From Gemmatimonadaceae bacterium (lineage in GTDB: Bacteria; Gemmatimonadota; Gemmatimonadetes; Gemmatimonadales; Gemmatimonadaceae), in contig DASYSS010000028.1 of assembly GCA_036003045.1 (NCBI GenBank), forward strand, positions 62,001-126,000: DNA of 64,000 nt. The letters run 5' to 3'. Below, one piece after another: positions 1 to 64,000 of the stretch. The first letter of the stretch is position 1, and each line of letters begins with the position of its first letter. The translations under genes and the position numbers were made by a program. The notes beneath the pieces were generated by a model. It saw nothing but the letters and a program-made list of their open reading frames with translations, had not been told where the DNA came from and ran no database searches.

Positions 1-1243
1 GGTTGAGGACCGAGTACGCGAGCGCCTCGTCGAGCGTGGCCTGTGGTGTACGTGAATTCTCACGGAACCATCGCTCCACACGCGCGAGGCCGCCCGTGCC
101 GGCCGCGGTCGGCAGATCGTCGGGCAGCGGCCAGATCCGCGTGAGCAGCGGAATGAGATCGGGGTGGGCGTACGTGAGCGCGAACTCGATGGCCTGCGAT
201 CGCGGCGGCGGGTGGCTCCGCAGAATCGCGGGATTCAGATCGAATAGAGCGATGACAAACGGCTCGCGGCCGATAACCGCCGCGTTCTCGATCAGGCCGC
301 GCTGAAAATCCACGTAGTCGTCACCGAGCAGCCACGCGTTCTGCCGCAGCCCGCCGACGAATTCCGCCATCTCGCCGTCGTGAAGGGCGTTGCGGACCCG
401 GCCCATGACAAACTTCCTCCAAGGGCCGATCGGGACTGGGTCGCGATCCAGCGGCGTTTTTTCGATCAACTGCTTGATGAACGCCGCGCGGCCCGGACCT
501 TGATCGACGTGTTCGCCCAGTTCCGCGTCGAGCGCGATGGCGCGATCCAGCAAGAGAACCGCGGCCGCCTCATGGTGTAGCCGGCAGGCGGTGATGAATG
601 CGTCGTTGACGATGGTCGGATCGGTTGCATTCTCATCGAGCGCGGCGCGAACAGCGTCGACGTCGCCGAGGGCTGCGCCGAATTTGAGCGTGGGCGGGAG
701 CAGCCCTTTGCGCCGAAACAGCTCCAGCAGGCCTTTCGCACGAGAAACGATCAGCCCATCGACAACCTTGGGCGTCACGACCGCACCCGCGTCGATGAGC
801 AGCTCGGCGCTCGCCGCCCGCGTGAACCACCGCTCCCTCTCCTCGCCGAATGCGTCGCCGTACGCGCCGGTCGCGAATCCGAGCAGGCCGTCGTGGTCGG
901 CGTCGCCTTGCCAAGACAACAGCGCCGGAGACTCGGCCAGCAACTGTTTGACGCGTTCGACGTCGTTGTTGTGAATGGCGCGCTTGGCTTCCGTCGCGGC
1001 CCACTCGAGACCATTGCCCGTGCGGTTGCTCACTTCGGCCGCGAGGTCTTGCCAGCCCGCGTAGCCGTACTCGCGCGCGATCACGAGTTGGGCGTTCCGT
1101 TGCGTCAGCGGCGGCTCGGCGCGAGGCAGGTGCGCTCGCACACGCGCGATGGCGGCGGCATCACCGGCGGCGACGGCGCGCGCGAGTTGCTTCGCCTGTT
1201 TTCGGAGGGACTCGAGCGAGGGCCGAGCGGGGAGCGACTTCAT
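1..1243 (-). CDS. Ankyrin-repeat-type protein, 3' end cut by window edge
   Basis: An open frame of 414 codons runs from ATG at 1243 to the window edge without a stop, so the C-terminus is missing. The first ~70 residues (MKSLPARPSLESLRKQAKQL, later AREYGYAGWQDLAAEV) match the N-terminal domain that commonly precedes ankyrin repeats in bacterial proteins, where it reads like 'LRKQAKDL ... ASWPRLKAHV'. The rest is helical pairs with repeat-like stretches such as AIHNNDVERVKQLLAESPAL and ALGDVDAVRAALDENA. Its role is unknown; ankyrin repeats usually mediate protein binding. A strong AGGAGGT lies 4 nt before the start. It is transcribed away from the bPH gene at 1513. Confidence 0.75.
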   Translation of the reverse strand, partial: MKSLPARPSLESLRKQAKQLARAVAAGDAAAIARVRAHLPRAEPPLTQRNAQLVIAREYGYAGWQDLAAEVSNRTGNGLEWAATEAKRAIHNNDVERVKQLLAESPALLSWQGDADHDGLLGFATGAYGDAFGEERERWFTRAASAELLIDAGAVVTPKVVDGLIVSRAKGLLELFRRKGLLPPTLKFGAALGDVDAVRAALDENATDPTIVNDAFITACRLHHEAAAVLLLDRAIALDAELGEHVDQGPGRAAFIKQLIEKTPLDRDPVPIGPWRKFVMGRVRNALHDGEMAEFVGGLRQNAWLLGDDYVDFQRGLIENAAVIGREPFVIALFDLNPAILRSHPPPRSQAIEFALTYAHPDLIPLLTRIWPLPDDLPTAAGTGGLARVERWFRENSRTPQATLDEALAYSVLN

Positions 1244-1247
1244 TGTG

Positions 1248-1254
1248 ACCTCCT
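1248..1254 (-). promoter_or_regulatory. Ribosome binding site of the ankyrin-type gene
   Basis: AGGAGGT on the minus strand, 4 nt before the ATG at 1243. It is a near-perfect Shine-Dalgarno sequence and fixes the start of the cut-off ankyrin gene. Confidence 0.75.
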
Positions 1255-1512
1255 TTCATGAATCGCCTGTACCCCGCTGAAGCCAGGCTGAAAGAAGGTG
1301 CACTGCGCACACGACTCAGGCCGAATCAGGTGGGAATTATTCCCTTGCCGCGGGTGGGTGGCGCCCTGTCAGCGCGCTATCCGCAGTATCGAGCGGCCCG
1401 CCGTCGATGTCAACCGCGACTGCGGAGGTGGCGTCGTTCGAGCGACGCGATTCAATTGATGCGCTCTCAGTGATGCGCTCGCAGCGTCGTGATCTCCTGA
1501 TCTCACGGTCCA

Positions 1513-1995
1513 ATGACGGAAACTTTCGCGATCATTCCCGGTCAAATTCGCGGCGTGTGGGTATTCCTGCTGCTCCTGTTGCCTCTCGTCGCGATCCTCG
1601 GCGCCGGCGGCGCGCTGACACTTTCGCTCATTGGCGCGCGGAACGCGCGGTTCGAGGTCTCCGCGTCCGGTCTCCGTCTTCGCGGCGACTTGTACGGTCG
1701 CATGGTGCCGGCGGCGTCGCTGCAACTCGATCAAGCGCGCCCCGTCGACCTGACTCGCGATCGCGATCTCCAACCCGTTCGTCGTTCCGTCGGAACGGCT
1801 CTGCCGGGCTATCGATCCGGCTGGTTCTCTTTGCGAAACGGACAGCGCGCGCTTCTCTATGTGACGGACCCGTCGCGCGTCGCCTACGTGCCCACGCGGG
1901 ACCGGTACGTGATTCTGTTGAGCGTCGCGGATCCGGCGGCGTTGATCGCCAGACTGCGACGCTCCCAGCAGCGGCCTTGGTCGTCTCGACCATGA
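1513..1995 (+). CDS. Membrane-anchored bacterial PH-like domain protein
   Basis: 160 aa. A hydrophobic segment at residues ~13-41 anchors the protein, followed by a soluble domain (FEVSASGLRLRGDLYGR, then GYRSGWFSLRNGQRALLYVT and YVILLSVADPAALIARL). This pattern fits small bacterial PH-like (bPH) proteins that pair a membrane segment with one PH-like domain. The function is not known; such proteins are usually uncharacterised envelope proteins. Its TGA overlaps the ATG of the next gene (ATGA at 1992-1995), so the two are probably translated together. The family call is from overall pattern only. Confidence 0.7.
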   Translation: MTETFAIIPGQIRGVWVFLLLLLPLVAILGAGGALTLSLIGARNARFEVSASGLRLRGDLYGRMVPAASLQLDQARPVDLTRDRDLQPVRRSVGTALPGYRSGWFSLRNGQRALLYVTDPSRVAYVPTRDRYVILLSVADPAALIARLRRSQQRPWSSRP

Positions 1996-2978
1996 ATCCG
2001 ACTCGTGGAATCGCCGAACGGGGGGAGGCGAACCAACCGACCGAAACGCCTGCTCGAAACACGAGCGGCGCGGTCATCGATTGGCTGCTCGACTCCGATC
2101 CGTCGATTCGCTGTCAGGTGCTACGCGATCTCTCCCGGGCGCCGGCGGATATCGTCACGGCCGAGCGATCGCGCGTTGCCTCCGAGGGCTGGGGCGCGAT
2201 GCTGTTGCAGCAGCAACGGGAGGACGGCCAGTGGGGTGATGGAATCGCCACGCCGTTCTGGTGGACGAACATGTACACGCTGGTTTGGCTCCGCGACCTG
2301 GGGATCGACCCCGACAGCCCGCCGGCGCGCCGCGCGATCGATCGGGTTCGAGAACGGGTCACGTGGGGACCGGAGTTCGGCAACTCGCCCTTGTTCGAGG
2401 GCGAGGTCGAACCGTGTATCAACGGCCGCGTCGTGGCGCTCGGCGCCTACTTCGGCGTGCGCAGCGACGGACTCGTCGACCGGTTGTTGAGCGAGCAGCT
2501 CGACGACGGCGGCTGGAACTGCGAGGCGGAGCGCGGATCGGTACGCTCGTCGTTTCATACGACAATCTGCGTGCTCGAAGGCCTGTCGGCGTTCGAGTCG
2601 GCGTTCGGCGTCGCGCCGTCGGTGGCCGCTGCTCGAGCGCGAGCGCACGAGTATCTCCTCGAGCGTCGGCTGCTCCGGCGTTTGTCGACCGGCGAAATCA
2701 TCGAACCGTCGTGGACACGGTTTTCATTTCCGCCGCTCTGGCACTACGACATCCTTCGCGCGCTCGACTACCTCCGCGCGGCTGGTGTTCGGCCGGATGA
2801 GCGCATCAACGGCGCGGTCGCGATCGTCGAGCGCGTGCAGGACAATGGGCGGTGGGCGCTCGACGTTCGGCACCAAGGCACGCTCTACGAAGAGCTCGCC
2901 GGCGCCGTCGGCGCGCCCAGTCGCTGGATCACGATGCGCGCGTTGCGCGTGCTCGACTGGCAGTCGCGTCGAACGTGA
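1992..2978 (+). CDS. Squalene-cyclase/prenyltransferase-type alpha-toroid protein
   Basis: 328 aa. I start it at ATG 1992, which overlaps the preceding stop by 4 nt; the open frame runs further upstream but inside the bPH gene. Repeated motifs with Gln/Asp-Gly-Trp (QREDGQWGD at ~75, LDDGGWNCE at ~175, VQDNGRWALD at ~290) are the QW-like repeats of terpenoid cyclase/protein prenyltransferase (alpha/alpha toroid) folds. It is only half the length of a squalene-hopene cyclase (~630 aa) and I see no DXDD acid motif, so cyclase activity is doubtful. It may be a stand-alone toroid domain of unknown substrate. Confidence 0.65.
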   Translation: MNPTRGIAERGEANQPTETPARNTSGAVIDWLLDSDPSIRCQVLRDLSRAPADIVTAERSRVASEGWGAMLLQQQREDGQWGDGIATPFWWTNMYTLVWLRDLGIDPDSPPARRAIDRVRERVTWGPEFGNSPLFEGEVEPCINGRVVALGAYFGVRSDGLVDRLLSEQLDDGGWNCEAERGSVRSSFHTTICVLEGLSAFESAFGVAPSVAAARARAHEYLLERRLLRRLSTGEIIEPSWTRFSFPPLWHYDILRALDYLRAAGVRPDERINGAVAIVERVQDNGRWALDVRHQGTLYEELAGAVGAPSRWITMRALRVLDWQSRRT

Positions 2979-3124
2979 TATGCGAATCGCCGCTGGGGCT
3001 CGCCGAACGTCGCGGTACGCGACCTGCTCGCGACACCAACCACCGGCTGGAACTTCGCGGCGCCGTTGACGCTACAACGTCAGCGCGAGTCGACGTAATG
3101 GCGGGCGCTGAAGGTCCTCCGGCG

Positions 3125-3652
3125 ATGGCGATCTCGACCGTCCACTCAACGAAGCGCGGTTCGATGGCGACGAGCCTCAGCGATTCGCAAAGCATTCGGG
3201 CGCGACGCGTGCCCGTAAGACGAATCGCCACCAGGACGGCGCTCGTCGTCCTGTTCACGGCCTGGATCATTTCCCTCGTCGCTTACTTCGACACCTTCCT
3301 CAACGCGGCGACCCTCCCCCGGACGCTCGTCCCGCACAACCCGGTAGCCGCGGCTGCGCTCCTCGCGAGCTTGGCTCTAACGCCGATCGTGCTCATCGCG
3401 TCGATTCTGCCACTCGGCGGCCTGCTCGCGCTCACAAGGTTTTGGCTGCCTGTCGACGATCGGGCGACGCTCGGCCTGTTGACCGGTGCGTGGATCGTGA
3501 CGCTGGATGTCGCGACGCTCGGCGACCGGTATCAGTTTTTCCGCGGCGGAGCGCTCGCTCCGCTGTTGGGCACCCTGATCTCGACGGGCGGGCTTCGAAT
3601 CGTGATCACCGCGGCGCTCAGGCGGTGGAACGTCCAGTCGCGCGCCCGCTAA
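3125..3652 (+). CDS. Small multi-pass membrane protein of unknown function
   Basis: 175 aa with about four hydrophobic stretches: ALVVLFTAWIISLVAYF, AAAALLASLALTPIVLIASI running into LPLGGLLALTRFW, TLGLLTGAWIVTLDVA and LAPLLGTLISTGGLRIVI. I do not recognise the family. In-frame ATGs at 3098, 3125 and 3164 are all possible starts and none has a clear ribosome binding site; 3164 would leave 162 aa and still keep all membrane segments. The stop is 3 nt before the GTG of the next gene, so the two may share a transcript. Confidence 0.5.
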   Translation: MAISTVHSTKRGSMATSLSDSQSIRARRVPVRRIATRTALVVLFTAWIISLVAYFDTFLNAATLPRTLVPHNPVAAAALLASLALTPIVLIASILPLGGLLALTRFWLPVDDRATLGLLTGAWIVTLDVATLGDRYQFFRGGALAPLLGTLISTGGLRIVITAALRRWNVQSRAR

Positions 3653-3655
3653 GCG

Positions 3656-4090
3656 GTGTTCTACATCGGGTTCAAGTCCGGCCCTCGAGTTGACGGGGAG
3701 GGATGGCGCCACGCCGTCGGCGGCATCGAGCTCGGACCAGATTCGGATAGCTTCTACGCCGATCTCGCCGCGTGGACGCTCGCGGACTACGAGGCGCAAT
3801 GGCGCGAGGGAATCGCGCGGCTAGCCGCGGGAGAGCGCTCGAGTGCGCTGGTCACGTCCTACGGAGGGCCCACGGCCGCCTTTCACTGGATGTGGCCCAT
3901 GTGGCGCGTGGACGACAAGGTGGTATTCCACGAACATTTGGTTCCCGGCGAGGCCGTGACCGAACCGCACGTCGCCGCTCACTTCTACGCTGCAGTCGGC
4001 GAACGCCGAACTCGCAGCGACGACGGCGAGCCGGTTTCGGAGTGGGCGGTTCCCTTCTCGGACGTCCTGACCTTTTTGGCGGACTCATAG
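3656..4090 (+). CDS. Possible CdiI-type immunity-family protein (orphan)
   Basis: 144 aa, GTG start; an in-frame TAA lies 3 nt upstream, so no longer start exists. The pattern FYIGFKSGPRVDGEGW at the N-terminus, a central WTLADYEAQWREGIARL, SALVTSYGG, the aromatic run FHWMWPMWRVDDKVVFHEHL and a C-terminal EPVSEWAVPFSDVLTFL resembles a family of small proteins often annotated as contact-dependent growth inhibition immunity proteins. I base this on remembered family pattern only. No toxin gene is adjacent, so if the family is right it is an orphan immunity gene or a domesticated relative. Confidence 0.5.
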   Translation: MFYIGFKSGPRVDGEGWRHAVGGIELGPDSDSFYADLAAWTLADYEAQWREGIARLAAGERSSALVTSYGGPTAAFHWMWPMWRVDDKVVFHEHLVPGEAVTEPHVAAHFYAAVGERRTRSDDGEPVSEWAVPFSDVLTFLADS

Positions 4091-4229
4091 CGCGGAACGG
4101 TCGCTGGGGGCAGGGACTGAGAACGCGTAGTGGCCTCGCCATGAGCACGAACCGCCGTCGCTGGAGTGCGCGAGAGGCCGGGGGCGAGTAGCGTAAAGGA
4201 AGACCCGAGCCAAGCCAAGGACGACGCAC

Positions 4230-4628
4230 ATGAAACGCACTGCGAACGCCCGCTTCGCCATCAAGAACTGGGACGAGAAGCCGTACAGCGAAGGTCCGGA
4301 GTTGCCGAAGCTGACTCGCGCCAGCGTGAGCAAGACGCTCACCGGCGACATCGAAGGCGAGGGCCACGTCGAGTATCTCATGATGTACCGGAGCGACGGC
4401 ACGGCGACGTTCGTGGGCCTCGAGCGAGTGAACGCGCGAATCGACGGCAAGAGCGGATCCTTCGTGTTACAGCGCAACGGCGCGTTCGAGGGCGGCCAGG
4501 CGAAGGAGACCTACACCGTCGTGTCGGGCTCGGGAACGGGCGAACTGCGCGGACTCGCGGGCGAAGGGTATACCTCCGTCGGACACGGCATGGAACATCC
4601 GTTCACGCTCAGCTACGAGCTGGAATGA
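4230..4628 (+). CDS. DUF3224 family protein
   Basis: 132 aa, cytoplasmic (no signal or membrane segment). It carries the typical run of this family: a WDEKPYSEG motif near residue 15, LTRASVSKTLTGDIEGEG, VEYLMMYRSDGTATFVGLER, GSFVLQRNGAFEGG and VVSGSGTGELRGLAGEG. These proteins are predicted small beta-barrels related to the allene-oxide-cyclase-like barrel; their function is unknown. The gene stands alone; the ~140 bases before it hold no other gene. Confidence 0.85.
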   Translation: MKRTANARFAIKNWDEKPYSEGPELPKLTRASVSKTLTGDIEGEGHVEYLMMYRSDGTATFVGLERVNARIDGKSGSFVLQRNGAFEGGQAKETYTVVSGSGTGELRGLAGEGYTSVGHGMEHPFTLSYELE

Positions 4629-4728
4629 CGCGGCGGACCTAGAGGGCGATCGCAGTTGCCCGTCGATGGCGACGAGAGTCTCTGTTTTTGCCTCTCTCTA
4701 TCCACCGGATACACACCTTTCAAAACGA

Positions 4729-5361
4729 ATGGACCGGATCTGGCGCTTTGCGGCGGTCGTCGTCGCGATCATGCTCGTGCTCGGTGGACTCAGCACCGTC
4801 GTCCTCGCGCGGTGGGTGACGCTCGTGCTGGCGTTGTCGCTCTGGGTCGTTTCGTCCGCGCCTGGCCAATCGAGCCTCTCTCCCGATTCGATTCGCCGGC
4901 TCGCCCCGTCGGCCTTCCCAAAGCTGCCGATCGAAATTCGCCGCGATCTCGAGACGCGCGGCTGCCGCGTGCCGCAGCCTTGGGACGAAACCACTTCGGC
5001 CAATGTGATTCACGGTTCGTTCACTACCGCGCGCGCGAACGAGTGGGCCGTGCTCTGCTCCGCGCGAGACACTTCACAGATCCTGGTGTATCGAGCGGGA
5101 GGCGGTACCGCCATCGACTCGTTGCAGAGAGCGGCGGACCTCGGGTGGATGCAGGGAGTTGGCGGAGTTCGCTGGGGTTATTCGCGTCTTCTTCAGGTTC
5201 GGCCCCTGCGAATGATTCGCGCGTGGAGGCACGACATCGACGGACACACGATTCCGCAGCCCGTCGACCACGACGCGATCGAACAGGCATTCGAGGGCAA
5301 AGCCGCCGAAGCCTTCTACTTCGCCGCGGGCCGGTGGCATCGACAAGTTACGGCCGATTGA
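4729..5361 (+). CDS. Exported or membrane-anchored hypothetical protein
   Basis: About 210 aa from ATG 4729 (an earlier in-frame ATG at 4666 would add 21 residues). A hydrophobic N-terminal region, with stretches near FAAVVVAIMLVLGGLSTVVL and VTLVLALSLWVVSSAP, could be one or two membrane helices or a signal plus anchor. The remaining soluble part contains two cysteines (RGCRVPQPWDE and AVLCSARD) that could form a disulphide outside the cytoplasm, and ends in an acidic/aromatic tail (KAAEAFYFAAGRWHRQV). I do not recognise the family and assign no function. Confidence 0.55.
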   Translation: MDRIWRFAAVVVAIMLVLGGLSTVVLARWVTLVLALSLWVVSSAPGQSSLSPDSIRRLAPSAFPKLPIEIRRDLETRGCRVPQPWDETTSANVIHGSFTTARANEWAVLCSARDTSQILVYRAGGGTAIDSLQRAADLGWMQGVGGVRWGYSRLLQVRPLRMIRAWRHDIDGHTIPQPVDHDAIEQAFEGKAAEAFYFAAGRWHRQVTAD

Positions 5362-5459
5362 ATTCGGGCTTCGACATCGAGATGAGCGCGCCCAGATCGC
5401 TGAAACGAGCGCGGGCCTCGCCCCGTATGGGTTACCCATAGGTCAACCCAGAGGCCACC

Positions 5460-5648
5460 ATGAGCTCGATCCAAAGCAGGACCATCGGCGTGCTGCTGTT
5501 GATCGCCAGCGTCGGCTATACCGGGATGAGCGCGGCTTACATCGGGTTTCCGTCGTACGTGGCCAGCGTGGATCGCATCGGGATGATTCTCATCCAAGGC
5601 GAGTTGGCCGCCGTCCTTGGCTGCTCGTCGTCGGCGCGCGACGGGTGA
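5460..5648 (+). CDS. Short hydrophobic protein, possibly a truncated membrane protein
   Basis: 62 aa. Two hydrophobic stretches (TIGVLLLIASVGYTGMSAAY and GMILIQGELAAVLGC) suggest a small membrane protein. A purine-rich AGAGGCC lies just before the ATG. The C-terminus (SSSARDG) is abruptly hydrophilic and the reading frame closes soon after, so it may be a remnant of a longer multi-pass protein. The family is not recognised. Confidence 0.4.
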   Translation: MSSIQSRTIGVLLLIASVGYTGMSAAYIGFPSYVASVDRIGMILIQGELAAVLGCSSSARDG

Positions 5649-5736
5649 GCCCGTCTCAGGTCAGCGCGGCCCCTCCCATGAACGACCGCGCCCCGGCGGT
5701 TGGCTCGTGCCGGTCAGGTCGACGTATGTTGCTGAG

Positions 5737-6165
5737 ATGAGCCGCCAATCTTCGGAACGGGTCACCGATCAGACGTCTCTCACGGCGACGGACCTCGGGG
5801 CATCGCTGACGGTGGCGAGCGTTTCCCGCAGTCGCGATTGGTATCGCGAAGTCCTCGGCTTCACCCTCGATCGAGAGTTCGAGCGCGAGGGCAACCTCTT
5901 TGCGGCGTCGATGCGCGCCGGCGCCGCTCGAGTCTTGCTGACCCAAGACAACGGCGCGAAGGGCGAAAACCGAACCAAAGGCGAAGGATTCTCCCTTCAG
6001 TTCACGACGCAGGGCAACGTGGACGCGATCGCCGACCGCGCAAAGGCGGCTGGAGCCACTTTGGATACGGAGCCGAGCGATGTTTGGGGGCAAAGAGTAT
6101 TTCGGCTTCGCGACCCCGACGGCTTCAGGCTCGTGATCTCGTCACAGCGCGAAGGCGATCGCTAG
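5737..6165 (+). CDS. VOC-superfamily (glyoxalase/bleomycin-resistance) protein
   Basis: 142 aa. Start chosen at ATG 5737, since the frame upstream has no family-like sequence. The single beta-alpha-beta-beta-beta module pair shows ASLTVASVSRSRDWYREVLG near the N-terminus, LFAASMRAGAARVLLTQD in the middle, and the closing RVFRLRDPDGFRLVIS that is the family hallmark (DPDG followed by a beta strand). VOC proteins bind metal and act in detoxification, extradiol cleavage or antibiotic binding; the substrate here cannot be told. It lies ~180 nt before metG with a terminator between. Confidence 0.8.
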   Translation: MSRQSSERVTDQTSLTATDLGASLTVASVSRSRDWYREVLGFTLDREFEREGNLFAASMRAGAARVLLTQDNGAKGENRTKGEGFSLQFTTQGNVDAIADRAKAAGATLDTEPSDVWGQRVFRLRDPDGFRLVISSQREGDR

Positions 6166-6294
6166 ACTATCTTTCAACTATGAGCATCACACTCCACTCC
6201 TCGCTGCGCGTGCCGAGCATGCGTCGCGCCCGGGCCACGTCGGTTCCGAGGCGAGCGGTGTAGTGCGCGCGTAAGCCTTTCAGGTTCCGCAACC

Positions 6295-6324
6295 GGCCCC
6301 AGGTCTCCGACTTGGGGCCTTTTT
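6295..6324 (+). terminator. Intrinsic terminator or attenuator hairpin in front of metG
   Basis: 11-bp stem: 6295-6305 (GGCCCCAGGTC) pairs with 6309-6319 (GACTTGGGGCC), one G-T wobble, loop TCC at 6306-6308, followed at once by TTTTT and then CGTTTTT. It could end the VOC-gene transcript, but it sits only ~20 nt before the metG start codon, so any transcript entering metG from upstream must pass it. Confidence 0.85.
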
Positions 6325-6343
6325 CGTTTTTCAGAGGCGATCC

Positions 6344-7798
6344 ATGACCAAACCGATCTATGTGACGACGACGATACCCTACGTGAACGCCCCGCCCCAC
6401 ATCGGCTTCGCGCTCGAGCTGGTGCAGGCGGACGCGCTCGCGCGATACAACCGTCTGCTCGGGCGCGACGTGCGGCTGCAAACGGGCACCGACGAGAACG
6501 CATTCAAGAACGTCCTCTCGGCGCAGCAGCGTGGAATCGACGTGCGACAGTTGGTCGACGAGAACTCTTCCCGTTTTCAGCGACTCACCCGGGTCCTCGA
6601 CGTTTCGGTGGACCGCTTTCAGCGCACGACGGACCCGGCCCACCGGCGCGCGGTCGAAGATTTCTTCGCGCGCATTCGGTCCGATGACCTCTTCGTCGAC
6701 GAATATCGTGGCCTGTATTGTCCCGGGTGCGAGGACTTCTATCTCGAAAGCGATGGCATCGACGGTTGTTGTCCTGAGCACGGCACGCCACTCGTCGAAA
6801 TCGCCGAGCGAAATCACTTCTTTCGCCTGAGCGCGTATCAGTCGCGGTTGCGCGACCTGATTTCGTCGCGGCGAATTCACATCTTGCCGGCGGCGCGCGA
6901 AGCCGAGGTACTCGGGTTCATCGCGCGAGGTCTCTCCGACATCTCGATCTCCCGGGACGCAACGCGGTCACAAGGTTGGGGTATTCCCTACCCCGGCGAT
7001 TCGTCGCAGGTCGTGTACGTGTGGATCGAGGCGCTGATCAACTACCTGTCCGGCCTCGGCTTTCCCGATGACGGCGCGATTCGTTGCTGGGACACGGCGG
7101 CCAAGTGCCACGTGATCGGCAAGAACGTCTGGAAGTTCCACGCGGTGTATTGGCCGGCGCTGTTGTTGTCCGCGGGACTCGAGCTTCCTGATCGAATCAT
7201 CGTTCACGGTTTTCTGACGAACGAGGGACGCAAGATCAGCAAGTCGGCCGGAGACGCCGTCGATCCCGTGCTGTACGTCGACGACTTCGGTGCCGACCCG
7301 ATTCGCTACTTTCTGCTGCGACACGCACGTCCATTCGAGGACTCGGATTTCTCTGTCGAAAGACTGACGGCGGCCTACAACGCGGACCTGTCCAACGGTC
7401 TGGGCAACCTCACGTCCCGGCTCACGGCGCTCTGCGAAAGCGCAAACGTTCCGGGATTCGCGTCGCCGGCGCGTGAGCCGCCGCACAGATTTCACGAACA
7501 CGTCGAGTCGTTCCGCTTCGACCTCGCGCTGGCCCTGTTGTGGGGCGAGATCACGGACCTGAATCGCGAGTTGGGCGCGGCGCGACCGTGGGATGACATA
7601 AAGGCCGGACGACTCGCCGAAGCACGAGTTGGGCTCGAGCCCGTGGTCGCGCGTCTGTCGACGGTCGCTTACTGGCTGTCGCCATTTCTTCCGTGCACTG
7701 CGCAACGGGTTCAGGATCAGTTGGCGGCGCGGTCGATCAGGCGATCGGAGCCCTTGTTTCCCCGGCGCCGCGTGACAACCGGAGGGCATTCGGGATAA
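6344..7798 (+). CDS. metG: Methionyl-tRNA synthetase
   Basis: 484 aa class I aminoacyl-tRNA synthetase that charges tRNA-Met in the cytoplasm. The HIGH signature is at residues 19-22 (HIGF, after TIPYVNAPP), the KMSKS loop at 297-301 (KISKS in GRKISKSAGDAV). The zinc knuckle CPGC at 126-129 is followed by CCPEHG at 142-147. WVWIEAL-type (YVWIEALINYLSGLG) and GKNVWKFHAVYWPALL motifs fit the family. The anticodon-binding helical domain ends the protein; there is no C-terminal EMAP-type dimerisation domain, so it is the short form. It lies directly behind a strong terminator-like hairpin, and the next gene (GTG 7808) follows 9 nt after the stop. Confidence 0.93.
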   Translation: MTKPIYVTTTIPYVNAPPHIGFALELVQADALARYNRLLGRDVRLQTGTDENAFKNVLSAQQRGIDVRQLVDENSSRFQRLTRVLDVSVDRFQRTTDPAHRRAVEDFFARIRSDDLFVDEYRGLYCPGCEDFYLESDGIDGCCPEHGTPLVEIAERNHFFRLSAYQSRLRDLISSRRIHILPAAREAEVLGFIARGLSDISISRDATRSQGWGIPYPGDSSQVVYVWIEALINYLSGLGFPDDGAIRCWDTAAKCHVIGKNVWKFHAVYWPALLLSAGLELPDRIIVHGFLTNEGRKISKSAGDAVDPVLYVDDFGADPIRYFLLRHARPFEDSDFSVERLTAAYNADLSNGLGNLTSRLTALCESANVPGFASPAREPPHRFHEHVESFRFDLALALLWGEITDLNRELGAARPWDDIKAGRLAEARVGLEPVVARLSTVAYWLSPFLPCTAQRVQDQLAARSIRRSEPLFPRRRVTTGGHSG

Positions 7799-7807
7799 CG
7801 TTGTCGC

Positions 7808-8260
7808 GTGCGGAAAACGACCCTCCTTTTCGGACTGCTCGGCGGTGGGCTCATCGCGCTGCTCAAGCTCATCGAGTATCGCTTCCTCGTCGTCGAGCAC
7901 TCGCTCGAGATCTATGGCGGGCTGGTGGCATTGGTCTTCTCGGCGCTTGGCATCTGGCTCGGCCTCAAGCTCACGCGCGCCCGACACGCGATCGCGCCGG
8001 CCCAACCGGCCGCGGCTGCGCCGGCGCAGGCTGCCTTCGTCGTCGATAGAACGCGGCTCGAGGCGCTCGGGATTACCCCCCGCGAGCACGAGATTCTTGG
8101 CCTGATCGCCGCTGGGCTGAGCAACCGCGAGATCGCCGAGCGGCTGTTCGTCAGCGAGAACACGGTGAAGACGCATTCAAGCCGACTATTCGAAAAGCTG
8201 CAGGCGAAACGCCGAACGCAGGCCGTCCAACTGGCGAAAGAGGCCGGATTGATCGCCTGA
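7808..8260 (+). CDS. Membrane-anchored LuxR-type HTH transcription regulator
   Basis: 150 aa, GTG start. The N-terminal half has two hydrophobic helices (LLFGLLGGGLIALLKLI and YGGLVALVFSALGIWLGL) and a short Ala/Pro linker. The C-terminal ~65 residues are a LuxR/FixJ helix-turn-helix: LTPREHEILGLIAAGLSNREIA-like start (here ITPREHEILGLIAAGLS, NREIAERLFVSENTVKTH, SRLFEKLQAKRRTQAV). It has no receiver domain, so it senses, if anything, through the membrane helices. It is followed by a DUF4199 gene, a pairing seen often in other phyla, suggesting a shared job in the envelope. Confidence 0.85.
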   Translation: MRKTTLLFGLLGGGLIALLKLIEYRFLVVEHSLEIYGGLVALVFSALGIWLGLKLTRARHAIAPAQPAAAAPAQAAFVVDRTRLEALGITPREHEILGLIAAGLSNREIAERLFVSENTVKTHSSRLFEKLQAKRRTQAVQLAKEAGLIA

Positions 8261-8362
8261 AAGGATGATTTTCGCGGACCCGCTGCAAAATCACCCGTTC
8301 GGGTGACGCGCAGAATCGGGCTTGGACATATGGTGCCGCGCGGTTCCACCCTTTTCCCGCGC

Positions 8363-8368
8363 AAGGAG
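8363..8368 (+). promoter_or_regulatory. Ribosome binding site deciding the DUF4199 start
   Basis: AAGGAG, 10 nt before the GTG at 8379. It supports that GTG over the upstream in-frame ATG at 8322, which has no such site. Confidence 0.6.
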
Positions 8369-8378
8369 CGCTGATCCT

Positions 8379-8927
8379 GTGAAGAAAACCGTCTGGAAGT
8401 TCGGGCTGATCTCCGGGGCGATCATCTCCGCCCTGATGCTCGTCACGCTCCCCCTCGAGGACCGGATCGGTGAGCACAGCCTCACGGTCGGTTACACGAC
8501 CATGGTGCTCGCATTCCTGTTGATCTACTTCGGAATTCGCTCTTACCGCGACAACGTCGGCGACGGCTCGATCGGGTTCGGACGTGCGTTGGCCGTCGGG
8601 TCGCTCATCGCGGTGATCTCGAGCGTTTGCTACACGGCCACCTGGGAAGTCGTCTACTTCAACTTCATGCCGGACTTCATGACCAAGTATCAGGCGCACG
8701 AGATCAACAAGGTCAAAGCCAGCGGGGCCAGCCAAGCGGTGATCGATCAGCGCGCGGCTGAGATGCAGCGAATGGCCGAGTTGTACAAGAATCCCGCCTT
8801 TAACGCGGCGATGACGTTCATCGAGCCGCTGCCTGTAGGATTGGTGATCGCGCTCGTGTCGGCCGGTGCGCTGCGACGGCGCCGCTCGGCCGCGGACGGC
8901 GCATCGGGAGTGCTCGCGACCGGATGA
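8379..8927 (+). CDS. DUF4199 family inner-membrane protein
   Basis: 182 aa from GTG 8379. Four hydrophobic segments: KFGLISGAIISALMLVTL, VGYTTMVLAFLLIYFGIRSY, GFGRALAVGSLIAVISSVCY and a last one near LPVGLVIALVSAGALRRRR. The layout, with GIRSYRD after helix two and a long charged stretch (MTKYQAHEINKVKASGASQA) before the last helix, fits DUF4199 proteins. Function unknown. It lies ~120 nt downstream of the LuxR-type gene in the same direction. Confidence 0.8.
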   Translation: MKKTVWKFGLISGAIISALMLVTLPLEDRIGEHSLTVGYTTMVLAFLLIYFGIRSYRDNVGDGSIGFGRALAVGSLIAVISSVCYTATWEVVYFNFMPDFMTKYQAHEINKVKASGASQAVIDQRAAEMQRMAELYKNPAFNAAMTFIEPLPVGLVIALVSAGALRRRRSAADGASGVLATG

Positions 8928-8948
8928 CGGCGTGAGACGCGGCCGACG

Positions 8949-9638
8949 TCACTCTATCGACGCTCGAAACTGCCGAAGCACTTCGTCCATCGGGTCGACG
9001 CGAAACAACCCGGCGCGTGGATGCTCGAGCTCGATGATGACGTAGGTCGCGCTCGCGACCGTGGCGGCAATGCCGAGCATTGCGAAATTGATGATCGGCG
9101 GATGCATCTGGAAAGCCATGCGCTCCATGTCTACGTCGCCGAACATTTCGTTCATCGCGGGAAGCAGCAGCACGCGCGCGCTCTCACCCGTGGAAGTCGT
9201 GCACGCCGCCACCGCGGTGGAGAAGAGCTCGCTCTCGGCGCGTTGCAATTCCGGACTCGAGCCGAGCAACACGCTGCTGTTCGAGGAACCGTAGAACGCC
9301 ATCAATGCGTCCATGTAACGCCGAAAACCGCGGCGAACCGCCGGCTGCTGATCGGCGGGGAGAAGACTCACGCGAAGCCACGCGGTGCTCGCGGCGTTCT
9401 GCTGCTGAGCGACGAGTTGTCGTCTGTGTTGGAATCGGTCGGCAGCGCCGGAAAACATGAATCCGATGAGCAACGCGAGCAGACCGTACACGGCGCCTTC
9501 CACCACGCCGACACCGGCGCGCGCTTCCGGGCCCAACGCCAGGCGACGCCGGCCCAGGCGGCGCCCGATCTCGAGAAAACAAAGCATCCCGAGGAACAGC
9601 GCGAAGGCGAGTGCAATGCTGGCAACGACGAATGGCAT
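8949..9638 (-). CDS. Bestrophin-like (DUF4239) membrane protein
   Basis: 229 aa from ATG 9638; the frame extends upstream but that stretch is Arg/Ala-rich and unlike protein. An N-terminal helix (VVASIALAFALFLGMLCFLE), a second around VVEGAVYGLLALLIGFMFSG, then the conserved block FSGAADRFQHRRQLVAQQQN followed by WLRVSLLPADQQPAVRRGFR mark the DUF4239/bestrophin-like family. Two more helices close the protein (IINFAMLGIAATVASATYVI). Bestrophins are ion channels; channel activity in this bacterial branch is untested. It is divergent from the thioesterase gene at 9808. Confidence 0.8.
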   Translation of the reverse strand: MPFVVASIALAFALFLGMLCFLEIGRRLGRRRLALGPEARAGVGVVEGAVYGLLALLIGFMFSGAADRFQHRRQLVAQQQNAASTAWLRVSLLPADQQPAVRRGFRRYMDALMAFYGSSNSSVLLGSSPELQRAESELFSTAVAACTTSTGESARVLLLPAMNEMFGDVDMERMAFQMHPPIINFAMLGIAATVASATYVIIELEHPRAGLFRVDPMDEVLRQFRASIE

Positions 9639-9807
9639 GCGGGCCGCGCTCGGCTCCTCTACGAGGCGCGAGCAGGCGAGTCTGGGCGGCAGCGGCGACC
9701 GGAGTGGACGTTGGTCCAAGGTGCGACGCACATTGTCTCTTCCGACGGCCCTCGCGGGTTCGTCGTGCGCCGCGTCCGCCGCGACCCGCCAATACCGTCT
9801 CTTCTCC

Positions 9808-10281
9808 ATGCCTCCCGAATTCAAGGATCGTTACGCCAAGGATTTTCTCGTCGGATGGCGCGCCATGGACTTCAACGGTCACATGGCGAACACCGCCTAC
9901 CTCGACCTCGCCGCCGACGTGCGGTTGGCGTTTCTCGCCGACCACGGCTTTCCGCCGACCGAGCTGCGACGGCTCGCCATCGGGCCCGTGATCCGCAAGG
10001 AAGAGCTGGAGTATTTCCGGGAGGTCAACCTCCACGACACCGTGACGGTTACCTATGCGGCGCTCGCGTCGAGCCCAGACGGTGCCCGCTTCGTGATCGA
10101 GAACGAGATCTGGTCGGCCGCGGGTGAGCGGGCGGCGACGGTCCGCTCGACCGGCGGGTGGCTCGACCTCCGTACGCGAAAGCTCGTCACGCCTCCGCCC
10201 ATCCTTTTGGCGGCCCTACAGCACCTGCCGCGCGCCCCCGGATTCATCGAGCTCCCTTTGCCGACTGCGAAGACCGGATAG
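9808..10281 (+). CDS. Hot-dog-fold acyl-CoA thioesterase-like protein
   Basis: 157 aa from ATG 9808. The hot-dog signature GWRAMDFNGHMANTAYLDLA (residues ~13-32) carries the Asp/Asn-Gly-His motif that 4-hydroxybenzoyl-CoA-type thioesterases use, followed by EYFREVNLHDTVTVTYAAL, the usual second half of the fold. Likely hydrolyses an acyl-CoA; the substrate is unknown. The upstream 170 bases are shared with the divergent DUF4239 gene, so both promoters must lie there. Stop is 9 nt before the TTG that opens the sensor kinase frame. Confidence 0.8.
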   Translation: MPPEFKDRYAKDFLVGWRAMDFNGHMANTAYLDLAADVRLAFLADHGFPPTELRRLAIGPVIRKEELEYFREVNLHDTVTVTYAALASSPDGARFVIENEIWSAAGERAATVRSTGGWLDLRTRKLVTPPPILLAALQHLPRAPGFIELPLPTAKTG

Positions 10282-10290
10282 GCCCGCGAC

Positions 10291-13200
10291 TTGCCGAGTC
10301 CGCCCGCAGAATTATTTGGCTCGACCGAGGGGAATGCAGGCCCGACGCGTGCGGAAGGGGAAAACAGAGGCGTGGCACCTCAGACGGCGGACGAGCTCGC
10401 CAATGTGGAATCGAGACGGGTGAGAGCGCCCTCAGAGCCGCCCAATCCCGGCGTCGCCGAGGTTCTCGCGCACGGTGGAGAAATGGGCGCGTTGATGCGC
10501 ACCATCGATTGGGCCAGCACGCCCCTCGGTCCAGTCGACGCATGGTCGCCGACTCTCAAGACGATGGTCCGCTTCCTCCTCGCCAATCGCTTTCCGATCC
10601 TCCTTTGGTGGGGCCCGGACTACATCAGCCTTTACAACGACGCCTATCGGCCGATTCTCGGCGCGAAACATCCGCGGTCGATGGGCCAGCCCGTTCGCGA
10701 ATGCTGGTGGGAGATCTATGACGTCATCGGTCCCCTCATCGACACGCCGTTCCAGGGTGGGCCGGCGACTTGGATGGATGACATTCTCCTCGAGGTGAAG
10801 CGGCACGGATTCGCCGAAGAGACGCACTTCACGATCGCGTACAGTCCGGTTCCGGATCCGACGGCCGACCGAGGCATCGGCGGCGTCATCGCCACCGTTA
10901 CCGAAACGACCGAACAAGTCATCGCCGAGCGACGCGTGCTCGCGTTGCGAGACCTCGGCACGCAGTCGATCATGGAAGCACGCACGGTCGAACAGGCGTG
11001 TGCGGCGGCGGCGGACGTGCTGTCGAAGCACTCGCGAGACATTCCGTTCGCACTGATCTATCTGCTCGATCCAGACGGCAAGCGCGTCCGCCTTGCCGGC
11101 GCGATGGGAACGGCGGCAGGCGGCGCGATCAGTCCGGAGACGATCGACCTCGGCGACGCGGCGTCGGACCCCATGGGTTGGCCGATTCGCGAGGCACTCG
11201 AGGCGGAGGCTCTGCACATCGTCGAGCACCTCGGCGCTCGCTTCCGGGACATACCTCCGGGCCCATGGTCCGACCCGCCGCACACCGGCATCGTGGCGCC
11301 GATCGCGTCGAACATCGCGCACCGGCCGGTCGGCGTGCTCGTCGCCGGCGTGAGCCCGCGCCATGGATTCGACGAGCAATACGCGACGTTCTTCGAGCTC
11401 GTCGCGAGGCAGGTCTCGACGGCCGTCGTAAACGCGCGCGCCTACGAGGACGAGAAGCGGCGAGCGGAAGCGCTCGCCGAGTTGGACCGCGCCAAGACCG
11501 CCTTCTTCTCGAACGTGAGCCACGAGTTTCGCACACCGCTCGCGCTGCTGCTCGGTCCCGCGGAAGAAGTGCTGTCCGATCCGAAGCTGCCGGCGGGCGA
11601 CCGCCGCCGCATCGAGGTGATCCAACGCAACGCGCTGCGCCTGCAACGACTCGTGAACACGCTACTCGACTTCTCGCGGATCGAGGCAGGGCGCGTCGAC
11701 GCCGTGTACGACGGCGTCGACCTCGCGGCATCGACGAGGGAGCTCGCGTCGAACTTTCAGTCGGCGGTCGACGCGGCGGGGCTCACGCTCCTCATCGACA
11801 CGCCGCCGGTCGGACAACCCGTGTACGTGGATCGCGAGATGTGGGAAAAGATCGTCTTGAACCTCATCTCGAACGCGTTCAAGCATACTTTCGACGGCGA
11901 AATCGCCGTGTCGCTGCACGCCGACGAGACGCACGTCGAGCTCGTGGTGCGCGACACCGGGGTCGGTATTCCGTCGAACGAGATCGCGAACGTCTTCACG
12001 CGATTCAACCGCGTGCCGAACACACGATCGCGAACGCACGAGGGGAGCGGGATCGGATTGGCGCTGGTTCAGGAGTTGGTCCACCTGCATGGCGGGACGA
12101 TCACCGCGGCCAGCGACGAAGGCAGGGGAACGGCCTTCACGGTGCGCATACCGCTCGGCACCTCACACTTGCCGCAGGACAAGTTGGGCGCGGAACGTCC
12201 CCGCCCACCGGCCTCGATCGGCGCGACGCCATTCGTCGAAGAGGCGCTGCGGTGGCTGCCCGAGCGCGAACCGCCCACTGAGACGGACGGCCATTCGGCG
12301 ATCGGCGACGCGCCGGACGACGCTCGTGCCGAGACAAACGGAAGAGTTCTCATCGTCGACGACAACGCGGACATGCGCGACTACGTCACGCGTCTGCTCC
12401 GAGCCCGGGGTTGGACGGTCGACGCGGTGGCCGACGGACGCACCGCGCGCGACGCCGCTCTTCGTAAGCCGCCCGATCTAGTGTTGGCCGACGTCATGAT
12501 GCCCGGCCTCGATGGATTCGCGCTGCTGCACGAGCTGCGCGCAGACCAGCGGACTTCCGACGTTCCATTCATTCTGTTGTCGGCGCGCGCCGGTGAGGAA
12601 GCGCGAGTCGAAGGATTGGCCGCCGGCGCCGACGACTATCTCGTCAAACCGTTCTCGGCGCGGGAGCTCGCGGCGCGCGTGAAGGGAACGATTCACGCCG
12701 GGCAGGCGCGACGCGACATCAGACAGCGCACCGCGCAGGTCGAGACGCTGTTCAACAACGCGCCGATCGGCGTCTATCTCGTCGACGACGAGTTTCGTCT
12801 TGCCGCGCTGAATCCGACGGCGCAAGAGAGCTTCGGAGGGATTCCGGACTTGATCGGCCGGGATTTCGGCGACGTCATGCATCGGTTGCGAGCGCACGAC
12901 CGCGCCGACGAAGTGGTCCGACGCTTTCGGCACACGCTCGAAACCGGAGAGTCGTTCGGCTCACCGGAGGAGCGGCTCGAACAATCGGAAAGCGGAGAGA
13001 CCGCGTTCTATCAGTGGCGAATCAGCCGGATTCCGCTGGGCGACGGCCGGTACGGCGTGGTCTGCTACTTCCTCGACATCACCGGGCAGGTGCACGCGCG
13101 GCGTGACGCCGAGGCCGCGCGCGCGGCGGCCGAGAGTGCCAACAGCGCGAAGAGCGAGTTTCTGGCGGCGATGAGCCACGAGCTTCGTACTCCGTTGAAC

Positions 13201-13842
13201 GCCATCGCCGGGTACGTGCAGCTGCTGACGATGGGCGTTCACGGGCCGCTGAGCGACGAACAGCGGCAGGTCCTGCGGCGAGTCGAAATGAGCGAGCGGC
13301 ATCTGCTCGCACTCATCACCGACGTGCTGAACTTCGCGAAGATCGAGGCTCGGCGCGTGGACTACGACATCAAGCCGGTACCCCTCGCGTCGGCCGTGAT
13401 CGACGTCGGCACCATGATGGCGCCTCAGCTGATGGCAAAGAACCTGTCGTTCGAGAATCGCGTCCGAAACGCAGCAGCCGTGAGGGGCGATCCCGACAAA
13501 GTTCAGCAAATCCTCCTGAACCTGCTGTCGAATGCGGCGAAGTTCACGCCGGCGGGCGGCCGCATCGTCGTCGACGCCCCGACACGTGCCGAAGGCGAGG
13601 CGCCGGCTGAGACCTTCTTCCTGCGCGTGTCGGACACTGGGCCCGGAATTCCGAGCGACAAACAGGAGGCGATCTTCGAGCCGTTCGTGCAGGTCGAGCG
13701 CGGGCTCACGCGCCCGACCGAAGGCACGGGACTCGGCCTAGCGATCAGCCGCGACCTGGCGCGCGGCATGGGCGGAGATCTGCGCGTCCGCAGCCGCGTC
13801 GGCCAGGGTTCGTCGTTCACGCTCAGCATGCCCGCGGCATAG
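10291..13842 (+). CDS. Double hybrid sensor histidine kinase (PAS-GAF-HK-REC-PAS-HK)
   Basis: 1183 aa counted from TTG 10291; a GTG at 10372 behind a GGAAGGGG sequence is an equally good start (1156 aa). No membrane helix, so it is cytoplasmic. Order: PAS-like sensor (~60-200), GAF (~225-385), HisKA with phospho-His411 (SHEFRTP), HATPase (NLISNAFKHT, GSGIGLALVQELV), receiver with acceptor Asp734 (LADVMMPGLDG, Lys in YLVKPFS), second PAS (~800-930), second HisKA with His963 (SHELRTP), second HATPase (NLLSNAAKFTP, GTGLGLAISRDLA). No output-regulator gene is adjacent, so the partner is elsewhere. Its end is 6 nt from the convergent protease gene. Confidence 0.9.
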   Translation: MPSPPAELFGSTEGNAGPTRAEGENRGVAPQTADELANVESRRVRAPSEPPNPGVAEVLAHGGEMGALMRTIDWASTPLGPVDAWSPTLKTMVRFLLANRFPILLWWGPDYISLYNDAYRPILGAKHPRSMGQPVRECWWEIYDVIGPLIDTPFQGGPATWMDDILLEVKRHGFAEETHFTIAYSPVPDPTADRGIGGVIATVTETTEQVIAERRVLALRDLGTQSIMEARTVEQACAAAADVLSKHSRDIPFALIYLLDPDGKRVRLAGAMGTAAGGAISPETIDLGDAASDPMGWPIREALEAEALHIVEHLGARFRDIPPGPWSDPPHTGIVAPIASNIAHRPVGVLVAGVSPRHGFDEQYATFFELVARQVSTAVVNARAYEDEKRRAEALAELDRAKTAFFSNVSHEFRTPLALLLGPAEEVLSDPKLPAGDRRRIEVIQRNALRLQRLVNTLLDFSRIEAGRVDAVYDGVDLAASTRELASNFQSAVDAAGLTLLIDTPPVGQPVYVDREMWEKIVLNLISNAFKHTFDGEIAVSLHADETHVELVVRDTGVGIPSNEIANVFTRFNRVPNTRSRTHEGSGIGLALVQELVHLHGGTITAASDEGRGTAFTVRIPLGTSHLPQDKLGAERPRPPASIGATPFVEEALRWLPEREPPTETDGHSAIGDAPDDARAETNGRVLIVDDNADMRDYVTRLLRARGWTVDAVADGRTARDAALRKPPDLVLADVMMPGLDGFALLHELRADQRTSDVPFILLSARAGEEARVEGLAAGADDYLVKPFSARELAARVKGTIHAGQARRDIRQRTAQVETLFNNAPIGVYLVDDEFRLAALNPTAQESFGGIPDLIGRDFGDVMHRLRAHDRADEVVRRFRHTLETGESFGSPEERLEQSESGETAFYQWRISRIPLGDGRYGVVCYFLDITGQVHARRDAEAARAAAESANSAKSEFLAAMSHELRTPLNAIAGYVQLLTMGVHGPLSDEQRQVLRRVEMSERHLLALITDVLNFAKIEARRVDYDIKPVPLASAVIDVGTMMAPQLMAKNLSFENRVRNAAAVRGDPDKVQQILLNLLSNAAKFTPAGGRIVVDAPTRAEGEAPAETFFLRVSDTGPGIPSDKQEAIFEPFVQVERGLTRPTEGTGLGLAISRDLARGMGGDLRVRSRVGQGSSFTLSMPAA

Positions 13843-13848
13843 ACGCGA

Positions 13849-16800
13849 TCAGGGCGTTCGCAGTCTCACTTTGTCGGCGGGGCGCGGCGGCAGGGTGTGC
13901 TTCACCGTCGCCATCTGCTTCATGACTTCCTGGACGGCGCGCTCGAGCTGGTTGTCCTTTCCGGCCAACACCGAGGCCGCGTCGTTTTCGATCTCGATGT
14001 CCGGATCGACGCCGTGGCCCTCGATCACCCATTGGCCGTCGGCGCTCGCCAGGGCCGACGTCGGGACGTTGATCTGACCGCCGTCGATGAGCGGCACGCC
14101 GCCGTTGATGCCGACGACGCCGCCCCACGACCGCTTGCCGACGAGCGGTCCGAGCTTGGCCTGGCGGAACATATACGGGAAGATGTCGCCGTCGCTCGAC
14201 GAATACTCGTCGAGGATCGCCGCCATCGGGCCGACGAAGACCTGGTCGGGATACGTCGCGGGAATCTCGCTCGTACGAGAGTAGTTCATGCCGAGCAGCT
14301 CGCGCCGGAGACGCTCGATGAGCATTCTCGAAACGTTGCCGCCGCCGTTGGCGCGCACGTCCACGACCAGTCCTTCCTTCCGGATCTGCGGGTAGTACCA
14401 TTTGATGAACTCGCGCAAACCAGGAGCGCCCATGTCCGGGATGTGGATGTAGCCTACCTTGCCGCCGCTCAACTGCGAGACGCGCTTCTGGTTGGCGAGC
14501 ACCATGTCGAGGTAGTCGAGGTCCGTCTCGCTGGCGAGCGGACGGAAGGTCGTGCGGTGGCTCCCCGTGCCGTTGGCCGACGCCGCCAACGTGAGCGTCA
14601 CCGGCCGGTCAGCTTTGCCGCGGAGCATTCGGTACGGATCGTCGTCGCCGCGCAGCTCGTCGCCGTCGATCGCCAGCACGTACTCTCCGACCTTCGCTTC
14701 GACGCCGATCTCGGTGAGTGGTGAACGATAGGTCGCCTCTTCGTTCTCGCCCTGATAGATCTTCGAGATCTTGTACTTGCCGCTCGCCGAATCGACGGTG
14801 AACTCGGCGCCCGGGAGCGCGACCGGCGTGCGGGCGGGAATCTGGAAATCGCCGCCGGCGATGTACGTGTGCTGCACGCTCAACTCCGAGATCATCTCCT
14901 GGATCACGTAGTTGAGGTCCGCGCGATGATCGACGTAGGCGACGAGCGGCTTGTACTGGTCGTGGAGCGCTTGCCAGTCGTAGCCGTGCATGTTCTTGGC
15001 GTAGAAGTAGTCGCGATAGCGGCGCCACACTTCGTCGAAGATCTGCTCCCACTCCTCGCGCGGCACGCGGTCCACCTGGAGTCCGTCGAGCGACACCGGC
15101 TTGCGCGTCGTCTGCGCGTTGGCGGCCACGTCGTAGACGGCGAAGCCGCCCGACGCGGCGATCAACTTCTTCTGATCGCGCGACATCGCGAAGTTGCCGG
15201 CGTTGTCGAGAATGACGCTCGCCCGCCGATCCTTGAGCGAGTAGCTCGTGAGCACCGGCCGTCGCTCGCTCGGCCGCGAGTAGAAAGGCGCGCCGTTGAC
15301 GACGTACAGCAGCGCGGTCTTCGTCGCGACGAGACGTGAGATGTTGTCCGCCTCGATCGGCACGCGCGCGACGCGCGCCTCGATGCCGTCGAAATCGATT
15401 CGGATCTCTTGCGGATCCATCACTTTCGGGGCGCCCGCCTGCGTGGGAGCGGGACCGGCCGGTGGCGGGTTGGCCGCCGGGCGAGCGGCGGACGTGTCGA
15501 CCGTCACCTCGTCGTTTTCCATCGGGAACGGATTCTTGACGCTCTTTCGCAGCGCGAGCGCAAAAATTCCCGTCTGACGAACGGTGGCGTAGTTGAACTC
15601 GTCCTGAGACAACTGCGGCTCGTAGAACCGGTTGCTGAGGTAGTAGAGATAGTTGCCGTCGGGATCCCACGACGGATTGAATTCGTTGAACGTCGACGGC
15701 GTGACGCGGTGCGCCTTCCCCTCGGACGCCTGCCATACGTACACGGAGGAGCTCACCTCGTCGGAGTCGGTCATGCTCCAGGCGAGGGTGTTGCCGATCG
15801 GGGCCCAGACATAGTCGCCGATTCGGCTGCCGCGATCGTGCGCGACCTCGGTCACGGTCTTGTCGGCGACACGAACGACAAAGAGTTTGCCGTCTTTGTC
15901 GCTGAACGCGATACGAGAATTGTCTGGCGACCAGCTCGGCCCGAACCGCTGCGCCTTGCCCCCGGTGGTGAGTTGGACAGGCTTGCTCGATCCATCCTCG
16001 GCCGCCACCCAGATTTCCTCTTCACCGCTCTGGTCCGAGATGTAGGCGACCTTCGAGCCGTCGGGTGACCAAGTCGGCGACCGGTCGTGCGCGCTGCTCG
16101 AGTGCGTGAGGTTGCGCGTGAAGCCATGCTCGATCGGCACAGTGAAGATGTCGCCGCGCGCCGCGAACAGCGCACGCTCACCCTTGGGGCTGAGTCCGAA
16201 CGCCTCGACTTGCCCGGATGCGGAAACGCGCGACGGCCGCGTGTTGACCCCGTCGTCGGTCACCGTGATGTGGATCGGCCAGTCTTTGCCGGTCTTCGTG
16301 TCGTAAATCGACAGCTCGCCGGCCATTTCGTAGACGATCTTGCCGGTCTCCGGATCACCGCTCGGCCAACGCACGTCCCACGTCTTGCTGTGCGTGATTT
16401 GCGTGACGGCGCCCGTTGGGACGTCGTACGAGTAGAGATTGAACGTCCCGTCTTTGTCCGAGTTGTAGTAGATCTTGTTGCCGATCCAGATCGCGTCGCG
16501 CTCGGCCCGCGGCCCTTTGCTGATCGTCTTGGCCGAGTTGCTCGCAAAATCGAAGATGGCGAGGTAATTCGCCTGCCCGCCGGCATAGCGCTTCTCCGGG
16601 CGGAAGTCGCGGAACACCTTCGAGTAGACGATGCGATGCCCGTCGGGCGAATACGCGCCCGATCCGGCGAGCGGCATCGGGAGTGGAACGGCCGATCCGC
16701 CTTTGGGGCTCACCGTGTAGAGTCGCGTCTGGCCCAGCGTCCACGAGGCGCGCTGGCTCCGGAAGAGGATGCGCGATCCATCCTTCGTCCAACCATAGAC

Positions 16801-17163
16801 CTGATTGTCGTAGCCCCACCGCTCGGCGCGTGGCGCGCCGGTCGGATACCAGGTCAGCTGCTTCGGCACGCCGCCGGTCGTCGGCACGACGTACACCTGC
16901 TCGTCGCCGTCGTACTGGCCGGTAAACGCGACCGATTTCCCGTCGGGCGAGAATTTCGCGAACACCTCGACGCCGGGATGCGTCGTGAGTCGCGTCGCCT
17001 GACCGCCGTTGACGTTGGCGAGCCAGATGTCGCCGCCGTGCGTGAACGCAACTTGGTCGCCGTGGATGTCGGGGAAGCGAAGGAGCTTCGTTTGTGCCGG
17101 CGCCGCGGAGAGCGCCGCGAGGACGACGGCCGAAGCCAGCCGGATCGAGGTGGGGAATGTCAT
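13849..17163 (-). CDS. Exported tricorn-type S41 peptidase
   Basis: 1104 aa. Signal peptide at 1-~23 (ASAVVLAALSAAPAQT). A long WD40-like/PD40 propeller follows (repeated SPDGKSVAFTG, SPDGHRIVYS, SPDNSRIAFSD), then the tricorn core: His765 (ELSVQHTYIAGG), a PDZ-like region (~820-900), and the nucleophile Ser990 in EYSSSDGDIFPYMF, with RSWGGVVGI after it. Tricorn proteases cut peptides from other proteases into small pieces; here, being exported, it likely acts in the periplasm or outside. It lies downstream of the LolA/VPS10 fusion gene on the same strand, with 137 bases and a 13-bp inverted repeat between. Confidence 0.92.
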   Translation of the reverse strand: MTFPTSIRLASAVVLAALSAAPAQTKLLRFPDIHGDQVAFTHGGDIWLANVNGGQATRLTTHPGVEVFAKFSPDGKSVAFTGQYDGDEQVYVVPTTGGVPKQLTWYPTGAPRAERWGYDNQVYGWTKDGSRILFRSQRASWTLGQTRLYTVSPKGGSAVPLPMPLAGSGAYSPDGHRIVYSKVFRDFRPEKRYAGGQANYLAIFDFASNSAKTISKGPRAERDAIWIGNKIYYNSDKDGTFNLYSYDVPTGAVTQITHSKTWDVRWPSGDPETGKIVYEMAGELSIYDTKTGKDWPIHITVTDDGVNTRPSRVSASGQVEAFGLSPKGERALFAARGDIFTVPIEHGFTRNLTHSSSAHDRSPTWSPDGSKVAYISDQSGEEEIWVAAEDGSSKPVQLTTGGKAQRFGPSWSPDNSRIAFSDKDGKLFVVRVADKTVTEVAHDRGSRIGDYVWAPIGNTLAWSMTDSDEVSSSVYVWQASEGKAHRVTPSTFNEFNPSWDPDGNYLYYLSNRFYEPQLSQDEFNYATVRQTGIFALALRKSVKNPFPMENDEVTVDTSAARPAANPPPAGPAPTQAGAPKVMDPQEIRIDFDGIEARVARVPIEADNISRLVATKTALLYVVNGAPFYSRPSERRPVLTSYSLKDRRASVILDNAGNFAMSRDQKKLIAASGGFAVYDVAANAQTTRKPVSLDGLQVDRVPREEWEQIFDEVWRRYRDYFYAKNMHGYDWQALHDQYKPLVAYVDHRADLNYVIQEMISELSVQHTYIAGGDFQIPARTPVALPGAEFTVDSASGKYKISKIYQGENEEATYRSPLTEIGVEAKVGEYVLAIDGDELRGDDDPYRMLRGKADRPVTLTLAASANGTGSHRTTFRPLASETDLDYLDMVLANQKRVSQLSGGKVGYIHIPDMGAPGLREFIKWYYPQIRKEGLVVDVRANGGGNVSRMLIERLRRELLGMNYSRTSEIPATYPDQVFVGPMAAILDEYSSSDGDIFPYMFRQAKLGPLVGKRSWGGVVGINGGVPLIDGGQINVPTSALASADGQWVIEGHGVDPDIEIENDAASVLAGKDNQLERAVQEVMKQMATVKHTLPPRPADKVRLRTP

Positions 17164-17237
17164 GTGAGGAAGAGGGAGTTGGTCGTGCGCGCCCGCAAGC
17201 GGTGGGCGTGTTAGAAAGTCGTGTCGGTCACCGGTCT

Positions 17238-17299
17238 CCGGTCACGGGTCTCCGGCAACTGCGAGAAGCCAGAGCAAAGATCCGGTGACCCGTGACCGG
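17238..17299. repeat. 13-bp inverted repeat between two exported-protein genes
   Basis: CCGGTCACGGGTC at 17238-17250 has its exact reverse complement GACCCGTGACCGG at 17287-17299, separated by 36 bases. It starts just after the stop of the sortilin-type gene. There is no T-run on either side, so it may be a weak mRNA-end hairpin or a small mobile-repeat remnant rather than a classical terminator. Confidence 0.7.
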
Positions 17300-17300
17300 C

Positions 17301-20300
17301 CTACGGCGCTACGCGCGCCGGCTCGATCTTCGGCAGTCCGCGGCCCTCGAGCATCTTGTTGATCTTGGGCAATTCGATCTGAATCCAGCGCTCGAAATCG
17401 TGCGAGACATCGCCGAGCTCGCGTCCGATCGCCGACGTGCGCTCGACTTGCATCTCCGAGGGAAGCCCCTCGTAGCCGACGACGCTCCCATACAGCTCCG
17501 CCAGGTTCTCGCGGAGGCGCTCTTCGCCGGTGATCATGCCGCCTTCCTTGGTAGCAACGATTTTCTTGCGCATCGTGTCCACCTGAGCCGATCCACGCTG
17601 GAGCGCGTGCAGGAGCGTGTCCATCGCCGCGAGGCCGTCGCCACGTTGGTCGAGCGAGCCGCGAACGTCGTCCATGCGATCCACGACGGATGTCATCTGG
17701 TTCAAGAGATCGTAGAGCGTCACTGCGAGTTTGAACCCTTCCTTTCGATCGGCCAGCGAGTGGGCGGCTCGCGGATCGCCGGTCACCCGAAGGGTCGTCG
17801 AATACGTCGAGTCGCCCTCGGTGAGCTTGACGGTGTATCGCCCGGGCAGGAAGCGCGGTCCGATGACGAACGCCGCCGACGCGGCCGTTGGCACCCGCGG
17901 CGGCGTCATGCGCATGGACCAGGCGGTGCGACTCAATCCGCGCCGTTTTCCCGTGGGCAGCGTCTGAATGAGCTTGCCGGTCGAGTCGAAGACCTGGAGC
18001 TTCATGTCGCCGAAGATGTGGCGCTTCTGGAGGTAGTAGGTGATCACGGCGTCGCCAGTCGGATTCGGCCCGATGAATTCGGCGTCGCCGGTCGCCCAAC
18101 CGCCGAACGTCGAAAGGACCTGTACGACCGGCTTCGTCTCGACGAACGCGCCGCCGTGCGCGAGCGTCTGCGGCGTCAGCTTGCGGAGCGGCGTGATGTT
18201 GTCGACGATCCAGATGCCGCGCCCGTGCGTGGCGATGACGACATCGTCGTCGCGCGGGTGAATCGCGAGATCGCGAACCGGCACCGACGGCAGGTTGCCG
18301 CCCTTGAACCGCGCCCAGTTCTCTCCCCCGTCCACCGATACCCACAGCCCGAACTCGGTGCCGATGAAGAGCAGTTGGGGATTGACCAGATCTTCCTTCA
18401 CGACGTGCGCGTAGCCGCGCACGGGTGAGCCCGGCCGAATGAGCGGCGTCCACGTCTTGCCGAAGTCGGTCGAACGATATGCGTACGGCCGCATGTCGCC
18501 GAACGTATGAAGATCGAACGTCGCGTAGATCGTGCCCGCGCTGAAGTGTCCTGGCTCGACGCTCGAGACCCACGCATTCTTCGGCAGCCCGTTGATGTTT
18601 CCGACGACGTTCGTCCACGTCTTTCCGCCGTTGCGCGTGACCTGGAGATTGCCGTCGTCCGTGCCGGCCCAGACGACCATGGAGTCTTTGGGCGACTCGC
18701 CGATCGCGAAGATCGTCGTGTGCATCTCGGCGCTCGAGTTGTCCACCGTCACGCCGCCCGACTGCTCCTGCTGTTGCTTCGTCGTATCGTTGGTGGTGAG
18801 GTCCGGCGAGATGCGCTGCCAGGTCTGCCCGTGGTCCCGCGACCGGAACAGGAACTGCGCGCCGATGTACAGGGTCCCACTCCTGGTGGGACTCATATGG
18901 ATCGGCGTGTTCCAGTTGAAGCGGAGCTTCTTCTCGTTGTAGTTGGGCAGCGGCTTGATGTCGCGGATCTCGTGCGTCTTGCGATTGATCCGCCCGATGT
19001 AGCCCCCCTGCGACTCGGCGTACACGTACGTCGGATCGCTCGGATCGGCGAACATCCAGAATCCGTCGCCGCCGTAGAGGTTCTCCCACTGCCCCTTCGC
19101 GATGCCGCCGGGGAACTGCGACTCGCCGACCCACGAGCTGTTGTCCTGGAGTCCGCCGTAGACCTTGTACGGTTTGTCCATGTCGACGCTCACGTGGTAG
19201 AACTGCGAGATCGGAAGCGTCTCCGCCTTCCACCATCGGTCGCCGCCGTCGTACGAGTACCAGAGACCGCCGTCGTCGCCGACGATCAGGTGGTCGGAGT
19301 TCTGCGGATCGACCCAGACGTCGTGGAAGTCGCCGTGCGCACTGCCGGCGATGTTGCTGAACGACTTGCCGCCGTCGGTGCTCATGATGAGCGATCCGTC
19401 GGGCTTGTAGACGCGGTTCTCGTTCTTGGGATCGACGATGAGGTTGGCAAAGTAGAACGGCCGCCAGAGCATGTTCTGACTCCGGTCGCGCAATTCCCAG
19501 GTCGCGCCGCCGTCCTCCGAGCGATACAGGCCGTTCAACGGCGGCACCGCTTCGATGAACGCGTAGACGACGTTCGGCTTGGATGGCGCCACCGTGACGG
19601 CGACCCGTCCCCAGGGCTTCGCCGGTAGCCCCTTCGCGCTCTTCTCGTCGAGCTGCGTCCAGGTCGAGCCGCCATCAGTACTCTTGAATAGCCCGCTCGC
19701 GCTCGGCTTTTCCGGGCCGTCGCCGCCTGACCGGAACGTCCAGCCCTTGCGGCGGAAGTCCCACATCCCGGCATACAGCGTCTTCGGCGCCGACGGGTCC
19801 ATCGTCATCAGCGAGCAACCGGTCGACGCGTTCGCACCGGCGAGCACTTTCGCCCACGTGTTGCCGCCGTCGGTCGTGCGATACACGCCGCGGTCGTCGC
19901 TGTCGCTGAACGCTTTGCCGGGGACGCACGCGTACACGGTGCTCGTGTTCGTCGGGTCGATCAGGATCTTCGCGATGTGCTCGGATTCCTTGAGACCCAT
20001 GTTCGTCCACGTCTCGCCGCCGTCGCTGGACCTGTAGATGCCGTCGCCGATCGAGACGGAGTTGCGCATCCACGCTTCGCCGGTGCCGGCCCAAACGACC
20101 TTCGGGTCTTTCGGATCGATCGCGAGCGCGCCGATCGACTGCACGTCCTGTTTGTCGAACATCGGCTGGAACGTCGTTCCGCCGTTCTGCGACTTCCACA
20201 CACCGCCGCTCGCCGCGCCGACGTACACGGTGAGGCGATCGCCCTCGTGCACCGCCGCGACCGACGTGACCCGGCCCGACATCGCGGCCGAGCCGATGTT

Positions 20301-21212
20301 GCGCGCGCCGAGACCGGAGATCGTTTCCGAGTCGGCGATCGCGGTGAGGTCTCGAGCGTGAGCCGTCGCCGCGGCCGGCGCCGGCGCCGGCAACGAAGCC
20401 GGACTCGGCCCCGCCGTGCCCGACTGCACGACGTTCTCTGCCGTGACGACCTTGTCGCCCGGCGCCGGCTTGGTGAAGCGGCGCTCCTCGAGGACCGGAT
20501 TCACGGTGATGCGTTCCCATGAGATCTGCGTCTTGTCGGCGCTCGAGCTTCCCTTGGCGCCGACGGCGACGGAGAACGGAAAGAGAACGCCCTGCACTTC
20601 CTTGTAGTCGCCGAGCTCCACCTCGAACCAGCGCTCGGCCCCGCGCACCGTTCGTTTCACTTCATATTTGATCGGGACGCACGACTCGGCATCGAGATAG
20701 TACGTACGCACGTCGCCGTTGCTGGCGAGCGCCACCATCATCTTGTAGACGTCGGTCCCTTCGATCTGATCCGTGCCGACGAGCGTAACGGTGTTACCAC
20801 GCGCCTTGTAATCGAAGAGCGGGTCCTCGAACTCGGCGTCCTCGACGATGCCCTTCGTTTCGTCTTCGCCAAGCGGCTCGGCGTCTTTTTTCCCGGCCCA
20901 CGGCTCGATTTTCCAACCGCTCTTGCCGTCGAACGCGGTAACTCCGGTGAGCCCGCCGAAGGTGAACTCCTCTCTCACCTTGTTCGGCCGGCCGTTCTCG
21001 TACGCGACGACGGCCTCGAATCCTCCGCCGCCATAGAAGTGGCCATACCGTCGCACCGACAGCACGGCGCGGAGGCGTTGCGCTCCGCCCACCCGCTGCA
21101 GGTAGCGCGCGATGATTTCGTCGGCGGTTTGGAGCGGCTGGGCCGACGCGCGCATGCCGAGCGTGAACGAGACCGACAGAACGAGGAGGGCGAGCCGAGT
21201 GACACGGCGCAT
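17301..21212 (-). CDS. Exported LolA-like plus VPS10/sortilin-type propeller fusion protein
   Basis: 1303 aa. Signal peptide MRRVTRLALLVLSVSFTLGM followed by ASAQ. Residues ~27-255 look like an outer-membrane-lipoprotein-sorting (LolA-fold) domain (ADEIIARYLQRVGGAQRLRA, FDGKSGWKIEPWAG, YYLDAESCVPIKYEVKR). From ~285 on come many BNR/sortilin repeats (YRSSDGGETWTNMG, YRTTDGGNTWAKVL, FKSTDGGSTWTQLD, FRSRDHGQTWQRIS), ending in a C-terminal domain with a fibronectin-like stretch and a coiled-coil tail. Commonly annotated as glycosyl hydrolase or sortilin-like; there is no evidence for a particular sugar. A GAGGTCG sits before the ATG. Downstream lies the tricorn protease. Confidence 0.88.
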   Translation of the reverse strand: MRRVTRLALLVLSVSFTLGMRASAQPLQTADEIIARYLQRVGGAQRLRAVLSVRRYGHFYGGGGFEAVVAYENGRPNKVREEFTFGGLTGVTAFDGKSGWKIEPWAGKKDAEPLGEDETKGIVEDAEFEDPLFDYKARGNTVTLVGTDQIEGTDVYKMMVALASNGDVRTYYLDAESCVPIKYEVKRTVRGAERWFEVELGDYKEVQGVLFPFSVAVGAKGSSSADKTQISWERITVNPVLEERRFTKPAPGDKVVTAENVVQSGTAGPSPASLPAPAPAAATAHARDLTAIADSETISGLGARNIGSAAMSGRVTSVAAVHEGDRLTVYVGAASGGVWKSQNGGTTFQPMFDKQDVQSIGALAIDPKDPKVVWAGTGEAWMRNSVSIGDGIYRSSDGGETWTNMGLKESEHIAKILIDPTNTSTVYACVPGKAFSDSDDRGVYRTTDGGNTWAKVLAGANASTGCSLMTMDPSAPKTLYAGMWDFRRKGWTFRSGGDGPEKPSASGLFKSTDGGSTWTQLDEKSAKGLPAKPWGRVAVTVAPSKPNVVYAFIEAVPPLNGLYRSEDGGATWELRDRSQNMLWRPFYFANLIVDPKNENRVYKPDGSLIMSTDGGKSFSNIAGSAHGDFHDVWVDPQNSDHLIVGDDGGLWYSYDGGDRWWKAETLPISQFYHVSVDMDKPYKVYGGLQDNSSWVGESQFPGGIAKGQWENLYGGDGFWMFADPSDPTYVYAESQGGYIGRINRKTHEIRDIKPLPNYNEKKLRFNWNTPIHMSPTRSGTLYIGAQFLFRSRDHGQTWQRISPDLTTNDTTKQQQEQSGGVTVDNSSAEMHTTIFAIGESPKDSMVVWAGTDDGNLQVTRNGGKTWTNVVGNINGLPKNAWVSSVEPGHFSAGTIYATFDLHTFGDMRPYAYRSTDFGKTWTPLIRPGSPVRGYAHVVKEDLVNPQLLFIGTEFGLWVSVDGGENWARFKGGNLPSVPVRDLAIHPRDDDVVIATHGRGIWIVDNITPLRKLTPQTLAHGGAFVETKPVVQVLSTFGGWATGDAEFIGPNPTGDAVITYYLQKRHIFGDMKLQVFDSTGKLIQTLPTGKRRGLSRTAWSMRMTPPRVPTAASAAFVIGPRFLPGRYTVKLTEGDSTYSTTLRVTGDPRAAHSLADRKEGFKLAVTLYDLLNQMTSVVDRMDDVRGSLDQRGDGLAAMDTLLHALQRGSAQVDTMRKKIVATKEGGMITGEERLRENLAELYGSVVGYEGLPSEMQVERTSAIGRELGDVSHDFERWIQIELPKINKMLEGRGLPKIEPARVAP

Positions 21213-21672
21213 GGGACGACCTCGGTGTGGGGTATCGACTAAACGCTAAAGTGTGCGTGCCGCGGCCACTTTTGGATAGTCGGTTTACACCGCCCTTGCG
21301 TGTGGATTTATCCAGGATCCGGCCCGCCCGCTCTCCGGCGGCGGCGTAAGTCTCGCTCGCGTCATTGTCCGGTGCGGCTGAGGGCCGTTACTGAGCCGTC
21401 AATTCTTGGAACGGCAATGCCGCCTGATTTTGAGCGGACCGCGCGGCGGCGTCAGCAGCGCACCCACGTGCTCCGCCTCGCGACCTCCTCGGCACACGCC
21501 GAGGCCCGATCGTCACTTGCCAACACCATGAAACGATTTTCACGCACGCGTGAGTTCCCGCCGCGTGAAGTGACGAGTGCATCGTATCAGCAGGTTGTAA
21601 TAGTCCGGACACGGCGTGGCCGGTGATCATTGCACTTTTCTTACAACGGTACGGTTCAACAGGAGAACGCTC
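21213..21672. other. Divergent intergenic region between sortilin-type and SusC genes
   Basis: 460 bases with no gene. It must hold the promoters of both divergent genes, but I cannot place a convincing -35/-10 pair. A 7-bp hairpin (CCTCGGC-ACAC-GCCGAGG) lies at 21487-21504 and has no T-run. Confidence 0.6.
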
Positions 21673-24600
21673 ATGCGTTTTGTAGTGCGACGTTTGCTCG
21701 TTGCCGGTGCGGCGTTGGCTCTTGCCTCGCCCGCGCTCGCTCAGAGCACCGGGACCATCGTGGGACGCGTGATCGAGCGCACGACGAACCGCCCGCTCGC
21801 CGGCGTCCAGATTCGTATCGTCGGCACGACGCGCGGCGCCGCGACCAACGACTCGGGGGCATATCGCATCCCGGGTGTGCCCGCGGGCACCGTCCAGCTC
21901 GCCGTCCAGCGCATCGGGTACGGCGCGGCATCTCGTTCCTTGGTCGTCGCCGGGGAGAACACCACGACGGCCGATTTCACGTTGTCTCCGGCCGTGACGA
22001 CACTCGACGCGCTGACGATCACCGCGACGGGTGAGACGCAGCTCAAGCGCGCCAACGGCGCGCCGACCGCGACGATCGACAGCTCGGCGATCCCGAAAGC
22101 CGCGATCAGCACGCTGTCCGACGCGCTCAGCTCGCGGGTCGCCGGCGTGGTCGTGCAACAGGCCGCCGGCGAGATCGGCGCGGGCGCGCGCATCCGTATC
22201 CGCGGCTCGAACTCCATTTCGCTCTCGAACGATCCGCTCCTCATCATCGACGGCGTTCGCGCGGACAATTCGTCGCAGTCGTCGGCGCAGGGCACGGGCG
22301 GACAGCTTCCCTCGCGCTTCAACGACATCAACCCCGAGGAGATCGAGACAATCGAAGTGATCAAGGGTCCCGCCGCCGCGGCGTTGTACGGAACGGCCGC
22401 GTCGAACGGCGTCATCCAGATCACCACGAAGCACGGCCGCGCCGGCCAAACGCGATGGGACGCGTTCGCCGAGAGCGGCAACCTGACGGACATCAACGAC
22501 TATCCACTCAACCTGCGCGCGTACGGCCACACGTCGTCGGGAGCGTTGGTCACCAACTGCAACCTGTCGCGCCGCACCTCCGGCGCCAGCAATGCGTGCG
22601 TCGGCGTCGATTCCACCGTTTCGAACGATCCGCTCAAGGCGGCGGGGATCGAGAGCACCGGCGATCGCCGGCTGGCCGGAGCGAGCGTCGCCGGCGGATC
22701 GGACGCCGCGGCGTATTACGTGTCGGGCGAGTACTCGCGCGAACAGAGCGTGATCGCGGTGAACGCGGAGCAGCGTTTGAATCTCCGCACGAACGTCCGG
22801 ACGCAGCTGACGCGGGCGCTCGACATGAACCTGAACGTCGGCTACATCAACAGCGACCTGCGCCGCCCGCAGAACGACAACAACTCGTTCGGCGTAATCT
22901 CGGCGTCGCTCCTCGGCCGCGCGGCCGACTGCACGCCGGTCGGCGCCAAGCAGCACCCGGGCCTCTGCTCCGGCGGGGCGGATTCGGTGAGCCACGGCTA
23001 CTTCAACCCCGGCATCGATCCGAACTCGTTCTTCAACATCAACACACGGCAGCAGGTGCAGCGCCTCATCGGCGGCCTGACGAGCAACTGGACGCCGCTC
23101 GGCTGGCTCTCGGTCAACGGAACGCTGGGCGCGGACATCAATCACCGCAACGACAACGAGACGCTTCCGCCCGCCGTGCTCGACGTCGACCAGAACAGCG
23201 AGGACGGCTATCGTAGCATCGAGCGCGCGATCGTGACGAACTACACGGCCAACGCGAACGCGTCGGCGACGTATCACTACGACAACTTCCGCTTCGTCTC
23301 CACGCTCGGCACGCAGTACTCCGACGTCGGCTTCACGCGCACCGACGCGTTCGGCGCGAAGCTGCTCGCCGGCACGTCGTCGCTCGCCGGAACGACGGCG
23401 CGCTTCGCGGTCAGTGAGACCAACAGTGACGTGAAGACGCTCGGCTTCCTCGGCCGAGAGGAGATCGGTTGGGCGGACAAGCGTTTCCTCACGGTGGCCG
23501 CGCGGACGGACCGCAACAGCGCGTTCGGCGTCGACTTCCGTCGCGTCTACTATCCGTCGGTGAGCGGTTCGTGGGTGCTGAGCGACGAAGACTTCTTCCC
23601 GCGCAACCGGTTCTCGATGATCTCGTCGCTGCGGCTTCGCGCGGCGATGGGCTCGGCGGGACAGAATCCAGGCTATCTCGCCGCGGAACAGTTCTACAAT
23701 CCGGTGGCGGTGACCCTCAACGGCACCGACGTCCCGGCGTTTACGGTCGGCGGCGCGGGCAACCCGAACCTCAAGCCCGAGAAGTCGACGGAGACCGAAG
23801 CCGGCTTCGATCTCGCGCTCTTCCACGATCGCGTGAGCATCGAGTACACGCACTACAACAAGGTCACGCGCGATGAGCTGGTGAACGTCGTGCTCGCGCC
23901 ATCCCTCGGATCGGCGACGAACCGTTTCCAGAACCTGGGAAGGGTGAGCAACTGGGGCCACGAGGCGGTGCTCGACATGGACCTGCTCGACCGCAACAAC
24001 TACCACTTCGACCTGCGGCTCAACGGCGCGTGGAACTCGAACCGGCTCGACGCGCTTGGTGTGGACGAGAGCGGGGTGCCCATACCGCAGTTCACGACCG
24101 GCTTCGACGACACCCAGATCTTCAAACCCGGCCTGCCGCTCGGCGCGTACTACGTTCGCCAGATCACGTCGGTGACCGACGCGAACCACGACGGCATGAT
24201 CGCCTGCCCGAACGGGCCGGGGAGCCCCGGCTGCGAATACACGATCGCCGACTCGGCATCGTACGCCGGCACTCCGTTTCCGACGGTCGAGCTCAACATC
24301 GTCCCGTCGTTGTCGCTTGGAAAGTTCGCACGCATCACCGCGACGTTCGACCACCGCGGCGGTCAGAAGATCTACAACCTCACCAACGTCTACCGGAACG
24401 CGATCTTCTTGAACGGCGCGCCGGTGCAGCAGCCGAACTCCGGCAACCTGTTCCAGCAGGCGGCCGCGCAGGACGCGGCGTCGACGCTCGGCACGACCGG
24501 CGGGTACATCGAAGACGCGTCGTTCACGAAGCTGCGCGAAGTCGCGCTGACGCTCACGCTGCCGCAGCGGTTCGCGGCGCAGATGCGCGCCGCGAACGCG

Positions 24601-24759
24601 ACGCTCACGCTCGCCGGGCGCAACCTGCACACGTGGACGAACTATACCGGCCTCGATCCCGAGCTCAACGCCGGCGCGCAGGCGAACTTCACGACCACCG
24701 ACTTCCTGACGATGCCGCAGGTGCGGTATTTCACCGCGCGCCTCGCGCTTTCGTTCTGA
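21673..24759 (+). CDS. SusC/RagA-type TonB-dependent outer-membrane receptor
   Basis: 1028 aa from ATG 21673, preceded by AGGAG at 21661-21665. Signal peptide to ~23 (VAGAALALASPALAQ). An N-terminal carboxypeptidase-regulatory-like beta-sandwich follows (GTIVGRVIERTTNRPLAGVQ), then the plug domain with the SusC hallmark (NDPLLIIDGVRADN, ETIEVIKGPAAAALYGTAAS, NGVIQITTKHG) and the 22-strand barrel ending in an aromatic terminus (YFTARLALSF). Imports large oligomers (glycans or peptides) with energy from TonB. The SusD partner starts 16 nt downstream, forming the standard pair. Confidence 0.93.
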   Translation: MRFVVRRLLVAGAALALASPALAQSTGTIVGRVIERTTNRPLAGVQIRIVGTTRGAATNDSGAYRIPGVPAGTVQLAVQRIGYGAASRSLVVAGENTTTADFTLSPAVTTLDALTITATGETQLKRANGAPTATIDSSAIPKAAISTLSDALSSRVAGVVVQQAAGEIGAGARIRIRGSNSISLSNDPLLIIDGVRADNSSQSSAQGTGGQLPSRFNDINPEEIETIEVIKGPAAAALYGTAASNGVIQITTKHGRAGQTRWDAFAESGNLTDINDYPLNLRAYGHTSSGALVTNCNLSRRTSGASNACVGVDSTVSNDPLKAAGIESTGDRRLAGASVAGGSDAAAYYVSGEYSREQSVIAVNAEQRLNLRTNVRTQLTRALDMNLNVGYINSDLRRPQNDNNSFGVISASLLGRAADCTPVGAKQHPGLCSGGADSVSHGYFNPGIDPNSFFNINTRQQVQRLIGGLTSNWTPLGWLSVNGTLGADINHRNDNETLPPAVLDVDQNSEDGYRSIERAIVTNYTANANASATYHYDNFRFVSTLGTQYSDVGFTRTDAFGAKLLAGTSSLAGTTARFAVSETNSDVKTLGFLGREEIGWADKRFLTVAARTDRNSAFGVDFRRVYYPSVSGSWVLSDEDFFPRNRFSMISSLRLRAAMGSAGQNPGYLAAEQFYNPVAVTLNGTDVPAFTVGGAGNPNLKPEKSTETEAGFDLALFHDRVSIEYTHYNKVTRDELVNVVLAPSLGSATNRFQNLGRVSNWGHEAVLDMDLLDRNNYHFDLRLNGAWNSNRLDALGVDESGVPIPQFTTGFDDTQIFKPGLPLGAYYVRQITSVTDANHDGMIACPNGPGSPGCEYTIADSASYAGTPFPTVELNIVPSLSLGKFARITATFDHRGGQKIYNLTNVYRNAIFLNGAPVQQPNSGNLFQQAAAQDAASTLGTTGGYIEDASFTKLREVALTLTLPQRFAAQMRAANATLTLAGRNLHTWTNYTGLDPELNAGAQANFTTTDFLTMPQVRYFTARLALSF

Positions 24760-24775
24760 GGATCATTCGACACAT

Positions 24776-26224
24776 ATGATAACTTCAATGCTGCATTCCA
24801 AATACCTCGGACGCACCGTCGCGGCCGGCGCGTTGGCGGGCGTGGCGATCTTGGCGGCGTGCAACCAGGACAGCCTGCTCGTCGCGCCGACGCCCGACGT
24901 CGTGCGACCCTCGGACATCTCCGGACCGGCCGCGCTCCCCGCGGCCTACGCCGCGGCCATCGGCGATTTTCAGGTCGGCTATGCCGGCGGCTATGGCACC
25001 GGACTGGATCTCAACGAGGGGCTCGCGCAGATGTCCGGGCTGCTCGCGGACGAGCTGGTCGACGCCGAAACGTTCAACACGCGCATCGAGGTCGATCGCC
25101 GTGCCACGAAGCAAATCAACGGCACCACGCTCCAGACCTTTCAGGACATCCAACGCGCACGTGCGACGGCTGACCTGGTCGCGAGCCGGTTCCGTCAGTT
25201 CGATCCGACGAACCCGCAGGGCGCCGAGGTTCAGGCGCTGGCCGCGTTCACGTACGTCATGATCGCGGAGACCTATTGCAACGGCGTCCCGTCGAGCAAG
25301 GTGAATGACGACGGCACGTTCACGTACGGCGCCGCCCAGACCGGCCGGCAGATCCTCACCGCGGCGGTCGCGAAATTCGATTCGGCCATTACCTCGGCGA
25401 CGGCTAGCGGTGGTACGACGGCGCTCAACTTGGCCAGGATCGGCAAGGGACGCGCACTGCTCGACTTGAACCAGCCGGCGCAGGCGGCGGTCGCCGTCGC
25501 GCAGGTGCCGTCGACGTTCAACTACAGCATTCAGCACGACGAGAACACCGGCCGGCAGAACAACGCCCTCTTCGCGTTCAACTATCTCGAAGCCCGGTTC
25601 GCGGTGGGCGACCAGGAAGGCACGAACGGCCTGCCGTTCGTTTCGCTCGGCGATCCCCGCGTGCCGATCATCGACGCCGGCCCGGGCTTCGACGGTGAGA
25701 CGGAACTGTTCCTCACGACGAAATACAGCGACCGCAGCTCTCCGACGCCGCTTGCCCTGGGTACCGAAGCGCGGCTCATCCAGGCCGAAGCGGCGCTGGC
25801 GGCGAACGACGCCGGCGGGTTCCTGGCGAACCTGAACGACGCGCGCGCGCACGCATTGACCTACACGGCCGATGGCGCGGCCAACAGCCTGCCGCTGGAT
25901 CCGCCGCCGCCGCTCAACTCGGCGGACGTTCCGGCGTCGGTGGCGGGCCGCCAGAACCTGCTGTTTACCGAGCGCGCGCTCAACCTGTTCCTCACGGGCC
26001 ACCGCCTCGGCGACATGCGCCGCCTGATCTGGCAGTACGGGCGCAGCGCCGACGCGGTCTTCCCAACCGGGCCGTACGAGCCGACCAACACCTCGAAAGC
26101 GGGCGCCAACTTCGGGACGGACGTCAACCTCCCGATCCCGCAGGAAGAGGCTGACAACAACCCGCTCTTCACCAAAGGCGCGCCATCGGCCTGCATCGAC
26201 CGTTCGGCCGGGATCGGATCGTAA
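24776..26224 (+). CDS. SusD/RagB-family outer-membrane lipoprotein
   Basis: 482 aa (ATG 24776, or ATG 24788 giving MLHSKYL). Lipoprotein signal with lipobox LAAC just before NQDSLLV. The SusD fold is a set of TPR-like helices: DLNEGLAQMSGLLADELVDA, FQDIQRARATADLVASRFRQ, TYVMIAETYCNGVPSS, EARLIQAEAALAANDAGGFL, and the late block QNLLFTERALNLFLTGHRLG, then DMRRLIWQYG, which is typical. It sits on the outer face and hands substrate to SusC. Forms a two-gene operon with the upstream SusC gene, closed by a strong terminator. Confidence 0.92.
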   Translation: MITSMLHSKYLGRTVAAGALAGVAILAACNQDSLLVAPTPDVVRPSDISGPAALPAAYAAAIGDFQVGYAGGYGTGLDLNEGLAQMSGLLADELVDAETFNTRIEVDRRATKQINGTTLQTFQDIQRARATADLVASRFRQFDPTNPQGAEVQALAAFTYVMIAETYCNGVPSSKVNDDGTFTYGAAQTGRQILTAAVAKFDSAITSATASGGTTALNLARIGKGRALLDLNQPAQAAVAVAQVPSTFNYSIQHDENTGRQNNALFAFNYLEARFAVGDQEGTNGLPFVSLGDPRVPIIDAGPGFDGETELFLTTKYSDRSSPTPLALGTEARLIQAEAALAANDAGGFLANLNDARAHALTYTADGAANSLPLDPPPPLNSADVPASVAGRQNLLFTERALNLFLTGHRLGDMRRLIWQYGRSADAVFPTGPYEPTNTSKAGANFGTDVNLPIPQEEADNNPLFTKGAPSACIDRSAGIGS

Positions 26225-26245
26225 CGGAACCCGATGGGTTGGACG

Positions 26246-26290
26246 AAACGACGCCCTCATTCCACATTTGGAAATGAGGGCGTCGTTTTT
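26246..26290 (+). terminator. Intrinsic terminator of the susCD-like operon
   Basis: A 14-bp stem, 26248-26261 (ACGACGCCCTCATT) with 26273-26286 (AATGAGGGCGTCGT), is extended by A-T pairs on the outside (26246-26247 with 26287-26288) and followed by a T-run through ~26292. It lies ~20 nt after the SusD stop. Confidence 0.95.
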
Positions 26291-26325
26291 TTGGACCAGA
26301 CGGTCACCGAACCCCGACTCGGCCA

Positions 26326-26910
26326 ATGGACCTCGACAACTATTCGACCGAAGCAGCGCCCACGATCACCGCGGCGCGGCGTTTCAGCGCGAAACGCGTC
26401 GTGGCCGGCGTGGCCGGCGTCGCTGCGTTGTTGCTGACGGCCACCCTCACGCTCGGCGGCGCGCTGGTCGCGGCGATCGGCATGGGCATCGGCGCCGCGA
26501 TTGCTCGCGAACGGGGCAAGCGATTCACGCGGACCTCGAGTTGGATTTCGGCGGTGGTGGCGGTCGGAGTGGTGCTGATCGGGTTCTTTGGTCTCCAGGC
26601 AGCGAAGATCGACCGGAACGCGGTAAAGCAGTTCCAGCAGGCGATGGACTCATCGCGTGCCCACCCACGGCCGGCGCCGGCGTGGCTGGACCGGATCGCC
26701 CCAGGAGCGGCGGCGCGCGCCAACGCCCGCGCGGCAACACAGAACCCCACGTTCGAGGCTGCGGTCGGAGTCTGGACGATCGTCGTCGGCACGGCCATGA
26801 TCGCCGCGTTGGGTGCGTTCATCGTAGGAACCATCGGCTGGCTGGCGACCCTGCCCCTCGCCTACGCGATCACCGGACGGTGGATCGGATCACCTCCAGC
26901 GACGGACTAG
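26326..26910 (+). CDS. Multi-pass membrane protein of unknown function
   Basis: 194 aa. Three to four hydrophobic segments: VVAGVAGVAALLLTATLTLG followed by GALVAAIGMGIGAAIA, then SWISAVVAVGVVLIGFFG, and a C-terminal pair (VGVWTIVVGTAMIAALGAFI, VGTIGWLATLPLAYAI). Between helices is a polar loop with RAHPRPAPAWLDRIAP. I do not recognise the family. It follows the susCD terminator and probably has its own promoter. Confidence 0.6.
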   Translation: MDLDNYSTEAAPTITAARRFSAKRVVAGVAGVAALLLTATLTLGGALVAAIGMGIGAAIARERGKRFTRTSSWISAVVAVGVVLIGFFGLQAAKIDRNAVKQFQQAMDSSRAHPRPAPAWLDRIAPGAAARANARAATQNPTFEAAVGVWTIVVGTAMIAALGAFIVGTIGWLATLPLAYAITGRWIGSPPATD

Positions 26911-26975
26911 AGGGATTGAAGGCCTCGTAGTTTTCAGAGTGAGCCGACGGGCGTTTCTTCGAGAATGGAGCACGG

Positions 26976-27347
26976 ATGGCGAGCGCAACGCACGGAAAGG
27001 TTTGCTATCTCGAGATACCGGCCTCGAACGTGGGTCAATCGGCTTCGTTCTACGCGAGAGTGTTCGGATGGCGAATGCGCACGCGGGGCAACGGCACGCA
27101 GGCCTTCGACGACGCGACCGGCGCGGTGAGTGGGACGTTCGTGGTCGGACGCGCCGCGTCGACGACGCCGGGCCTGCTCGTGTACATCATGGTCGACAGC
27201 GTCGAGGAAACGTGCCGCACGATCGAGGCGAACGGCGGAACGATCGTGCAACCCCTCGGCGTCGACGCTCCTGAACTGACCGCGAGATTCCGCGACCCCG
27301 GCGGGAACGTGCTCGGATTATATCAAGAGCCGACCGGACGCCCGTAA
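26976..27347 (+). CDS. VOC-superfamily (glyoxalase-like) protein
   Basis: 123 aa, one VOC module pair. Residues 8-30 (KVCYLEIPASNVGQSASFYA) are the start of the fold, with WRMRTRGNGTQAFDD next, YIMVDSVEETCRTIEANGG in the second half, and the closing ARFRDPGGNVLGLYQE. This 'FYxxVFGW' type is common in small VOC proteins annotated as glyoxalase or bleomycin-resistance-like; substrate unknown. The GNAT gene follows 41 nt later in the same direction. Confidence 0.82.
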   Translation: MASATHGKVCYLEIPASNVGQSASFYARVFGWRMRTRGNGTQAFDDATGAVSGTFVVGRAASTTPGLLVYIMVDSVEETCRTIEANGGTIVQPLGVDAPELTARFRDPGGNVLGLYQEPTGRP

Positions 27348-27388
27348 AGCGAGTCCGCCGCTCTTTCCTTCATTGGACAAGTCGTAAC

Positions 27389-27979
27389 GTGATCCATCCC
27401 CGCCCCGTCGTCCTCGATGGCAACGGCATTCGTCTCGAACCTCTCCACCAGGACCACCGCGCAGGTCTCGCGACGGCGGCGGCCGACGGAAATCTCTGGG
27501 AGATCTGGTACACATCGGTTCCGGCGCCCGACCAGGTGGCGGCCTACATCGAAACCGCACTCTCCGGCCAGCGCGAAGGGCACATGCTTCCGTGGGCCGT
27601 GCGCGACACGAACAGCGGCGACATCATCGGCAGTACACGATACCATGACATCGTCGCGCCGATCGACCGCGTGGAGATCGGCTGGACGTGGTACGCGGCG
27701 CGCTTTCAGCGCACGCACGTCAACACGACGTGCAAGCTCCTTCTGCTGACGCACGCGTTCGAGACGCTCGAGTGCGCCGTCGTCGGCCTGCGCACCGACA
27801 ACTTCAACTTCGCTTCACAGCGCGCGATCGAGCGGCTCGGCGCGCGGAAGGACGGCGTTCTCCGCCATCACATGGCGCGCCGAGACGGAACGGCGAGGGA
27901 TACGCACCAGTACAGCATCATCGCTCCGGAGTGGAGCGACGTGAAGAGACATTTGTTGCTACGGTTGGCGCGACGGTAG
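27389..27979 (+). CDS. GNAT-family N-acetyltransferase (RimJ/RimL type)
   Basis: 196 aa from GTG 27389. The pattern GNGIRLEPLHQDHRAGL at the N-terminus, IGSTRYHDI and VEIGWTWYAARFQRTHVNTT in the middle and VVGLRTDNFNFASQRAIERL GARKDGVLRHH-type motif near the end match RimJ/RimL-type GNAT enzymes, which move an acetyl group from acetyl-CoA to an amino group. The loop QRTHVN replaces the more usual Gly-rich pyrophosphate loop (QRTGVN), as in many members of this subgroup. Substrate unknown. Confidence 0.85.
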   Translation: MIHPRPVVLDGNGIRLEPLHQDHRAGLATAAADGNLWEIWYTSVPAPDQVAAYIETALSGQREGHMLPWAVRDTNSGDIIGSTRYHDIVAPIDRVEIGWTWYAARFQRTHVNTTCKLLLLTHAFETLECAVVGLRTDNFNFASQRAIERLGARKDGVLRHHMARRDGTARDTHQYSIIAPEWSDVKRHLLLRLARR

Positions 27980-27984
27980 CGGCG

Positions 27985-28236
27985 GGATGAGAACTGCCGA
28001 AAGCCGACACTGCCTGCAGACCGAAACTGCCGAACTCCGAAACTGCCGAGGGCCGAAGGGGCGAAACTGCCGAGGGCCGACACCGCCGAAAGCCGAAGTC
28101 GGCTAAGGCCGAACGTAGTTTTTCGGAGTTCGGGAGTCTCGGAGTCTCGAAAGTTTCGAGTGTGGACGTTTCGGAGTTCGGCAGTTCGGAGTTTGGCCGT
28201 CTCGGACGTGGGAAGTCTCGGTGTCCGGAAGTCTCG
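27985..28236. repeat. Cluster of short direct and inverted repeats (CGAAACTGCCGA)
   Basis: Three exact copies of CGAAACTGCCGA occur at 28022-28033, 28038-28049 and 28062-28073, with degraded copies around them. A 17-nt stretch at 28027-28043 (CTGCCGAACTCCGAAAC) recurs as its exact reverse complement at 28168-28184. The second half (28110-28236) is the TCGGAGTC-type reverse of the first, so the whole block is a large imperfect inverted repeat between the convergent GNAT and peroxiredoxin genes. It has no coding sequence I can support. Confidence 0.75.
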
Positions 28237-28237
28237 C

Positions 28238-28723
28238 TCAAGTTCTAGCTTTTTCCACGGCCAAGAACTTCGCGACTTCTTCCCCATGTCCTTCGGGTTT
28301 CACCTTCTCGAAGACCCGGGAGACCCTGCCCGACGCATCGATGACGAACGTGGTCCGCAAAATTCCCATGTACTTCTTCCCGAACATCGACTTCTCGCCC
28401 CACGCGCCGTACTTCACGGCGATCGCGTGATCGACGTCGGCGATGAGCGTGTAGGGAAGGTCGTACTTCTTCTTGAACTTCTGATGTGATTTCGGCGAGT
28501 CGGGGCTCACTCCGATCACCACCGCGTCGAGTCCCTCGAACCGAGGGAGGGTGTCCCGAAAGGAACACGCCTCGACCGTTCACCCAGGGGTATCGTCCTT
28601 GGGATAAAAGAACAGGACCACCGTCTGTCCGTGAAAGGACGAGAGCTTGAGGGTCTCCCCGCTGTCCGTGATTCCCGAGAAGTCCGGGGCGCGTCCGCCC
28701 TCGAGATCGCCCGCGGCGCTCAT
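28238..28723 (-). CDS. Candidate selenocysteine peroxiredoxin (BCP/PrxQ type), in-frame TGA
   Basis: One frame from ATG 28723 to TGA 28240-28238 encodes 161 residues, interrupted only by a TGA at 28582-28580 (codon 48). Around it the protein reads VVLFFYPKDDTPG, then the TGA, then TVEACSFRD: the BCP active site DTPGCT with the peroxidatic Cys codon replaced by TGA. Both sides match BCP over the full length (APDFSGITDSGETLKLSSF; GVSPDSPKSHQKFKKKYDLP; YGAWGEKSMFGKKYMGILRT; FVIDASGRVSRVFEKVKPEG), Arg123 is kept and the resolving Cys53 is present five residues after codon 48. BCP proteins reduce peroxides with thioredoxin. The best reading is Sec at 48. A sequencing error or a fresh nonsense mutation are the alternatives. 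The ATG overlaps the argF stop (ATGA). Confidence 0.85.
28551..28568 (-). promoter_or_regulatory. Candidate bacterial SECIS hairpin
   Basis: GTGTTCC-TTTC-GGGACAC folds into a 7-bp stem (one T-G wobble) with a 4-nt loop. It starts 12 nt after the TGA and the loop begins at +19, inside the 16-37 nt window known for bacterial SECIS elements. The loop lacks the G in its first two positions that the consensus usually has, so the call is tentative. A second, 6-bp hairpin (CCCTCG-GTT-CGAGGG, 28533-28547) has a G-first loop but at +39, slightly too far. Confidence 0.45.
28580..28582 (-). other. In-frame TGA at the peroxidatic position, probable selenocysteine codon
   Basis: The minus-strand codon is TGA, in frame with the start 47 codons upstream and with the conserved C-terminal half. 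It replaces the TGC/TGT expected for the catalytic Cys of a BCP-type peroxiredoxin. No other stop or frameshift occurs in the 161-codon frame. Confidence 0.8.
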
Positions 28724-29643
28724 GCCAGCGCTTCTCCGCCCATCAGGGCGGCCATGACCGCCTTCTGTACATGGAGGCGATTCTCGGCTTCGTCCCAGAC
28801 GCGGCTCTGCGGACCGTCGATCACGTCGGCCGAAACCTCTTCGCCACGGTGCGCGGGGAGGCAGTGCAGGAAGATCGCCTTCTTGTCGGCCGCTTTCATG
28901 AGTGATGGGCTCACCGTGAATCCTTTGAACGCTCGCTCGCGCTCCTTCTGCTCCTGCTCCTGCCCCATCGACGCCCAGACGTCGGTGCTGATGACGTGCG
29001 CGCCTTCCGCCGCTTCGGTGGGATCACGCAGAACACGTACCTTCGCCGCCTTCTGCGCCCGAGCGAGGAGATGGTCGGCGGGTTCGTAGCCCTTCGGGCA
29101 CGCGAGGTCGAGGTCGAACCCGAAGCGGTAGGCCGCGTTGATCCACGAGTTCGCCATGTTGTTTCCGTCACCGATCCACGCGTACTTCTTGTCGGCGATC
29201 TGCCCTCCGAATTCCGCGCGAACCGTGAGGAGATCGGCGAGCACCTGGCACGGGTGCAGCATGTCCGTGAGCCCGTTGATGACGGGCACATCCGCGTATT
29301 TCGCCAGCTCCTCGATGTCCTGGTGCGCGAACGTCCGAATCATGATGCCGTCGACGTATCGCGACAGCACGCGCGCGGTGTCCGCGATCGGCTCGCCGCG
29401 GCCGAGCTGCACGTCGCGCGGCGAGAGAAAGAGCGCGTGCCCGCCGAGCTGGAAGGTCCCGACCTCGAACGAGACGCGGGTGCGCGTGCTCGCCTTCATG
29501 AAGATCATGGCGAGCGTCTTTCCCTCGAGCGGACGCTTCTTGTATTTGCCCGCGCGCATCGACTCGGCGAGCGCGAACAGCCCGTCGAGCTGCGCGCGGG
29601 TGAAATCCGGAATGGCGAGAAAATCGGTGGGCAGCCTGGACAT
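28720..29643 (-). CDS. argF: Ornithine carbamoyltransferase
   Basis: 307 aa, the usual length for anabolic OTC. Converts ornithine and carbamoyl phosphate to citrulline in arginine synthesis, cytoplasmic trimer. Carbamoyl-phosphate motif STRTR at 52-56, HPCQ at 130-133, ornithine-binding DVWASMG at 221-227 and HCLPAHRG at 260-267 with the catalytic Cys at 261. No other arg gene is adjacent, so it is separated from the rest of the pathway. Its stop overlaps the start of the candidate selenoperoxiredoxin (ATGA at 28720-28723), which suggests one mRNA and coupled translation. Confidence 0.95.
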   Translation of the reverse strand: MSRLPTDFLAIPDFTRAQLDGLFALAESMRAGKYKKRPLEGKTLAMIFMKASTRTRVSFEVGTFQLGGHALFLSPRDVQLGRGEPIADTARVLSRYVDGIMIRTFAHQDIEELAKYADVPVINGLTDMLHPCQVLADLLTVRAEFGGQIADKKYAWIGDGNNMANSWINAAYRFGFDLDLACPKGYEPADHLLARAQKAAKVRVLRDPTEAAEGAHVISTDVWASMGQEQEQKERERAFKGFTVSPSLMKAADKKAIFLHCLPAHRGEEVSADVIDGPQSRVWDEAENRLHVQKAVMAALMGGEALA

Positions 29644-29687
29644 GCGCGGAAATTAACGCGCACCGCCAGCGCCCCGGGCTCGGCCTC

Positions 29688-31229
29688 CTATGGAGTCTTC
29701 GCCCGGTCGGACCTGATCACCACTTTCCCGCCCCAGCGGATCGCGACGGACCAGAGAAAGTCCGTCTTGAGGACCGGCATGCGATACGGCAGGCCGGAGA
29801 CTGGCTGCGTGAAGACGACGGTGTCGCCGGCGCTCACGTTCATGTCATTGCCGTAGGGCGCGCCGGTGGCCGCGACGGTGTCTCCCTTGGGGTCCATGTA
29901 GAAGCCCACCGACGCTCGGCGATGACAGGACATGCAATTCGTCGTCACGCCGGTCCAGAAGACGGAATCGGTCGGTTTGCCGCCCGGCTTGGGGAGGTAG
30001 CCGGACAAGCTCGACTCGAGATATGGATTGTACGCGATGTTCTGAGCCCCGTTGTTCCGCATCATGTAATACGCGACGGTCATGTTGTAGTGGTTCCATG
30101 GCGCCGGGATCGTCGACGGCCGGTCCCTTCCGAAGTGCGGGTCCTGCGGATTGATGGACCACCAGTACGATTGCCATGTCCAGTTCGGGATCTCCTTTCC
30201 TGTGACGTGCATCGCCATCAACAGGCCGATGTTCCCCGGGCGAACTGCCTGAATCACCGCCTGGAAGCTCGTGTCGTTCGCGACGCCGATGAAGTCGCCA
30301 TTCGCCGCGCCGAACTGGGTGAACGCGATCGAGTCCTCTTTCGTGATTCGGATCCAGTAGAACGCCGACAGCGGCACCACCAGGCATTTCTTGTAGCCCT
30401 CATTGTTCACGGGCAACCAGACCGAATCACCCGGCTGCAGCTTCCCAGTGGGGTCGACCGCGACGGCCTGGCGCCAGGTCGATGCGATCGGGTTCGCCGA
30501 ATCGGTCGTCGCTCTGGAGCTGTCGCCGAACCAGTAGGGGACCGCGGTCACCTCCGTTCCCGAGATGAACTGATAGACCGGCTTGAGCACGAACGACATC
30601 CGGTCGGTCGAGTCGGGCGACGTGAGGATCGCGCGGGAAGCAGTCGGCGTCCTCCGCTTCTCGAACGCAACGTTCGTGTCCGAGAGGGTCTGTGCCTTGT
30701 TCAACTTGTTCTCATAGATGAACGAGGCGGTCGACAGCGTGAAGCGGTTGAACGCGAACACTCGCTCGGCGTGGACGTACGGAAGATTGTCCATTCGCCC
30801 GCGGGGCACCGGCGCCAACCGGGGGACGTCTCTCCGCGCACCGAACTGGACCACTCCGCGCTTCGACCGAGCGAAGAGGGTCGTCTGAGTAGTCTCCTCG
30901 AAGATCTCGTATCCCGAGAACCACGTCTGCCAGACGGGCATCTGATTGAACCGCGTGGCCGTCGTGATCGACTGCCAGATGTCCCAGCCGTGTGCGCGGA
31001 TGGCGACATCGTTGTTCGCGGCGATCCACGATTGAATCGTCGCGTTTGGGGACGGATACGTCCGGACGGCTGGCGGCGCAGTGTACCGGTACGAGTCGGC
31101 GGGCGCACCCGGATTGTGAGAGGCGTCCGCCGACCGCGGTGGGTTGCCGCCGCACGCGGCGACGATCGTGATCGCAACCGACAAAGCGAGTAGGACGACA
31201 GATGAGGTTCCTGCGCGTCTGTTCTTCAT
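29688..31229 (-). CDS. Monohaem cytochrome c-like exported lipoprotein
   Basis: 513 aa. Signal with lipobox VAAC (ALSVAITIVAACGG), so a probable outer-membrane or periplasmic lipoprotein. One c-type haem site CMSCH near residue 432, in TNCMSCHRRASVGFYMDPKG, with no second CxxCH. The rest is a long beta-rich region (WDIWQSITTATRFNQMPVWQ, NWTWQSYWWSINPQDPHFG, NHYNMTVAYYMMRN) that I cannot place in a named enzyme class; similar proteins are annotated only as cytochrome c family. It could be an electron-transfer or oxidase subunit, but no partner is next to it. Confidence 0.72.
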   Translation of the reverse strand: MKNRRAGTSSVVLLALSVAITIVAACGGNPPRSADASHNPGAPADSYRYTAPPAVRTYPSPNATIQSWIAANNDVAIRAHGWDIWQSITTATRFNQMPVWQTWFSGYEIFEETTQTTLFARSKRGVVQFGARRDVPRLAPVPRGRMDNLPYVHAERVFAFNRFTLSTASFIYENKLNKAQTLSDTNVAFEKRRTPTASRAILTSPDSTDRMSFVLKPVYQFISGTEVTAVPYWFGDSSRATTDSANPIASTWRQAVAVDPTGKLQPGDSVWLPVNNEGYKKCLVVPLSAFYWIRITKEDSIAFTQFGAANGDFIGVANDTSFQAVIQAVRPGNIGLLMAMHVTGKEIPNWTWQSYWWSINPQDPHFGRDRPSTIPAPWNHYNMTVAYYMMRNNGAQNIAYNPYLESSLSGYLPKPGGKPTDSVFWTGVTTNCMSCHRRASVGFYMDPKGDTVAATGAPYGNDMNVSAGDTVVFTQPVSGLPYRMPVLKTDFLWSVAIRWGGKVVIRSDRAKTP

Positions 31230-31286
31230 CGCTCCCTCGTTGAGGATGATCCGTCCGCAGCCCTGGAGGCCACGTGGGGGGGGGGA

Positions 31287-33686
31287 CTACCGCTTCAACC
31301 CGAGCTGCCTCGCGAGCTGTTTGAATCGCGGATCCTGCGAGATGTAGGGGAAGCTGTCGAAGTAGAAGAGCTGGGAGAGCTGTCCCTCTCCGTTGGCGAG
31401 CGCGTAGTCGAGCCACCGGAACGCGGACGCGCCGTCGTGGAGGCGGTCGTAGATACGCGCGGTGTAGACGCCGGACACCGGACGGCTCTTGGAAATCGAA
31501 TCGATGCGCTGGGCGACGGCGAGCGCTGCGGCGCGGTTGCCCGTTTCGGCGTACACCTCGCCGAGGTAGTCCAGCACGAGCGTGCTCGAGGGGTTGAGCT
31601 GCACCGCACGCTTCGCTTCGGCGACCGCCTCGTCGCCGGCGCCGCTGTGTGCCAGCGCAATCGACAGCCACGCATGAGGAAAGTAGTAATCGGGATCGAG
31701 CGCCACGGCGGCGCGGAGGGGCGGAATTGCTTCGGCGTAGTGGGCCAGCCCCACGCGCACGATCCCGACGGCTTGGGCCATCGGGGGCGAGAGAGGGTCC
31801 AGCTCCTGCGCCCGACGCGCTTCCGATTCCGCTCGTGCGGAGTCGGTGCCGATGAGCATCAACGAATAGAAGTAGTGGGCCGACGGATACGACGGGTCGA
31901 GGGCGACGGCGCGATCGTACTCGGCCGCGGCGCCCGCGAAGTCGCGGTGGGACAAGAAGAGAACCGTCGCCAGCGAGGTGTGCGCGTCGGCCAGCGTCGA
32001 GTCCAGGGCGAGCGCGCGTCGCGCCGCGGCCTCGCCCTGCGCGAACGCTTCCTTCGGCACCGCATAGAGGTTGAGCGCCTGCAGCAGATAGTCGTCGGCC
32101 AGGCCGGACCAGGCGCGCGCGTAGAGCGGATCGCGGTCTACGGCCTTGCGGAACCAGTTCGTCGCGTCGTCCAGCGCATGGGGCGTGCGCATGTCCACGG
32201 CGTGGCGGCCGCGCAGATACATCTCGTACGCGTCGACGTCGCCGGTCGAGCGGGGCACGATTGCGCGCTGATCCGTCAACTGGATCTTCACGGCGGCGAC
32301 GATGGCTTCGGCGATCTGTTCCTGCATCGCGAACACGTCGCTCACGTTCTTGTCGTAGGTCTCGTTCCAGATGATGCTGCCGTTCGAGACGTTCACGAGG
32401 TCGACCGAGACGCGCACGTGGTCGCCGGCCTTTCGAACCGCGCCCTCCAGGACGGCGTCGACGCCCAGCGCGCGCCCCATCTTCTTGATGTCGGTCCCCT
32501 GGTTCTTGACCGCGTACGACGATGCACGCGCGGCAACGCGCAGCTGCTTGATCGCCGCGAGCGCGCCCATCAGCTCGTCCGTCATTCCGGCGCTGAAGTA
32601 TTCCTGGTCCTTGTCGGCGCTCTCGTTGGTGAACGGAAGGACGGCGATCGAACGCGGCGGTGACGCGGCGGCGGCGCGCGACCGATAGCCGCGGGCCAGC
32701 TGGGCGGTGACGACCGCCGCCGCGAAGACCGCGACCATCGCCAGCACGCGGCGGCGCCGTCTCGCCCGCGCGGCGACCGGCGGCGACGTCGTCGCGACCG
32801 GCACCGTCGTCGCCACATCGGTCGAGGCGCCGTCTCCCGCGTACGGCGCCAGGCGTGAGAGCGCTTCCGCGAACGCCGCCGTCGACGGGAAACGGTCGGC
32901 CGGGTGTCTGGCCAACGCGCGCTCGATGATCGCGTCGAGTGCCGGCGATACGGTTGGCCGCAGCCGGCGTGCGCTCGGCACCGGATCCGAGAGACGCTTC
33001 GCGATGACAGCCTGCAGCGTTCTGCCGACGTACGGCGGCTCGCCGGTGAGCATCTCGTACAACACGGAGCCAAGGCTGTAGACGTCGGTGCGCGCGTCGA
33101 GCGGTTCGCCGGTGGATTGCTCGGGGCTCATGTAGAGCGCCGTGCCGACGGCCATGCCGGTTCTGGTCAGCGACTCGCCGCCGGCCGACTCCGTGCTCTT
33201 TGCCAACCCGAAGTCGGTGACGATCGCGCTCCCACCGCTGAACAGAATGTTCTCCGGTTTGATGTCGCGATGAATGACACCGTGCTCGTGCGCGTACGTG
33301 AGGGCGCCCGCGACCTCGATGGCGATGCGCACCGAGTCGCCGATCGGGAGGCTGTGCTCGCGATCGAGACGGTCGCGAAGCGAGTGCCCGTCGAGCACCG
33401 GCATGGTGAACCAGAGGGCGCCGTCGTGCTCGCCCGAGTCGAGCAACGGCACGATGTGCGGATGCGTCAGCTTCGCGGCGACGGCGATTTCCCGCTGAAA
33501 CCGGTCGCTCCCTACGCCGTGCGAGATTTCCGGACTGAGAACCTTGATGGCGACTTCCCGCTGGTATCGCGCGTCTCGCGCGAGATATACGGTTGCCATC
33601 CCGCCGTGGCCGAGCTCACGCACGATCTGGTAGCGGTCGTGCGAGAATCCGGGCGGCGGCGGACTACCGTCGGGCGGATCGATCAC
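31287..33686 (-). CDS. Ser/Thr protein kinase with TolB-like and TPR domains
   Basis: 799 aa. Kinase domain at ~18-280: Gly-rich loop GHGGMATV (26-33), Lys48, HRDIKPEN with catalytic Asp141, DFG at 158-160, SPEQ in the activation segment. A single membrane helix at 313-332 (VLAMVAVFAAAVVTAQLA), then a TolB/FlgO-like domain at ~345-460 (SIAVLPFTNESADKDQEYFS, MTDELMGALAAIKQLRVAAR, VDAVLEGAVRKAGDHVRVSV), then TPR repeats to the end. This layout is common in Acidobacteriota/Gemmatimonadota kinases. Target unknown. Its start overlaps the upstream gene by 23 nt. Confidence 0.92.
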   Translation of the reverse strand: MIDPPDGSPPPPGFSHDRYQIVRELGHGGMATVYLARDARYQREVAIKVLSPEISHGVGSDRFQREIAVAAKLTHPHIVPLLDSGEHDGALWFTMPVLDGHSLRDRLDREHSLPIGDSVRIAIEVAGALTYAHEHGVIHRDIKPENILFSGGSAIVTDFGLAKSTESAGGESLTRTGMAVGTALYMSPEQSTGEPLDARTDVYSLGSVLYEMLTGEPPYVGRTLQAVIAKRLSDPVPSARRLRPTVSPALDAIIERALARHPADRFPSTAAFAEALSRLAPYAGDGASTDVATTVPVATTSPPVAARARRRRRVLAMVAVFAAAVVTAQLARGYRSRAAAASPPRSIAVLPFTNESADKDQEYFSAGMTDELMGALAAIKQLRVAARASSYAVKNQGTDIKKMGRALGVDAVLEGAVRKAGDHVRVSVDLVNVSNGSIIWNETYDKNVSDVFAMQEQIAEAIVAAVKIQLTDQRAIVPRSTGDVDAYEMYLRGRHAVDMRTPHALDDATNWFRKAVDRDPLYARAWSGLADDYLLQALNLYAVPKEAFAQGEAAARRALALDSTLADAHTSLATVLFLSHRDFAGAAAEYDRAVALDPSYPSAHYFYSLMLIGTDSARAESEARRAQELDPLSPPMAQAVGIVRVGLAHYAEAIPPLRAAVALDPDYYFPHAWLSIALAHSGAGDEAVAEAKRAVQLNPSSTLVLDYLGEVYAETGNRAAALAVAQRIDSISKSRPVSGVYTARIYDRLHDGASAFRWLDYALANGEGQLSQLFYFDSFPYISQDPRFKQLARQLGLKR

Positions 33687-34098
33687 GACGCTTCGTTCCG
33701 GGGTAATAGCCGTGGATCTCGACCTGGCCCCGGTTCGTGTGCGAGGTCAGATCGTTCATGAAGAGCGTCACGGTGAGATTGCGGTCGATCGGCATCGGCA
33801 GCCAGAACGCCTGCGAGTTGCTCGTCTTGCTGCCGCCCGCGGGGTCGCCCGCGACGAGCATCGAAAACCAGTTCTGTCGCTCGGCCCCCACACGCGACTC
33901 GAAGTGCCAGTAGGCGAACGGCGAGTTCACGCCGGTCAGGATCGTCCACGCGAAGACGAGAATTCCGCCGGCGCCGGCGGGAACGACGGTCGGCGGAATC
34001 CGGAACGTCACCGACCCTTGGCGAAACGGAAGCACGCCTAAGATTGCGGCCTTATTCTCGTTCGGTTCGACGGAGACCCACGGCGCGATGCCGGCCAC
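33664..34098 (-). CDS. Hypothetical protein overlapping the kinase start
   Basis: 144 aa, no signal or membrane helix that I trust, with a beta-rich pattern (GSVTFRIPPTVVPAGAGGIL, FAWTILTGVNSPFAYWHFES, DRNLTVTLFMNDLTSHTNRG) and a Lys/Arg tail. It has strong third-position GC, so it looks real. Its last 23 nt overlap the Ser/Thr kinase gene in another frame, so the two are probably co-translated and it could be a partner or substrate. The family is not recognised. Confidence 0.6.
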   Translation of the reverse strand: MAGIAPWVSVEPNENKAAILGVLPFRQGSVTFRIPPTVVPAGAGGILVFAWTILTGVNSPFAYWHFESRVGAERQNWFSMLVAGDPAGGSKTSNSQAFWLPMPIDRNLTVTLFMNDLTSHTNRGQVEIHGYYPGTKRRDRSARR

Positions 34099-34178
34099 TC
34101 GGAGGCTCTAAGGGGGCGAGAGGAGAGACGCCCGAAGATGGCTGGCGGCGATGCCGGCCGCCAGCCCGAACGCGGAAA

Positions 34179-35717
34179 TTAGAGGATGTATTTTCGCAGA
34201 TCTTCGTCTTCGACGATCGCCTTGAGGCGGTCCCGCACGACTGTGCCGTCCACCGAGATCGCGTCCTTGCCGCGATCGGGAAGCTCGAACAGCACGTCCT
34301 CGAGCAACGTCGTCATGACCGTGTGAAGACGGCGCGCGCCGATGTTCTCCATCCGCTCGTTCACCAGCGCGGCGATGCGGGCGATCTCGGCGATGCCGCT
34401 CTCGGCGAAATCCAGCTTCGCCCCCTCGGCTTCGACGAGGGCCGCGTACTGTTTCGTCAACGCGTTCTCCGGCTCGGTCATGATCCGCACGAAATCTTTC
34501 TCGGTGAGCGGCTTCAACTCGACGCGAATCGGGAAGCGGCCCTGCAGCTCGGGAATGAGGTCGCTCGGCTTCGAGACGTGAAACGCCCCGGCGGCGATGA
34601 AGAGGACGTGGTCGGTCTTCACCATGCCGTATTTCGTCTGGACGTTGGAGCCCTCGACGATCGGCAGCAGGTCGCGCTGCACGCCTTCCCGCGAGACGTC
34701 CGGCCCGCCCATTTGCGACCGTTCGCCCGCGATCTTGTCGATCTCGTCGAGGAAGATGATGCCCAGCTTCTCGACGCGGTCGAGCGCGTCGGCGGTGACG
34801 TCCTCCAAGTCGATCAACTTTTCGAGCTCTTGCTCGAACAGTATCCGCCGCGCCTCGGAGATCTTGACCGTGCGCTTCTTCTTGCGCTTCGGCAGCATCT
34901 CCTTGAGCATGTCGGCGAAGTTGTCCATCCCTTCCGGCGCGCCCTGCGAGGCGAGCACGTCGAACATCGGCGCCGCCTGCGGCGTCACTTCGACTTCGAC
35001 TTCACGGTCCTCGAGGCGTCCATCGATGAGGAGCTGCTTGAGCTTGTCCCGCGTCCGCTTGTAGCGCTCCTGGGCGACGTCCACCGTTTCCTTCGTGACG
35101 GTTCCGGCGCCCGAAACGAGGAACACACCGAGCGCGTCGTCCACGGCCGACGCCGACGGGGATGGAGCCGGACGCGGGGGAGGCTCAGGCTTTTCCTGCG
35201 CTACGCCGTCGCCAGGCGTCGCACCCGCGGCCTGCGAAGCGGCGGCGGCCGGCGCCTGGGTGCCGGGCGGCGGCAGCAGCAGATCGAGGAGCCGCTCGTC
35301 CACGCGCTCGTGGGCGAGGTCCTCGACCTCGGCCTCCCGCTCGCTGCGCACCATGTCGATCGCGCTCTCGACCAGGTCGCGCACCATCGACTCCACGTCG
35401 CGGCCGACGTAGCCGACTTCGGTGAATTTGGAGGCCTCGACCTTGATGAACGGCGCGCCCGCCAATTTGGCCAAGCGGCGCGCGATCTCCGTCTTCCCGA
35501 CGCCCGTGGGCCCGATGAGGATGATGTTGTTCGGCGAGATCTCTTCGCGAATCGCGTCGGGGGCGCGCTGGCGCCGCCAGCGGTTTCGGAGGGCGATGGC
35601 GACCGCTTTCTTCGCGTCGGCCTGGCCGACGATGTATCGGTCCAGCTCCGCGGCGATCTGGCGGGGGGTGAGGTCGGCGAGGCGCGCGAGCGCCTGCTGA
35701 GTGCGACTGGACGGCAT
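34179..35717 (-). CDS. hslU: HslU, ATPase subunit of the HslUV protease
   Basis: 512 aa, longer than the ~445 aa E. coli form because of a larger I-domain. AAA+ unfoldase that feeds substrate into HslV. N-terminal DRYIVGQADAKKAVAIALRN, Walker A GPTGVGKT at 69-76, Walker B GIIFLDEIDKIAG, sensor region GRFPIRVELKPLTEKDFVRI and the C-terminal DLRKYIL that docks in HslV. The I-domain includes a Pro/Ala-rich and acidic stretch (PPPGTQAPAAAASQAAGAT). Its ATG is 3 nt after the hslV stop, so hslV-hslU is a tight operon. Confidence 0.95.
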   Translation of the reverse strand: MPSSRTQQALARLADLTPRQIAAELDRYIVGQADAKKAVAIALRNRWRRQRAPDAIREEISPNNIILIGPTGVGKTEIARRLAKLAGAPFIKVEASKFTEVGYVGRDVESMVRDLVESAIDMVRSEREAEVEDLAHERVDERLLDLLLPPPGTQAPAAAASQAAGATPGDGVAQEKPEPPPRPAPSPSASAVDDALGVFLVSGAGTVTKETVDVAQERYKRTRDKLKQLLIDGRLEDREVEVEVTPQAAPMFDVLASQGAPEGMDNFADMLKEMLPKRKKKRTVKISEARRILFEQELEKLIDLEDVTADALDRVEKLGIIFLDEIDKIAGERSQMGGPDVSREGVQRDLLPIVEGSNVQTKYGMVKTDHVLFIAAGAFHVSKPSDLIPELQGRFPIRVELKPLTEKDFVRIMTEPENALTKQYAALVEAEGAKLDFAESGIAEIARIAALVNERMENIGARRLHTVMTTLLEDVLFELPDRGKDAISVDGTVVRDRLKAIVEDEDLRKYIL

Positions 35718-35720
35718 CGA

Positions 35721-36278
35721 TCAGGATGCTTCTAGAACTGAAATGTTTGTATTCGTATAAATGCAGATCTCGCCCGCGATGTTCATCGCCCGCTTGACGA
35801 CTTCCGTCGCATCGAGCTCCGTGGCCGCCGCCAGCGCGCGCGCCGCCGCCAGCGCGTACGAGCCGCCGGACCCGATGGCGAGAATGCCGTCGTCCGGCTC
35901 GATCAACTCGCCGGTGCCGGACACGATGAACCCGTGGTCCTTGTCGGCGATGATCAGCATCGCCTCGAGCCGCCGCAAAACGCGGTCGCTTCGCCAATCC
36001 TTGGCGAGCTCCACCGCCGCGCGCGGAAGATTCCCCGGATAGCGCTCGAGCTTCTCCTCGAACTTCTCGAACAACGTCATCGCGTCGGCCGCCGCTCCCG
36101 CGAAGCCGGCGACCACTTTGCCGCCCTTGAGCACACGCACCTTCTGCGCGTGCGATTTCATGACCGTCTCGCCGACCGTGACCTGTCCATCCCCGCCGAT
36201 CGCGACCTTCCCTCCCCGTCGCACGGCCAGAATCGTGGTGGCGCGGATGGGTGGCAGCATTCCGCCTTGCTCGTTCAT
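35721..36278 (-). CDS. hslV: HslV, peptidase subunit of the HslUV protease
   Basis: 185 aa. N-terminal Thr peptidase with a proteasome beta fold. After a short leader ([13 protein letters not shown]) comes the catalytic [21 protein letters not shown], so Thr14 becomes the active N-terminus; ATG at codon 7 would be an alternative start with a shorter leader. [20 protein letters not shown] and [19 protein letters not shown] are conserved. The four genes trmFO-xerC-hslV-hslU run on the same strand with little spacing, as in many bacteria. Confidence 0.94.
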
Positions 36279-36332
36279 ACCACGTAACCTAGCGCGGGCG
36301 GCGAGGGCTCCCGCTTTCCCGACCCGGCCGGC

Positions 36333-37268
36333 TCACGCGCGCGGGTGAGCCTTCTGGTAGACCGTCTTGAGGCGCTCGACGCTCGTGTGCGTGTAAATCT
36401 GCGTCGTGGAGATAGATGCGTGCCCCAGAAGCTCCTGCACGGCCCGCAGATCCGCGCCCGCGTCCAACAAATGGGTGGCAAACGTGTGGCGCAGCGAGTG
36501 AACGCTCAGTCCGGCGTCTTCGTCGATCTGCTTGAGGAAACCGGTCACGACCTTTTGGACCGCCCGCACGCCGATTCGCCGGCCGTTTCGCGAAAGAAAC
36601 ACGGCGCTTCTGTCTCCCTGGCGCCCCGTCGACCGCAACAACTCGTCACGCTTCGACTCGTAGTTTCGCAGCGCGAGGATCGCGTGATTGCCGACGGGGA
36701 CGATCCGCTCTTTCCGCCCCTTGCCGCGCACCTTCGCCTGCTGCATCACCATGTCCAGGTCGCCGCGGCTCAAACCTTGGAGCTCCGACAAGCGCATGCC
36801 CGTCGAATAAAAGACCTCGAGGATCGCGAGGTTGCGCACGTCCACGAAGCGCCCTTCCCACGCGCGCACTTCGGCCATCTGAAAGAGCAGATCGATCTGT
36901 GCCCGATCGAGATACGCCGGCAAATACTTCTCGAGCCGCGGCGCGCCGACTGCCCGCGCGGGATTCGTGTCGACGACCTCGCTGCGGTGCAGGTACCGGT
37001 AGAAGCTCCGCACGCCGGACAGCGTTCTCGCCATCGATCGTTTCGAGAGCTTGCGCCGAGCGAGATGGCCGAGGAAGCCGCGCATCGCGATTCGGTCGAC
37101 GCCCTGCCACGTCCACTCGCCGCCCGAATAGTAGAGGCTCAGAAAGCGGACGAATTCGGTGAGGTCGCGGTCGTACGCGCGCACCGTGTTCGGCGACACG
37201 TCCCGCTCTTTCGCGAGATGGTCGAGAAAGTCGCGGACGTCTATGCGACGGGGGTCTAGCTCCGTCAC
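36333..37268 (-). CDS. xerC: XerC/XerD-type tyrosine recombinase
   Basis: 311 aa. The GTG start at 37268 is chosen because it overlaps the trmFO stop (GTGA at 37265-37268) and begins the SAM-like N-domain (VRDFLDHLAKERDVSPNTVR). Catalytic residues: Arg159 (STGMRLSEL), Lys183 (GKGRKER), His257 and Arg260 (HSLRHTF), His283 (LGHASIS), Tyr292 (IYTHT). It resolves chromosome dimers at dif with a partner recombinase. Its position after trmFO and before hslV matches the codV/xerC place in other genomes. Confidence 0.93.
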   Translation of the reverse strand: MTELDPRRIDVRDFLDHLAKERDVSPNTVRAYDRDLTEFVRFLSLYYSGGEWTWQGVDRIAMRGFLGHLARRKLSKRSMARTLSGVRSFYRYLHRSEVVDTNPARAVGAPRLEKYLPAYLDRAQIDLLFQMAEVRAWEGRFVDVRNLAILEVFYSTGMRLSELQGLSRGDLDMVMQQAKVRGKGRKERIVPVGNHAILALRNYESKRDELLRSTGRQGDRSAVFLSRNGRRIGVRAVQKVVTGFLKQIDEDAGLSVHSLRHTFATHLLDAGADLRAVQELLGHASISTTQIYTHTSVERLKTVYQKAHPRA

Positions 37269-38635
37269 GCCGACGCCCGCTCGGGCGCCGCGAGCGCGGC
37301 GAGCGTCACCGACTCGCGCCCGCCCCACTCGGCCATCGCGGCGAGCGCGCGCTCGGCGAATCGCTCGCGCTTCACGCGCTTGTCCTTCACGCGCTCCGGC
37401 AACTCGTCGAGGAGACCGAAGTTGGCGTTCATCGGCTGGAAGTGCTTCGGGTCCGCCTCGCGCAGGTAGCGATATAACGCCCCGATCATCGTCGTGGGCG
37501 GCGGCAGTACCGGGGCGTCTCCAGCCAATATCCGCGACAGGTTGATCGCCGCGAGAATCCCGGTCGCCGTGCTCTCCGTGTATCCCTCGACGCCGGTCAG
37601 CTGCCCGGCGAACAGCGTCGCCGGGTCGTCTCGCAGCGACAGATGCGCGGTGAGTGACGCCGGCGAATTCACGTACGCGTTTCGGTGAATCGAGCCAAAA
37701 CGGAGAAACTCGGCGTTCTCCAGGCCGGGGAGCATGCGGAACACACGCTGCTGCTCCGGTATGCGGAGCCGCGTCTGGAATCCGACGATGTTCCACATCC
37801 GCCCGCCGCGATCTTCCATCCTGAGCTGCGCGACGGCATAGGGCTCGCGTCCCGTGTGCGGATCGCGGAGACCGACAGGCTTCATCGGCCCGAAGCGAAG
37901 CGTCTCGCGCCCACGCCGCGCCATCTCCTCGACCGGCATGCAGCCTTCGAAGTACGGCACTTCGTCGAATTCGTGGCCGTGATGCTGGTCGGCGGCAACG
38001 ATCGCGTCGATGAACGCCTCGTACTGTTCGCGCGTGAACGGACAGTTGAGGTACGCTCCGCCTTCGGCGTCGCCGGCGTCCATCGTCTCCTTGCCGTAGC
38101 GCGACGCGCGGAAAACGACCGACTCGTCGATCGACTCCTGCGCGACGATCGGCGCGATCGAGTCGTAGAACGCCAACGACTCGACGCCGAGTCGCGCGCG
38201 AATCGCCTCACTCAACGCATCGGACGTCAGCGGCCCCGTGGCGACGATGCCCGGGCTCGGCAGCGACACGACCTCCTCGCGCACGACGTTGATTCGCGGA
38301 TGCGACGTTACGCGTTCGTGTACCGCCGCCGAGAAAACGTCGCGGTCCACGGCGAGCGCGGTCCCTCCCGGAACGCGTGCTTGGTCGGCCGCCCATAGCA
38401 CGACCGAGCCGAGGAGCCGCATCTCCGCTTTGAGCAGGCCGTGCGCGTTCGATGTCTCGGTGCTCTTGAACGTGTTCGAGCACACGAGCTCGGCGAACCG
38501 GTCGGTCTTGTGAGCCGGGGTTCCACGCACCCCACGCATCTCGCGCACAATCACGTCGTGCCCGCGCTCGGCGAGCTGCCACGCGGCCTCGCTCCCCGCG
38601 AGTCCGCCGCCGACGATGTGAACCGGATCGCTCAT
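37265..38635 (-). CDS. trmFO: tRNA (uracil-54-C5)-methyltransferase TrmFO
   Basis: 456 aa from ATG 38635; the frame goes further up but that part is a repeat-derived stretch. FAD/folate-dependent enzyme that makes T54 in the T-loop of tRNA using methylenetetrahydrofolate. FAD site VGGGLAGSEAAWQLA at ~7-21, LVCSNTFKSTETSNAHGLLK, GPLTSDALSEAI, FRASRYGKETMD, YLNCPFTREQYEAF, GQLTGVEGYTESTATGILAA and the late FGLLDELP fit the family. The ATG lies right after TGGACGGG-type tandem repeats. It shares a GTGA overlap with xerC. Confidence 0.94.
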   Translation of the reverse strand: MSDPVHIVGGGLAGSEAAWQLAERGHDVIVREMRGVRGTPAHKTDRFAELVCSNTFKSTETSNAHGLLKAEMRLLGSVVLWAADQARVPGGTALAVDRDVFSAAVHERVTSHPRINVVREEVVSLPSPGIVATGPLTSDALSEAIRARLGVESLAFYDSIAPIVAQESIDESVVFRASRYGKETMDAGDAEGGAYLNCPFTREQYEAFIDAIVAADQHHGHEFDEVPYFEGCMPVEEMARRGRETLRFGPMKPVGLRDPHTGREPYAVAQLRMEDRGGRMWNIVGFQTRLRIPEQQRVFRMLPGLENAEFLRFGSIHRNAYVNSPASLTAHLSLRDDPATLFAGQLTGVEGYTESTATGILAAINLSRILAGDAPVLPPPTTMIGALYRYLREADPKHFQPMNANFGLLDELPERVKDKRVKRERFAERALAAMAEWGGRESVTLAALAAPERASA

Positions 38636-38640
38636 GCGCT

Positions 38641-38683
38641 CGGGTGGACCGTTGGACAGGTGGACGGGTGGACGGGTGGACGG
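38641..38683. repeat. Tandem TGGACGGG repeats upstream of trmFO
   Basis: GGTGGACG appears three times in a row at 38659-38683, and looser copies (GGGTGGACC, GTTGGACA) extend to 38641. On the transcribed strand this is a CCACCCGTC-type run that ends 5 bases before the trmFO start codon, so it lies in the 5' leader. Confidence 0.65.
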
Positions 38684-38705
38684 CAAAAGCGCCGGCGCGG
38701 CCACC

Positions 38706-39842
38706 TCACTTTGACATCCCGATCACGTCGCCGTACCACTGAATCTTCCCGTCGTTGAACGCCTTGAGCAGGTCCTGAATTCCCGACGTCACCGACGCGA
38801 GTCGCCCGCCGAAGCGCATCTGCGGAGACGCGTTGTTGAAGCCGCCGCGGAAGCCTCCGCCGATCGAGCGAATGAACGTGCTGTTCGAGTCGAGCGGCAG
38901 CGTCGCGACGTTCTTATAGTAGAGCGACCACTCGTCGTTTTGCTGGAAGAGATACTGCTCCACGTTGGACGTGTAGAACGCGCCCACGACCGCGTGGTGA
39001 TCCTTGAGATACTGTGCGACGGCGCGGATCGCCTTCGGACCCGCGAAATTGCCGACGACCGGGATGAGCAGGTTCTTCGTCTCGAAATCCTTGAGCCACC
39101 GGAAATTCGCTTCCGTCGCGAGATAGGCCCAGTTCTTTCCCGTGGTGTCGGTCGCCACCTGAAGCGTGGCGTACGTGGGCATGTTCCCGCGTCCGAATCC
39201 GCCGCCTCCGCCGTTCGAGAAGTTGTAGTTGATCTGCGGCCCGGCCTCGTAGAACTGCGAATAGATGTACTCCAGCGACTTGACGTCGCTGTCGCCCATC
39301 GTGAAGCCGCGCGACGCGAGGTGCGCCTTGATCGCGGCGAGGTTCCTCTTGTAGAGCGTCGAGTCGGGCGTCGCCGCGATATACGCCTCGAACAGCCGTT
39401 GGGGCGTCGAGGTCGTGTCTAATCCCGGTGGACGCGGCCGACTGAACAACTTCGACAGGAACTCGGCGCGATCGGCCGACGTCTCGAGCAACGCCTTGTA
39501 CATCAGGTGCTCGATCATGTTGCCGCGGCGGATGTCGAAGATGATCGCGATCTTCGGCTGCAATGACACGATGTACGTGAAGTTCTGCTCGGGTCCGACG
39601 CCAAGATACACGCTGCCCGGCTTGATCACGCTGCGGAGATACGGGATCACGGCTTGGAACCCGGTTTCGTTCGACAACAGGTTGTCGGAACGGAAATAGC
39701 CGCCCGGCTCCGAGAATTCCGCGTTGAGCTGCCAAATCTCCTTGTCGGTGAGCCGCGAGGGGATCGTGCTCTGAGCGTTCCCGACCGTCGGAGCGGCGAT
39801 GACTAAGGCCGCTGCGAGCGTGGTCCATCTCTGTCCGTTCAT
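38706..39842 (-). CDS. Exported protein resembling the LIC_10091 family
   Basis: 378 aa with signal peptide (TLAAALVIAAPTVGNAQ). Core motifs LTDKEIWQLNAEFSEPGGYF, NLLSNETGFQAVIPYL, VYLGVGPEQNFTYIVSLQPK, FDIRRGNMIEHLMYKAL resemble a family (LIC_10091-like) whose fold is close to SAM-dependent methyltransferases, but I see no clear SAM-binding motif beyond that and the protein is exported. Function unknown; the family name is from memory, moderate to low certainty. It ends 70 bases before the trmFO start region and is probably the first gene of that leftward unit. Confidence 0.5.
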   Translation of the reverse strand: MNGQRWTTLAAALVIAAPTVGNAQSTIPSRLTDKEIWQLNAEFSEPGGYFRSDNLLSNETGFQAVIPYLRSVIKPGSVYLGVGPEQNFTYIVSLQPKIAIIFDIRRGNMIEHLMYKALLETSADRAEFLSKLFSRPRPPGLDTTSTPQRLFEAYIAATPDSTLYKRNLAAIKAHLASRGFTMGDSDVKSLEYIYSQFYEAGPQINYNFSNGGGGGFGRGNMPTYATLQVATDTTGKNWAYLATEANFRWLKDFETKNLLIPVVGNFAGPKAIRAVAQYLKDHHAVVGAFYTSNVEQYLFQQNDEWSLYYKNVATLPLDSNSTFIRSIGGGFRGGFNNASPQMRFGGRLASVTSGIQDLLKAFNDGKIQWYGDVIGMSK

Positions 39843-40101
39843 ATCGGTCTCGTGTTCTTGAAGGCTTGGCGCCGGCGGCTGTGCCCCCTTCCCGCGCGCC
39901 TCCCTGCAAAATGCACCGCCGCGCTCTACACGTCACCTCCGTCGCGCGTTGGCGGTCGCCTTTCGCGACGGCAGTCCTCCGAGATCCGATTTCGCACCGC
40001 CGGCGTACCCTCCGCACTTGGCCCGGACTGGCCGAGTGCAACGCTTGGGGCCGTCGCATTTCGGCCGCGCGCCCCGGCTCAATTCCCACTAGGAGGGCTC
40101 C

Positions 40102-40836
40102 ATGCGGTTTCCCTTCCATACGCCAGGGGCGCGCCTGGCAGCGGCCGTCGCAACGGTCGCAATTCTCGCCGGTGCCCGTATCGGCGTCGCGCGCGCGTCG
40201 GACCACCAGGACAATCCACTCGTCGAGGTGAACCCGGCGATGGACATGACCGACGTCTACGCATTTCCGGGCTCGTCGCCCGACCGGATCGCGCTGGTCC
40301 TCAACAGCTGGGCGTTTCTCACGCCGGCGCAGACGCCGTCCACCTCGTTCGATCCGAATCTTCTTTACCAGTTCAAGGTCGACAACACCGGCGACGCCAA
40401 GGAAGACAAGGTCATTCAAATCGTCTTCAAGGGCACCGGCGCGAATCAGACGGTCGAAGTGCGCGGCCCGGTCGCGCCGCCGCTGCCGGGGGCGATGAAC
40501 AACCAGATCGCCAATGTGTCCCCGGCGGTGTCCGGCGCGGTGAATCAGGTACTCGGCTCGCCGAGCGGAATTCAGGTGTTCGCCGGCGCGCGCGAGGAGC
40601 CGTTCTTCATCGACCTCGAGCAGTTCTTCCGCATCATCCCGGACCGCAAGCCGTCGACCGGAACGCTGTCCGCGCTGCCAGACACGGCGACAGCGGGATC
40701 GTTCCGCACCGCCGCCGCGGCGGTGGACTTCACGAAAGGATTCAACGTGTTGTCGATCGTCGTCGAGCTCCCGACCTCGATGCTGACCGCGGGCGGATCC
40801 GCGAAGCTCGGCATCTGGGGCACGATCAGCCGCTGA
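40102..40836 (+). CDS. DUF4331-family exported protein, N-terminal-type half
   Basis: 244 aa with a signal peptide (AAVATVAILAGARIGVARAS). AGGAGG at 40091-40096 sits 5 nt before the ATG. The first part, SDHQDNPLVEVNPAMDMTDV and YAFPGSSPDRIALVLNSWAF, then LDLEQFFRIIPDRK-type (here IDLEQFFRIIPDRKPSTG), is the N-terminal half of DUF4331 proteins. The usual C-terminal half is missing and is found in the next gene. Exported; the function of the family is unknown. First gene of a five-gene plus-strand operon. Confidence 0.85.
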   Translation: MRFPFHTPGARLAAAVATVAILAGARIGVARASDHQDNPLVEVNPAMDMTDVYAFPGSSPDRIALVLNSWAFLTPAQTPSTSFDPNLLYQFKVDNTGDAKEDKVIQIVFKGTGANQTVEVRGPVAPPLPGAMNNQIANVSPAVSGAVNQVLGSPSGIQVFAGAREEPFFIDLEQFFRIIPDRKPSTGTLSALPDTATAGSFRTAAAAVDFTKGFNVLSIVVELPTSMLTAGGSAKLGIWGTISR

Positions 40837-40890
40837 CCGACGGCGAATCAACTCACGACAACAACTCAACGCTCATAGAGGCGAATCACA

Positions 40891-41469
40891 ATGTCCATGC
40901 ATTTGCTCCGGAGCCGAGGTCGCGCTCTCGCGCTGGCGGCCGCGATGTCGGCGCTCGCGCTGACGGTGGGCTGCTCCGACGACAACGACACGACGGGTCC
41001 GAGCTCGAACTCGCCCCGCACTTTCAATCAGGTTCAGCGGCTCGGCAACCCGCTGGTGAGCGAGGTTTTCCTCGCGAAAAAGGACCATGGCTTTCACGGG
41101 TCGATCGGTCCGGATGGCGACGCGGCCGCGTTTGGCGGCACGGTGAAAGGATTCGTCGCCGCGTTCAGACCGCAGGCGACCACGCTGCAGAACACGCTCG
41201 CGTCGGTCCTGTTGCCGGACATGCTGATCGTGCAGACGGACAAGGCGACGACGACGGCCGGATGGCTCAGTTGGGCCCTCTCGAATGGATGGGGCGGCCG
41301 AAAGCTCACCGACGACGTCGTCGACGTGGGGCTCACGGGGATCTTCAGCGACCTGCTCGATCCGACGCAGTCGGTGTGCAAGCCGTTCACGCTCCCGCTC
41401 TGCACGGACAACGTCGGCTCCCACAGCACGTTCCAGACTGCGTTCCCGTACCTCGCGAATCCGAAGTAG
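40891..41469 (+). CDS. DUF4331-family lipoprotein, C-terminal-type half
   Basis: 192 aa. Lipoprotein signal with lipobox ending at VGC (ALALTVGCSDDND). RLGNPLVSEVFLAKKDHGFH at ~47-66, TLASVLLPDMLIVQTDKA and GGRKLTDDVVDVGLTGIFSD are the C-terminal block of DUF4331 proteins, which in most genomes is fused to the half encoded by the gene before. So a family that is usually one protein is here two, both exported; the halves probably pair. 54 bases after the first half and 4 bases before the TPR gene. Confidence 0.82.
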   Translation: MSMHLLRSRGRALALAAAMSALALTVGCSDDNDTTGPSSNSPRTFNQVQRLGNPLVSEVFLAKKDHGFHGSIGPDGDAAAFGGTVKGFVAAFRPQATTLQNTLASVLLPDMLIVQTDKATTTAGWLSWALSNGWGGRKLTDDVVDVGLTGIFSDLLDPTQSVCKPFTLPLCTDNVGSHSTFQTAFPYLANPK

Positions 41470-41473
41470 GGCC

Positions 41474-42784
41474 ATGACACGACTTCCGTCGCGCCGTTTG
41501 TGCCGGCCGCTCCTGGCCGCCCGCGTTGTTTTCTCCGCGCTGGCAGCCGGCGCGGCGGTGGTCGGGTGCTCGCGGAGCGCGCCCGACACGCGAGGCACGA
41601 TCTCGGCGCCCGCACCGCGGCTTACCGAAGGTGAAGTGCTCGACCTGGATATAGAGTTTTATAAGCAGCGCGCCGACCGCGATCCGACGGGCGCCACGGA
41701 CCTGGCCCGTCTCGCCGGCCTCTACCTGCGACGCTCCCGTGAGACCGGCGACCCGAGCGACGCACTTCGCGCTGAATTCGCGGCTCGACGGTCCGTTCGC
41801 AACCGTGATTCCCGCAACGACGCCGCGGCGCAGGTCCTATCGGCGAGCCTGCTCGCGCAGCATCGGTTCGACGAAGCCCTTTCGATCGCTCGGTCGCTGC
41901 GCGATCGGAACCCGGACGTTCCCTCGCTTCGCGCCGCCGTCGGCGAGATCCAGATGGAGCTTGGGCAGTACGACTCGGCGCGGGTGATATTCGATGGTCT
42001 CGCCGGGTTTGCTCATGATTTGTCGATCGCGCCGCGGCTCGCTCGATGGGCGGAGATCGAGGGGCGCACCGGCGAGGCCCGGTGGCTCATGCGCACGGCG
42101 CTCAAGACCGCGCAGGCGACGCCGCACCTTCCACGGGAACAGGTCGCGTGGTTTTGGCTGCGCAACGGCGACCTCGATCTGAGGAGCGGGAAATTCAGCG
42201 AGGCCGACTCCGAATACCGAGCGGGTCTCGCCGTTCACCCGGGGGACTATCGACTCCTCGCCGCACAGGCGAAGCTCGCCGCGACGCGGCATGAATGGCA
42301 GGCCGCGATCGCCGCGGGTGAGGAGGCGATCGCCACCTCGCTCGATCCCGCGACGCTCGGCGTCTTGAGCGACGCCTACGCGGCGGTCGGCGACAGCGCC
42401 GAGTCGCGCGAGTACGCTCGCGCGCTCGACGTCGCCGTGCTCAAGCAGCCGGGAGCCTACCACCGCGCGTGGAGTCTCTTTTTGCTCGACCACCGCCGGC
42501 ACGTCGGCACCGTCTATCGCAAAGTGCTCGTCGAGCTCCAGACGCGACGCGACATCTACGGATACGATTTGCTCGCCTGGGCGCTGCACGCGCAAGGCCG
42601 CGACGCGGAAGCGAAGGAGGCGATGACTCGTGCGCTCGCTCAGGGAACGCGGGACGCGCAACTCTTCCACCACGCTGCGGCCATCGAGCACTCGCTCGGC
42701 AACGAAGCCGCGGCCAACGCGTTGTTCGCGCAAGCTCGAGCGCTGGAGCCGGGCTTCGCCGCGTCGCGGTCGGAGGGACAATGA
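41474..42784 (+). CDS. TPR-repeat lipoprotein
   Basis: 436 aa. Start at ATG 41474, 4 nt after the previous stop. Lipobox VVGC at ~34 (AAGAAVVGCSRSAPD). Helical TPR-like repeats fill the rest: DLARLAGLYLRRSRETGDPS, ALSIARSLRDRNPDVPSLRA, FSEADSEYRAGLAVHPGDYR, DAEAKEAMTRALAQGTRDAQ, AANALFAQARALEPGFAA. Probably a scaffold at the outer membrane or periplasm for the other proteins of the operon. Its TGA overlaps the start of the HupE/UreJ gene (ATGA at 42781-42784). Confidence 0.82.
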   Translation: MTRLPSRRLCRPLLAARVVFSALAAGAAVVGCSRSAPDTRGTISAPAPRLTEGEVLDLDIEFYKQRADRDPTGATDLARLAGLYLRRSRETGDPSDALRAEFAARRSVRNRDSRNDAAAQVLSASLLAQHRFDEALSIARSLRDRNPDVPSLRAAVGEIQMELGQYDSARVIFDGLAGFAHDLSIAPRLARWAEIEGRTGEARWLMRTALKTAQATPHLPREQVAWFWLRNGDLDLRSGKFSEADSEYRAGLAVHPGDYRLLAAQAKLAATRHEWQAAIAAGEEAIATSLDPATLGVLSDAYAAVGDSAESREYARALDVAVLKQPGAYHRAWSLFLLDHRRHVGTVYRKVLVELQTRRDIYGYDLLAWALHAQGRDAEAKEAMTRALAQGTRDAQLFHHAAAIEHSLGNEAAANALFAQARALEPGFAASRSEGQ

Positions 42785-43398
42785 GCGAGCTCGCGACGTA
42801 CGTCCAACTCGGTTTCCGCCACATCGTCGACGTCGCGGCGATGGACCACATTCTGTTTCTCGTTGCGCTCGCGGCGATCTATCGCCCGCGCGACGTGCGG
42901 CAGGCGCTGTGGGTCATCAATGCGTTCACGATCGGGCACTCGGTGACGCTCGGCTTGGCGGTCACGGGGGTCGTGCACTTCCCGAGCGCGGTGATCGAAT
43001 TCCTGATCCCGGTGACGATCGTCGCGACCGGCGTCGAGAATCTCATCGCCAGCGCGCGACGGCGCGCCGGCATCCAGAGCCGGTATCGGCCCGTGTTCGC
43101 GGGCGTGTTCGGTCTCGTGCATGGCGCCGGCTTCGCCAACTACCTGGGCGCGATGTTCGTGACGCGCATCGCTCTGCCGTTGTTTGGATTCAACGTCGGG
43201 ATCGAGCTCGGCCAGATCGTGATTCTCGGCGCGGCGGCGATCGTACTCGCAGCGATCGATCTCGGCATCGACGCGGCGATCGCATTCTCGAAAGTGCCGA
43301 GCACGAGGTGGCCGGCGCTGCGCGTGCGGATCGTGGGCGTGTCGCTGCTCGTGGTTGCCGTCGCGTCCCGCTGGGCCGTGGAGCGAAGCCCGTGGTAG
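42781..43398 (+). CDS. HupE/UreJ-family membrane protein
   Basis: 205 aa, six to seven helices. His-rich conserved turns: HIVDVAAMDHILFLVALAAI at ~14-33, NAFTIGHSVTLGLAVTGVVH, FGLVHGAGFANYLGAM. HupE/UreJ proteins are nickel/cobalt or related permeases in hydrogenase and urease systems, but this subgroup is widely found without either enzyme and its substrate is not known. No hydrogenase or urease gene lies in the window. It overlaps both neighbours by 4 and 7 nt, so it is tightly co-translated with the TPR and DUF6702 genes. Confidence 0.82.
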   Translation: MSELATYVQLGFRHIVDVAAMDHILFLVALAAIYRPRDVRQALWVINAFTIGHSVTLGLAVTGVVHFPSAVIEFLIPVTIVATGVENLIASARRRAGIQSRYRPVFAGVFGLVHGAGFANYLGAMFVTRIALPLFGFNVGIELGQIVILGAAAIVLAAIDLGIDAAIAFSKVPSTRWPALRVRIVGVSLLVVAVASRWAVERSPW

Positions 43399-43868
43399 CC
43401 GCGTTGCTTCTCGCGACCGCGCTCGCGGCGAGTCGGGGGGAGGCGGGCGGCTTCCATCCGCTGCACACGACGATGGCGGAGGTAACGATCGACCGGCCTC
43501 GAGGTACGCTGCGCATCGTCGTGCGTGTGTTCGCGGACGACTTCGGCGTCGCGCTCGGGGCAATGGGCACGAGCGGATCGTGGGACACGCGTGCCTCAGC
43601 CTACGTGCGCCGGGCCATCGCGGTCGTGGCCCACGCGCGGGAGCCGCTCGCCATGCGCGATTGTGGGACGCGTCGCCAGGGCGATCTGCTCTGGCTCTGC
43701 GCTGAAGCGGCCATCCCCACCGAGCCGACGAATCGCCTCGCGCTTCGTGACCGGATGTTGTGCGAGCTGTTCGCGGACCAGATCAACGTTGTACGCGTGA
43801 CCGATGGGGCAAAGACGCGAAGTATGCTGTACACGCGCGGCGACTCCGAGAAGCCGCTCGCGGACTGA
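43392..43868 (+). CDS. DUF6702-family small exported protein
   Basis: 158 aa from GTG 43392, the first usable start after the HupE stop overlap. A signal-like N-terminus (VVAALLLATALAASRGEA) is followed by GGFHPLHTTMAEVTIDRPRG and LRIVVRVFADDFGVALGAMG, the hallmark of DUF6702 proteins. Its function is unknown; it is often found next to HupE-like proteins, as here. Last gene of the five-gene operon; 190 bases without a gene follow. Confidence 0.78.
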   Translation: MVAALLLATALAASRGEAGGFHPLHTTMAEVTIDRPRGTLRIVVRVFADDFGVALGAMGTSGSWDTRASAYVRRAIAVVAHAREPLAMRDCGTRRQGDLLWLCAEAAIPTEPTNRLALRDRMLCELFADQINVVRVTDGAKTRSMLYTRGDSEKPLAD

Positions 43869-44058
43869 CCTCGCCGCGCAGTCGATCGATGCGAACGGCG
43901 CTGTGGCGCCCGGTGTCCGACCGTGCGTCGGACGTCGAACGTCAGATCCGACGCGTCGTGCCGAAAGCGCCGCGCATTAGGAAACGATGAACGCATATCG
44001 TCTTGCCACGCGGTGTCGGTAGTCATACGATTGAGGCCACTTCCGCCCAGGAACACAC

Positions 44059-45318
44059 ATGCGCCGTCAATCGCCGCGCTTCCTCCATCGGACAATGGCG
44101 TTGAGCGCCGCCGGGGCCATCGTCGCCGGCGCGGTGGCCTGCGGCAGCGATTCTGCCGGGCCGTCGTTTCCCGCCACACCTGCGGTCACGACGGCGTTGG
44201 CGACCGGGCAACAGTTCTCATGCGTCCTGACCACGGACGGCAAATCGTACTGCTGGGGTGACAACCTCCGCGGGCAGCTCGGGGATTCGTCGTTCAACCC
44301 GGAGCTGGTGCCGACGCCGACGGCCGGCGGACATCAGTTCGTCGCGATCGCGGCGGGATACTTCTCGGTCTGCGCGCTCGATCGAGGCGGCCGAGCTTGG
44401 TGTTGGGGCGACGACCCGACGCAGCCAGGGGTCCCGCTCAGCTATCGGACCGTTCCCGCGTCCGTCTCGGCGCCACATCCGTTCAAATCGATCACGGTCG
44501 GCGCCAAGTTCGGCTGCGGGCTCGACTCGGGGGGAGCGGCGTACTGCTGGGGGATCAATACCCAAGGGCAGCTCGGTGTCGGCGACACGGTGCGCAGAAC
44601 AGGCGCGACCGCGGTGAAGACCGGCGTCCGATTCGCCTCGCTGGTCGCCAACTTCTGGAGTGTCTGCGGCCTCACCGCCGACGGCGCCGCCTGGTGCTGG
44701 GGCGACAACACGTACGGAGAGCTCGGCACCGGCGACATGGTCCCGTCGAACGTGCCGCGCGCCGCCGCCGGGACGCTCAAGCTTCACAACCTGTCGAGCG
44801 GGCCGATCCACGAGTGCGCTCTGACCGATGGCGGTGCGGCACTGTGCTGGGGAAACAACGCGTCCGGACAACTGGGCGAGGGAACCGGCATGCAGCGACT
44901 CGCGCCGACGCCGGTCGTCGGAGGGATCATGTTCAGCGCCATTCGCAGCTCCCGAGTGAATTCCATCTATTCGACGACGTGCGGCGTCACGTCATCGGGA
45001 GATGTCTACTGCTGGGGTTACGGATCCAAGGGGCAGCTGGCCGGCGCCCCAGCGACCTCCGCGTGCACACCATTCACGGCGGCCGGTGTCGTCAACCCCA
45101 ATCCGACGACGTTCGTGTGCGACTACACCCCGGAGAAGATCGCCGGCATCTCGAACGTCGTCGCGCTCGACGTTGGACTCGAGCACATCTGCGCAATCGA
45201 TGCCACGGCGCGACTGCTCTGCTGGGGCGATGGCGCGCACGGCGAGCTCGGAGACGGAAACGGCGTCGCCGAAGCGACACCGGTCCTCGTCAAAGGCGGG
45301 CTGCCCGTCCCGCACTGA
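44059..45318 (+). CDS. RCC1-repeat exported lipoprotein
   Basis: 419 aa. Signal with lipobox VACG at ~30 (GAIVAGAVACGSDSAGPS). Seven or so RCC1/ATS1-like propeller blades follow, each with a CWGDN- or YCWG-type centre (KSYCWGDNLRGQLGDSSF, RAWCWGDDPTQPG, AAYCWGINTQGQLGVGDTVR, AAWCWGDNTYGELGTGDMVP, ALCWGNNASGQLGEGTGM, DVYCWGYGSKGQLAGA, RLLCWGDGAHGELGDGNG). Each blade carries a Cys before Trp, unusual for eukaryotic RCC1 and typical of bacterial exported versions. Beta propeller, binding partner unknown. It ends 15 nt from the convergent topA. Confidence 0.85.
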   Translation: MRRQSPRFLHRTMALSAAGAIVAGAVACGSDSAGPSFPATPAVTTALATGQQFSCVLTTDGKSYCWGDNLRGQLGDSSFNPELVPTPTAGGHQFVAIAAGYFSVCALDRGGRAWCWGDDPTQPGVPLSYRTVPASVSAPHPFKSITVGAKFGCGLDSGGAAYCWGINTQGQLGVGDTVRRTGATAVKTGVRFASLVANFWSVCGLTADGAAWCWGDNTYGELGTGDMVPSNVPRAAAGTLKLHNLSSGPIHECALTDGGAALCWGNNASGQLGEGTGMQRLAPTPVVGGIMFSAIRSSRVNSIYSTTCGVTSSGDVYCWGYGSKGQLAGAPATSACTPFTAAGVVNPNPTTFVCDYTPEKIAGISNVVALDVGLEHICAIDATARLLCWGDGAHGELGDGNGVAEATPVLVKGGLPVPH

Positions 45319-45333
45319 CCTCGGGACGATCGG

Positions 45334-47814
45334 TCAGCCGGCGAGTGCCTCGGCGCTCTCCGGCTGGTCTTCCGTCGTCGGCGCGTCCCATTCGTTGCCG
45401 CACTTGAGGCATTTGCGGAAATCGCCGCGCGTCTTGTTGAACTTCATCTCCGCGCCGACGAAGCCGCACTCGGGACACTTCTCGTTCACGGGCTTGTTCC
45501 ACGCGACGAAGTCGCAGTCCTCGTTCGCGCACGCGTAGAACGCGGTGCCGCGTTTGCGCGAGCGACGCTCCACGAGCTCACCGCCGTCCTTGGGACAGAA
45601 CACTCCCGTGGGCAGAGAGCGTGTGCCGCGGCACTTCGGGAACGTGCTGCAGCCGAGGAACTGGCCGCTGCGCCCCGTGCGGATCACCATCGGCGCGCCG
45701 CAGACGTGGCACTTGTGCTCCGTCATCACCGGCTTGGCTTTCTCGCCTTTGATCGGCCGTGTGTACTTGCACTTCTTCGGGTGATTCTCGCACGCGAGGA
45801 ACGGCCCGAAGAAACCACCGCGCGGCTCGAGCTTGCCGCCGCACTCCGGGCAGCGCAGCTCGTGCACCTTCGACAGGTCGTAGGCCTCAGCGATGAGCGA
45901 TGGCGCGTCCACTTTGTTGAGGCGTGCCGCGAATGGGGAGTAGAAATCCTTCAGCACTTTCTGCCAGCCGAGGTCGCCCTCTTCGACCTTGTCCAGCTCC
46001 TGTTCCATCTCCGACGTGAAGTCCACGTTGAAGATGTCCGGGAACTGCTTGACCATGACTTTCTCGACGCTCTCGCCCAGCTCCGTCGGGAAGAACCGGC
46101 GCTGGTTGAGCTCCACGTATCGCCGGTCGGCGAGCACGGAGATGATCGACGCGTACGTCGACGGGCGGCCGATGCCGAGCCGCTCGAGCTCCTTGACGAG
46201 GCTCGCCTCGGAGAATCGCGGCGGCGGCTCCGTGAAGTGCTGGCTCGGCGTGATCGACTTGCACGGCACGCGCTCGCCGACTTCGACGACCGGGAGCGCC
46301 TGCTCGTCCTCGAGCGTCCGGTGCTCCCCGTCTTCGCGTCCCTCACGGTACAGAACGAGGAAGCCGTTGAACTTCACGATCGAGCCGGTGGCGCGGAACA
46401 GGTAGCCGCGGCGGCCGATGTCCGGCTGCGTCGGCGACAGGATGTCGAAGTCGACGGTCGTCGTGTCGAACACCGCCGGGGCCATCTGCGACGCCATGAA
46501 ACGCTGCCAGATCAGGTTGTAGAGCTTGAACTGGTCGGGCGTCAGATATCGCTTCACCGCGTCGGGCCGGCGCGTCGGATCGGTCGGACGAATCGCTTCG
46601 TGGGCGTCCTGCGTGTTCTTCGATTTCGAGTCACCGTAGAGGCGCGGGGCGTCCGGCGCGTACTCCTGGCCGAACATCGTCCGCATGTAGTCGCGCGCCG
46701 CAAGCGCCGCGCTCTCCGCCACGCGCGTCGAATCCGTTCGCATGTACGTGACGAGACCGACGCCGCCTTCGTCGCCGATTTCAATACCCTCGTAGAGATC
46801 CTGCGCGACGCGCATCGTCCGCTTCGAGCCCATCGACAGCTTCTTCGCCGCTTCCTGCTGCAGCGTCGACGTCGTGAACGGGGCCGAAGGATTCTTGCGG
46901 CGTTCGCGCCGTTTGACCTCTGTGACGTCGAACGTCTTGCGGCCGCTCAAGTCGGTGAGAATGCGCTGCGCTTCCGCCTCGTTGGGAATCTCCGCCTTCT
47001 TGCCGTCGATGTGGTGCAGCTTGGCGGTGAACTCCTGGCCTTCCTTGGCGAGCAACGCTTCGATCGTCCAATACTCGACCGGCGTAAACGCGCGAATCTC
47101 GCGCTCGCGCTCGACAATCAGTCGCAGCGCGACGGTTTGGACGCGGCCAGCCGAGAGTCCTTTCTTGACGGTCTTCCAGAGCACCGGGCTCGCCTTGTAG
47201 CCCACGAGCCGGTCGAGCACGCGGCGGGCCTGCTGGGCCTCGACTTTCTTGGCGTCGATCTTTCCGGCGTTCTCGATCGCCCGCCGGACCGCGTCCTTCG
47301 TGATCTCGTGAAAGAGGACGCGCCTGATCGGCACGGCCGCGTCGCCCCGCTTCGGTTTGATCTGCGTCGCCACGTGCGCGGCGATCGCCTCGCCTTCGCG
47401 GTCCGGGTCGGTCGCGATCAACACCTCGCGGCTTTCCTTCGCCGCGCTCTTGATCTCCGCGATCGTTTTTTCCTTGCCGGGAATCGGCACCAGCTCGGGC
47501 ATGAAGCCCTTCTCGACGTCGATGCCGAGCTTCTTCTCGGGCAGGTCCATGATGTGGCCGACCGTCGCCCGAACGCGGTAGCCGCGTCCAAGATACTTGC
47601 CGATCGTCTTGGCCTTCGTCGGCGACTCGACGATCACGAGCGAGCTGCCGCCCGCCGCAGCCGGTCCCTCGAAGTACTCGACGACCGCTTTCCCGCGCCG
47701 CGCGGCCGCCTTCGTGGTCGCCTTACGCTTGGCGGCACGCTTCGCGGAAGGGCGGCTCCCCGCCGCCCCGTTTGATGTCGATTTCACTCCTGGCGCACGC
47801 TTTCTCGTTGCCAT
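45334..47814 (-). CDS. topA: DNA topoisomerase I
   Basis: 826 aa type IA topoisomerase that relaxes negative supercoils. A basic, Ala/Lys-rich N-terminal tail (~1-50) precedes the Toprim domain (LVIVESPTKAKTIGKYLG with Glu63; TDPDREGEAI with Asp136 and Asp138). Active-site Tyr357 lies in GLVTYMRTDSTRV. Near the end are four Cys4-type zinc-binding units (CPECGGKLEPRGGFFGPFLA then C; CHVCGAPMVIRTGRSGQFLG then C; the third FCPKDGGELVERRSRKRG; a fourth with CPECGFVGAE and CLKCGNEW). The next gene downstream (in transcription direction) is the convergent RCC1 gene; upstream is smg. Confidence 0.95.
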   Translation of the reverse strand: MATRKRAPGVKSTSNGAAGSRPSAKRAAKRKATTKAAARRGKAVVEYFEGPAAAGGSSLVIVESPTKAKTIGKYLGRGYRVRATVGHIMDLPEKKLGIDVEKGFMPELVPIPGKEKTIAEIKSAAKESREVLIATDPDREGEAIAAHVATQIKPKRGDAAVPIRRVLFHEITKDAVRRAIENAGKIDAKKVEAQQARRVLDRLVGYKASPVLWKTVKKGLSAGRVQTVALRLIVEREREIRAFTPVEYWTIEALLAKEGQEFTAKLHHIDGKKAEIPNEAEAQRILTDLSGRKTFDVTEVKRRERRKNPSAPFTTSTLQQEAAKKLSMGSKRTMRVAQDLYEGIEIGDEGGVGLVTYMRTDSTRVAESAALAARDYMRTMFGQEYAPDAPRLYGDSKSKNTQDAHEAIRPTDPTRRPDAVKRYLTPDQFKLYNLIWQRFMASQMAPAVFDTTTVDFDILSPTQPDIGRRGYLFRATGSIVKFNGFLVLYREGREDGEHRTLEDEQALPVVEVGERVPCKSITPSQHFTEPPPRFSEASLVKELERLGIGRPSTYASIISVLADRRYVELNQRRFFPTELGESVEKVMVKQFPDIFNVDFTSEMEQELDKVEEGDLGWQKVLKDFYSPFAARLNKVDAPSLIAEAYDLSKVHELRCPECGGKLEPRGGFFGPFLACENHPKKCKYTRPIKGEKAKPVMTEHKCHVCGAPMVIRTGRSGQFLGCSTFPKCRGTRSLPTGVFCPKDGGELVERRSRKRGTAFYACANEDCDFVAWNKPVNEKCPECGFVGAEMKFNKTRGDFRKCLKCGNEWDAPTTEDQPESAEALAG

Positions 47815-47825
47815 CTCGAATCTGT

Positions 47826-48062
47826 TCAGTGGACCGTCTGGTTTTGATCGCCGTCACCGCGCGACAGGTATCCGGCCCCCTCCATGAGGGAGCGAAGATC
47901 ATCGAGCGCGATCCGTCCGTCGATCTGCACGAGTGCCCGTTCTATGATGTGCTCCAACTCGGCCGCATTCAGCGCGCCCGAGCCGCTCAGCGCCAACAGA
48001 TGTCCCCACGCCTCGGGAGCGAAACGCCCCCGCTCGTGGGGTCCCAGCACGCGAAAACTCAT
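47826..48062 (-). CDS. smg: Short Smg/DUF494-type protein, N-terminally truncated
   Basis: 78 aa. FRVLGPHERGRFAPEAWGHL followed by LALSGSGALNAAELEHIIER and ALVQIDGRIALDDLRSLMEG is the C-terminal half of Smg (DUF494), whose full length is ~155 aa. The N-terminal ~75 residues are missing: the upstream frame hits TGA eight codons before the ATG and no shifted frame shows the family pattern. Smg genes lie beside topA in many bacteria, as here (11 nt between). Either a truncated relic or a functional short form. Confidence 0.7.
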   Translation of the reverse strand: MSFRVLGPHERGRFAPEAWGHLLALSGSGALNAAELEHIIERALVQIDGRIALDDLRSLMEGAGYLSRGDGDQNQTVH

Positions 48063-48251
48063 CGAAATCGTTGCCCCGCTATCTCACCAGCCGAGACCCT
48101 CGCGGCCGCAGCCGGCGCGCAGTCCCGAAAGCACGAAGGGGAGGACACGCGATGCCCAAGCACCGCTCCCCGCCCCCATGGAATCCATCAATCCTTCGTT
48201 CACCCAACCTCAGGGACCGACGATCAGCCCTGCTGTCGCGGTAACGTAGAA

Positions 48252-48815
48252 TCACCTATACGATGAGGCAAGTTCTGCCACTTGCTCTATAACCCTTTGC
48301 AGGCCATGTAGTTCCGTGTCTACCGTCTCGTCGGCCGCCTCATAGGCGGCCTTTCGCTCCCGGTATAGACGCTCGAGCTCGACAAGCGGCTCAGGCCTGG
48401 AAAGGAGTGGTCTGAGCGACCGATTAGGCCCTAAACGAGCCAGTGCTGTCGCAGGACGTACTCTAAGGTATATGAGTCGTCCAGGGGGGCACAGCAGCGA
48501 AACGACCCCAGCATCACCAATCCAGCCTCCGCCCGGGGCCAAAATCATGTTCCCGACCAGCCGGAGCTCCTCAGTCAGCTCGCGTTCCTTTCGGCGAAAA
48601 TAGCCCTCGCCCTCCTCGGCGAAGATCTGGCCGACGGAGCGTCCCTCTCGACGCTCGAGCTCCACGTCGAGGTCGAGAAACGGCCTTCCCAAACGCTCGG
48701 CGACCGCTGACCCGATCGTGGATTTTCCCGCGCCGGGAAGTCCGACGAGGATCACGTGCGGCTTGGACGGATCAGCTTCCGATGCGATCGGCGACGTGCG
48801 AAAGGTAGGCGTCAT
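48252..48815 (-). CDS. aroK: Shikimate kinase
   Basis: 187 aa from ATG 48815 (an ATG at 48869 would add 18 unlikely residues). Phosphorylates shikimate at C3 with ATP in aromatic amino acid synthesis. Walker A GLPGAGKS at ~25-32, the shikimate-binding DLDVELERREGRS near 48-60, APGGGW (the GGG loop), and the RPLL region before a C-terminal REKAAYEAAD-type helix (RERKAAYEAADETVDTE). Its first 44 nt overlap the 3' end of aroC. The 3' half (48252-48560) uses AT-rich codons unlike its neighbours. Confidence 0.9.
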   Translation of the reverse strand: MTPTFRTSPIASEADPSKPHVILVGLPGAGKSTIGSAVAERLGRPFLDLDVELERREGRSVGQIFAEEGEGYFRRKERELTEELRLVGNMILAPGGGWIGDAGVVSLLCPPGRLIYLRVRPATALARLGPNRSLRPLLSRPEPLVELERLYRERKAAYEAADETVDTELHGLQRVIEQVAELASSYR

Positions 48816-49965
48816 GGTTGCGCCGCGTCTCTCCGAGCGAATCACCGCCGAACTTCTCCAGGAACGCATCAGCGATCACGAACGCCAACATTGCTTCCGC
48901 GATCACTCCCATCGCTGGAACGGCCGTCACATCGCTTCGCTCGGCGACGGCGGACGCCGACTCTCCGCTCGCGACGTCCACGGTCGCCAGTGGGCGCATC
49001 AGGGTGCTGATCGGTTTCATCGCGACGCGGACGACCAACGGCTCGCCGGTCGTCATCCCGCCCTCGAGCCCGCCGGCGCGGTTGGTTCGACGCCTGACGT
49101 TGCCGGTGCGAGTGCGCCCCGGCGCGGGCTCGATCTCGTCGTGGACCTCGGCGCCGGTGACGCGCGACGCCTGAAAGCCCATGCCGATCTCCACGCCCTT
49201 CACCGCGGGAATGGACATGATCGCCGCGCCGATGCGGCCGTCGAGCTTGCGGTCCCACGACACGTGCGAGCCGAGTCCCACGGGAACGCCGTCGGCCACG
49301 ACCTCGCAGATGCCGCCGAGCGTGTTACCGGCGCGCTTGATCTCGTCGATCCTCTCGATCATCCGCCTCTCGGCGTCGGCGTCGAGCGTTCGCAATGGCG
49401 ATTCGTCGGCGACGGCGTTGATGTCGCCCGGCATCTCCGCGGGGCGATTCGCATCGATGCCGCCGAGATGCGCGACGTGGCTGCCGATGCAAATGCCGAA
49501 CTCGCGCAGGAATCGTTTGCAGATCGCCGCGGCGGCAACACGAGCCGTCGTTTCGCGCGCCGACGCGCGCTCGAGGATGTCTCTCGCGTCGTCGCGGTCG
49601 TACTTGAGGAGTCCCGTGAGATCGGCATGGCCCGGCCGCACGCGCGTCACGGCGCGTTTGCGGGGGACGCCCGGCTCGGCGTCGGGCGCGGGACTCATGA
49701 TCTCTTCCCAGTTCTTCCAGTCACGATTGCGAATCAGCATGGCGATTGGCGAACCGATCGTCTCGCCCGCGCGGACGCCGGAGAGAAACTCGACGGCGTC
49801 CTTCTCGATCTGCATTCTGCGCCCGCGACCGTAGCCCTGCTGGCGGCGCGCGAGCTCGGTGTCGACGTCCCCCGAAAGCAGAGGCAGGCCCGCCGGCATT
49901 CCTTCCAGAATGCTCACGAGGGCCTGCCCATGCGATTCACCCGCGGTCGTAAAGCGTAGGGTCAT
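48772..49965 (-). CDS. aroC: Chorismate synthase
   Basis: 397 aa, a little longer than usual (~360-390). Turns EPSP into chorismate using reduced FMN. Signature 1 FTTAGESHGQALVSILEGMP at ~5-24, signature 2 RPGHADLTGLLKYDRDDARD, followed by ERASARETTARVAAA, and the late NRAGGLEGGMTTGEPLVVRV. It is in the same direction as, and overlapping, aroK, so aroC-aroK form an operon, as shikimate genes often do near pil genes. The start is 67 nt from the stop of the next lipoprotein gene. Confidence 0.94.
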   Translation of the reverse strand: MTLRFTTAGESHGQALVSILEGMPAGLPLLSGDVDTELARRQQGYGRGRRMQIEKDAVEFLSGVRAGETIGSPIAMLIRNRDWKNWEEIMSPAPDAEPGVPRKRAVTRVRPGHADLTGLLKYDRDDARDILERASARETTARVAAAAICKRFLREFGICIGSHVAHLGGIDANRPAEMPGDINAVADESPLRTLDADAERRMIERIDEIKRAGNTLGGICEVVADGVPVGLGSHVSWDRKLDGRIGAAIMSIPAVKGVEIGMGFQASRVTGAEVHDEIEPAPGRTRTGNVRRRTNRAGGLEGGMTTGEPLVVRVAMKPISTLMRPLATVDVASGESASAVAERSDVTAVPAMGVIAEAMLAFVIADAFLEKFGGDSLGETRRNHDAYLSHVADRIGS

Positions 49966-50032
49966 GCCGTGAATCTTAGCGCCCTACCTTCCTCCCGCGT
50001 GGCCGCGCGGAGCGCGGCCACTCAATTTTTCC

Positions 50033-52591
50033 TTACGGACCCGGCTTGATGTCGGCGGTCGTCAAGTCGACCACCACGAGACCTTGCTGGCTGATCGCGA
50101 AGACCTTGAGAATCACGTCCGGCGGATCGCCCGGCATCGGCAGCGAGACGCGGAGCGGCCCATAGATCGAGTTCTTCAGCTGTAGCCGCGCGCGACGGAT
50201 GTAGTAGGCGATGTCCACCACTTCGATGTTGCCGCTCGCCGAGCCGATGAACGCCAGCCGCTGATCCTGGGGCGTGAGCACGCCGTTCGCGCCTGGATGG
50301 AACGCGATGCCGGCGCCGTCATCGAACGAGTCATACTTGCCTTGCAGTCTGAGGTGGAACGGGTTGCTGACCATCGCGAAGTACGACTGCAGACCGTGCG
50401 ACGCGACCGTGAGGCCGGTCTTGTCGAGCGCGATGCCGAAGTTCTGCTCGGACGCGTTGTCCGTGAGATCCGAAATCGTGACCTCCGGCGAGAAGAAGTT
50501 GGGCACCAGGCCGGCGCTGTCCGCCACCATCACGACGCGTCCCGCGCCCCCCGTATGGCCTTCACCGAATGCGATCCACTGCTTGTTGCCCGAGGCCGCG
50601 ACGAAGTTCGTGTCCTGGAGCGCGAGCGAGCCCACGTCGAGATGCGAAATCAACTCGGCGTCGCTGCCGCCGGCGACGGCCGCCGCCACGGCGAGCACCG
50701 GGTCGGCGTTCTGGACGGCGATCGAGCCCGCCAATTGGCCATACGGATGGTCCCAGACGGTCAGCTTGTCGGACGCCGTGTCGTTCGGCAGCGCCTGCAG
50801 AATGGCGATGGAGTCCACGTTCATGAGCACATACTGCTCGACGGTCGATTCCGGCGTCTTGCCATACTGCCAGATTTGGCGCGGATCGGGAACCGGGAGC
50901 GACGGATCCAGCCAGCGGAGCGTTCCCGCGGGGTTCGTTGGCGTCGGACGCGTCGAGTAGTAGATGCGCCCGGTCTTGGCCTGCGCGATGTACTGCGGGC
51001 GGTCCGAGTAGCTGATTGGACCATTCGCGGTCAGGCGAATCTTGCCGGTCAGCGCGTCGCGCGTGACGCTGATGTTGTACAGGTATGTGTTGCGCGTGAG
51101 GATGCGGTGCGCGAGGTCCTCGCGCATGTTGGACGCCACCGTCGAACCGATGTACACGCGGCTGATGTTCGTTCCGCCGGAGTTCGCGACGAGCAGCGTG
51201 TCCGGATTGTTCGATATCACCATGCCCCACGGCAGCGAACCGACGGCGATTGGCGCGGACGAGAAGCCCTTGCCGGTCGCCGAGGTCTGCCAGACGTTGA
51301 GCTGGTTGAAGTTCGTGTTCGACAAGAAGACGTTGCCCCGGGCGGCGTCGACCGTGATGTCGCCGATCGTGCCCTGCTGAGGCAGCGCGTACGTGTGGCC
51401 GTAGACGAGCAACGTCGTGTCCATCAGCGCGGTAGCGATGTTGCCCTCGGCCGACGCGCGGCTGACCGGTACGGCGTAGCCGACACGCCCCGCCTGATCG
51501 ACCGCGAACGACGTGATGCCGAGGCGCTGGCCCTGCAGCGAGCGCGGCAGGTTGAGCGCGACGCTACCCTTCGCGTTCGCGTTGAACGGCGCCGACAGCG
51601 TGAGCGAATCCGTCTGCAACGTGTTGCCGGCGGAATCGCGCACGATGACGCCGAGCAGCGTGATGGCGTCGCCCGTGGCATTCACCGTCACCGAGTCGCT
51701 GGCCTCGATCTTCGCCGGCACGACCTGCGTGACGCGCGGCTGCGCGCTGTTCGCCGAGCGAACGAACGCGACCACCGGCGGTCCGGAGCCCGGCTGTCGG
51801 TTGCCGTCGAGCGACGTCGCGGAGACCGTGATCCTGCCGCGGATCGGAGCGTTGGACGGAATGCGCGCCGTCGACGAGAACGTGACGTCGCGCGGATTGT
51901 TCGAGAAGACTTGCGAGATCGTCGTGTCGAGCTTCGTCGGCCAGTTCGATTCGCCCTGCACGCGAATGTCGATGCGTCCGACGCCGTTGCCGCTCTGCGC
52001 GCGGGCCGAGACGCTGAGGCCGACGCCGGCCGGAATACTGTCGCCGTTGTTCGGCGCGACGATCGTAACGTTGGGACCGGCGACGATGAACACGGAGCGC
52101 ATGGCCGTATCGGCCGCGCCCGCGGCGTCGGTCGCGCCGATGACGACGACGAGGCTATCGACGGTCGTATCGGCGGGGTTCGACTGCTTGAGGTAGCGGC
52201 GGACCGTCGTGTCCTTCAATCCGGTGCGGAACGCACCACCGTTCGGAACCGTGAGCAACCCGTAGCGCGACGTCAGCGTGAACGTGCCGAGGTCGACGCT
52301 GCCTTTCGCCGTGAAGCCCTGCATCGAGGCGGACTTCAGCCCCTTTTCGCTGTGTAGGTGGACGCGCACGAAGACCGAGTCGCCGACGTTGATCAACGTT
52401 CCAACCGTCGGAGAGTCGATCGTGATCGAAGGCCCGTTACCGCTGCTGCTCGAGCCGGACGAATTCGTACCCGTACCGTTGCCGTTCGGCGCTACGCTGA
52501 CGCCGGCTCCGGGAGCCGTCGTGTCGCAGCTCGCGACGATGACTACACCTGCGGCGAGCCCGGCCAGCCGGGCCAAAGTTGCTCTGTTCAT
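50033..52591 (-). CDS. Large Ig-like/propeller lipoprotein behind pilQ
   Basis: 852 aa. Lipoprotein signal with lipobox VASC at ~20 (VVIVASCDTTAPGAGVSV), a Gly/Ser/Asn-rich linker, then Ig-like beta-sandwich repeats (IDSPTVGTLINVGDSVFVRV, IVAPNNGDSIPAGVGLSVSA), then beta-propeller-like repeats (GDITVDAARGNVFLSNTNFN, VWQTSATGKGFSSAPIAVGS) ending in IEVVDIAYYIRRARLQLKNS. Function unknown. It starts 23 nt after the pilQ stop in the same direction, so it probably belongs to the pil transcript and could be a cell-surface or pilus-associated protein. Confidence 0.72.
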   Translation of the reverse strand: MNRATLARLAGLAAGVVIVASCDTTAPGAGVSVAPNGNGTGTNSSGSSSSGNGPSITIDSPTVGTLINVGDSVFVRVHLHSEKGLKSASMQGFTAKGSVDLGTFTLTSRYGLLTVPNGGAFRTGLKDTTVRRYLKQSNPADTTVDSLVVVIGATDAAGAADTAMRSVFIVAGPNVTIVAPNNGDSIPAGVGLSVSARAQSGNGVGRIDIRVQGESNWPTKLDTTISQVFSNNPRDVTFSSTARIPSNAPIRGRITVSATSLDGNRQPGSGPPVVAFVRSANSAQPRVTQVVPAKIEASDSVTVNATGDAITLLGVIVRDSAGNTLQTDSLTLSAPFNANAKGSVALNLPRSLQGQRLGITSFAVDQAGRVGYAVPVSRASAEGNIATALMDTTLLVYGHTYALPQQGTIGDITVDAARGNVFLSNTNFNQLNVWQTSATGKGFSSAPIAVGSLPWGMVISNNPDTLLVANSGGTNISRVYIGSTVASNMREDLAHRILTRNTYLYNISVTRDALTGKIRLTANGPISYSDRPQYIAQAKTGRIYYSTRPTPTNPAGTLRWLDPSLPVPDPRQIWQYGKTPESTVEQYVLMNVDSIAILQALPNDTASDKLTVWDHPYGQLAGSIAVQNADPVLAVAAAVAGGSDAELISHLDVGSLALQDTNFVAASGNKQWIAFGEGHTGGAGRVVMVADSAGLVPNFFSPEVTISDLTDNASEQNFGIALDKTGLTVASHGLQSYFAMVSNPFHLRLQGKYDSFDDGAGIAFHPGANGVLTPQDQRLAFIGSASGNIEVVDIAYYIRRARLQLKNSIYGPLRVSLPMPGDPPDVILKVFAISQQGLVVVDLTTADIKPGP

Positions 52592-52614
52592 TTCAGGAGA
52601 GTCCCCGGGCTCGG

Positions 52615-54771
52615 CTAGTGGCGGCTCGAGTCGGGCGACTGCCCGTCATCGATGATGTGGGGCGTGATGAGGATGAGCAGATCACGCTTCGTTTCCGACC
52701 GGTTGGTCACGCCGAAGAGGCGGCCGATGATCGGCAGATCGACGAGGACGGGAAGGCCGGTCTTGCTGACGCTCACACTGGTCTGCGTGAGGCCGCCCAT
52801 GACCGTCGTCTCACCGTCGGCGACGAGCACTTCGTTGTCGACACTCTGTTTCGGGAACACCGCGCCGACGTCGTTGGACTGGAACTGCACGTCCGAGTTC
52901 TCGACGTGAACGCGCATCTGGATCTGGTGGTTCGCCGTGATCTGGGGGGTCACCGTGAGAATCACGCCGGTCTGCCGGAACTGGACCGTGGCGCGAGGGA
53001 AGTTGCCCGTCTGGTTGCCCCCGGCGGCGACGTCGATGACGCGGATCGGAACCTCCGTACCGGCTGTGAGGTTCGCCGTGCGGTTGTTGAGGACCGTCGC
53101 GCTCGGCTCGGCCTGCACGTCGAGGAGTGTGTTCGACTGCAGCGCCTCGAGGAAGGTCGTGAAGTTGTAGTTGCCCATCGCCGTCGAATAGACGAGCTGC
53201 AGCGCGGCGCTCGGGATGCGGGCGGTCGCGTTCGCGATCGCCGACACGGTGTTGCCGCCGAGCAGGATCTGGCCCGGGTCGATGCGCGGCTTGCCGGTCG
53301 AGTCGAGGCGCGGCACGATGTCGTTGAAGAACTGCTGCTGCGTGCCGAGGTCGTAACGAAGGCCCAGGCCCTCGAGCGTCGTGCGGTCGACGAGAATGAT
53401 CTTCGCCTTGATGTTCACCTGCGGCTGGCGCAGGTCGAGGCTGCGGGCGTACTCCTCGAGATCCGGGAGCGCGCTCGGAATGTCGGTGATCGTGATGCTG
53501 TTGGTGATCGTGTCGCCGGTGACCGTGCCGCGCACCGGGCAGGTGAAGCTCATGACGACGCCGACCTGCGGCGCCGGCGCGGCTTCAGCCGGATTCGCGC
53601 CCGGCTTGGCGAGCGGCGCGGCCGCCTGCGTGCCGTCGGGAATGATCGGGCACGCGCGGGTCAACCGCTCGGCGACCATCGGCGCGACCGCACGGGCCCG
53701 CGCGTAGTTGAGGCGGATCGTACGGTTGCGGAGCGGGATCGTCGCGGCGCGCGCGGCGATGTTCTGATAGGTGTCGATGACGATGACGCCGTCAGGATTG
53801 ATCGAGACGTCGTAGCCGTTGGCGTTCATGACTTCCTTGAGCGCCACGTCCCACGGAAGGTTCGTGATGTTCGCGGTGACGAAACCGGTGACGTTCTTGG
53901 CGGGAAGAATCGTGCGCCCCGTGAACGAGGCGAACACGCCGATGACATCGCTGATCGGCGCGTTTTCCCAATTGACGTTGATGCGCGGTTCCTGCGACTG
54001 CTGCGGCTTCGCCGTCGATCCGGTGTTGTTGTCCGCCTGGCGGAACGCGAGGCGGGCCGACGGAGTCTCGGGGTGCATCGGCGACACGTTGTGCTCGGTC
54101 GCGAGCAGCGATTCCGGTCGCGCCGGCAGCGTGACCGGCTCGGCCGCGACGACTTGCGGCCTCGGAGCAGAAATCATTTCGGGCTGCGGCTTCGCGACGG
54201 GCGCCATCGCGGGCTGCGCTTTCGGCGCCGGCGCCATCGCGACCGGAACCGGAGCGACATCGCTGACCGTCGCCTCGTGGCGCACCTTTGCCGCGCCCTG
54301 ACCGATGGACCACGGATCGAACTTGCCCCGCGCGCCGTCGACGCTCACGCGCACCTCGCCGTCCTTCTGCACGACGTTGTAGGTGTGCGGCGCGTCGAGC
54401 GTGAGCACGACGCGGACCGTCGACTTCGTGAATTGCGAGTAGCGGACGCGCGTGATACCGCCGCGCGCGACGCCGTCGTAGGAATCGCCGGCCGGAACGC
54501 CGAGCGAGGCGCCGGCCAGGTCGACGACGATCTTGTCCGGCTTCGACATCGTGAAGTGCTTCAGGGAGATCGCACCGTCGACGCGAATGACGACGTCAGC
54601 GCGCGCGCCTCCGGCGGAGGTCGCCGCGTCGGGAACCACGCTCAGCGCGGTCACCTTCGCATCGTTGGGTGGGAGCGACGTGCCCCGCAGAGTCGACGAG
54701 GCGACGGCGTTGCCGCCTACCACGCCGGCCGCGACGAACATCGCCGTAGCCAGAGTCCGGTGCGAAATCAT
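52615..54771 (-). CDS. pilQ: Type IV pilus secretin PilQ
   Basis: 718 aa. Signal peptide (LATAMFVAAGVVGGNAVASS). AMIN domain ~38-130 (ISLKHFTMSKPDKIVVDLAG), Pro/Ala linker, STN/secretin N-domain at ~255-330 (NWENAPISDVIGVFASFTGR, TILPAKNVTGFVTANI), a further N-domain, and the secretin barrel at ~480-710 (GGNTVSAIANATARIPSAAL, ILTVTPQITANHQIQMRVHV, DGETTVMGGLTQTSVSVSKT, VPVLVDLPIIGRLFG-like here LPVLVDLPIIGRLFGVTNRS). Outer-membrane channel for pilus passage. Last core gene of pilMNOPQ, with a 4-nt overlap with pilP (ATGA at 54768-54771). Confidence 0.95.
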   Translation of the reverse strand: MISHRTLATAMFVAAGVVGGNAVASSTLRGTSLPPNDAKVTALSVVPDAATSAGGARADVVIRVDGAISLKHFTMSKPDKIVVDLAGASLGVPAGDSYDGVARGGITRVRYSQFTKSTVRVVLTLDAPHTYNVVQKDGEVRVSVDGARGKFDPWSIGQGAAKVRHEATVSDVAPVPVAMAPAPKAQPAMAPVAKPQPEMISAPRPQVVAAEPVTLPARPESLLATEHNVSPMHPETPSARLAFRQADNNTGSTAKPQQSQEPRINVNWENAPISDVIGVFASFTGRTILPAKNVTGFVTANITNLPWDVALKEVMNANGYDVSINPDGVIVIDTYQNIAARAATIPLRNRTIRLNYARARAVAPMVAERLTRACPIIPDGTQAAAPLAKPGANPAEAAPAPQVGVVMSFTCPVRGTVTGDTITNSITITDIPSALPDLEEYARSLDLRQPQVNIKAKIILVDRTTLEGLGLRYDLGTQQQFFNDIVPRLDSTGKPRIDPGQILLGGNTVSAIANATARIPSAALQLVYSTAMGNYNFTTFLEALQSNTLLDVQAEPSATVLNNRTANLTAGTEVPIRVIDVAAGGNQTGNFPRATVQFRQTGVILTVTPQITANHQIQMRVHVENSDVQFQSNDVGAVFPKQSVDNEVLVADGETTVMGGLTQTSVSVSKTGLPVLVDLPIIGRLFGVTNRSETKRDLLILITPHIIDDGQSPDSSRH

Positions 54772-55388
54772 TTGGCCCTCATTCTGGTGGAATCGCCGAG
54801 GAACAGAGAATCCTGGCGAGACGTGCCGAATTCATCGATCGTGAAAATCACGGCCTTCATGCGAATGGCTGCGACGCGCATGCGGCCGAGGGTGGAACCG
54901 ACGAACACGCGGTACTGGACGTTGTTCGCCGAAACGTCGCGGAGGGTAGCGACCGAGCGCTTACCGGCGCGGTCGAACAGGATGCCGGTGAGGCGCAGAT
55001 CGCCGATCGTCGGGCGCAGCTCGCTCGTCGCGAGCAGCGAGTAGAACGGATCGCGGCGGCCGTCGCGGCTGTACGCGTATTCCTCGCGCATGATCGTGGA
55101 CGGCAGGGCCGCGGTGTCGGACTTGGTGCCGACGGCCAGTCCCGCCTTTTTGCCCAGCGACTTCACGGTGTCGCGGCGAACCTCGCCGTTCGACACGGTG
55201 GAGACCACGGCCGTCGGACGCGAAGGTCCATCCGGCCGCTGCTCCGCCTCGATGTGTGCGGTCGTCGCGTCGGCGGCCCTGTGCGCCGCGGCCTTCGCGG
55301 CGGTACCAGGCATCGACTGCGCGTTCGACGCCGACGCGAAGCCGGCGGCGATCACGGACGCAACGAGAAATGACGGGAGACGTATCAT
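54768..55388 (-). CDS. pilP: PilP-type pilus assembly protein
   Basis: 206 aa from ATG 55388. Signal peptide (FLVASVIAAGFASASNA) rather than a clear lipobox, so unlike proteobacterial PilP it may not be a lipoprotein. A disordered middle ends in the conserved PilP C-domain: YSRDGRRDPFYSLL, LRPTIGDLRLTGILFDRAGK, SVATLRDVSANNVQYRVFVG and IRMKAVIFTIDEFGTS. It links the PilMNO inner-membrane complex to PilQ. The position between pilO and pilQ and overlaps at both ends support the call more than sequence alone. Confidence 0.82.
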   Translation of the reverse strand: MIRLPSFLVASVIAAGFASASNAQSMPGTAAKAAAHRAADATTAHIEAEQRPDGPSRPTAVVSTVSNGEVRRDTVKSLGKKAGLAVGTKSDTAALPSTIMREEYAYSRDGRRDPFYSLLATSELRPTIGDLRLTGILFDRAGKRSVATLRDVSANNVQYRVFVGSTLGRMRVAAIRMKAVIFTIDEFGTSRQDSLFLGDSTRMRAK

Positions 55389-56002
55389 GGCATACCTGCC
55401 TTGCCAGCGGGCGCGGTGGGAAGCGGGCGCGCGACGTACGTTTGAATTCCGAAGTGCACGTCCAGGAACTGCTCGTTCTTCTTCGGCCGGCGGTCCGGGT
55501 TGTTGCGGTTCGACGGCTTCAAGTCGACGTTGATCGGCGCCACGATGCGGGGCAGCGAGCCGATGTTCGCGATGAATTCGGCGACCTGATGGTACGAGCC
55601 GGTCACCGCGAGCTTGTATTTGTAAGTATCGAACTGATCGCCGTTCACTACACCGTCGGGCTGCACGTCGGAGAACTCGAGACCGGCGCGGCGCGCCGCC
55701 GACGAGATCGACTCGAGCAACGCGGGCACTTCGTTCTCCGTCGGCACGAGCCGGCGCAGGACGTTGAGCTGGCGGCCGTACTCGTCGGCCTCGCGTCGCA
55801 TCTTGGCCGCATTGCCCTTCGCGGCCTCGAGCTTCACGATGCGGTTCAACGAGTCGAGCGTGTCGAGCCGGGCGGCCAGCAGCGTGTTCTCGGCGTTTTG
55901 CGGCGTCCACACCAGTTGCTGGTAGACGGCGGCGAGGCCGACCACCACGATGGCGACAGCCAACAGGTTGCGGCTACGCGGATTCTCGGGAATGATTGGC
56001 AT
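55385..56002 (-). CDS. pilO: PilO-type pilus assembly protein
   Basis: 205 aa. One N-terminal membrane helix at ~12-30 (LLAVAIVVVGLAAVYQQLVW), a coiled-coil stretch (AARLDTLDSLNRIVKLEAAK), then the PilO core (LRRLVPTENEVPALLESISS, AARRAGLEFSDVQPDGVVNG, YKYKLAVTGSYHQVAEFIAN, IGSLPRIVAPINVDLKP). Forms a heterodimer with PilN in the periplasm. pilN stop is 3 nt upstream and the pilP start overlaps its stop by 4 nt. Confidence 0.93.
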   Translation of the reverse strand: MPIIPENPRSRNLLAVAIVVVGLAAVYQQLVWTPQNAENTLLAARLDTLDSLNRIVKLEAAKGNAAKMRREADEYGRQLNVLRRLVPTENEVPALLESISSAARRAGLEFSDVQPDGVVNGDQFDTYKYKLAVTGSYHQVAEFIANIGSLPRIVAPINVDLKPSNRNNPDRRPKKNEQFLDVHFGIQTYVARPLPTAPAGKAGMP

Positions 56003-56005
56003 TGG

Positions 56006-56767
56006 CTACCTCACCGACAGGGCGAGCGGCACACGGCGGATCGCGGTCGAGTCAGGCCGGTTGTAGCCGATCGTCAGCTGGAACTGCGTGACTTCCTTGT
56101 TCATCTCGAGCGCGAGCTCGGACCGGTCGAGTTGGACGTTCGTCAGGAACGGCGACGCTTCGAGGTCCTTCATGAAGCGCGTCAACGCCTGGATGTCCAC
56201 CGTGTGTCCAGACACGCGCACCCCGATCGGGTCGCGCGGAATGTCCGTCTCGAGACGCTTGGGCATCTTGCCGGCGCTCTTCTTTTTCGCCGCCGCGGAC
56301 GTGTCGACCTTCGTCGTGGGCGACGCCACGACGTTGACCGATCCCTGCGGCGTGCCGGTGAACGAGACGGTGGTGAGCCACGTGTACTGCGGCAGCGCGC
56401 GGCTCACTTCGTCCATCACGTGCGCCCAGACGAAGCGGTCTTCGTCGAGGCTCCTGATGATGTTCACCTGGCGGAGCAACGTGTCGCGCACCGCCTCGGC
56501 GTGCCACCGGTCCTTGAGCATGTTGGCATACTTCGTCGAGTCGCTGACCGCCTGATCGCGGTGCGCCTCGAGCTCGGCCGTGCGCTGCGACTGCGTGAAG
56601 TACAGGTAGCCGACGGCGCCCAAGCTGAGCACCACGGCCAACCCGGCTCCGATGAGGAACCGGTCTCTGAACATTCCCGCGAAGTTGGAGCGGAACGCCG
56701 ACAAGTCGACGCTCTGCCGACTCGTCGTCTTCTTGTTCGCGCCCGGGAGCAGATTGATGTGAATCAT
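56006..56767 (-). CDS. pilN: PilN-type pilus assembly protein
   Basis: 253 aa. Starts with the PilM-binding motif MIHINLLPGANKKTTSRQSV (INLLP), then one membrane helix at ~38-57 (FLIGAGLAVVLSLGAVGYLY), a coiled coil, and the PilN periplasmic fold (WAHVMDEVSRALPQYTWLTT, VRVSGHTVDIQALTRFMKDL, EASPFLTNVQLDRSELAL). Binds PilM inside and PilO outside the membrane. The ATG overlaps the pilM stop (ATGA at 56764-56767). Confidence 0.94.
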   Translation of the reverse strand: MIHINLLPGANKKTTSRQSVDLSAFRSNFAGMFRDRFLIGAGLAVVLSLGAVGYLYFTQSQRTAELEAHRDQAVSDSTKYANMLKDRWHAEAVRDTLLRQVNIIRSLDEDRFVWAHVMDEVSRALPQYTWLTTVSFTGTPQGSVNVVASPTTKVDTSAAAKKKSAGKMPKRLETDIPRDPIGVRVSGHTVDIQALTRFMKDLEASPFLTNVQLDRSELALEMNKEVTQFQLTIGYNRPDSTAIRRVPLALSVR

Positions 56768-57804
56768 GCGACCTTCCGTAGCGCCAGCCCGATGGGCATC
56801 ATGAGCAACGGCGCGATCTCGTCAGTCACCAAATCCTCGAGCGCACCGTCGCGAACCTTGAGGTTGGCGAGGGGGTTGGCCTGCCGAACGGTGATGTGCA
56901 GCCGATTGGCGAGCGTGTCGTTGAGCCCCGGAATGCGAGCCCCGCCGCCGCACGTGTAGATCGCGCGCATGTTGCCGGCGCGAGAGTTCTGAGCGAGGAA
57001 CGCGGCCGCGCGCTCGATGCCGACGGCGATCTCTTCGCCGCGGCCGGCGAGCACCGCGTCGAGATGCGACGACCGGTCGTATCCCTGGAGCAGCGCCTGC
57101 GCCTCCTCGACGCCGAGCCCGCGCTCGCGCTGTAGATCCTCGCGAATGCGGCGGGTGCCGACCGCGAGGTCGCGCGTGAGCAGCGGCACGCCCTCGTCGA
57201 GAATGTTGATGTTCGTGACATCGTGGCCGATGTTGACCAGGCCCACGACACCGGTCATCGCGTCGGGATGGTTCATCTCGAACGCGTTGTGAAGCGCGAA
57301 GGCCTCGACGTCCATCATCGCGGGCTCGAGGCCGGCGTCGGCGAGGATGCGGGCCTTCGATTCGATCAGCTCGCGCTTGGCCGCGACGAGCAACACGCTC
57401 ATCTCGAGGCCGTCGGCGTCCGGATCCAGGATCTGGAAGTCCAGCTCCACCGACTCCATGTCGAACGGCACGTGCTGTTCGGCTTCCCAACGCATCAGCT
57501 CGCGCGCCTGCTTCTCTTTCACGCGCTCGATTTGGATTTTCTTGATGATCACGTCGCGCCCGCCGACCGCGGTCACGACCGCGGTCGACTTGACACCGGC
57601 GCTGGCCAGGGCCGACCGCACGGCCTCGGCGACGATGCCGGGGTCCATGACCTCGCCCTCGACGATCGCGTCGGCGAGGAGCGGCGTCACCGTCACGCGC
57701 ACGAGCTCGGGCTCGCGCTTCGAGTGATCGACGACGGCGACCTTCACGAGTCCCGATCCGATGTCGAGACCCACGGTTTGTTTCTTTCGACCCAGGAGAG
57801 CCAT
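56764..57804 (-). CDS. pilM: PilM, actin-like pilus assembly ATPase
   Basis: 346 aa. Actin/FtsA-like fold: phosphate-1 motif TVGLDIGSGLVKVAVVDHSK at ~11-30, AVVTAVGGRDVIIKKIQIER, the central EQHVPFDMESVELDFQIL, VGLVNIGHDVTNINILDEGV (phosphate-2) and the adenosine motif IYTCGGGARIPGLNDTLANR. Cytoplasmic; recruits PilN by its INLLP tail. First gene of pilMNOPQ, with a 172-bp region upstream that probably holds a promoter, but I find no clear consensus. Confidence 0.94.
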   Translation of the reverse strand: MALLGRKKQTVGLDIGSGLVKVAVVDHSKREPELVRVTVTPLLADAIVEGEVMDPGIVAEAVRSALASAGVKSTAVVTAVGGRDVIIKKIQIERVKEKQARELMRWEAEQHVPFDMESVELDFQILDPDADGLEMSVLLVAAKRELIESKARILADAGLEPAMMDVEAFALHNAFEMNHPDAMTGVVGLVNIGHDVTNINILDEGVPLLTRDLAVGTRRIREDLQRERGLGVEEAQALLQGYDRSSHLDAVLAGRGEEIAVGIERAAAFLAQNSRAGNMRAIYTCGGGARIPGLNDTLANRLHITVRQANPLANLKVRDGALEDLVTDEIAPLLMMPIGLALRKVA

Positions 57805-57976
57805 GAGTAGACGTGAATCAGTGGACTCAGTTCAGCGGTACGCCCGGTTGTCCACGGTTATCCGGAGCGCGGCCGTTATCGGCCACAGCAGTACCGTCCC
57901 ACCGAACACGACCCACCTGTATTGAGGTAACAGTCGGCGGTGGAAGTGATGACTGTCACACGATTTATGGCACTTT

Positions 57977-58930
57977 TTAATAGAGTTCTGACCATGCGCG
58001 ATCTCGCACTTTTCGCGGCGTCGCGGAAGCGCGTAAAACCGTCGCCGCGACGCACGGAGCGAAGCGCAACGACGATGCGGCGAGATCGATCGCGCGCCCC
58101 GGTCCGCTGTACGCCGACAGCAAGGCGCCGGTGAGGCTCAATCGTCCGCCCGATGTTCGGATCGGGCCCGTCGCGACTACGATTCCCGTCACGGCGAGCG
58201 GGCCCGTGATCGTCAGCGCGCCGTCGACGAGCAGAATTCCGTCGAAGGTCCCGCCGGTGATCGTGGTGTCGCCGACTGCGTGGACGACACCCGAGCCCGA
58301 GGCGAGTATCGGCCGCTGCCACGATTTTAGTAAATACGAATCCGAGTCGGCCGCGGCGCTTCTCGTTTCCGCCCTGATTCCCGCTCCGGCCACGACGGAC
58401 GCGCCGGCCGGCGTCACCACGTCGGGGGAACTGGTGCGCGCCGCGCACTCGGCGTCGCCCGACGTGTCCGTGCTGATCGCGACGTCGGTGGCCAGCGAGA
58501 CGTCGCCGCGAGACTCGATCGCCGCGAGCGGCAACGGGCCGACGTCGGGAAACCGAGCGACCAGGTTGACTCGGCGCTCGCCCGAGTCGAGCCCCGGCAG
58601 TGCCGCGTAGGCCACGAACCAGAGCACTCCTCGCGGCAGGCGCGTAACCTCGACCTCCACATGGACTTGCGACGTCTGCGCGACTGCCACGTCAAACCGT
58701 CGAGCGACGCCCAGAGAGAGCTTGGCCAGTTGAAGTGCCGACGCGTCGGCAAGAATGGACGACGCCGCGTATTCAGCGCTGACGATCGCCATCTCGCCGC
58801 TTCGGCCCAGCCGCATCGCGCGCTCCGCGGTGAGCGACGAGGCGACGAGCGCCGCGATGACGATTCCCGAGACCGTCAGAAACGCGAGCGCCCCGACGAG
58901 CGCGACCCCGCGCCGGCGCGGACGGTTCAT
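57977..58930 (-). CDS. PilX-type minor pilin / pilus assembly protein
   Basis: 317 aa from ATG 58930. N-terminus RRRGVALVGALAFLTVSGIV resembles PilX/GspK leaders: a Gly-Val cleavage site and a hydrophobic helix, but without the Glu5 that normal pilins have (Gly there). The C-domain contains ILLVDGALTITGPLAVTGIV and LTGALLSAYSGPGRAIDLAA, typical of PilX-N proteins. GspK-like proteins also lack Glu5 and cap the fibre tip, so this could be the tip subunit. ATGA overlap with the pilW-like gene upstream. Confidence 0.78.
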   Translation of the reverse strand: MNRPRRRGVALVGALAFLTVSGIVIAALVASSLTAERAMRLGRSGEMAIVSAEYAASSILADASALQLAKLSLGVARRFDVAVAQTSQVHVEVEVTRLPRGVLWFVAYAALPGLDSGERRVNLVARFPDVGPLPLAAIESRGDVSLATDVAISTDTSGDAECAARTSSPDVVTPAGASVVAGAGIRAETRSAAADSDSYLLKSWQRPILASGSGVVHAVGDTTITGGTFDGILLVDGALTITGPLAVTGIVVATGPIRTSGGRLSLTGALLSAYSGPGRAIDLAASSLRFAPCVAATVLRASATPRKVRDRAWSELY

Positions 58931-59841
58931 GGCCGATTTCGCACCGCGACTGAGATCGACGCCGAATCTCCGCGGGGTCCGCTGGTCCACGCGGCGCCGA
59001 GGGCGTGGTCGGAAGCTCGCGTCCGTCCACGAAGAACGATCCGGGCTAGAGCCACTTGGTCGCGTCGAACCACGGGCGTCGCCAGCGCCGCGCCGGTCGA
59101 ATCGACCCAGCGAAAAAGCGGGCCGGCCGCCGGGGATTGGAACGGGCCGGCGAGCGGCTGAATCGCGTTGAACCTGGCAGTCACGTTGTTCCAGTCGCGC
59201 GCGCCGAGGTACCAATTGCCGTCCGTCGCCCGGTAGAGGCTGAAGCGGATCGGCCGCGTCACCCGAATCGGCCGGCCGACGGACGTCCACGGTTGCCCGA
59301 TCGAATCGAGCGTCAACGCTGTGCGCGGCGCAGAGAGCGCTGCCCCTATGAGGCGCGGTCCGCCGGCGCTGCACTGCCCGGGGTGTGTCGAACCAACGGC
59401 AAGCACCTTGTGCTCGCGCCACGTCGGAACGGAATCGTCAGGCGAGAAGACCCACGCCGCGTCTCCGGTCTCGATGGTCGCGCTGACGGCGGCGAACGTC
59501 GCGGCACCCGCGGCCGCAGGCGCGAGAACGACCGCCTGCCCGAGCGTGTCGCAGACGACGCCGCTCGAGATGGTTTCGCGAACTTCGATCGATGTGTCAG
59601 TGGCCTCGCGCAGGTCGCCTGAGCCCACGGCGGCTGCGCGAAGATCCGTCGGCAACACCGACGCGGCATCGCGAAGCTGCCCGGTGAGCGCGGCGTCGGC
59701 AACCAGCGCGAGAAAAAACCGCTGCTGCCGGAGGGCCGCGACGGCCAGCACCGACAGGACGACGCCCGCCACGGTGACGGCAACCATCAGCTCCACGAGC
59801 GTCAGACCCGGGCGCGCGCCGGCATTGCGCGGAGTCAGCAC
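58927..59841 (-). CDS. PilW-type minor pilin
   Basis: 304 aa. Prepilin leader with peptidase site RPG / LTLVELMVAVTVAGVVLS; Glu17 is the Glu5 of the mature form. The long beta-rich C-domain (FAAVSATIETGDAAWVFSPD, FSLYRATDGNWYLGARDWNN) is like PilW. Minor pilins prime pilus assembly and line the tip complex. Overlaps the pilV-like gene by 7 nt and the pilX-like gene by 4 nt, so the three are co-translated. Confidence 0.85.
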   Translation of the reverse strand: MLTPRNAGARPGLTLVELMVAVTVAGVVLSVLAVAALRQQRFFLALVADAALTGQLRDAASVLPTDLRAAAVGSGDLREATDTSIEVRETISSGVVCDTLGQAVVLAPAAAGAATFAAVSATIETGDAAWVFSPDDSVPTWREHKVLAVGSTHPGQCSAGGPRLIGAALSAPRTALTLDSIGQPWTSVGRPIRVTRPIRFSLYRATDGNWYLGARDWNNVTARFNAIQPLAGPFQSPAAGPLFRWVDSTGAALATPVVRRDQVALARIVLRGRTRASDHALGAAWTSGPRGDSASISVAVRNRP

Positions 59842-60200
59842 GGCGATCGAGTCCGCAGCACGAAGGTGTGCCGCGCCGAAACGCCGAACACCATGCTGTC
59901 GCTGATCTCACGCGTGGTCGCGTCGACGCTCGACGACCAGAACTCGGCGGAGCTGGGGATCAGGGTCGAGCCAGCTGCCGCGACGCACGGCGACGCAATG
60001 ATTTGCTCGACGCGCGCGGTCGCGGCGTCGACCGCCGCCGAACGAGCGCGCATCTCATTTCGGTTTCGGACGACGACCGCGTGCGTGTGGAGGACCGCGA
60101 GGATCGCGACGTCTACGAGCAGAATCGCGACGACGAGCTCGAGCAGCGTAAACCCGAGCTCGTGGCGCGCGCGGCGCGCGCGGCCGGAAGGTGAGCACAT
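59835..60200 (-). CDS. PilV-type minor pilin
   Basis: 121 aa from ATG 60200 (a GTG at 60239 would give a 29-residue leader, too long). Leader ends RARRARHELG before FTLLELVVAILLVDVAILAV, with Glu5 of the mature protein (E in LLELVV). The C-domain is short: ATARVEQIIASPCVAAAGST, two Cys that could pair, then a hydrophilic tail. Size and place before pilW fit PilV. First of the pilV-pilW-pilX set. Confidence 0.82.
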   Translation of the reverse strand: MCSPSGRARRARHELGFTLLELVVAILLVDVAILAVLHTHAVVVRNRNEMRARSAAVDAATARVEQIIASPCVAAAGSTLIPSSAEFWSSSVDATTREISDSMVFGVSARHTFVLRTRSPC

Positions 60201-60323
60201 GGCGCACACCGTACGCCTTTCCTCTGCGCGGACCACCACCGCCCCAATGCCGGCTGCATCGAACGAACGCGCGCGCGCGCAGGGGGGCCGCGGTGCGACG
60301 GCCGCGCGACGACCCGACGCCGG

Positions 60324-60689
60324 CTACTTCTTCCTGACGTCTACCTCGGCGTTGCTGATGCCCGATCCGTTCAGGTGCCCGAAGATCTTCGCCTCCGCCT
60401 GCGACATCGTGCCGTCGTACTTCACGTCGTCGAAGCCTGGGAACGAGAGCGTGAGGTGAAGGGTCGGGTAGACGAACGTGCCCGCGAGGGTTCCCTGGTT
60501 GGCGCCCGCGACGTTCGCGATGAGCGCGGAACCGGTGACGATGGTGTCCGACTGCACCATCACGAGCGAGAGAGAGAAGCCGTTGTCCTGCCCCGCCCAT
60601 GACCCGTCGACCGTTTGCACCGGCGCGAGAGGCGAGTCGCCGCACGCCACGAGCACGGCCGCGGCGGCGAAGAGGAAGAGTTTACGCAT
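60324..60689 (-). CDS. Small lipoprotein between pilin genes
   Basis: 121 aa. Lipobox LVAC at 13-16 (LFLFAAAAVLVACGDSPLAP). The mature part is beta-rich with VDGSWAGQDNGFSLSLVMVQ and GTLAGTFVYPTLHLTLSFPG, a lipocalin-like pattern. Family not recognised. It sits between the pilin terminator and the pilV-W-X genes, in the same direction, so it may be the first gene of that unit. Confidence 0.72.
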   Translation of the reverse strand: MRKLFLFAAAAVLVACGDSPLAPVQTVDGSWAGQDNGFSLSLVMVQSDTIVTGSALIANVAGANQGTLAGTFVYPTLHLTLSFPGFDDVKYDGTMSQAEAKIFGHLNGSGISNAEVDVRKK

Positions 60690-60702
60690 ACCCTAAAACA
60701 AC

Positions 60703-60732
60703 AACCCGGTGGCGCTTTCGCGCCACCGGGTT
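60703..60732 (-). terminator. Intrinsic terminator of the major pilin gene
   Basis: On the minus strand, 13 bp (AACCCGGTGGCGC, 60732-60720) pair with 60715-60703, loop GAAA, followed by GTTGTTTTAG. It lies ~40 nt after the pilin stop and before the next lipoprotein start, so it ends the pilin transcript. Confidence 0.9.
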
Positions 60733-60773
60733 GCCTCCCCACGCTCATCCGAGAGCGTTTATAGCGGAGAGCC

Positions 60774-61160
60774 TTACTGGCAGGCCGGCTCGCCTTCGGA
60801 CGCGCCCGTCACAACCGGGTTCGTCGTGTTGATGCCGACGCCGCACTTGAACGGGCTCGCGATCTGCGAGTGGGTCACCGTCGCGTACCAGTTGCCCGTG
60901 CCCGCCGTGATCGACGGCTGCGAGACCTGGTTCGTGCTCTGGAACTTCAGGTTGGCCACCGTCGCGGTGTACTGCGAGCTGTCGGCGAAGTACGCCTCCT
61001 CAGCCGTCACGAGGTTACGAAGGTCAGACTTCATCGCCGTGATGTACGCCTTCTGCTTCGTGTTCGCGAACTTCGGAATCGCGATCGCGGCAAGAATGCC
61101 GATGATGACCACGACGATCAGAAGTTCGATGAGGGTAAAGCCCTTGCGCATTTTGAGCAT
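60774..61160 (-). CDS. pilA: Type IV major pilin-like protein (PilA type)
   Basis: 128 aa. Leader MLKMRKG then FTLIELLIVVVIIGILAAIA, cleaved after Gly7; Glu12 is Glu5 of the mature pilin. IPKFANTKQKAYITAMKSDL follows and the globular part has two Cys at the far end (SPFKCGVGINTTNP and EGEPACQ) that can form the D-region disulphide. It is likely the pilus subunit. ATG 61151 would be an alternate start with a shorter leader. It ends in a strong terminator, typical of a highly expressed pilin. Confidence 0.93.
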   Translation of the reverse strand: MLKMRKGFTLIELLIVVVIIGILAAIAIPKFANTKQKAYITAMKSDLRNLVTAEEAYFADSSQYTATVANLKFQSTNQVSQPSITAGTGNWYATVTHSQIASPFKCGVGINTTNPVVTGASEGEPACQ

Positions 61161-61286
61161 GTCGATGGTTCCCAGAAGGAGGTGAGGGGAAGCGTCCTGC
61201 TACAACCCGGCGGGCATTATGGCAACGTGCGGACCCAACCCCTCTGCCAACGGCAAGTCATTTCAGGACAACGCCTTGCCAGGAAC

Positions 61287-63044
61287 CTACGGTGTTTGGT
61301 CCCCCGCTTTGCCTGCTGCCTTTTGCACGGTATCTGGCAGTTTGCTAGGCGGTGCCACCAACTCCGTCACCGGCGCATTCCCGGTGGGATCCTGTTTACG
61401 CTCCCATGCCATCGCGGCCACGTCGTACGTGATGATCTGGTGCAACAAAGAAACCAGGCCGCCCGCGCGGATCGCATCGAGCGCCATCTCCTTCGACTCC
61501 CCGTATCGCCCCTGATTCATCAGGCACCAGGCATATTCCGTCCGTCCGTTCACGTTTGGCTCGATCTCTCGCGACCAGCGGTATAACGGAAGTGCGGCAG
61601 CGCACATGCCGTTTTCGCGGTAGGCCTCCGCCAGATTGAACGCCATGTACGGATCGTACGGGAACAAACGCATCCCTTGCCTGAGCTCCGATTCACCGAG
61701 TCGTTTCCGTTCGTGATGCACGTCCCATGTGCCGAGCAGGAAATACGCGCGGTACGAACGCGGCGAATCGACGACCGACTGACGGAAGAGCGTTTCGTTG
61801 TCGTGCCAAACGCGCGTGCGGCTCCAACTTCGTTTTCCGCCGAGCGCGAGAAGAGCCGCGCAGGTCACGGGCGCGGCGAACGTCCACACGCGCTCGCGCG
61901 ACTCCGACGCCGACAACTGCTCTCGCGCCGCTACCGCGAGCGCGCCGACGAAGAACATCGCTCCGGCGCTCGCGAGGAACATCGTACGCTCGGCGACGAC
62001 GATTCCCGCCGGCAACAGGAAATTGCTCGACGGCAGAAGCGCGAGGCAGACGAACGCGATGCCGAACGACATCACGGGCTGGCGTCGCCGCAGCAGAAGC
62101 GCGGCGGCAATGATTGCGATCAAGAGGAGAAGGCCCGGCAGCTGGACGAGGCTCGGCCCCTGCGCGATGTCGACGTCGGGCGGGCCGTAGTCCGCCGAGA
62201 GGCGAGCGGGCCAGAAGAAGAGTCGCAACCATTCAGGAACCACGCCCACGGCGGTCAGGACGCGTTGCGTCGGCGTGATGTGAAGGACGGAAAACGGCGT
62301 GAAGGGTGCGAAGCCGCCCAGCGAGTGGTCGGCGAGAACGATCCCGCGCGCGGCGAGGAACCCGAGAGCGACGGCGGCCATGCCGAGATAGAATGGCCGC
62401 ATCCGCCGCGCGCGATCGAGCAAAATCGACGAGTCGGGAACGATGGTGAGCTCCGCGGCGACGAGGATCGCAGGCAGCACGATCCCGTGCTCCTTGGCGA
62501 AGCACGCGACGCCGTACAGCGCGAGGATCCAGAGCGCGGTCGACGTTCGCAGCGGCCCTTGCATGCGATCGCGCACGTAGAGCACCGTGGCGCCGAGAAT
62601 CGCGACCGCGACCCAGAGCTCCGACTGGCCGACGACGTTGGCGACGGCCTCGACGTGCACCGGGTGGACGGCGAAGAGCGCCGCGCAGAGCCACGCGGCC
62701 CAAAGCGGGAGCAGGCGTCGAGCGATCGAGAACACGAGCCACGCGGCGAGCGCGTACAGCGCGATGTTCGTCGCGTGAAAGACCATCGGATTCAGATGTC
62801 CGACCGCCGCCTCGAGGCGAAAGGCCAGAATCGTGAGCGGACGATAACCGTCGCCGCCCGCGGACTTGGGCCAATACGACAGACGGAACACGTGCCACCA
62901 GCCGTGCAAATACTTCATCAGCGGATTCTGCTCGACGACGTACACGTCGTCGTAGGTGAACCCGTTGAAGATTCCGATCGCCGACGACGCGATCGCGAGC
63001 AGCGCGACGGACGGCGCCGCGGCGCGGCGAACGAGTCCTCTCAT
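61287..63044 (-). CDS. TMTC-like multi-pass glycosyltransferase with TPRs
   Basis: 585 aa from ATG 63044. Ten or so membrane helices follow an early extracytoplasmic loop with an acidic pair (GFTYDDVYVVEQNPL) that fits the GT-C catalytic motif. FAKEHGIVLPAILVAAEL and LLPSSNFLLPAGIVVAERTM are TMTC-type blocks; the C-terminus has TPRs (RAYFLLGTWDVHHERKRLGE, YMAFNLAEAYRENGMCAAAL). Such proteins move mannose or another sugar from a lipid carrier to exported proteins. It lies directly upstream of pilA and overlaps the GT2 gene by 4 nt (ATGA), so pilin glycosylation is a natural guess. Confidence 0.78.
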   Translation of the reverse strand: MRGLVRRAAAPSVALLAIASSAIGIFNGFTYDDVYVVEQNPLMKYLHGWWHVFRLSYWPKSAGGDGYRPLTILAFRLEAAVGHLNPMVFHATNIALYALAAWLVFSIARRLLPLWAAWLCAALFAVHPVHVEAVANVVGQSELWVAVAILGATVLYVRDRMQGPLRTSTALWILALYGVACFAKEHGIVLPAILVAAELTIVPDSSILLDRARRMRPFYLGMAAVALGFLAARGIVLADHSLGGFAPFTPFSVLHITPTQRVLTAVGVVPEWLRLFFWPARLSADYGPPDVDIAQGPSLVQLPGLLLLIAIIAAALLLRRRQPVMSFGIAFVCLALLPSSNFLLPAGIVVAERTMFLASAGAMFFVGALAVAAREQLSASESRERVWTFAAPVTCAALLALGGKRSWSRTRVWHDNETLFRQSVVDSPRSYRAYFLLGTWDVHHERKRLGESELRQGMRLFPYDPYMAFNLAEAYRENGMCAAALPLYRWSREIEPNVNGRTEYAWCLMNQGRYGESKEMALDAIRAGGLVSLLHQIITYDVAAMAWERKQDPTGNAPVTELVAPPSKLPDTVQKAAGKAGDQTP

Positions 63045-63805
63045 GAGAGGAGATTGAACTTGGTGATGTGCCAGAAGGCGGCGATGCCGTCCTTCCATCC
63101 GATCTTCTTGCCTTCGGCGTACGTGCGGCCCGAGTAGCTGATCGGCACTTCGAAGATTCGCGCGTCGGCGCGGGCGAGGCGCGCCGTGATCTCGGGCTCG
63201 AAGCCGAACCGGTTCGCGCGGAGCTGCGGGGCGATCGAGCGCGCGAGGTCGCCGCGCATCGCCTTGTAGCAGGTCTCCATGTCGGTGAGGTTCAGATTCG
63301 TCAGCATGTTGCTGTACGTCGTGAGCCAGCGATTGCCGACCGAGTGCCAGTAATACAGCACGCGGTGCGGCCCGCCGAGGAAGCGTGAGCCGAAACAGGC
63401 GTCGGCGCGGCCGTCGATGATTGGATCGAGGAGCGTGGGCCAGTCGGCTGGGTCGTACTCGAGATCCGCGTCCTGCACGATGACGATCTCACCCGTGCTC
63501 GCCGAGAGCGCCTCGCGAATGGCCGCGCCCTTGCCACGGTTTTCCGGCTGATGAATCAGACGGTCGATACGACCCTGCGCCAACAGGCGGTCGAGGATAT
63601 CCTCCGTGCCGTCCGTTGAACGGTCGTTGACGCAGATGATCTCCTTGCGCATCGGTGTCGCGTTCACCTGATCCAAAATGAGGTCGATCGTGTCGCGCTC
63701 GTTGTACACGGGAACGAGCACCGACAAGGTGACCGCGTCTGGATCGAGCGGCGTGCGCTGTCGCATCCTGGACTTCGGCCCTCCACCTGCCGGCAAATCG
63801 CTCAC
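63041..63805 (-). CDS. Family 2 glycosyltransferase (dolichol-phosphate-mannose-synthase type)
   Basis: 254 aa from GTG 63805, which overlaps the stop of the upstream regulator (GTGA at 63802-63805). GT-A fold: TLSVLVPVYNERDTIDLILD, CVNDRSTDGTEDILDRLLAQ, the Asp-x-Asp metal site in IVIVQDADLEYDPADWPTLL, FGSRFLGGPHRVLYYWHSVG and a C-terminal amphipathic end near ITKFNLLS. It has no membrane helices of its own. Probably makes a polyprenyl-phosphate sugar used by the TMTC-like enzyme downstream. Confidence 0.87.
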   Translation of the reverse strand: MSDLPAGGGPKSRMRQRTPLDPDAVTLSVLVPVYNERDTIDLILDQVNATPMRKEIICVNDRSTDGTEDILDRLLAQGRIDRLIHQPENRGKGAAIREALSASTGEIVIVQDADLEYDPADWPTLLDPIIDGRADACFGSRFLGGPHRVLYYWHSVGNRWLTTYSNMLTNLNLTDMETCYKAMRGDLARSIAPQLRANRFGFEPEITARLARADARIFEVPISYSGRTYAEGKKIGWKDGIAAFWHITKFNLLS

Positions 63806-64000
63806 GCCTCGACCTCGTAGCGCGAGAGCTTGCGGTACAACGTGGACGGGTCGATACCGAGCACCTCGGCGGCGCGCGACTTGTTGCCGGCCTCGCTCTG
63901 CAACACCCACATGATGTAGGCGCGTTCGATCGCCTCGAGTGTCGGATTCTCGGGGGTTTTCGACGACACGAGCGGCTCGGCGCTCCGCTGCGTGACTCGC
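63802..64000 (-). CDS. NtrC-family response regulator, C-terminal part only
   Basis: About 66 codons from the window edge to TGA 63802-63804; the rest lies outside. The ending is a Fis-type helix-turn-helix (ERAYIMWVLQSEAGNKSRAA, EVLGIDPSTLYRKLSRYEVE), the DNA-binding end of sigma-54-dependent activators (NtrC/PilR type). Its position upstream of pilin-glycosyl genes and the pilin suggests PilR, but this cannot be decided without the receiver and AAA+ part. Confidence 0.75.
   Translation of the reverse strand, partial: RVTQRSAEPLVSSKTPENPTLEAIERAYIMWVLQSEAGNKSRAAEVLGIDPSTLYRKLSRYEVEA

Follow-up and report, generated by a model that had tools for sequence, protein, structure and literature searches.

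A five-gene DUF4331-TPR-HupE-DUF6702 operon of Gemmatimonadota as a candidate module for copper or nickel uptake

We analysed a 64,000-nucleotide stretch of DNA from a Gemmatimonadaceae bacterium (hereafter, the window), which carries a five-gene operon at positions 40102 to 43868. Its products probably form a secreted module that captures and transports metal, with uptake of Cu(II) or Ni(II) as its likeliest role. This reading is supported by the order of the genes, the position of an X-X-His motif, a match of folds, the replacement of parts by one-piece His1 permeases, and a shared promoter motif. An earlier note, made from the sequence of the window, had proposed one operon of envelope proteins, likely for another metal or solute; our results support a single envelope operon that likely handles a metal. 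If the reading is true, bacteria possess an added route of copper or nickel capture that uses the N-terminal chemistry of albumin. DUF4331, a widespread family of unknown function, would gain a testable function, uncharacterised parts of the operon would be tied to a group of permeases, described in 2025, that bind metals, and an ECF regulon is predicted, the signal of which is expected to be a metal.

Organization and conservation of the five-gene operon

All five open reading frames (ORFs) were confirmed on the plus strand, and Pfam searches bore out the gene identities given in the earlier note. The first gene scored 120 bits against DUF4331 (cut-off 27) through two stretches, the better one covering profile positions 144-236 of 421; the second gene matched positions 250-421 (51 bits, same cut-off). 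TPR matches were found in the third gene, HupE_UreJ_2 in the fourth (145.5 bits, cut-off 24.5), and DUF6702 in the fifth (66.9 bits, cut-off 24). The tight spacing described before, with three genes joined by 4- and 7-nt overlaps (TPR/HupE and HupE/DUF6702, respectively), was also confirmed. The features are as follows.

39984..40007, plus strand: ECF-type promoter motif ATCC-N16-CGTA, from a motif search of upstream regions
40102..40836, plus strand: DUF4331 N-terminal half (DUF4331N; PF14224, 120 bits), predicted to be secreted
40891..41469, plus strand: DUF4331 C-terminal half (DUF4331C; PF14224 positions 250-421), predicted lipoprotein, lipobox Cys codon at 40972
41474..42784, plus strand: TPR protein (Pfam TPR), N-terminal AVVGC lipobox-like motif seen by eye, recurrent partner of DUF4331
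42781..43398, plus strand: HupE_UreJ_2 permease (PF13795, 145.5 bits), no His1 domain fused
43392..43868, plus strand: DUF6702 (PF20420), predicted secreted metal-binding protein, HPLH at 43455-43466

The DUF6702 gene starts with GTG and the resulting signal peptide has no positive charge; thus, the true start may lie upstream, within the HupE gene. The TPR protein in the window may be a lipoprotein, judging from its AVVGC motif. A scan of TPR relatives detected a lipobox in 10 of 62 and missed the AVVGC of the window.

We surveyed the neighbourhoods of DUF4331 in relatives. Genes were called by a custom codon scorer that misplaced some starts and overlooked DUF6702 in L152, and neighbours were clustered as single-linkage BLAST groups; Pfam was checked on two members of the TonB-dependent-receptor cluster and on one ECF/anti-sigma pair. 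Fifty Gemmatimonadota loci, partly from related or near-identical genomes (e.g. L184 and L185), were tallied, excluding L163, which has no N half, and L188. DUF4331 was split in 47 of the 50, and the C half usually had its own lipobox-like motif (56/66 distinct sequences); on these grounds a frameshift was rejected as the cause, and the split is a conserved feature of the family here rather than damage to one gene. A TPR gene was located downstream in 40/50 loci, and a member of the TonB-dependent-receptor cluster was present in 15/50 stretches. The run TPR-HupE-DUF6702 followed DUF4331 in 18/50 loci, with the exact five-gene order in 16 and one extra gene in L184 and L185. Most of the 50 loci were without a HupE-DUF6702 run: they ended at a contig edge, had no HupE, or had the set spread over more than one locus (e.g. 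G029). Scattering of the genes in relatives, named in the earlier note as evidence against an operon, was largely not seen, the run being kept in these 18 loci. DUF6702 was found in 30 of 44 genomes with DUF4331, being absent from the other 14, and in 49 of 254 other genomes. The set is not a product of chance, as the same genes were found together in many other genomes.

Predicted N-terminus of DUF4331

Mature DUF4331N of the window is predicted to begin with Ser-Asp-His (S-D-H; codons 40198-40206), and X-X-His at the predicted mature N-terminus was kept in five phyla. Among 66 distinct N-termini (10 ORFs without the motif were left out), a signal-peptidase-like site was located exactly before X-X-His in 61; the simple rule also permitted cleavage one residue later in 35/66, and sites further upstream fitted in 2 to 29 of the 66. 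Under a looser rule, with position -3 nearly free, 80 distinct N-termini were placed, with X-X-His after the cleavage site in 74, a few of which took a neighbouring His (L012, L167, L249, and apparently L188), and directly after the start codon in 6; 12 distinct ORFs, some of them truncated, were not placed. In some of these (L001, L002, L197, L207, and L143), X-X-His was visible by eye. In the non-secreted relatives the start codon immediately precedes X-X-His, with an earlier start possible for these members. H3 was the sole invariant His of the N half in 14 aligned sequences; alignment A2, which mixed both halves with L081, was misaligned and left out.

Copper and nickel are the metals of ATCUN sites, and the human copper importer CTR1 begins with M-D-H. 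By sequence prediction, mature DUF4331 has the X-X-His N-terminus that defines such a site, and tight binding of Cu(II) or Ni(II) would be expected of this chelate. X-X-His could instead be a structural N-terminus.

The structure model of DUF4331N reached a pLDDT of only 74. No known fold was found for it among the listed families (Foldseek gave nothing at E 0.001, and the best VIA match was to antibodies, Z 6.1), and a match may exist in an unlisted family. Among the papers covered by a full-text search, none on DUF4331 was found. One Bacteroidota member bears a type IX sorting tail.

DUF6702, permease types and the promoter motif

The structure model of DUF6702 was of high quality (pLDDT 94.8). 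By VIA, the predicted extracytoplasmic protein shared the fold of the Ang-1 domain of 9gce (Z 11.8, rmsd 2.4, 119 of 137 residues aligned), in a tie with ZrgA (8f1b, Z 11.4), followed by the PA4063 entries (Z 9.8 to 10.3) and a next row at 6.8. Zinc proteins led the Foldseek matches, with ZrgA first and PA4063 also among the best, both solved with zinc; 9gce was not among the best 50 matches listed. Aligned with 17 HupE-fused N-domains, the DUF6702 profile placed His on His with a probability of 71% in global mode and 63% over 75 columns in local mode, the alignment spanning both entirely only in forced global mode. A DUF6702 metal sequesterase is marked by His as residue 1 once the signal is cleaved. 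DUF6702 of the window has GGF, which is no clean cleavage site, ahead of HPLH; 30/66 relatives had a fitting site before the His, and 4 further ORFs were without the motif. A DUF6702 protein, the "metal sequesterase" PaDUF6702, binds Ni (pM), Co and Cu (nM), and the Ang-1 domain binds Cu and Ni (PMC12537917). With this paper, HupE_UreJ_2 and DUF6702 can no longer be counted among families without a known function.

In the permease, four His, one Asp, and one Glu were identical in 100/100 distinct sequences. DUF4331 was found with three permease types: separate HupE and DUF6702, fused His1-HupE, and His1-NicO. A long His1-HupE follows in three of the four full-length Pseudomonadota loci (L256, L258, and L259), with TPR detected between it and DUF4331 in L256 and L259. 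In Actinobacteria, a His1 domain and a NicO-type permease follow DUF4331-TPR in 7/12 loci; NicO was above the cut-off in six of the seven, and these proteins have His-rich loops. HupE-DUF6702 pairs were also seen in Bacteroidota stretches without DUF4331. In the window, HupE and the Ang-like protein are two genes instead of one fusion, and we propose that together they correspond to the Ang-HupE permeases ("anglerases") that other bacteria make in one piece.

The motif ATCC-N16-CGTA at 39984..40007 was the sole plus-strand match within positions 30001-52000 of the window. It preceded DUF4331N in 50/54 loci, compared with 11/454 background upstream regions; shuffles preserved base content only, and two matches (L145 and L186) lay at the called start or inside it. 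The motif was derived from ECF-bearing loci, loosened, and then tested on the rest, where it was found in 30/34 loci including the window, whose match was known beforehand, and in 29/33 without it. TonB-dependent receptors shared it in 6/18 cases. Of the tested loci of other phyla, L081 alone had the motif ahead of DUF4331. The earlier note had proposed a search for a regulator: relatives' loci are often linked with an ECF sigma/RskA-type anti-sigma pair, and the window has the shared motif. No called gene of window positions 30001-52000 belongs to the ECF cluster. A single RskA_C anti-sigma match was found in the own genome; it adjoins an ECF gene whose identity to the ECFs of relatives' loci reaches 58%. 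The motif site at this gene may be coding, as in L159. Control of the operon by an ECF sigma factor is what these sequences suggest. No metal riboswitch was matched by Rfam in 17 loci and 20 kb of the window.

Candidate clients, rival explanations and known systems

That HupE occurs here without hydrogenase, as the earlier note stated, is true for the window only, because the own genome has a NiFe-hydrogenase large-subunit match on contig G000:C46 (the operon is on C28). Among the matches listed, no DUF4331 place had a hydrogenase nearby or beside its permease; the only shared contig was G112:C53, at a distance of 45 kb. Hydrogenase was present in 11/44 DUF4331 genomes and 72/254 others (p 0.72), and service to hydrogenase was rejected. 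Urease was rejected likewise: 63 of 298 genomes matched, 42 above the cut-off, and G052 alone was strong and whole-model, the other 62 matches being weak and partial (best E 2e-5). Ni-SOD was rejected as a client in Gemmatimonadota, since none of 80 chosen genomes matched (DUF4331 being present in 35 and absent from 45); the same model matched 39 of 119 genomes of an Actinobacteria sample. There, it was found in 18/21 DUF4331 genomes (17/20 without G414, which scored below the DUF4331 cut-off) and 21/98 others, with kinship and genome size uncontrolled. The lack of hydrogenase co-occurrence, the single clear urease, and the absence of Ni-SOD from the 80 genomes weaken nickel as the metal in Gemmatimonadota. 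A text search of a Caulobacter Zur paper gave no mention of HupE, UreJ or hydrogenase.

We infer metal binding, the identity of the metal, the order of handover, the direction of import, and sigma control as follows. An ECF sigma factor would turn on the single promoter at 39984. DUF4331N would be exported and cleaved to the Ser-Asp-His N-terminus, forming an ATCUN chelate for Cu(II) or Ni(II), and would pair with lipid-anchored DUF4331C and the TPR protein, a putative adaptor or scaffold, for tethering or docking. DUF6702, a metal-binding protein of the Ang type, would receive the metal, which would then cross via the HupE permease with its invariant His, Asp, and Glu residues. In some relatives, the TonB-dependent receptor of the same stretch may be the outer-membrane door.

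Given that the best Foldseek matches of DUF6702 were solved with zinc, that ZrgA ties with Ang-1 by VIA, and that TonB-dependent receptors occur in the same stretches, DUF6702 could act like ZrgA/PA4063, with zinc (or cobalt) as the cargo and X-X-His otherwise used. We consider this unlikely, as the Cu-bound Ang-1 domain matches DUF6702 equally well and, of the two, it is Ang-1 that is joined to HupE, control appears ECF-based, and ATCUN is a copper/nickel site, though that of albumin also takes other metals (PMC7701195).

One sigma regulon might also hold two modules, HupE-DUF6702 for metal and DUF4331-TPR as a metal-free surface or envelope module with a structural His. DUF4331-TPR without HupE/DUF6702 in many loci, the type IX sorting tail, and the Bacteroidota HupE-DUF6702 pairs agree with such a division. 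It nevertheless seems improbable: X-X-His is at the predicted N-terminus in both the secreted and non-secreted branches, DUF4331 is accompanied by three permease architectures, and no packing role of the N-terminus is evident, because the first 12 residues of the modest-quality DUF4331N model have a pLDDT below 50. RcnA, a Ni/Co exporter, belongs to the NicO family, and this and the His-rich loops of the Actinobacterial proteins would fit metal export or detoxification. We regard export as very unlikely, since TonB-dependent receptors serve import and were found in the same stretch in 15/50 cases and with the promoter motif in 6/18, and secreted binders are better suited to scavenging.

Beyond uptake by this operon, a broader picture is tentative but plausible. 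DUF4331 may be a new widespread family of metal catchers that evolved a free X-X-His as its characteristic feature, exposed by signal peptidase or Met removal, whose secreted members and TPR partners serve interchangeable His1-domain permeases (HupE with DUF6702, fused Ang-HupE, or fused NicO), under an ECF regulon in Gemmatimonadota. It would then be one Cu/Ni acquisition system of at least five phyla.

Among known systems, HupE of hydrogenase operons is a related permease type, from which the window HupE differs in the lack of hydrogenase proximity, among the matches listed, and of co-occurrence. ZrgA (Vibrio cholerae) and PA4063 (Pseudomonas aeruginosa) are the nearest solved folds to DUF6702 besides 9gce, but they bind zinc and have other partners. 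Both are under Zur control. ATCUN proteins such as serum albumin (PMC7701195) have the free N-terminal NH2-X-X-His predicted for DUF4331, which is an unrelated bacterial family with putative metal binding. PaDUF6702, with the published ligands His28/His32, is like the fifth gene by its Pfam family; its published neighbours include M1 peptidases and HAD_2 proteins, whereas the fifth gene ends a DUF4331-TPR-HupE operon (PMC12537917). Anglerases, in which Ang-1/Ang-2 is fused to HupE/UreJ-2 (PMC12537917; PDB 9gce), share with the window operon the permease family, the fold of the metal-binding partner and, by prediction, its side of the membrane; the window operon differs in its separate genes, the lack of a clean His1 cleavage site, the extra DUF4331 pair and TPR protein, and the ECF-type promoter.

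The five-gene operon and its conservation

All five open reading frames proposed in the earlier note were recovered with the same positions and overlaps, and Pfam confirmed each of the families assigned to them:

40102-40836, + strand, N half of the split DUF4331 (DUF4331N)
40891-41469, + strand, C half of DUF4331
41474-42784, + strand, TPR protein
42781-43398, + strand, HupE_UreJ_2 permease
43392-43868, + strand, DUF6702 protein

An NCBIfam search of the five proteins gave only matches under the cut-off and no named function. Among 298 genomes of the phylum, DUF4331 was found in 44, DUF6702 in 79 and HupE_UreJ_2 in 179. DUF6702 was present in 30 of the 44 DUF4331 genomes versus 49 of the 254 others (p 3e-10, kinship ignored).

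We compared the stretches around the DUF4331 places listed, which represent all 44 genomes (the own genome by the window). Excluding the window, and among the places listed, DUF4331 was split in 47 of 50 loci, and a TPR gene followed in the same-strand run in 40. TPR, HupE and DUF6702 were contiguous in 18 loci: 16 reproduce the five-gene order exactly, whereas L184 and L185 contain one additional gene. HupE alone as the query retrieved 333 relatives; in the best 80 of these, from Gemmatimonadota and other phyla, 41 stretches also contained an ORF for DUF6702, which preceded, followed or diverged from HupE. The operon is genuine and conserved.

An RCC1-repeat protein (44059-45318) is encoded downstream of the operon; its cluster mate in a same-genus genome (G144, L137) is located directly upstream of the operon, with the flanks otherwise conserved. 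The divergent neighbour (38706-39842) matched DUF7790 (E 2e-26) and, below threshold, the LIC_10091 lipoprotein. Three further loci (L190, L191 and L192) have another order without DUF4331, namely HupE, an M1-type peptidase (Pfam-checked in L190) and DUF6702.

N-terminus of the DUF4331 pair

The N half begins with an ordinary signal peptide, and a lipobox-like site was found in 56 of 66 distinct C-half sequences. The 10 sequences lacking it were mostly unsplit or truncated; L180 and L182 are split yet have no such site in the stretch searched. Beyond Gemmatimonadota, split DUF4331 occurred in Bacteroidota (G300 and G309) and Pseudomonadota (G578), and unsplit DUF4331 in Actinobacteria, Pseudomonadota, Chlorobiota and other Bacteroidota.

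The DUF4331N signal peptide of the window ends with ARA, followed by SDHQDNP. Of 66 distinct N-termini, 61 have a signal-peptidase-like site exactly ahead of X-X-His, the same set containing alternative sites one residue later in 35 and further upstream in 2 to 29. Secreted DUF4331 of the Actinobacteria sample reads A|SSHREA (the bar marks predicted cleavage), and in copies without a signal peptide the start codon abuts X-X-His (ATG|ADH, ATG|SNH, ATG|SHH, ATG|SDH, GTG|SDH and ATG|SSH), with L225 left unplaced and L208 truncated. The N-termini were A|SSH, A|SDH and A|ADH in Pseudomonadota, and A|SSH, A|TSH or A|ADH in Bacteroidota and Chlorobiota. Under a less strict rule, 80 distinct N-termini could be assigned: 74 follow a cleavage site and 6 follow a start codon. 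Another 12 were left unassigned.

H3 was the sole invariant histidine among 14 N halves, and residues 1-12 of the DUF4331N model had pLDDT below 50. PMC7701195 describes NH2-X-X-His as the ATCUN copper/nickel site. Judged from sequence, the DUF4331 pair is a predicted ATCUN bearer with putative metal binding.

The own genome encodes a second DUF4331 (L188, G000:C23:5000-20000) as a single ORF without a TPR neighbour and with the candidate start M-S-H-H. In an unsplit Bacteroidota DUF4331 (L226), a DUF11 domain is combined with a sorting tail for type IX secretion, so that this protein is probably located on the cell surface.

A conserved upstream motif

Of the 50 stretches, 18 contain members of the ECF sigma and RskA-type anti-sigma clusters and 15 contain members of the TonB-receptor cluster, the Pfam identity of these clusters being based on example members. 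The motif ATCC-N15-17-CGTA preceded DUF4331N in 50 of 54 loci versus 11 of 454 other upstream regions; shuffled sequences gave about 0.5 of 54. A motif scan placed it in the window as follows:

39984-40007, ATCC-N15-17-CGTA motif

The motif was derived from loci with an ECF gene (20/20), and was present in 30 of 34 loci without one (29 of 33 excluding the window). It also preceded ECF genes (13/20) and receptors (6/18), and none of 33 HupE upstream regions, as expected because HupE is an inner operon gene. Among the DUF4331 copies tested outside Gemmatimonadota, only that of L081 was preceded by the motif; ECF/RskA-type pairs are nevertheless located near several of these copies.

The single RskA_C anti-sigma match in the own genome is on a different contig from the operon, and the adjoining ECF gene shares up to 58% identity with ECF genes at relatives' loci. 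We infer that this ECF factor may read the window promoter.

Permease partners, metal and relation to anglerases

Of the 155 genomes sampled from Pseudomonadota, 8 encode DUF4331. A long HupE with the predicted mature start A|HKA followed it in three of the four loci with a full-length copy, with TPR in between in L256 and L259; the intervening ORF of L258 is TPR-like by eye only and was not detected as TPR. Seven of the 12 Actinobacterial DUF4331-TPR loci continue with a gene that combines A|HPLG with a NicO-type permease, NicO being above the Pfam cut-off in six and below it in L238. The order in Chlorobiota L081 is DUF4331-TPR-DUF6702-HupE. Therefore, the DUF4331 partner is repeatedly a domain with His as residue 1 after cleavage (His1) together with a Ni/Co/Cu-type permease.

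The AlphaFold model of the window DUF6702, which starts at HPLH, had a pLDDT of 94.8. Foldseek ranked ZrgA and PA4063 at the top, and PDB entry 9gce was not among its best 50 rows. VIA placed 9gce first (Z 11.8, rmsd 2.4, 119 residues), tied with ZrgA (Z 11.4), followed by PA4063 entries (9.8 to 10.3) and a row at 6.8. 9gce is the Cu-bound Ang-1 domain from a HupE/UreJ-2 protein (PMC12537917). When the DUF6702 profile was aligned with that of the N-domains from 17 fused HupE proteins, His fell on His, with a probability of 71% in forced global mode and 63% in local mode (75 columns). Because of the fold match, this alignment and PMC12537917, DUF6702 and HupE read as a two-gene counterpart of an anglerase.

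The own genome has a hydrogenase large-subunit match (NiFe type, G000:C46), and hydrogenase was not associated with DUF4331 (11 of 44 DUF4331 genomes versus 72 of 254 others). Clear urease occurred in one of the 298 genomes, and Ni-SOD in none of 80 chosen Gemmatimonadota genomes. In the Actinobacteria sample, Ni-SOD was present in 18 of 21 DUF4331 genomes versus 21 of 98 others (kinship and genome size ignored). The cargo may be Cu(II) or Ni(II), copper seeming the better guess for Gemmatimonadota and nickel for Actinobacteria.

The full-text literature searched, a scope outside which most subscription journals fall, contained no mention of 'DUF4331' by name; within it, 'DUF6702' and 'anglerase' occur in the same paper. 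The own genome also encodes a longer HupE (L189, G000:C70:22000-37000) with the predicted mature N-terminus A|HDIPAS, a one-piece anglerase-like protein.

Metal capture is a coherent and testable reading of the operon, and the mechanism proposed for it draws on published relatives together with sequence and predicted structure. An anglerase is one fused protein, whereas DUF6702 and HupE are separate genes in the window, and GGF precedes HPLH in DUF6702, a fitting cleavage site being present in only 30 of 66 relatives. We did not class DUF6702-HupE as an anglerase because there is no fusion and His1 is uncertain. The operon would work in a manner similar to the anglerase system, to which it adds the predicted ATCUN-bearing DUF4331 pair.
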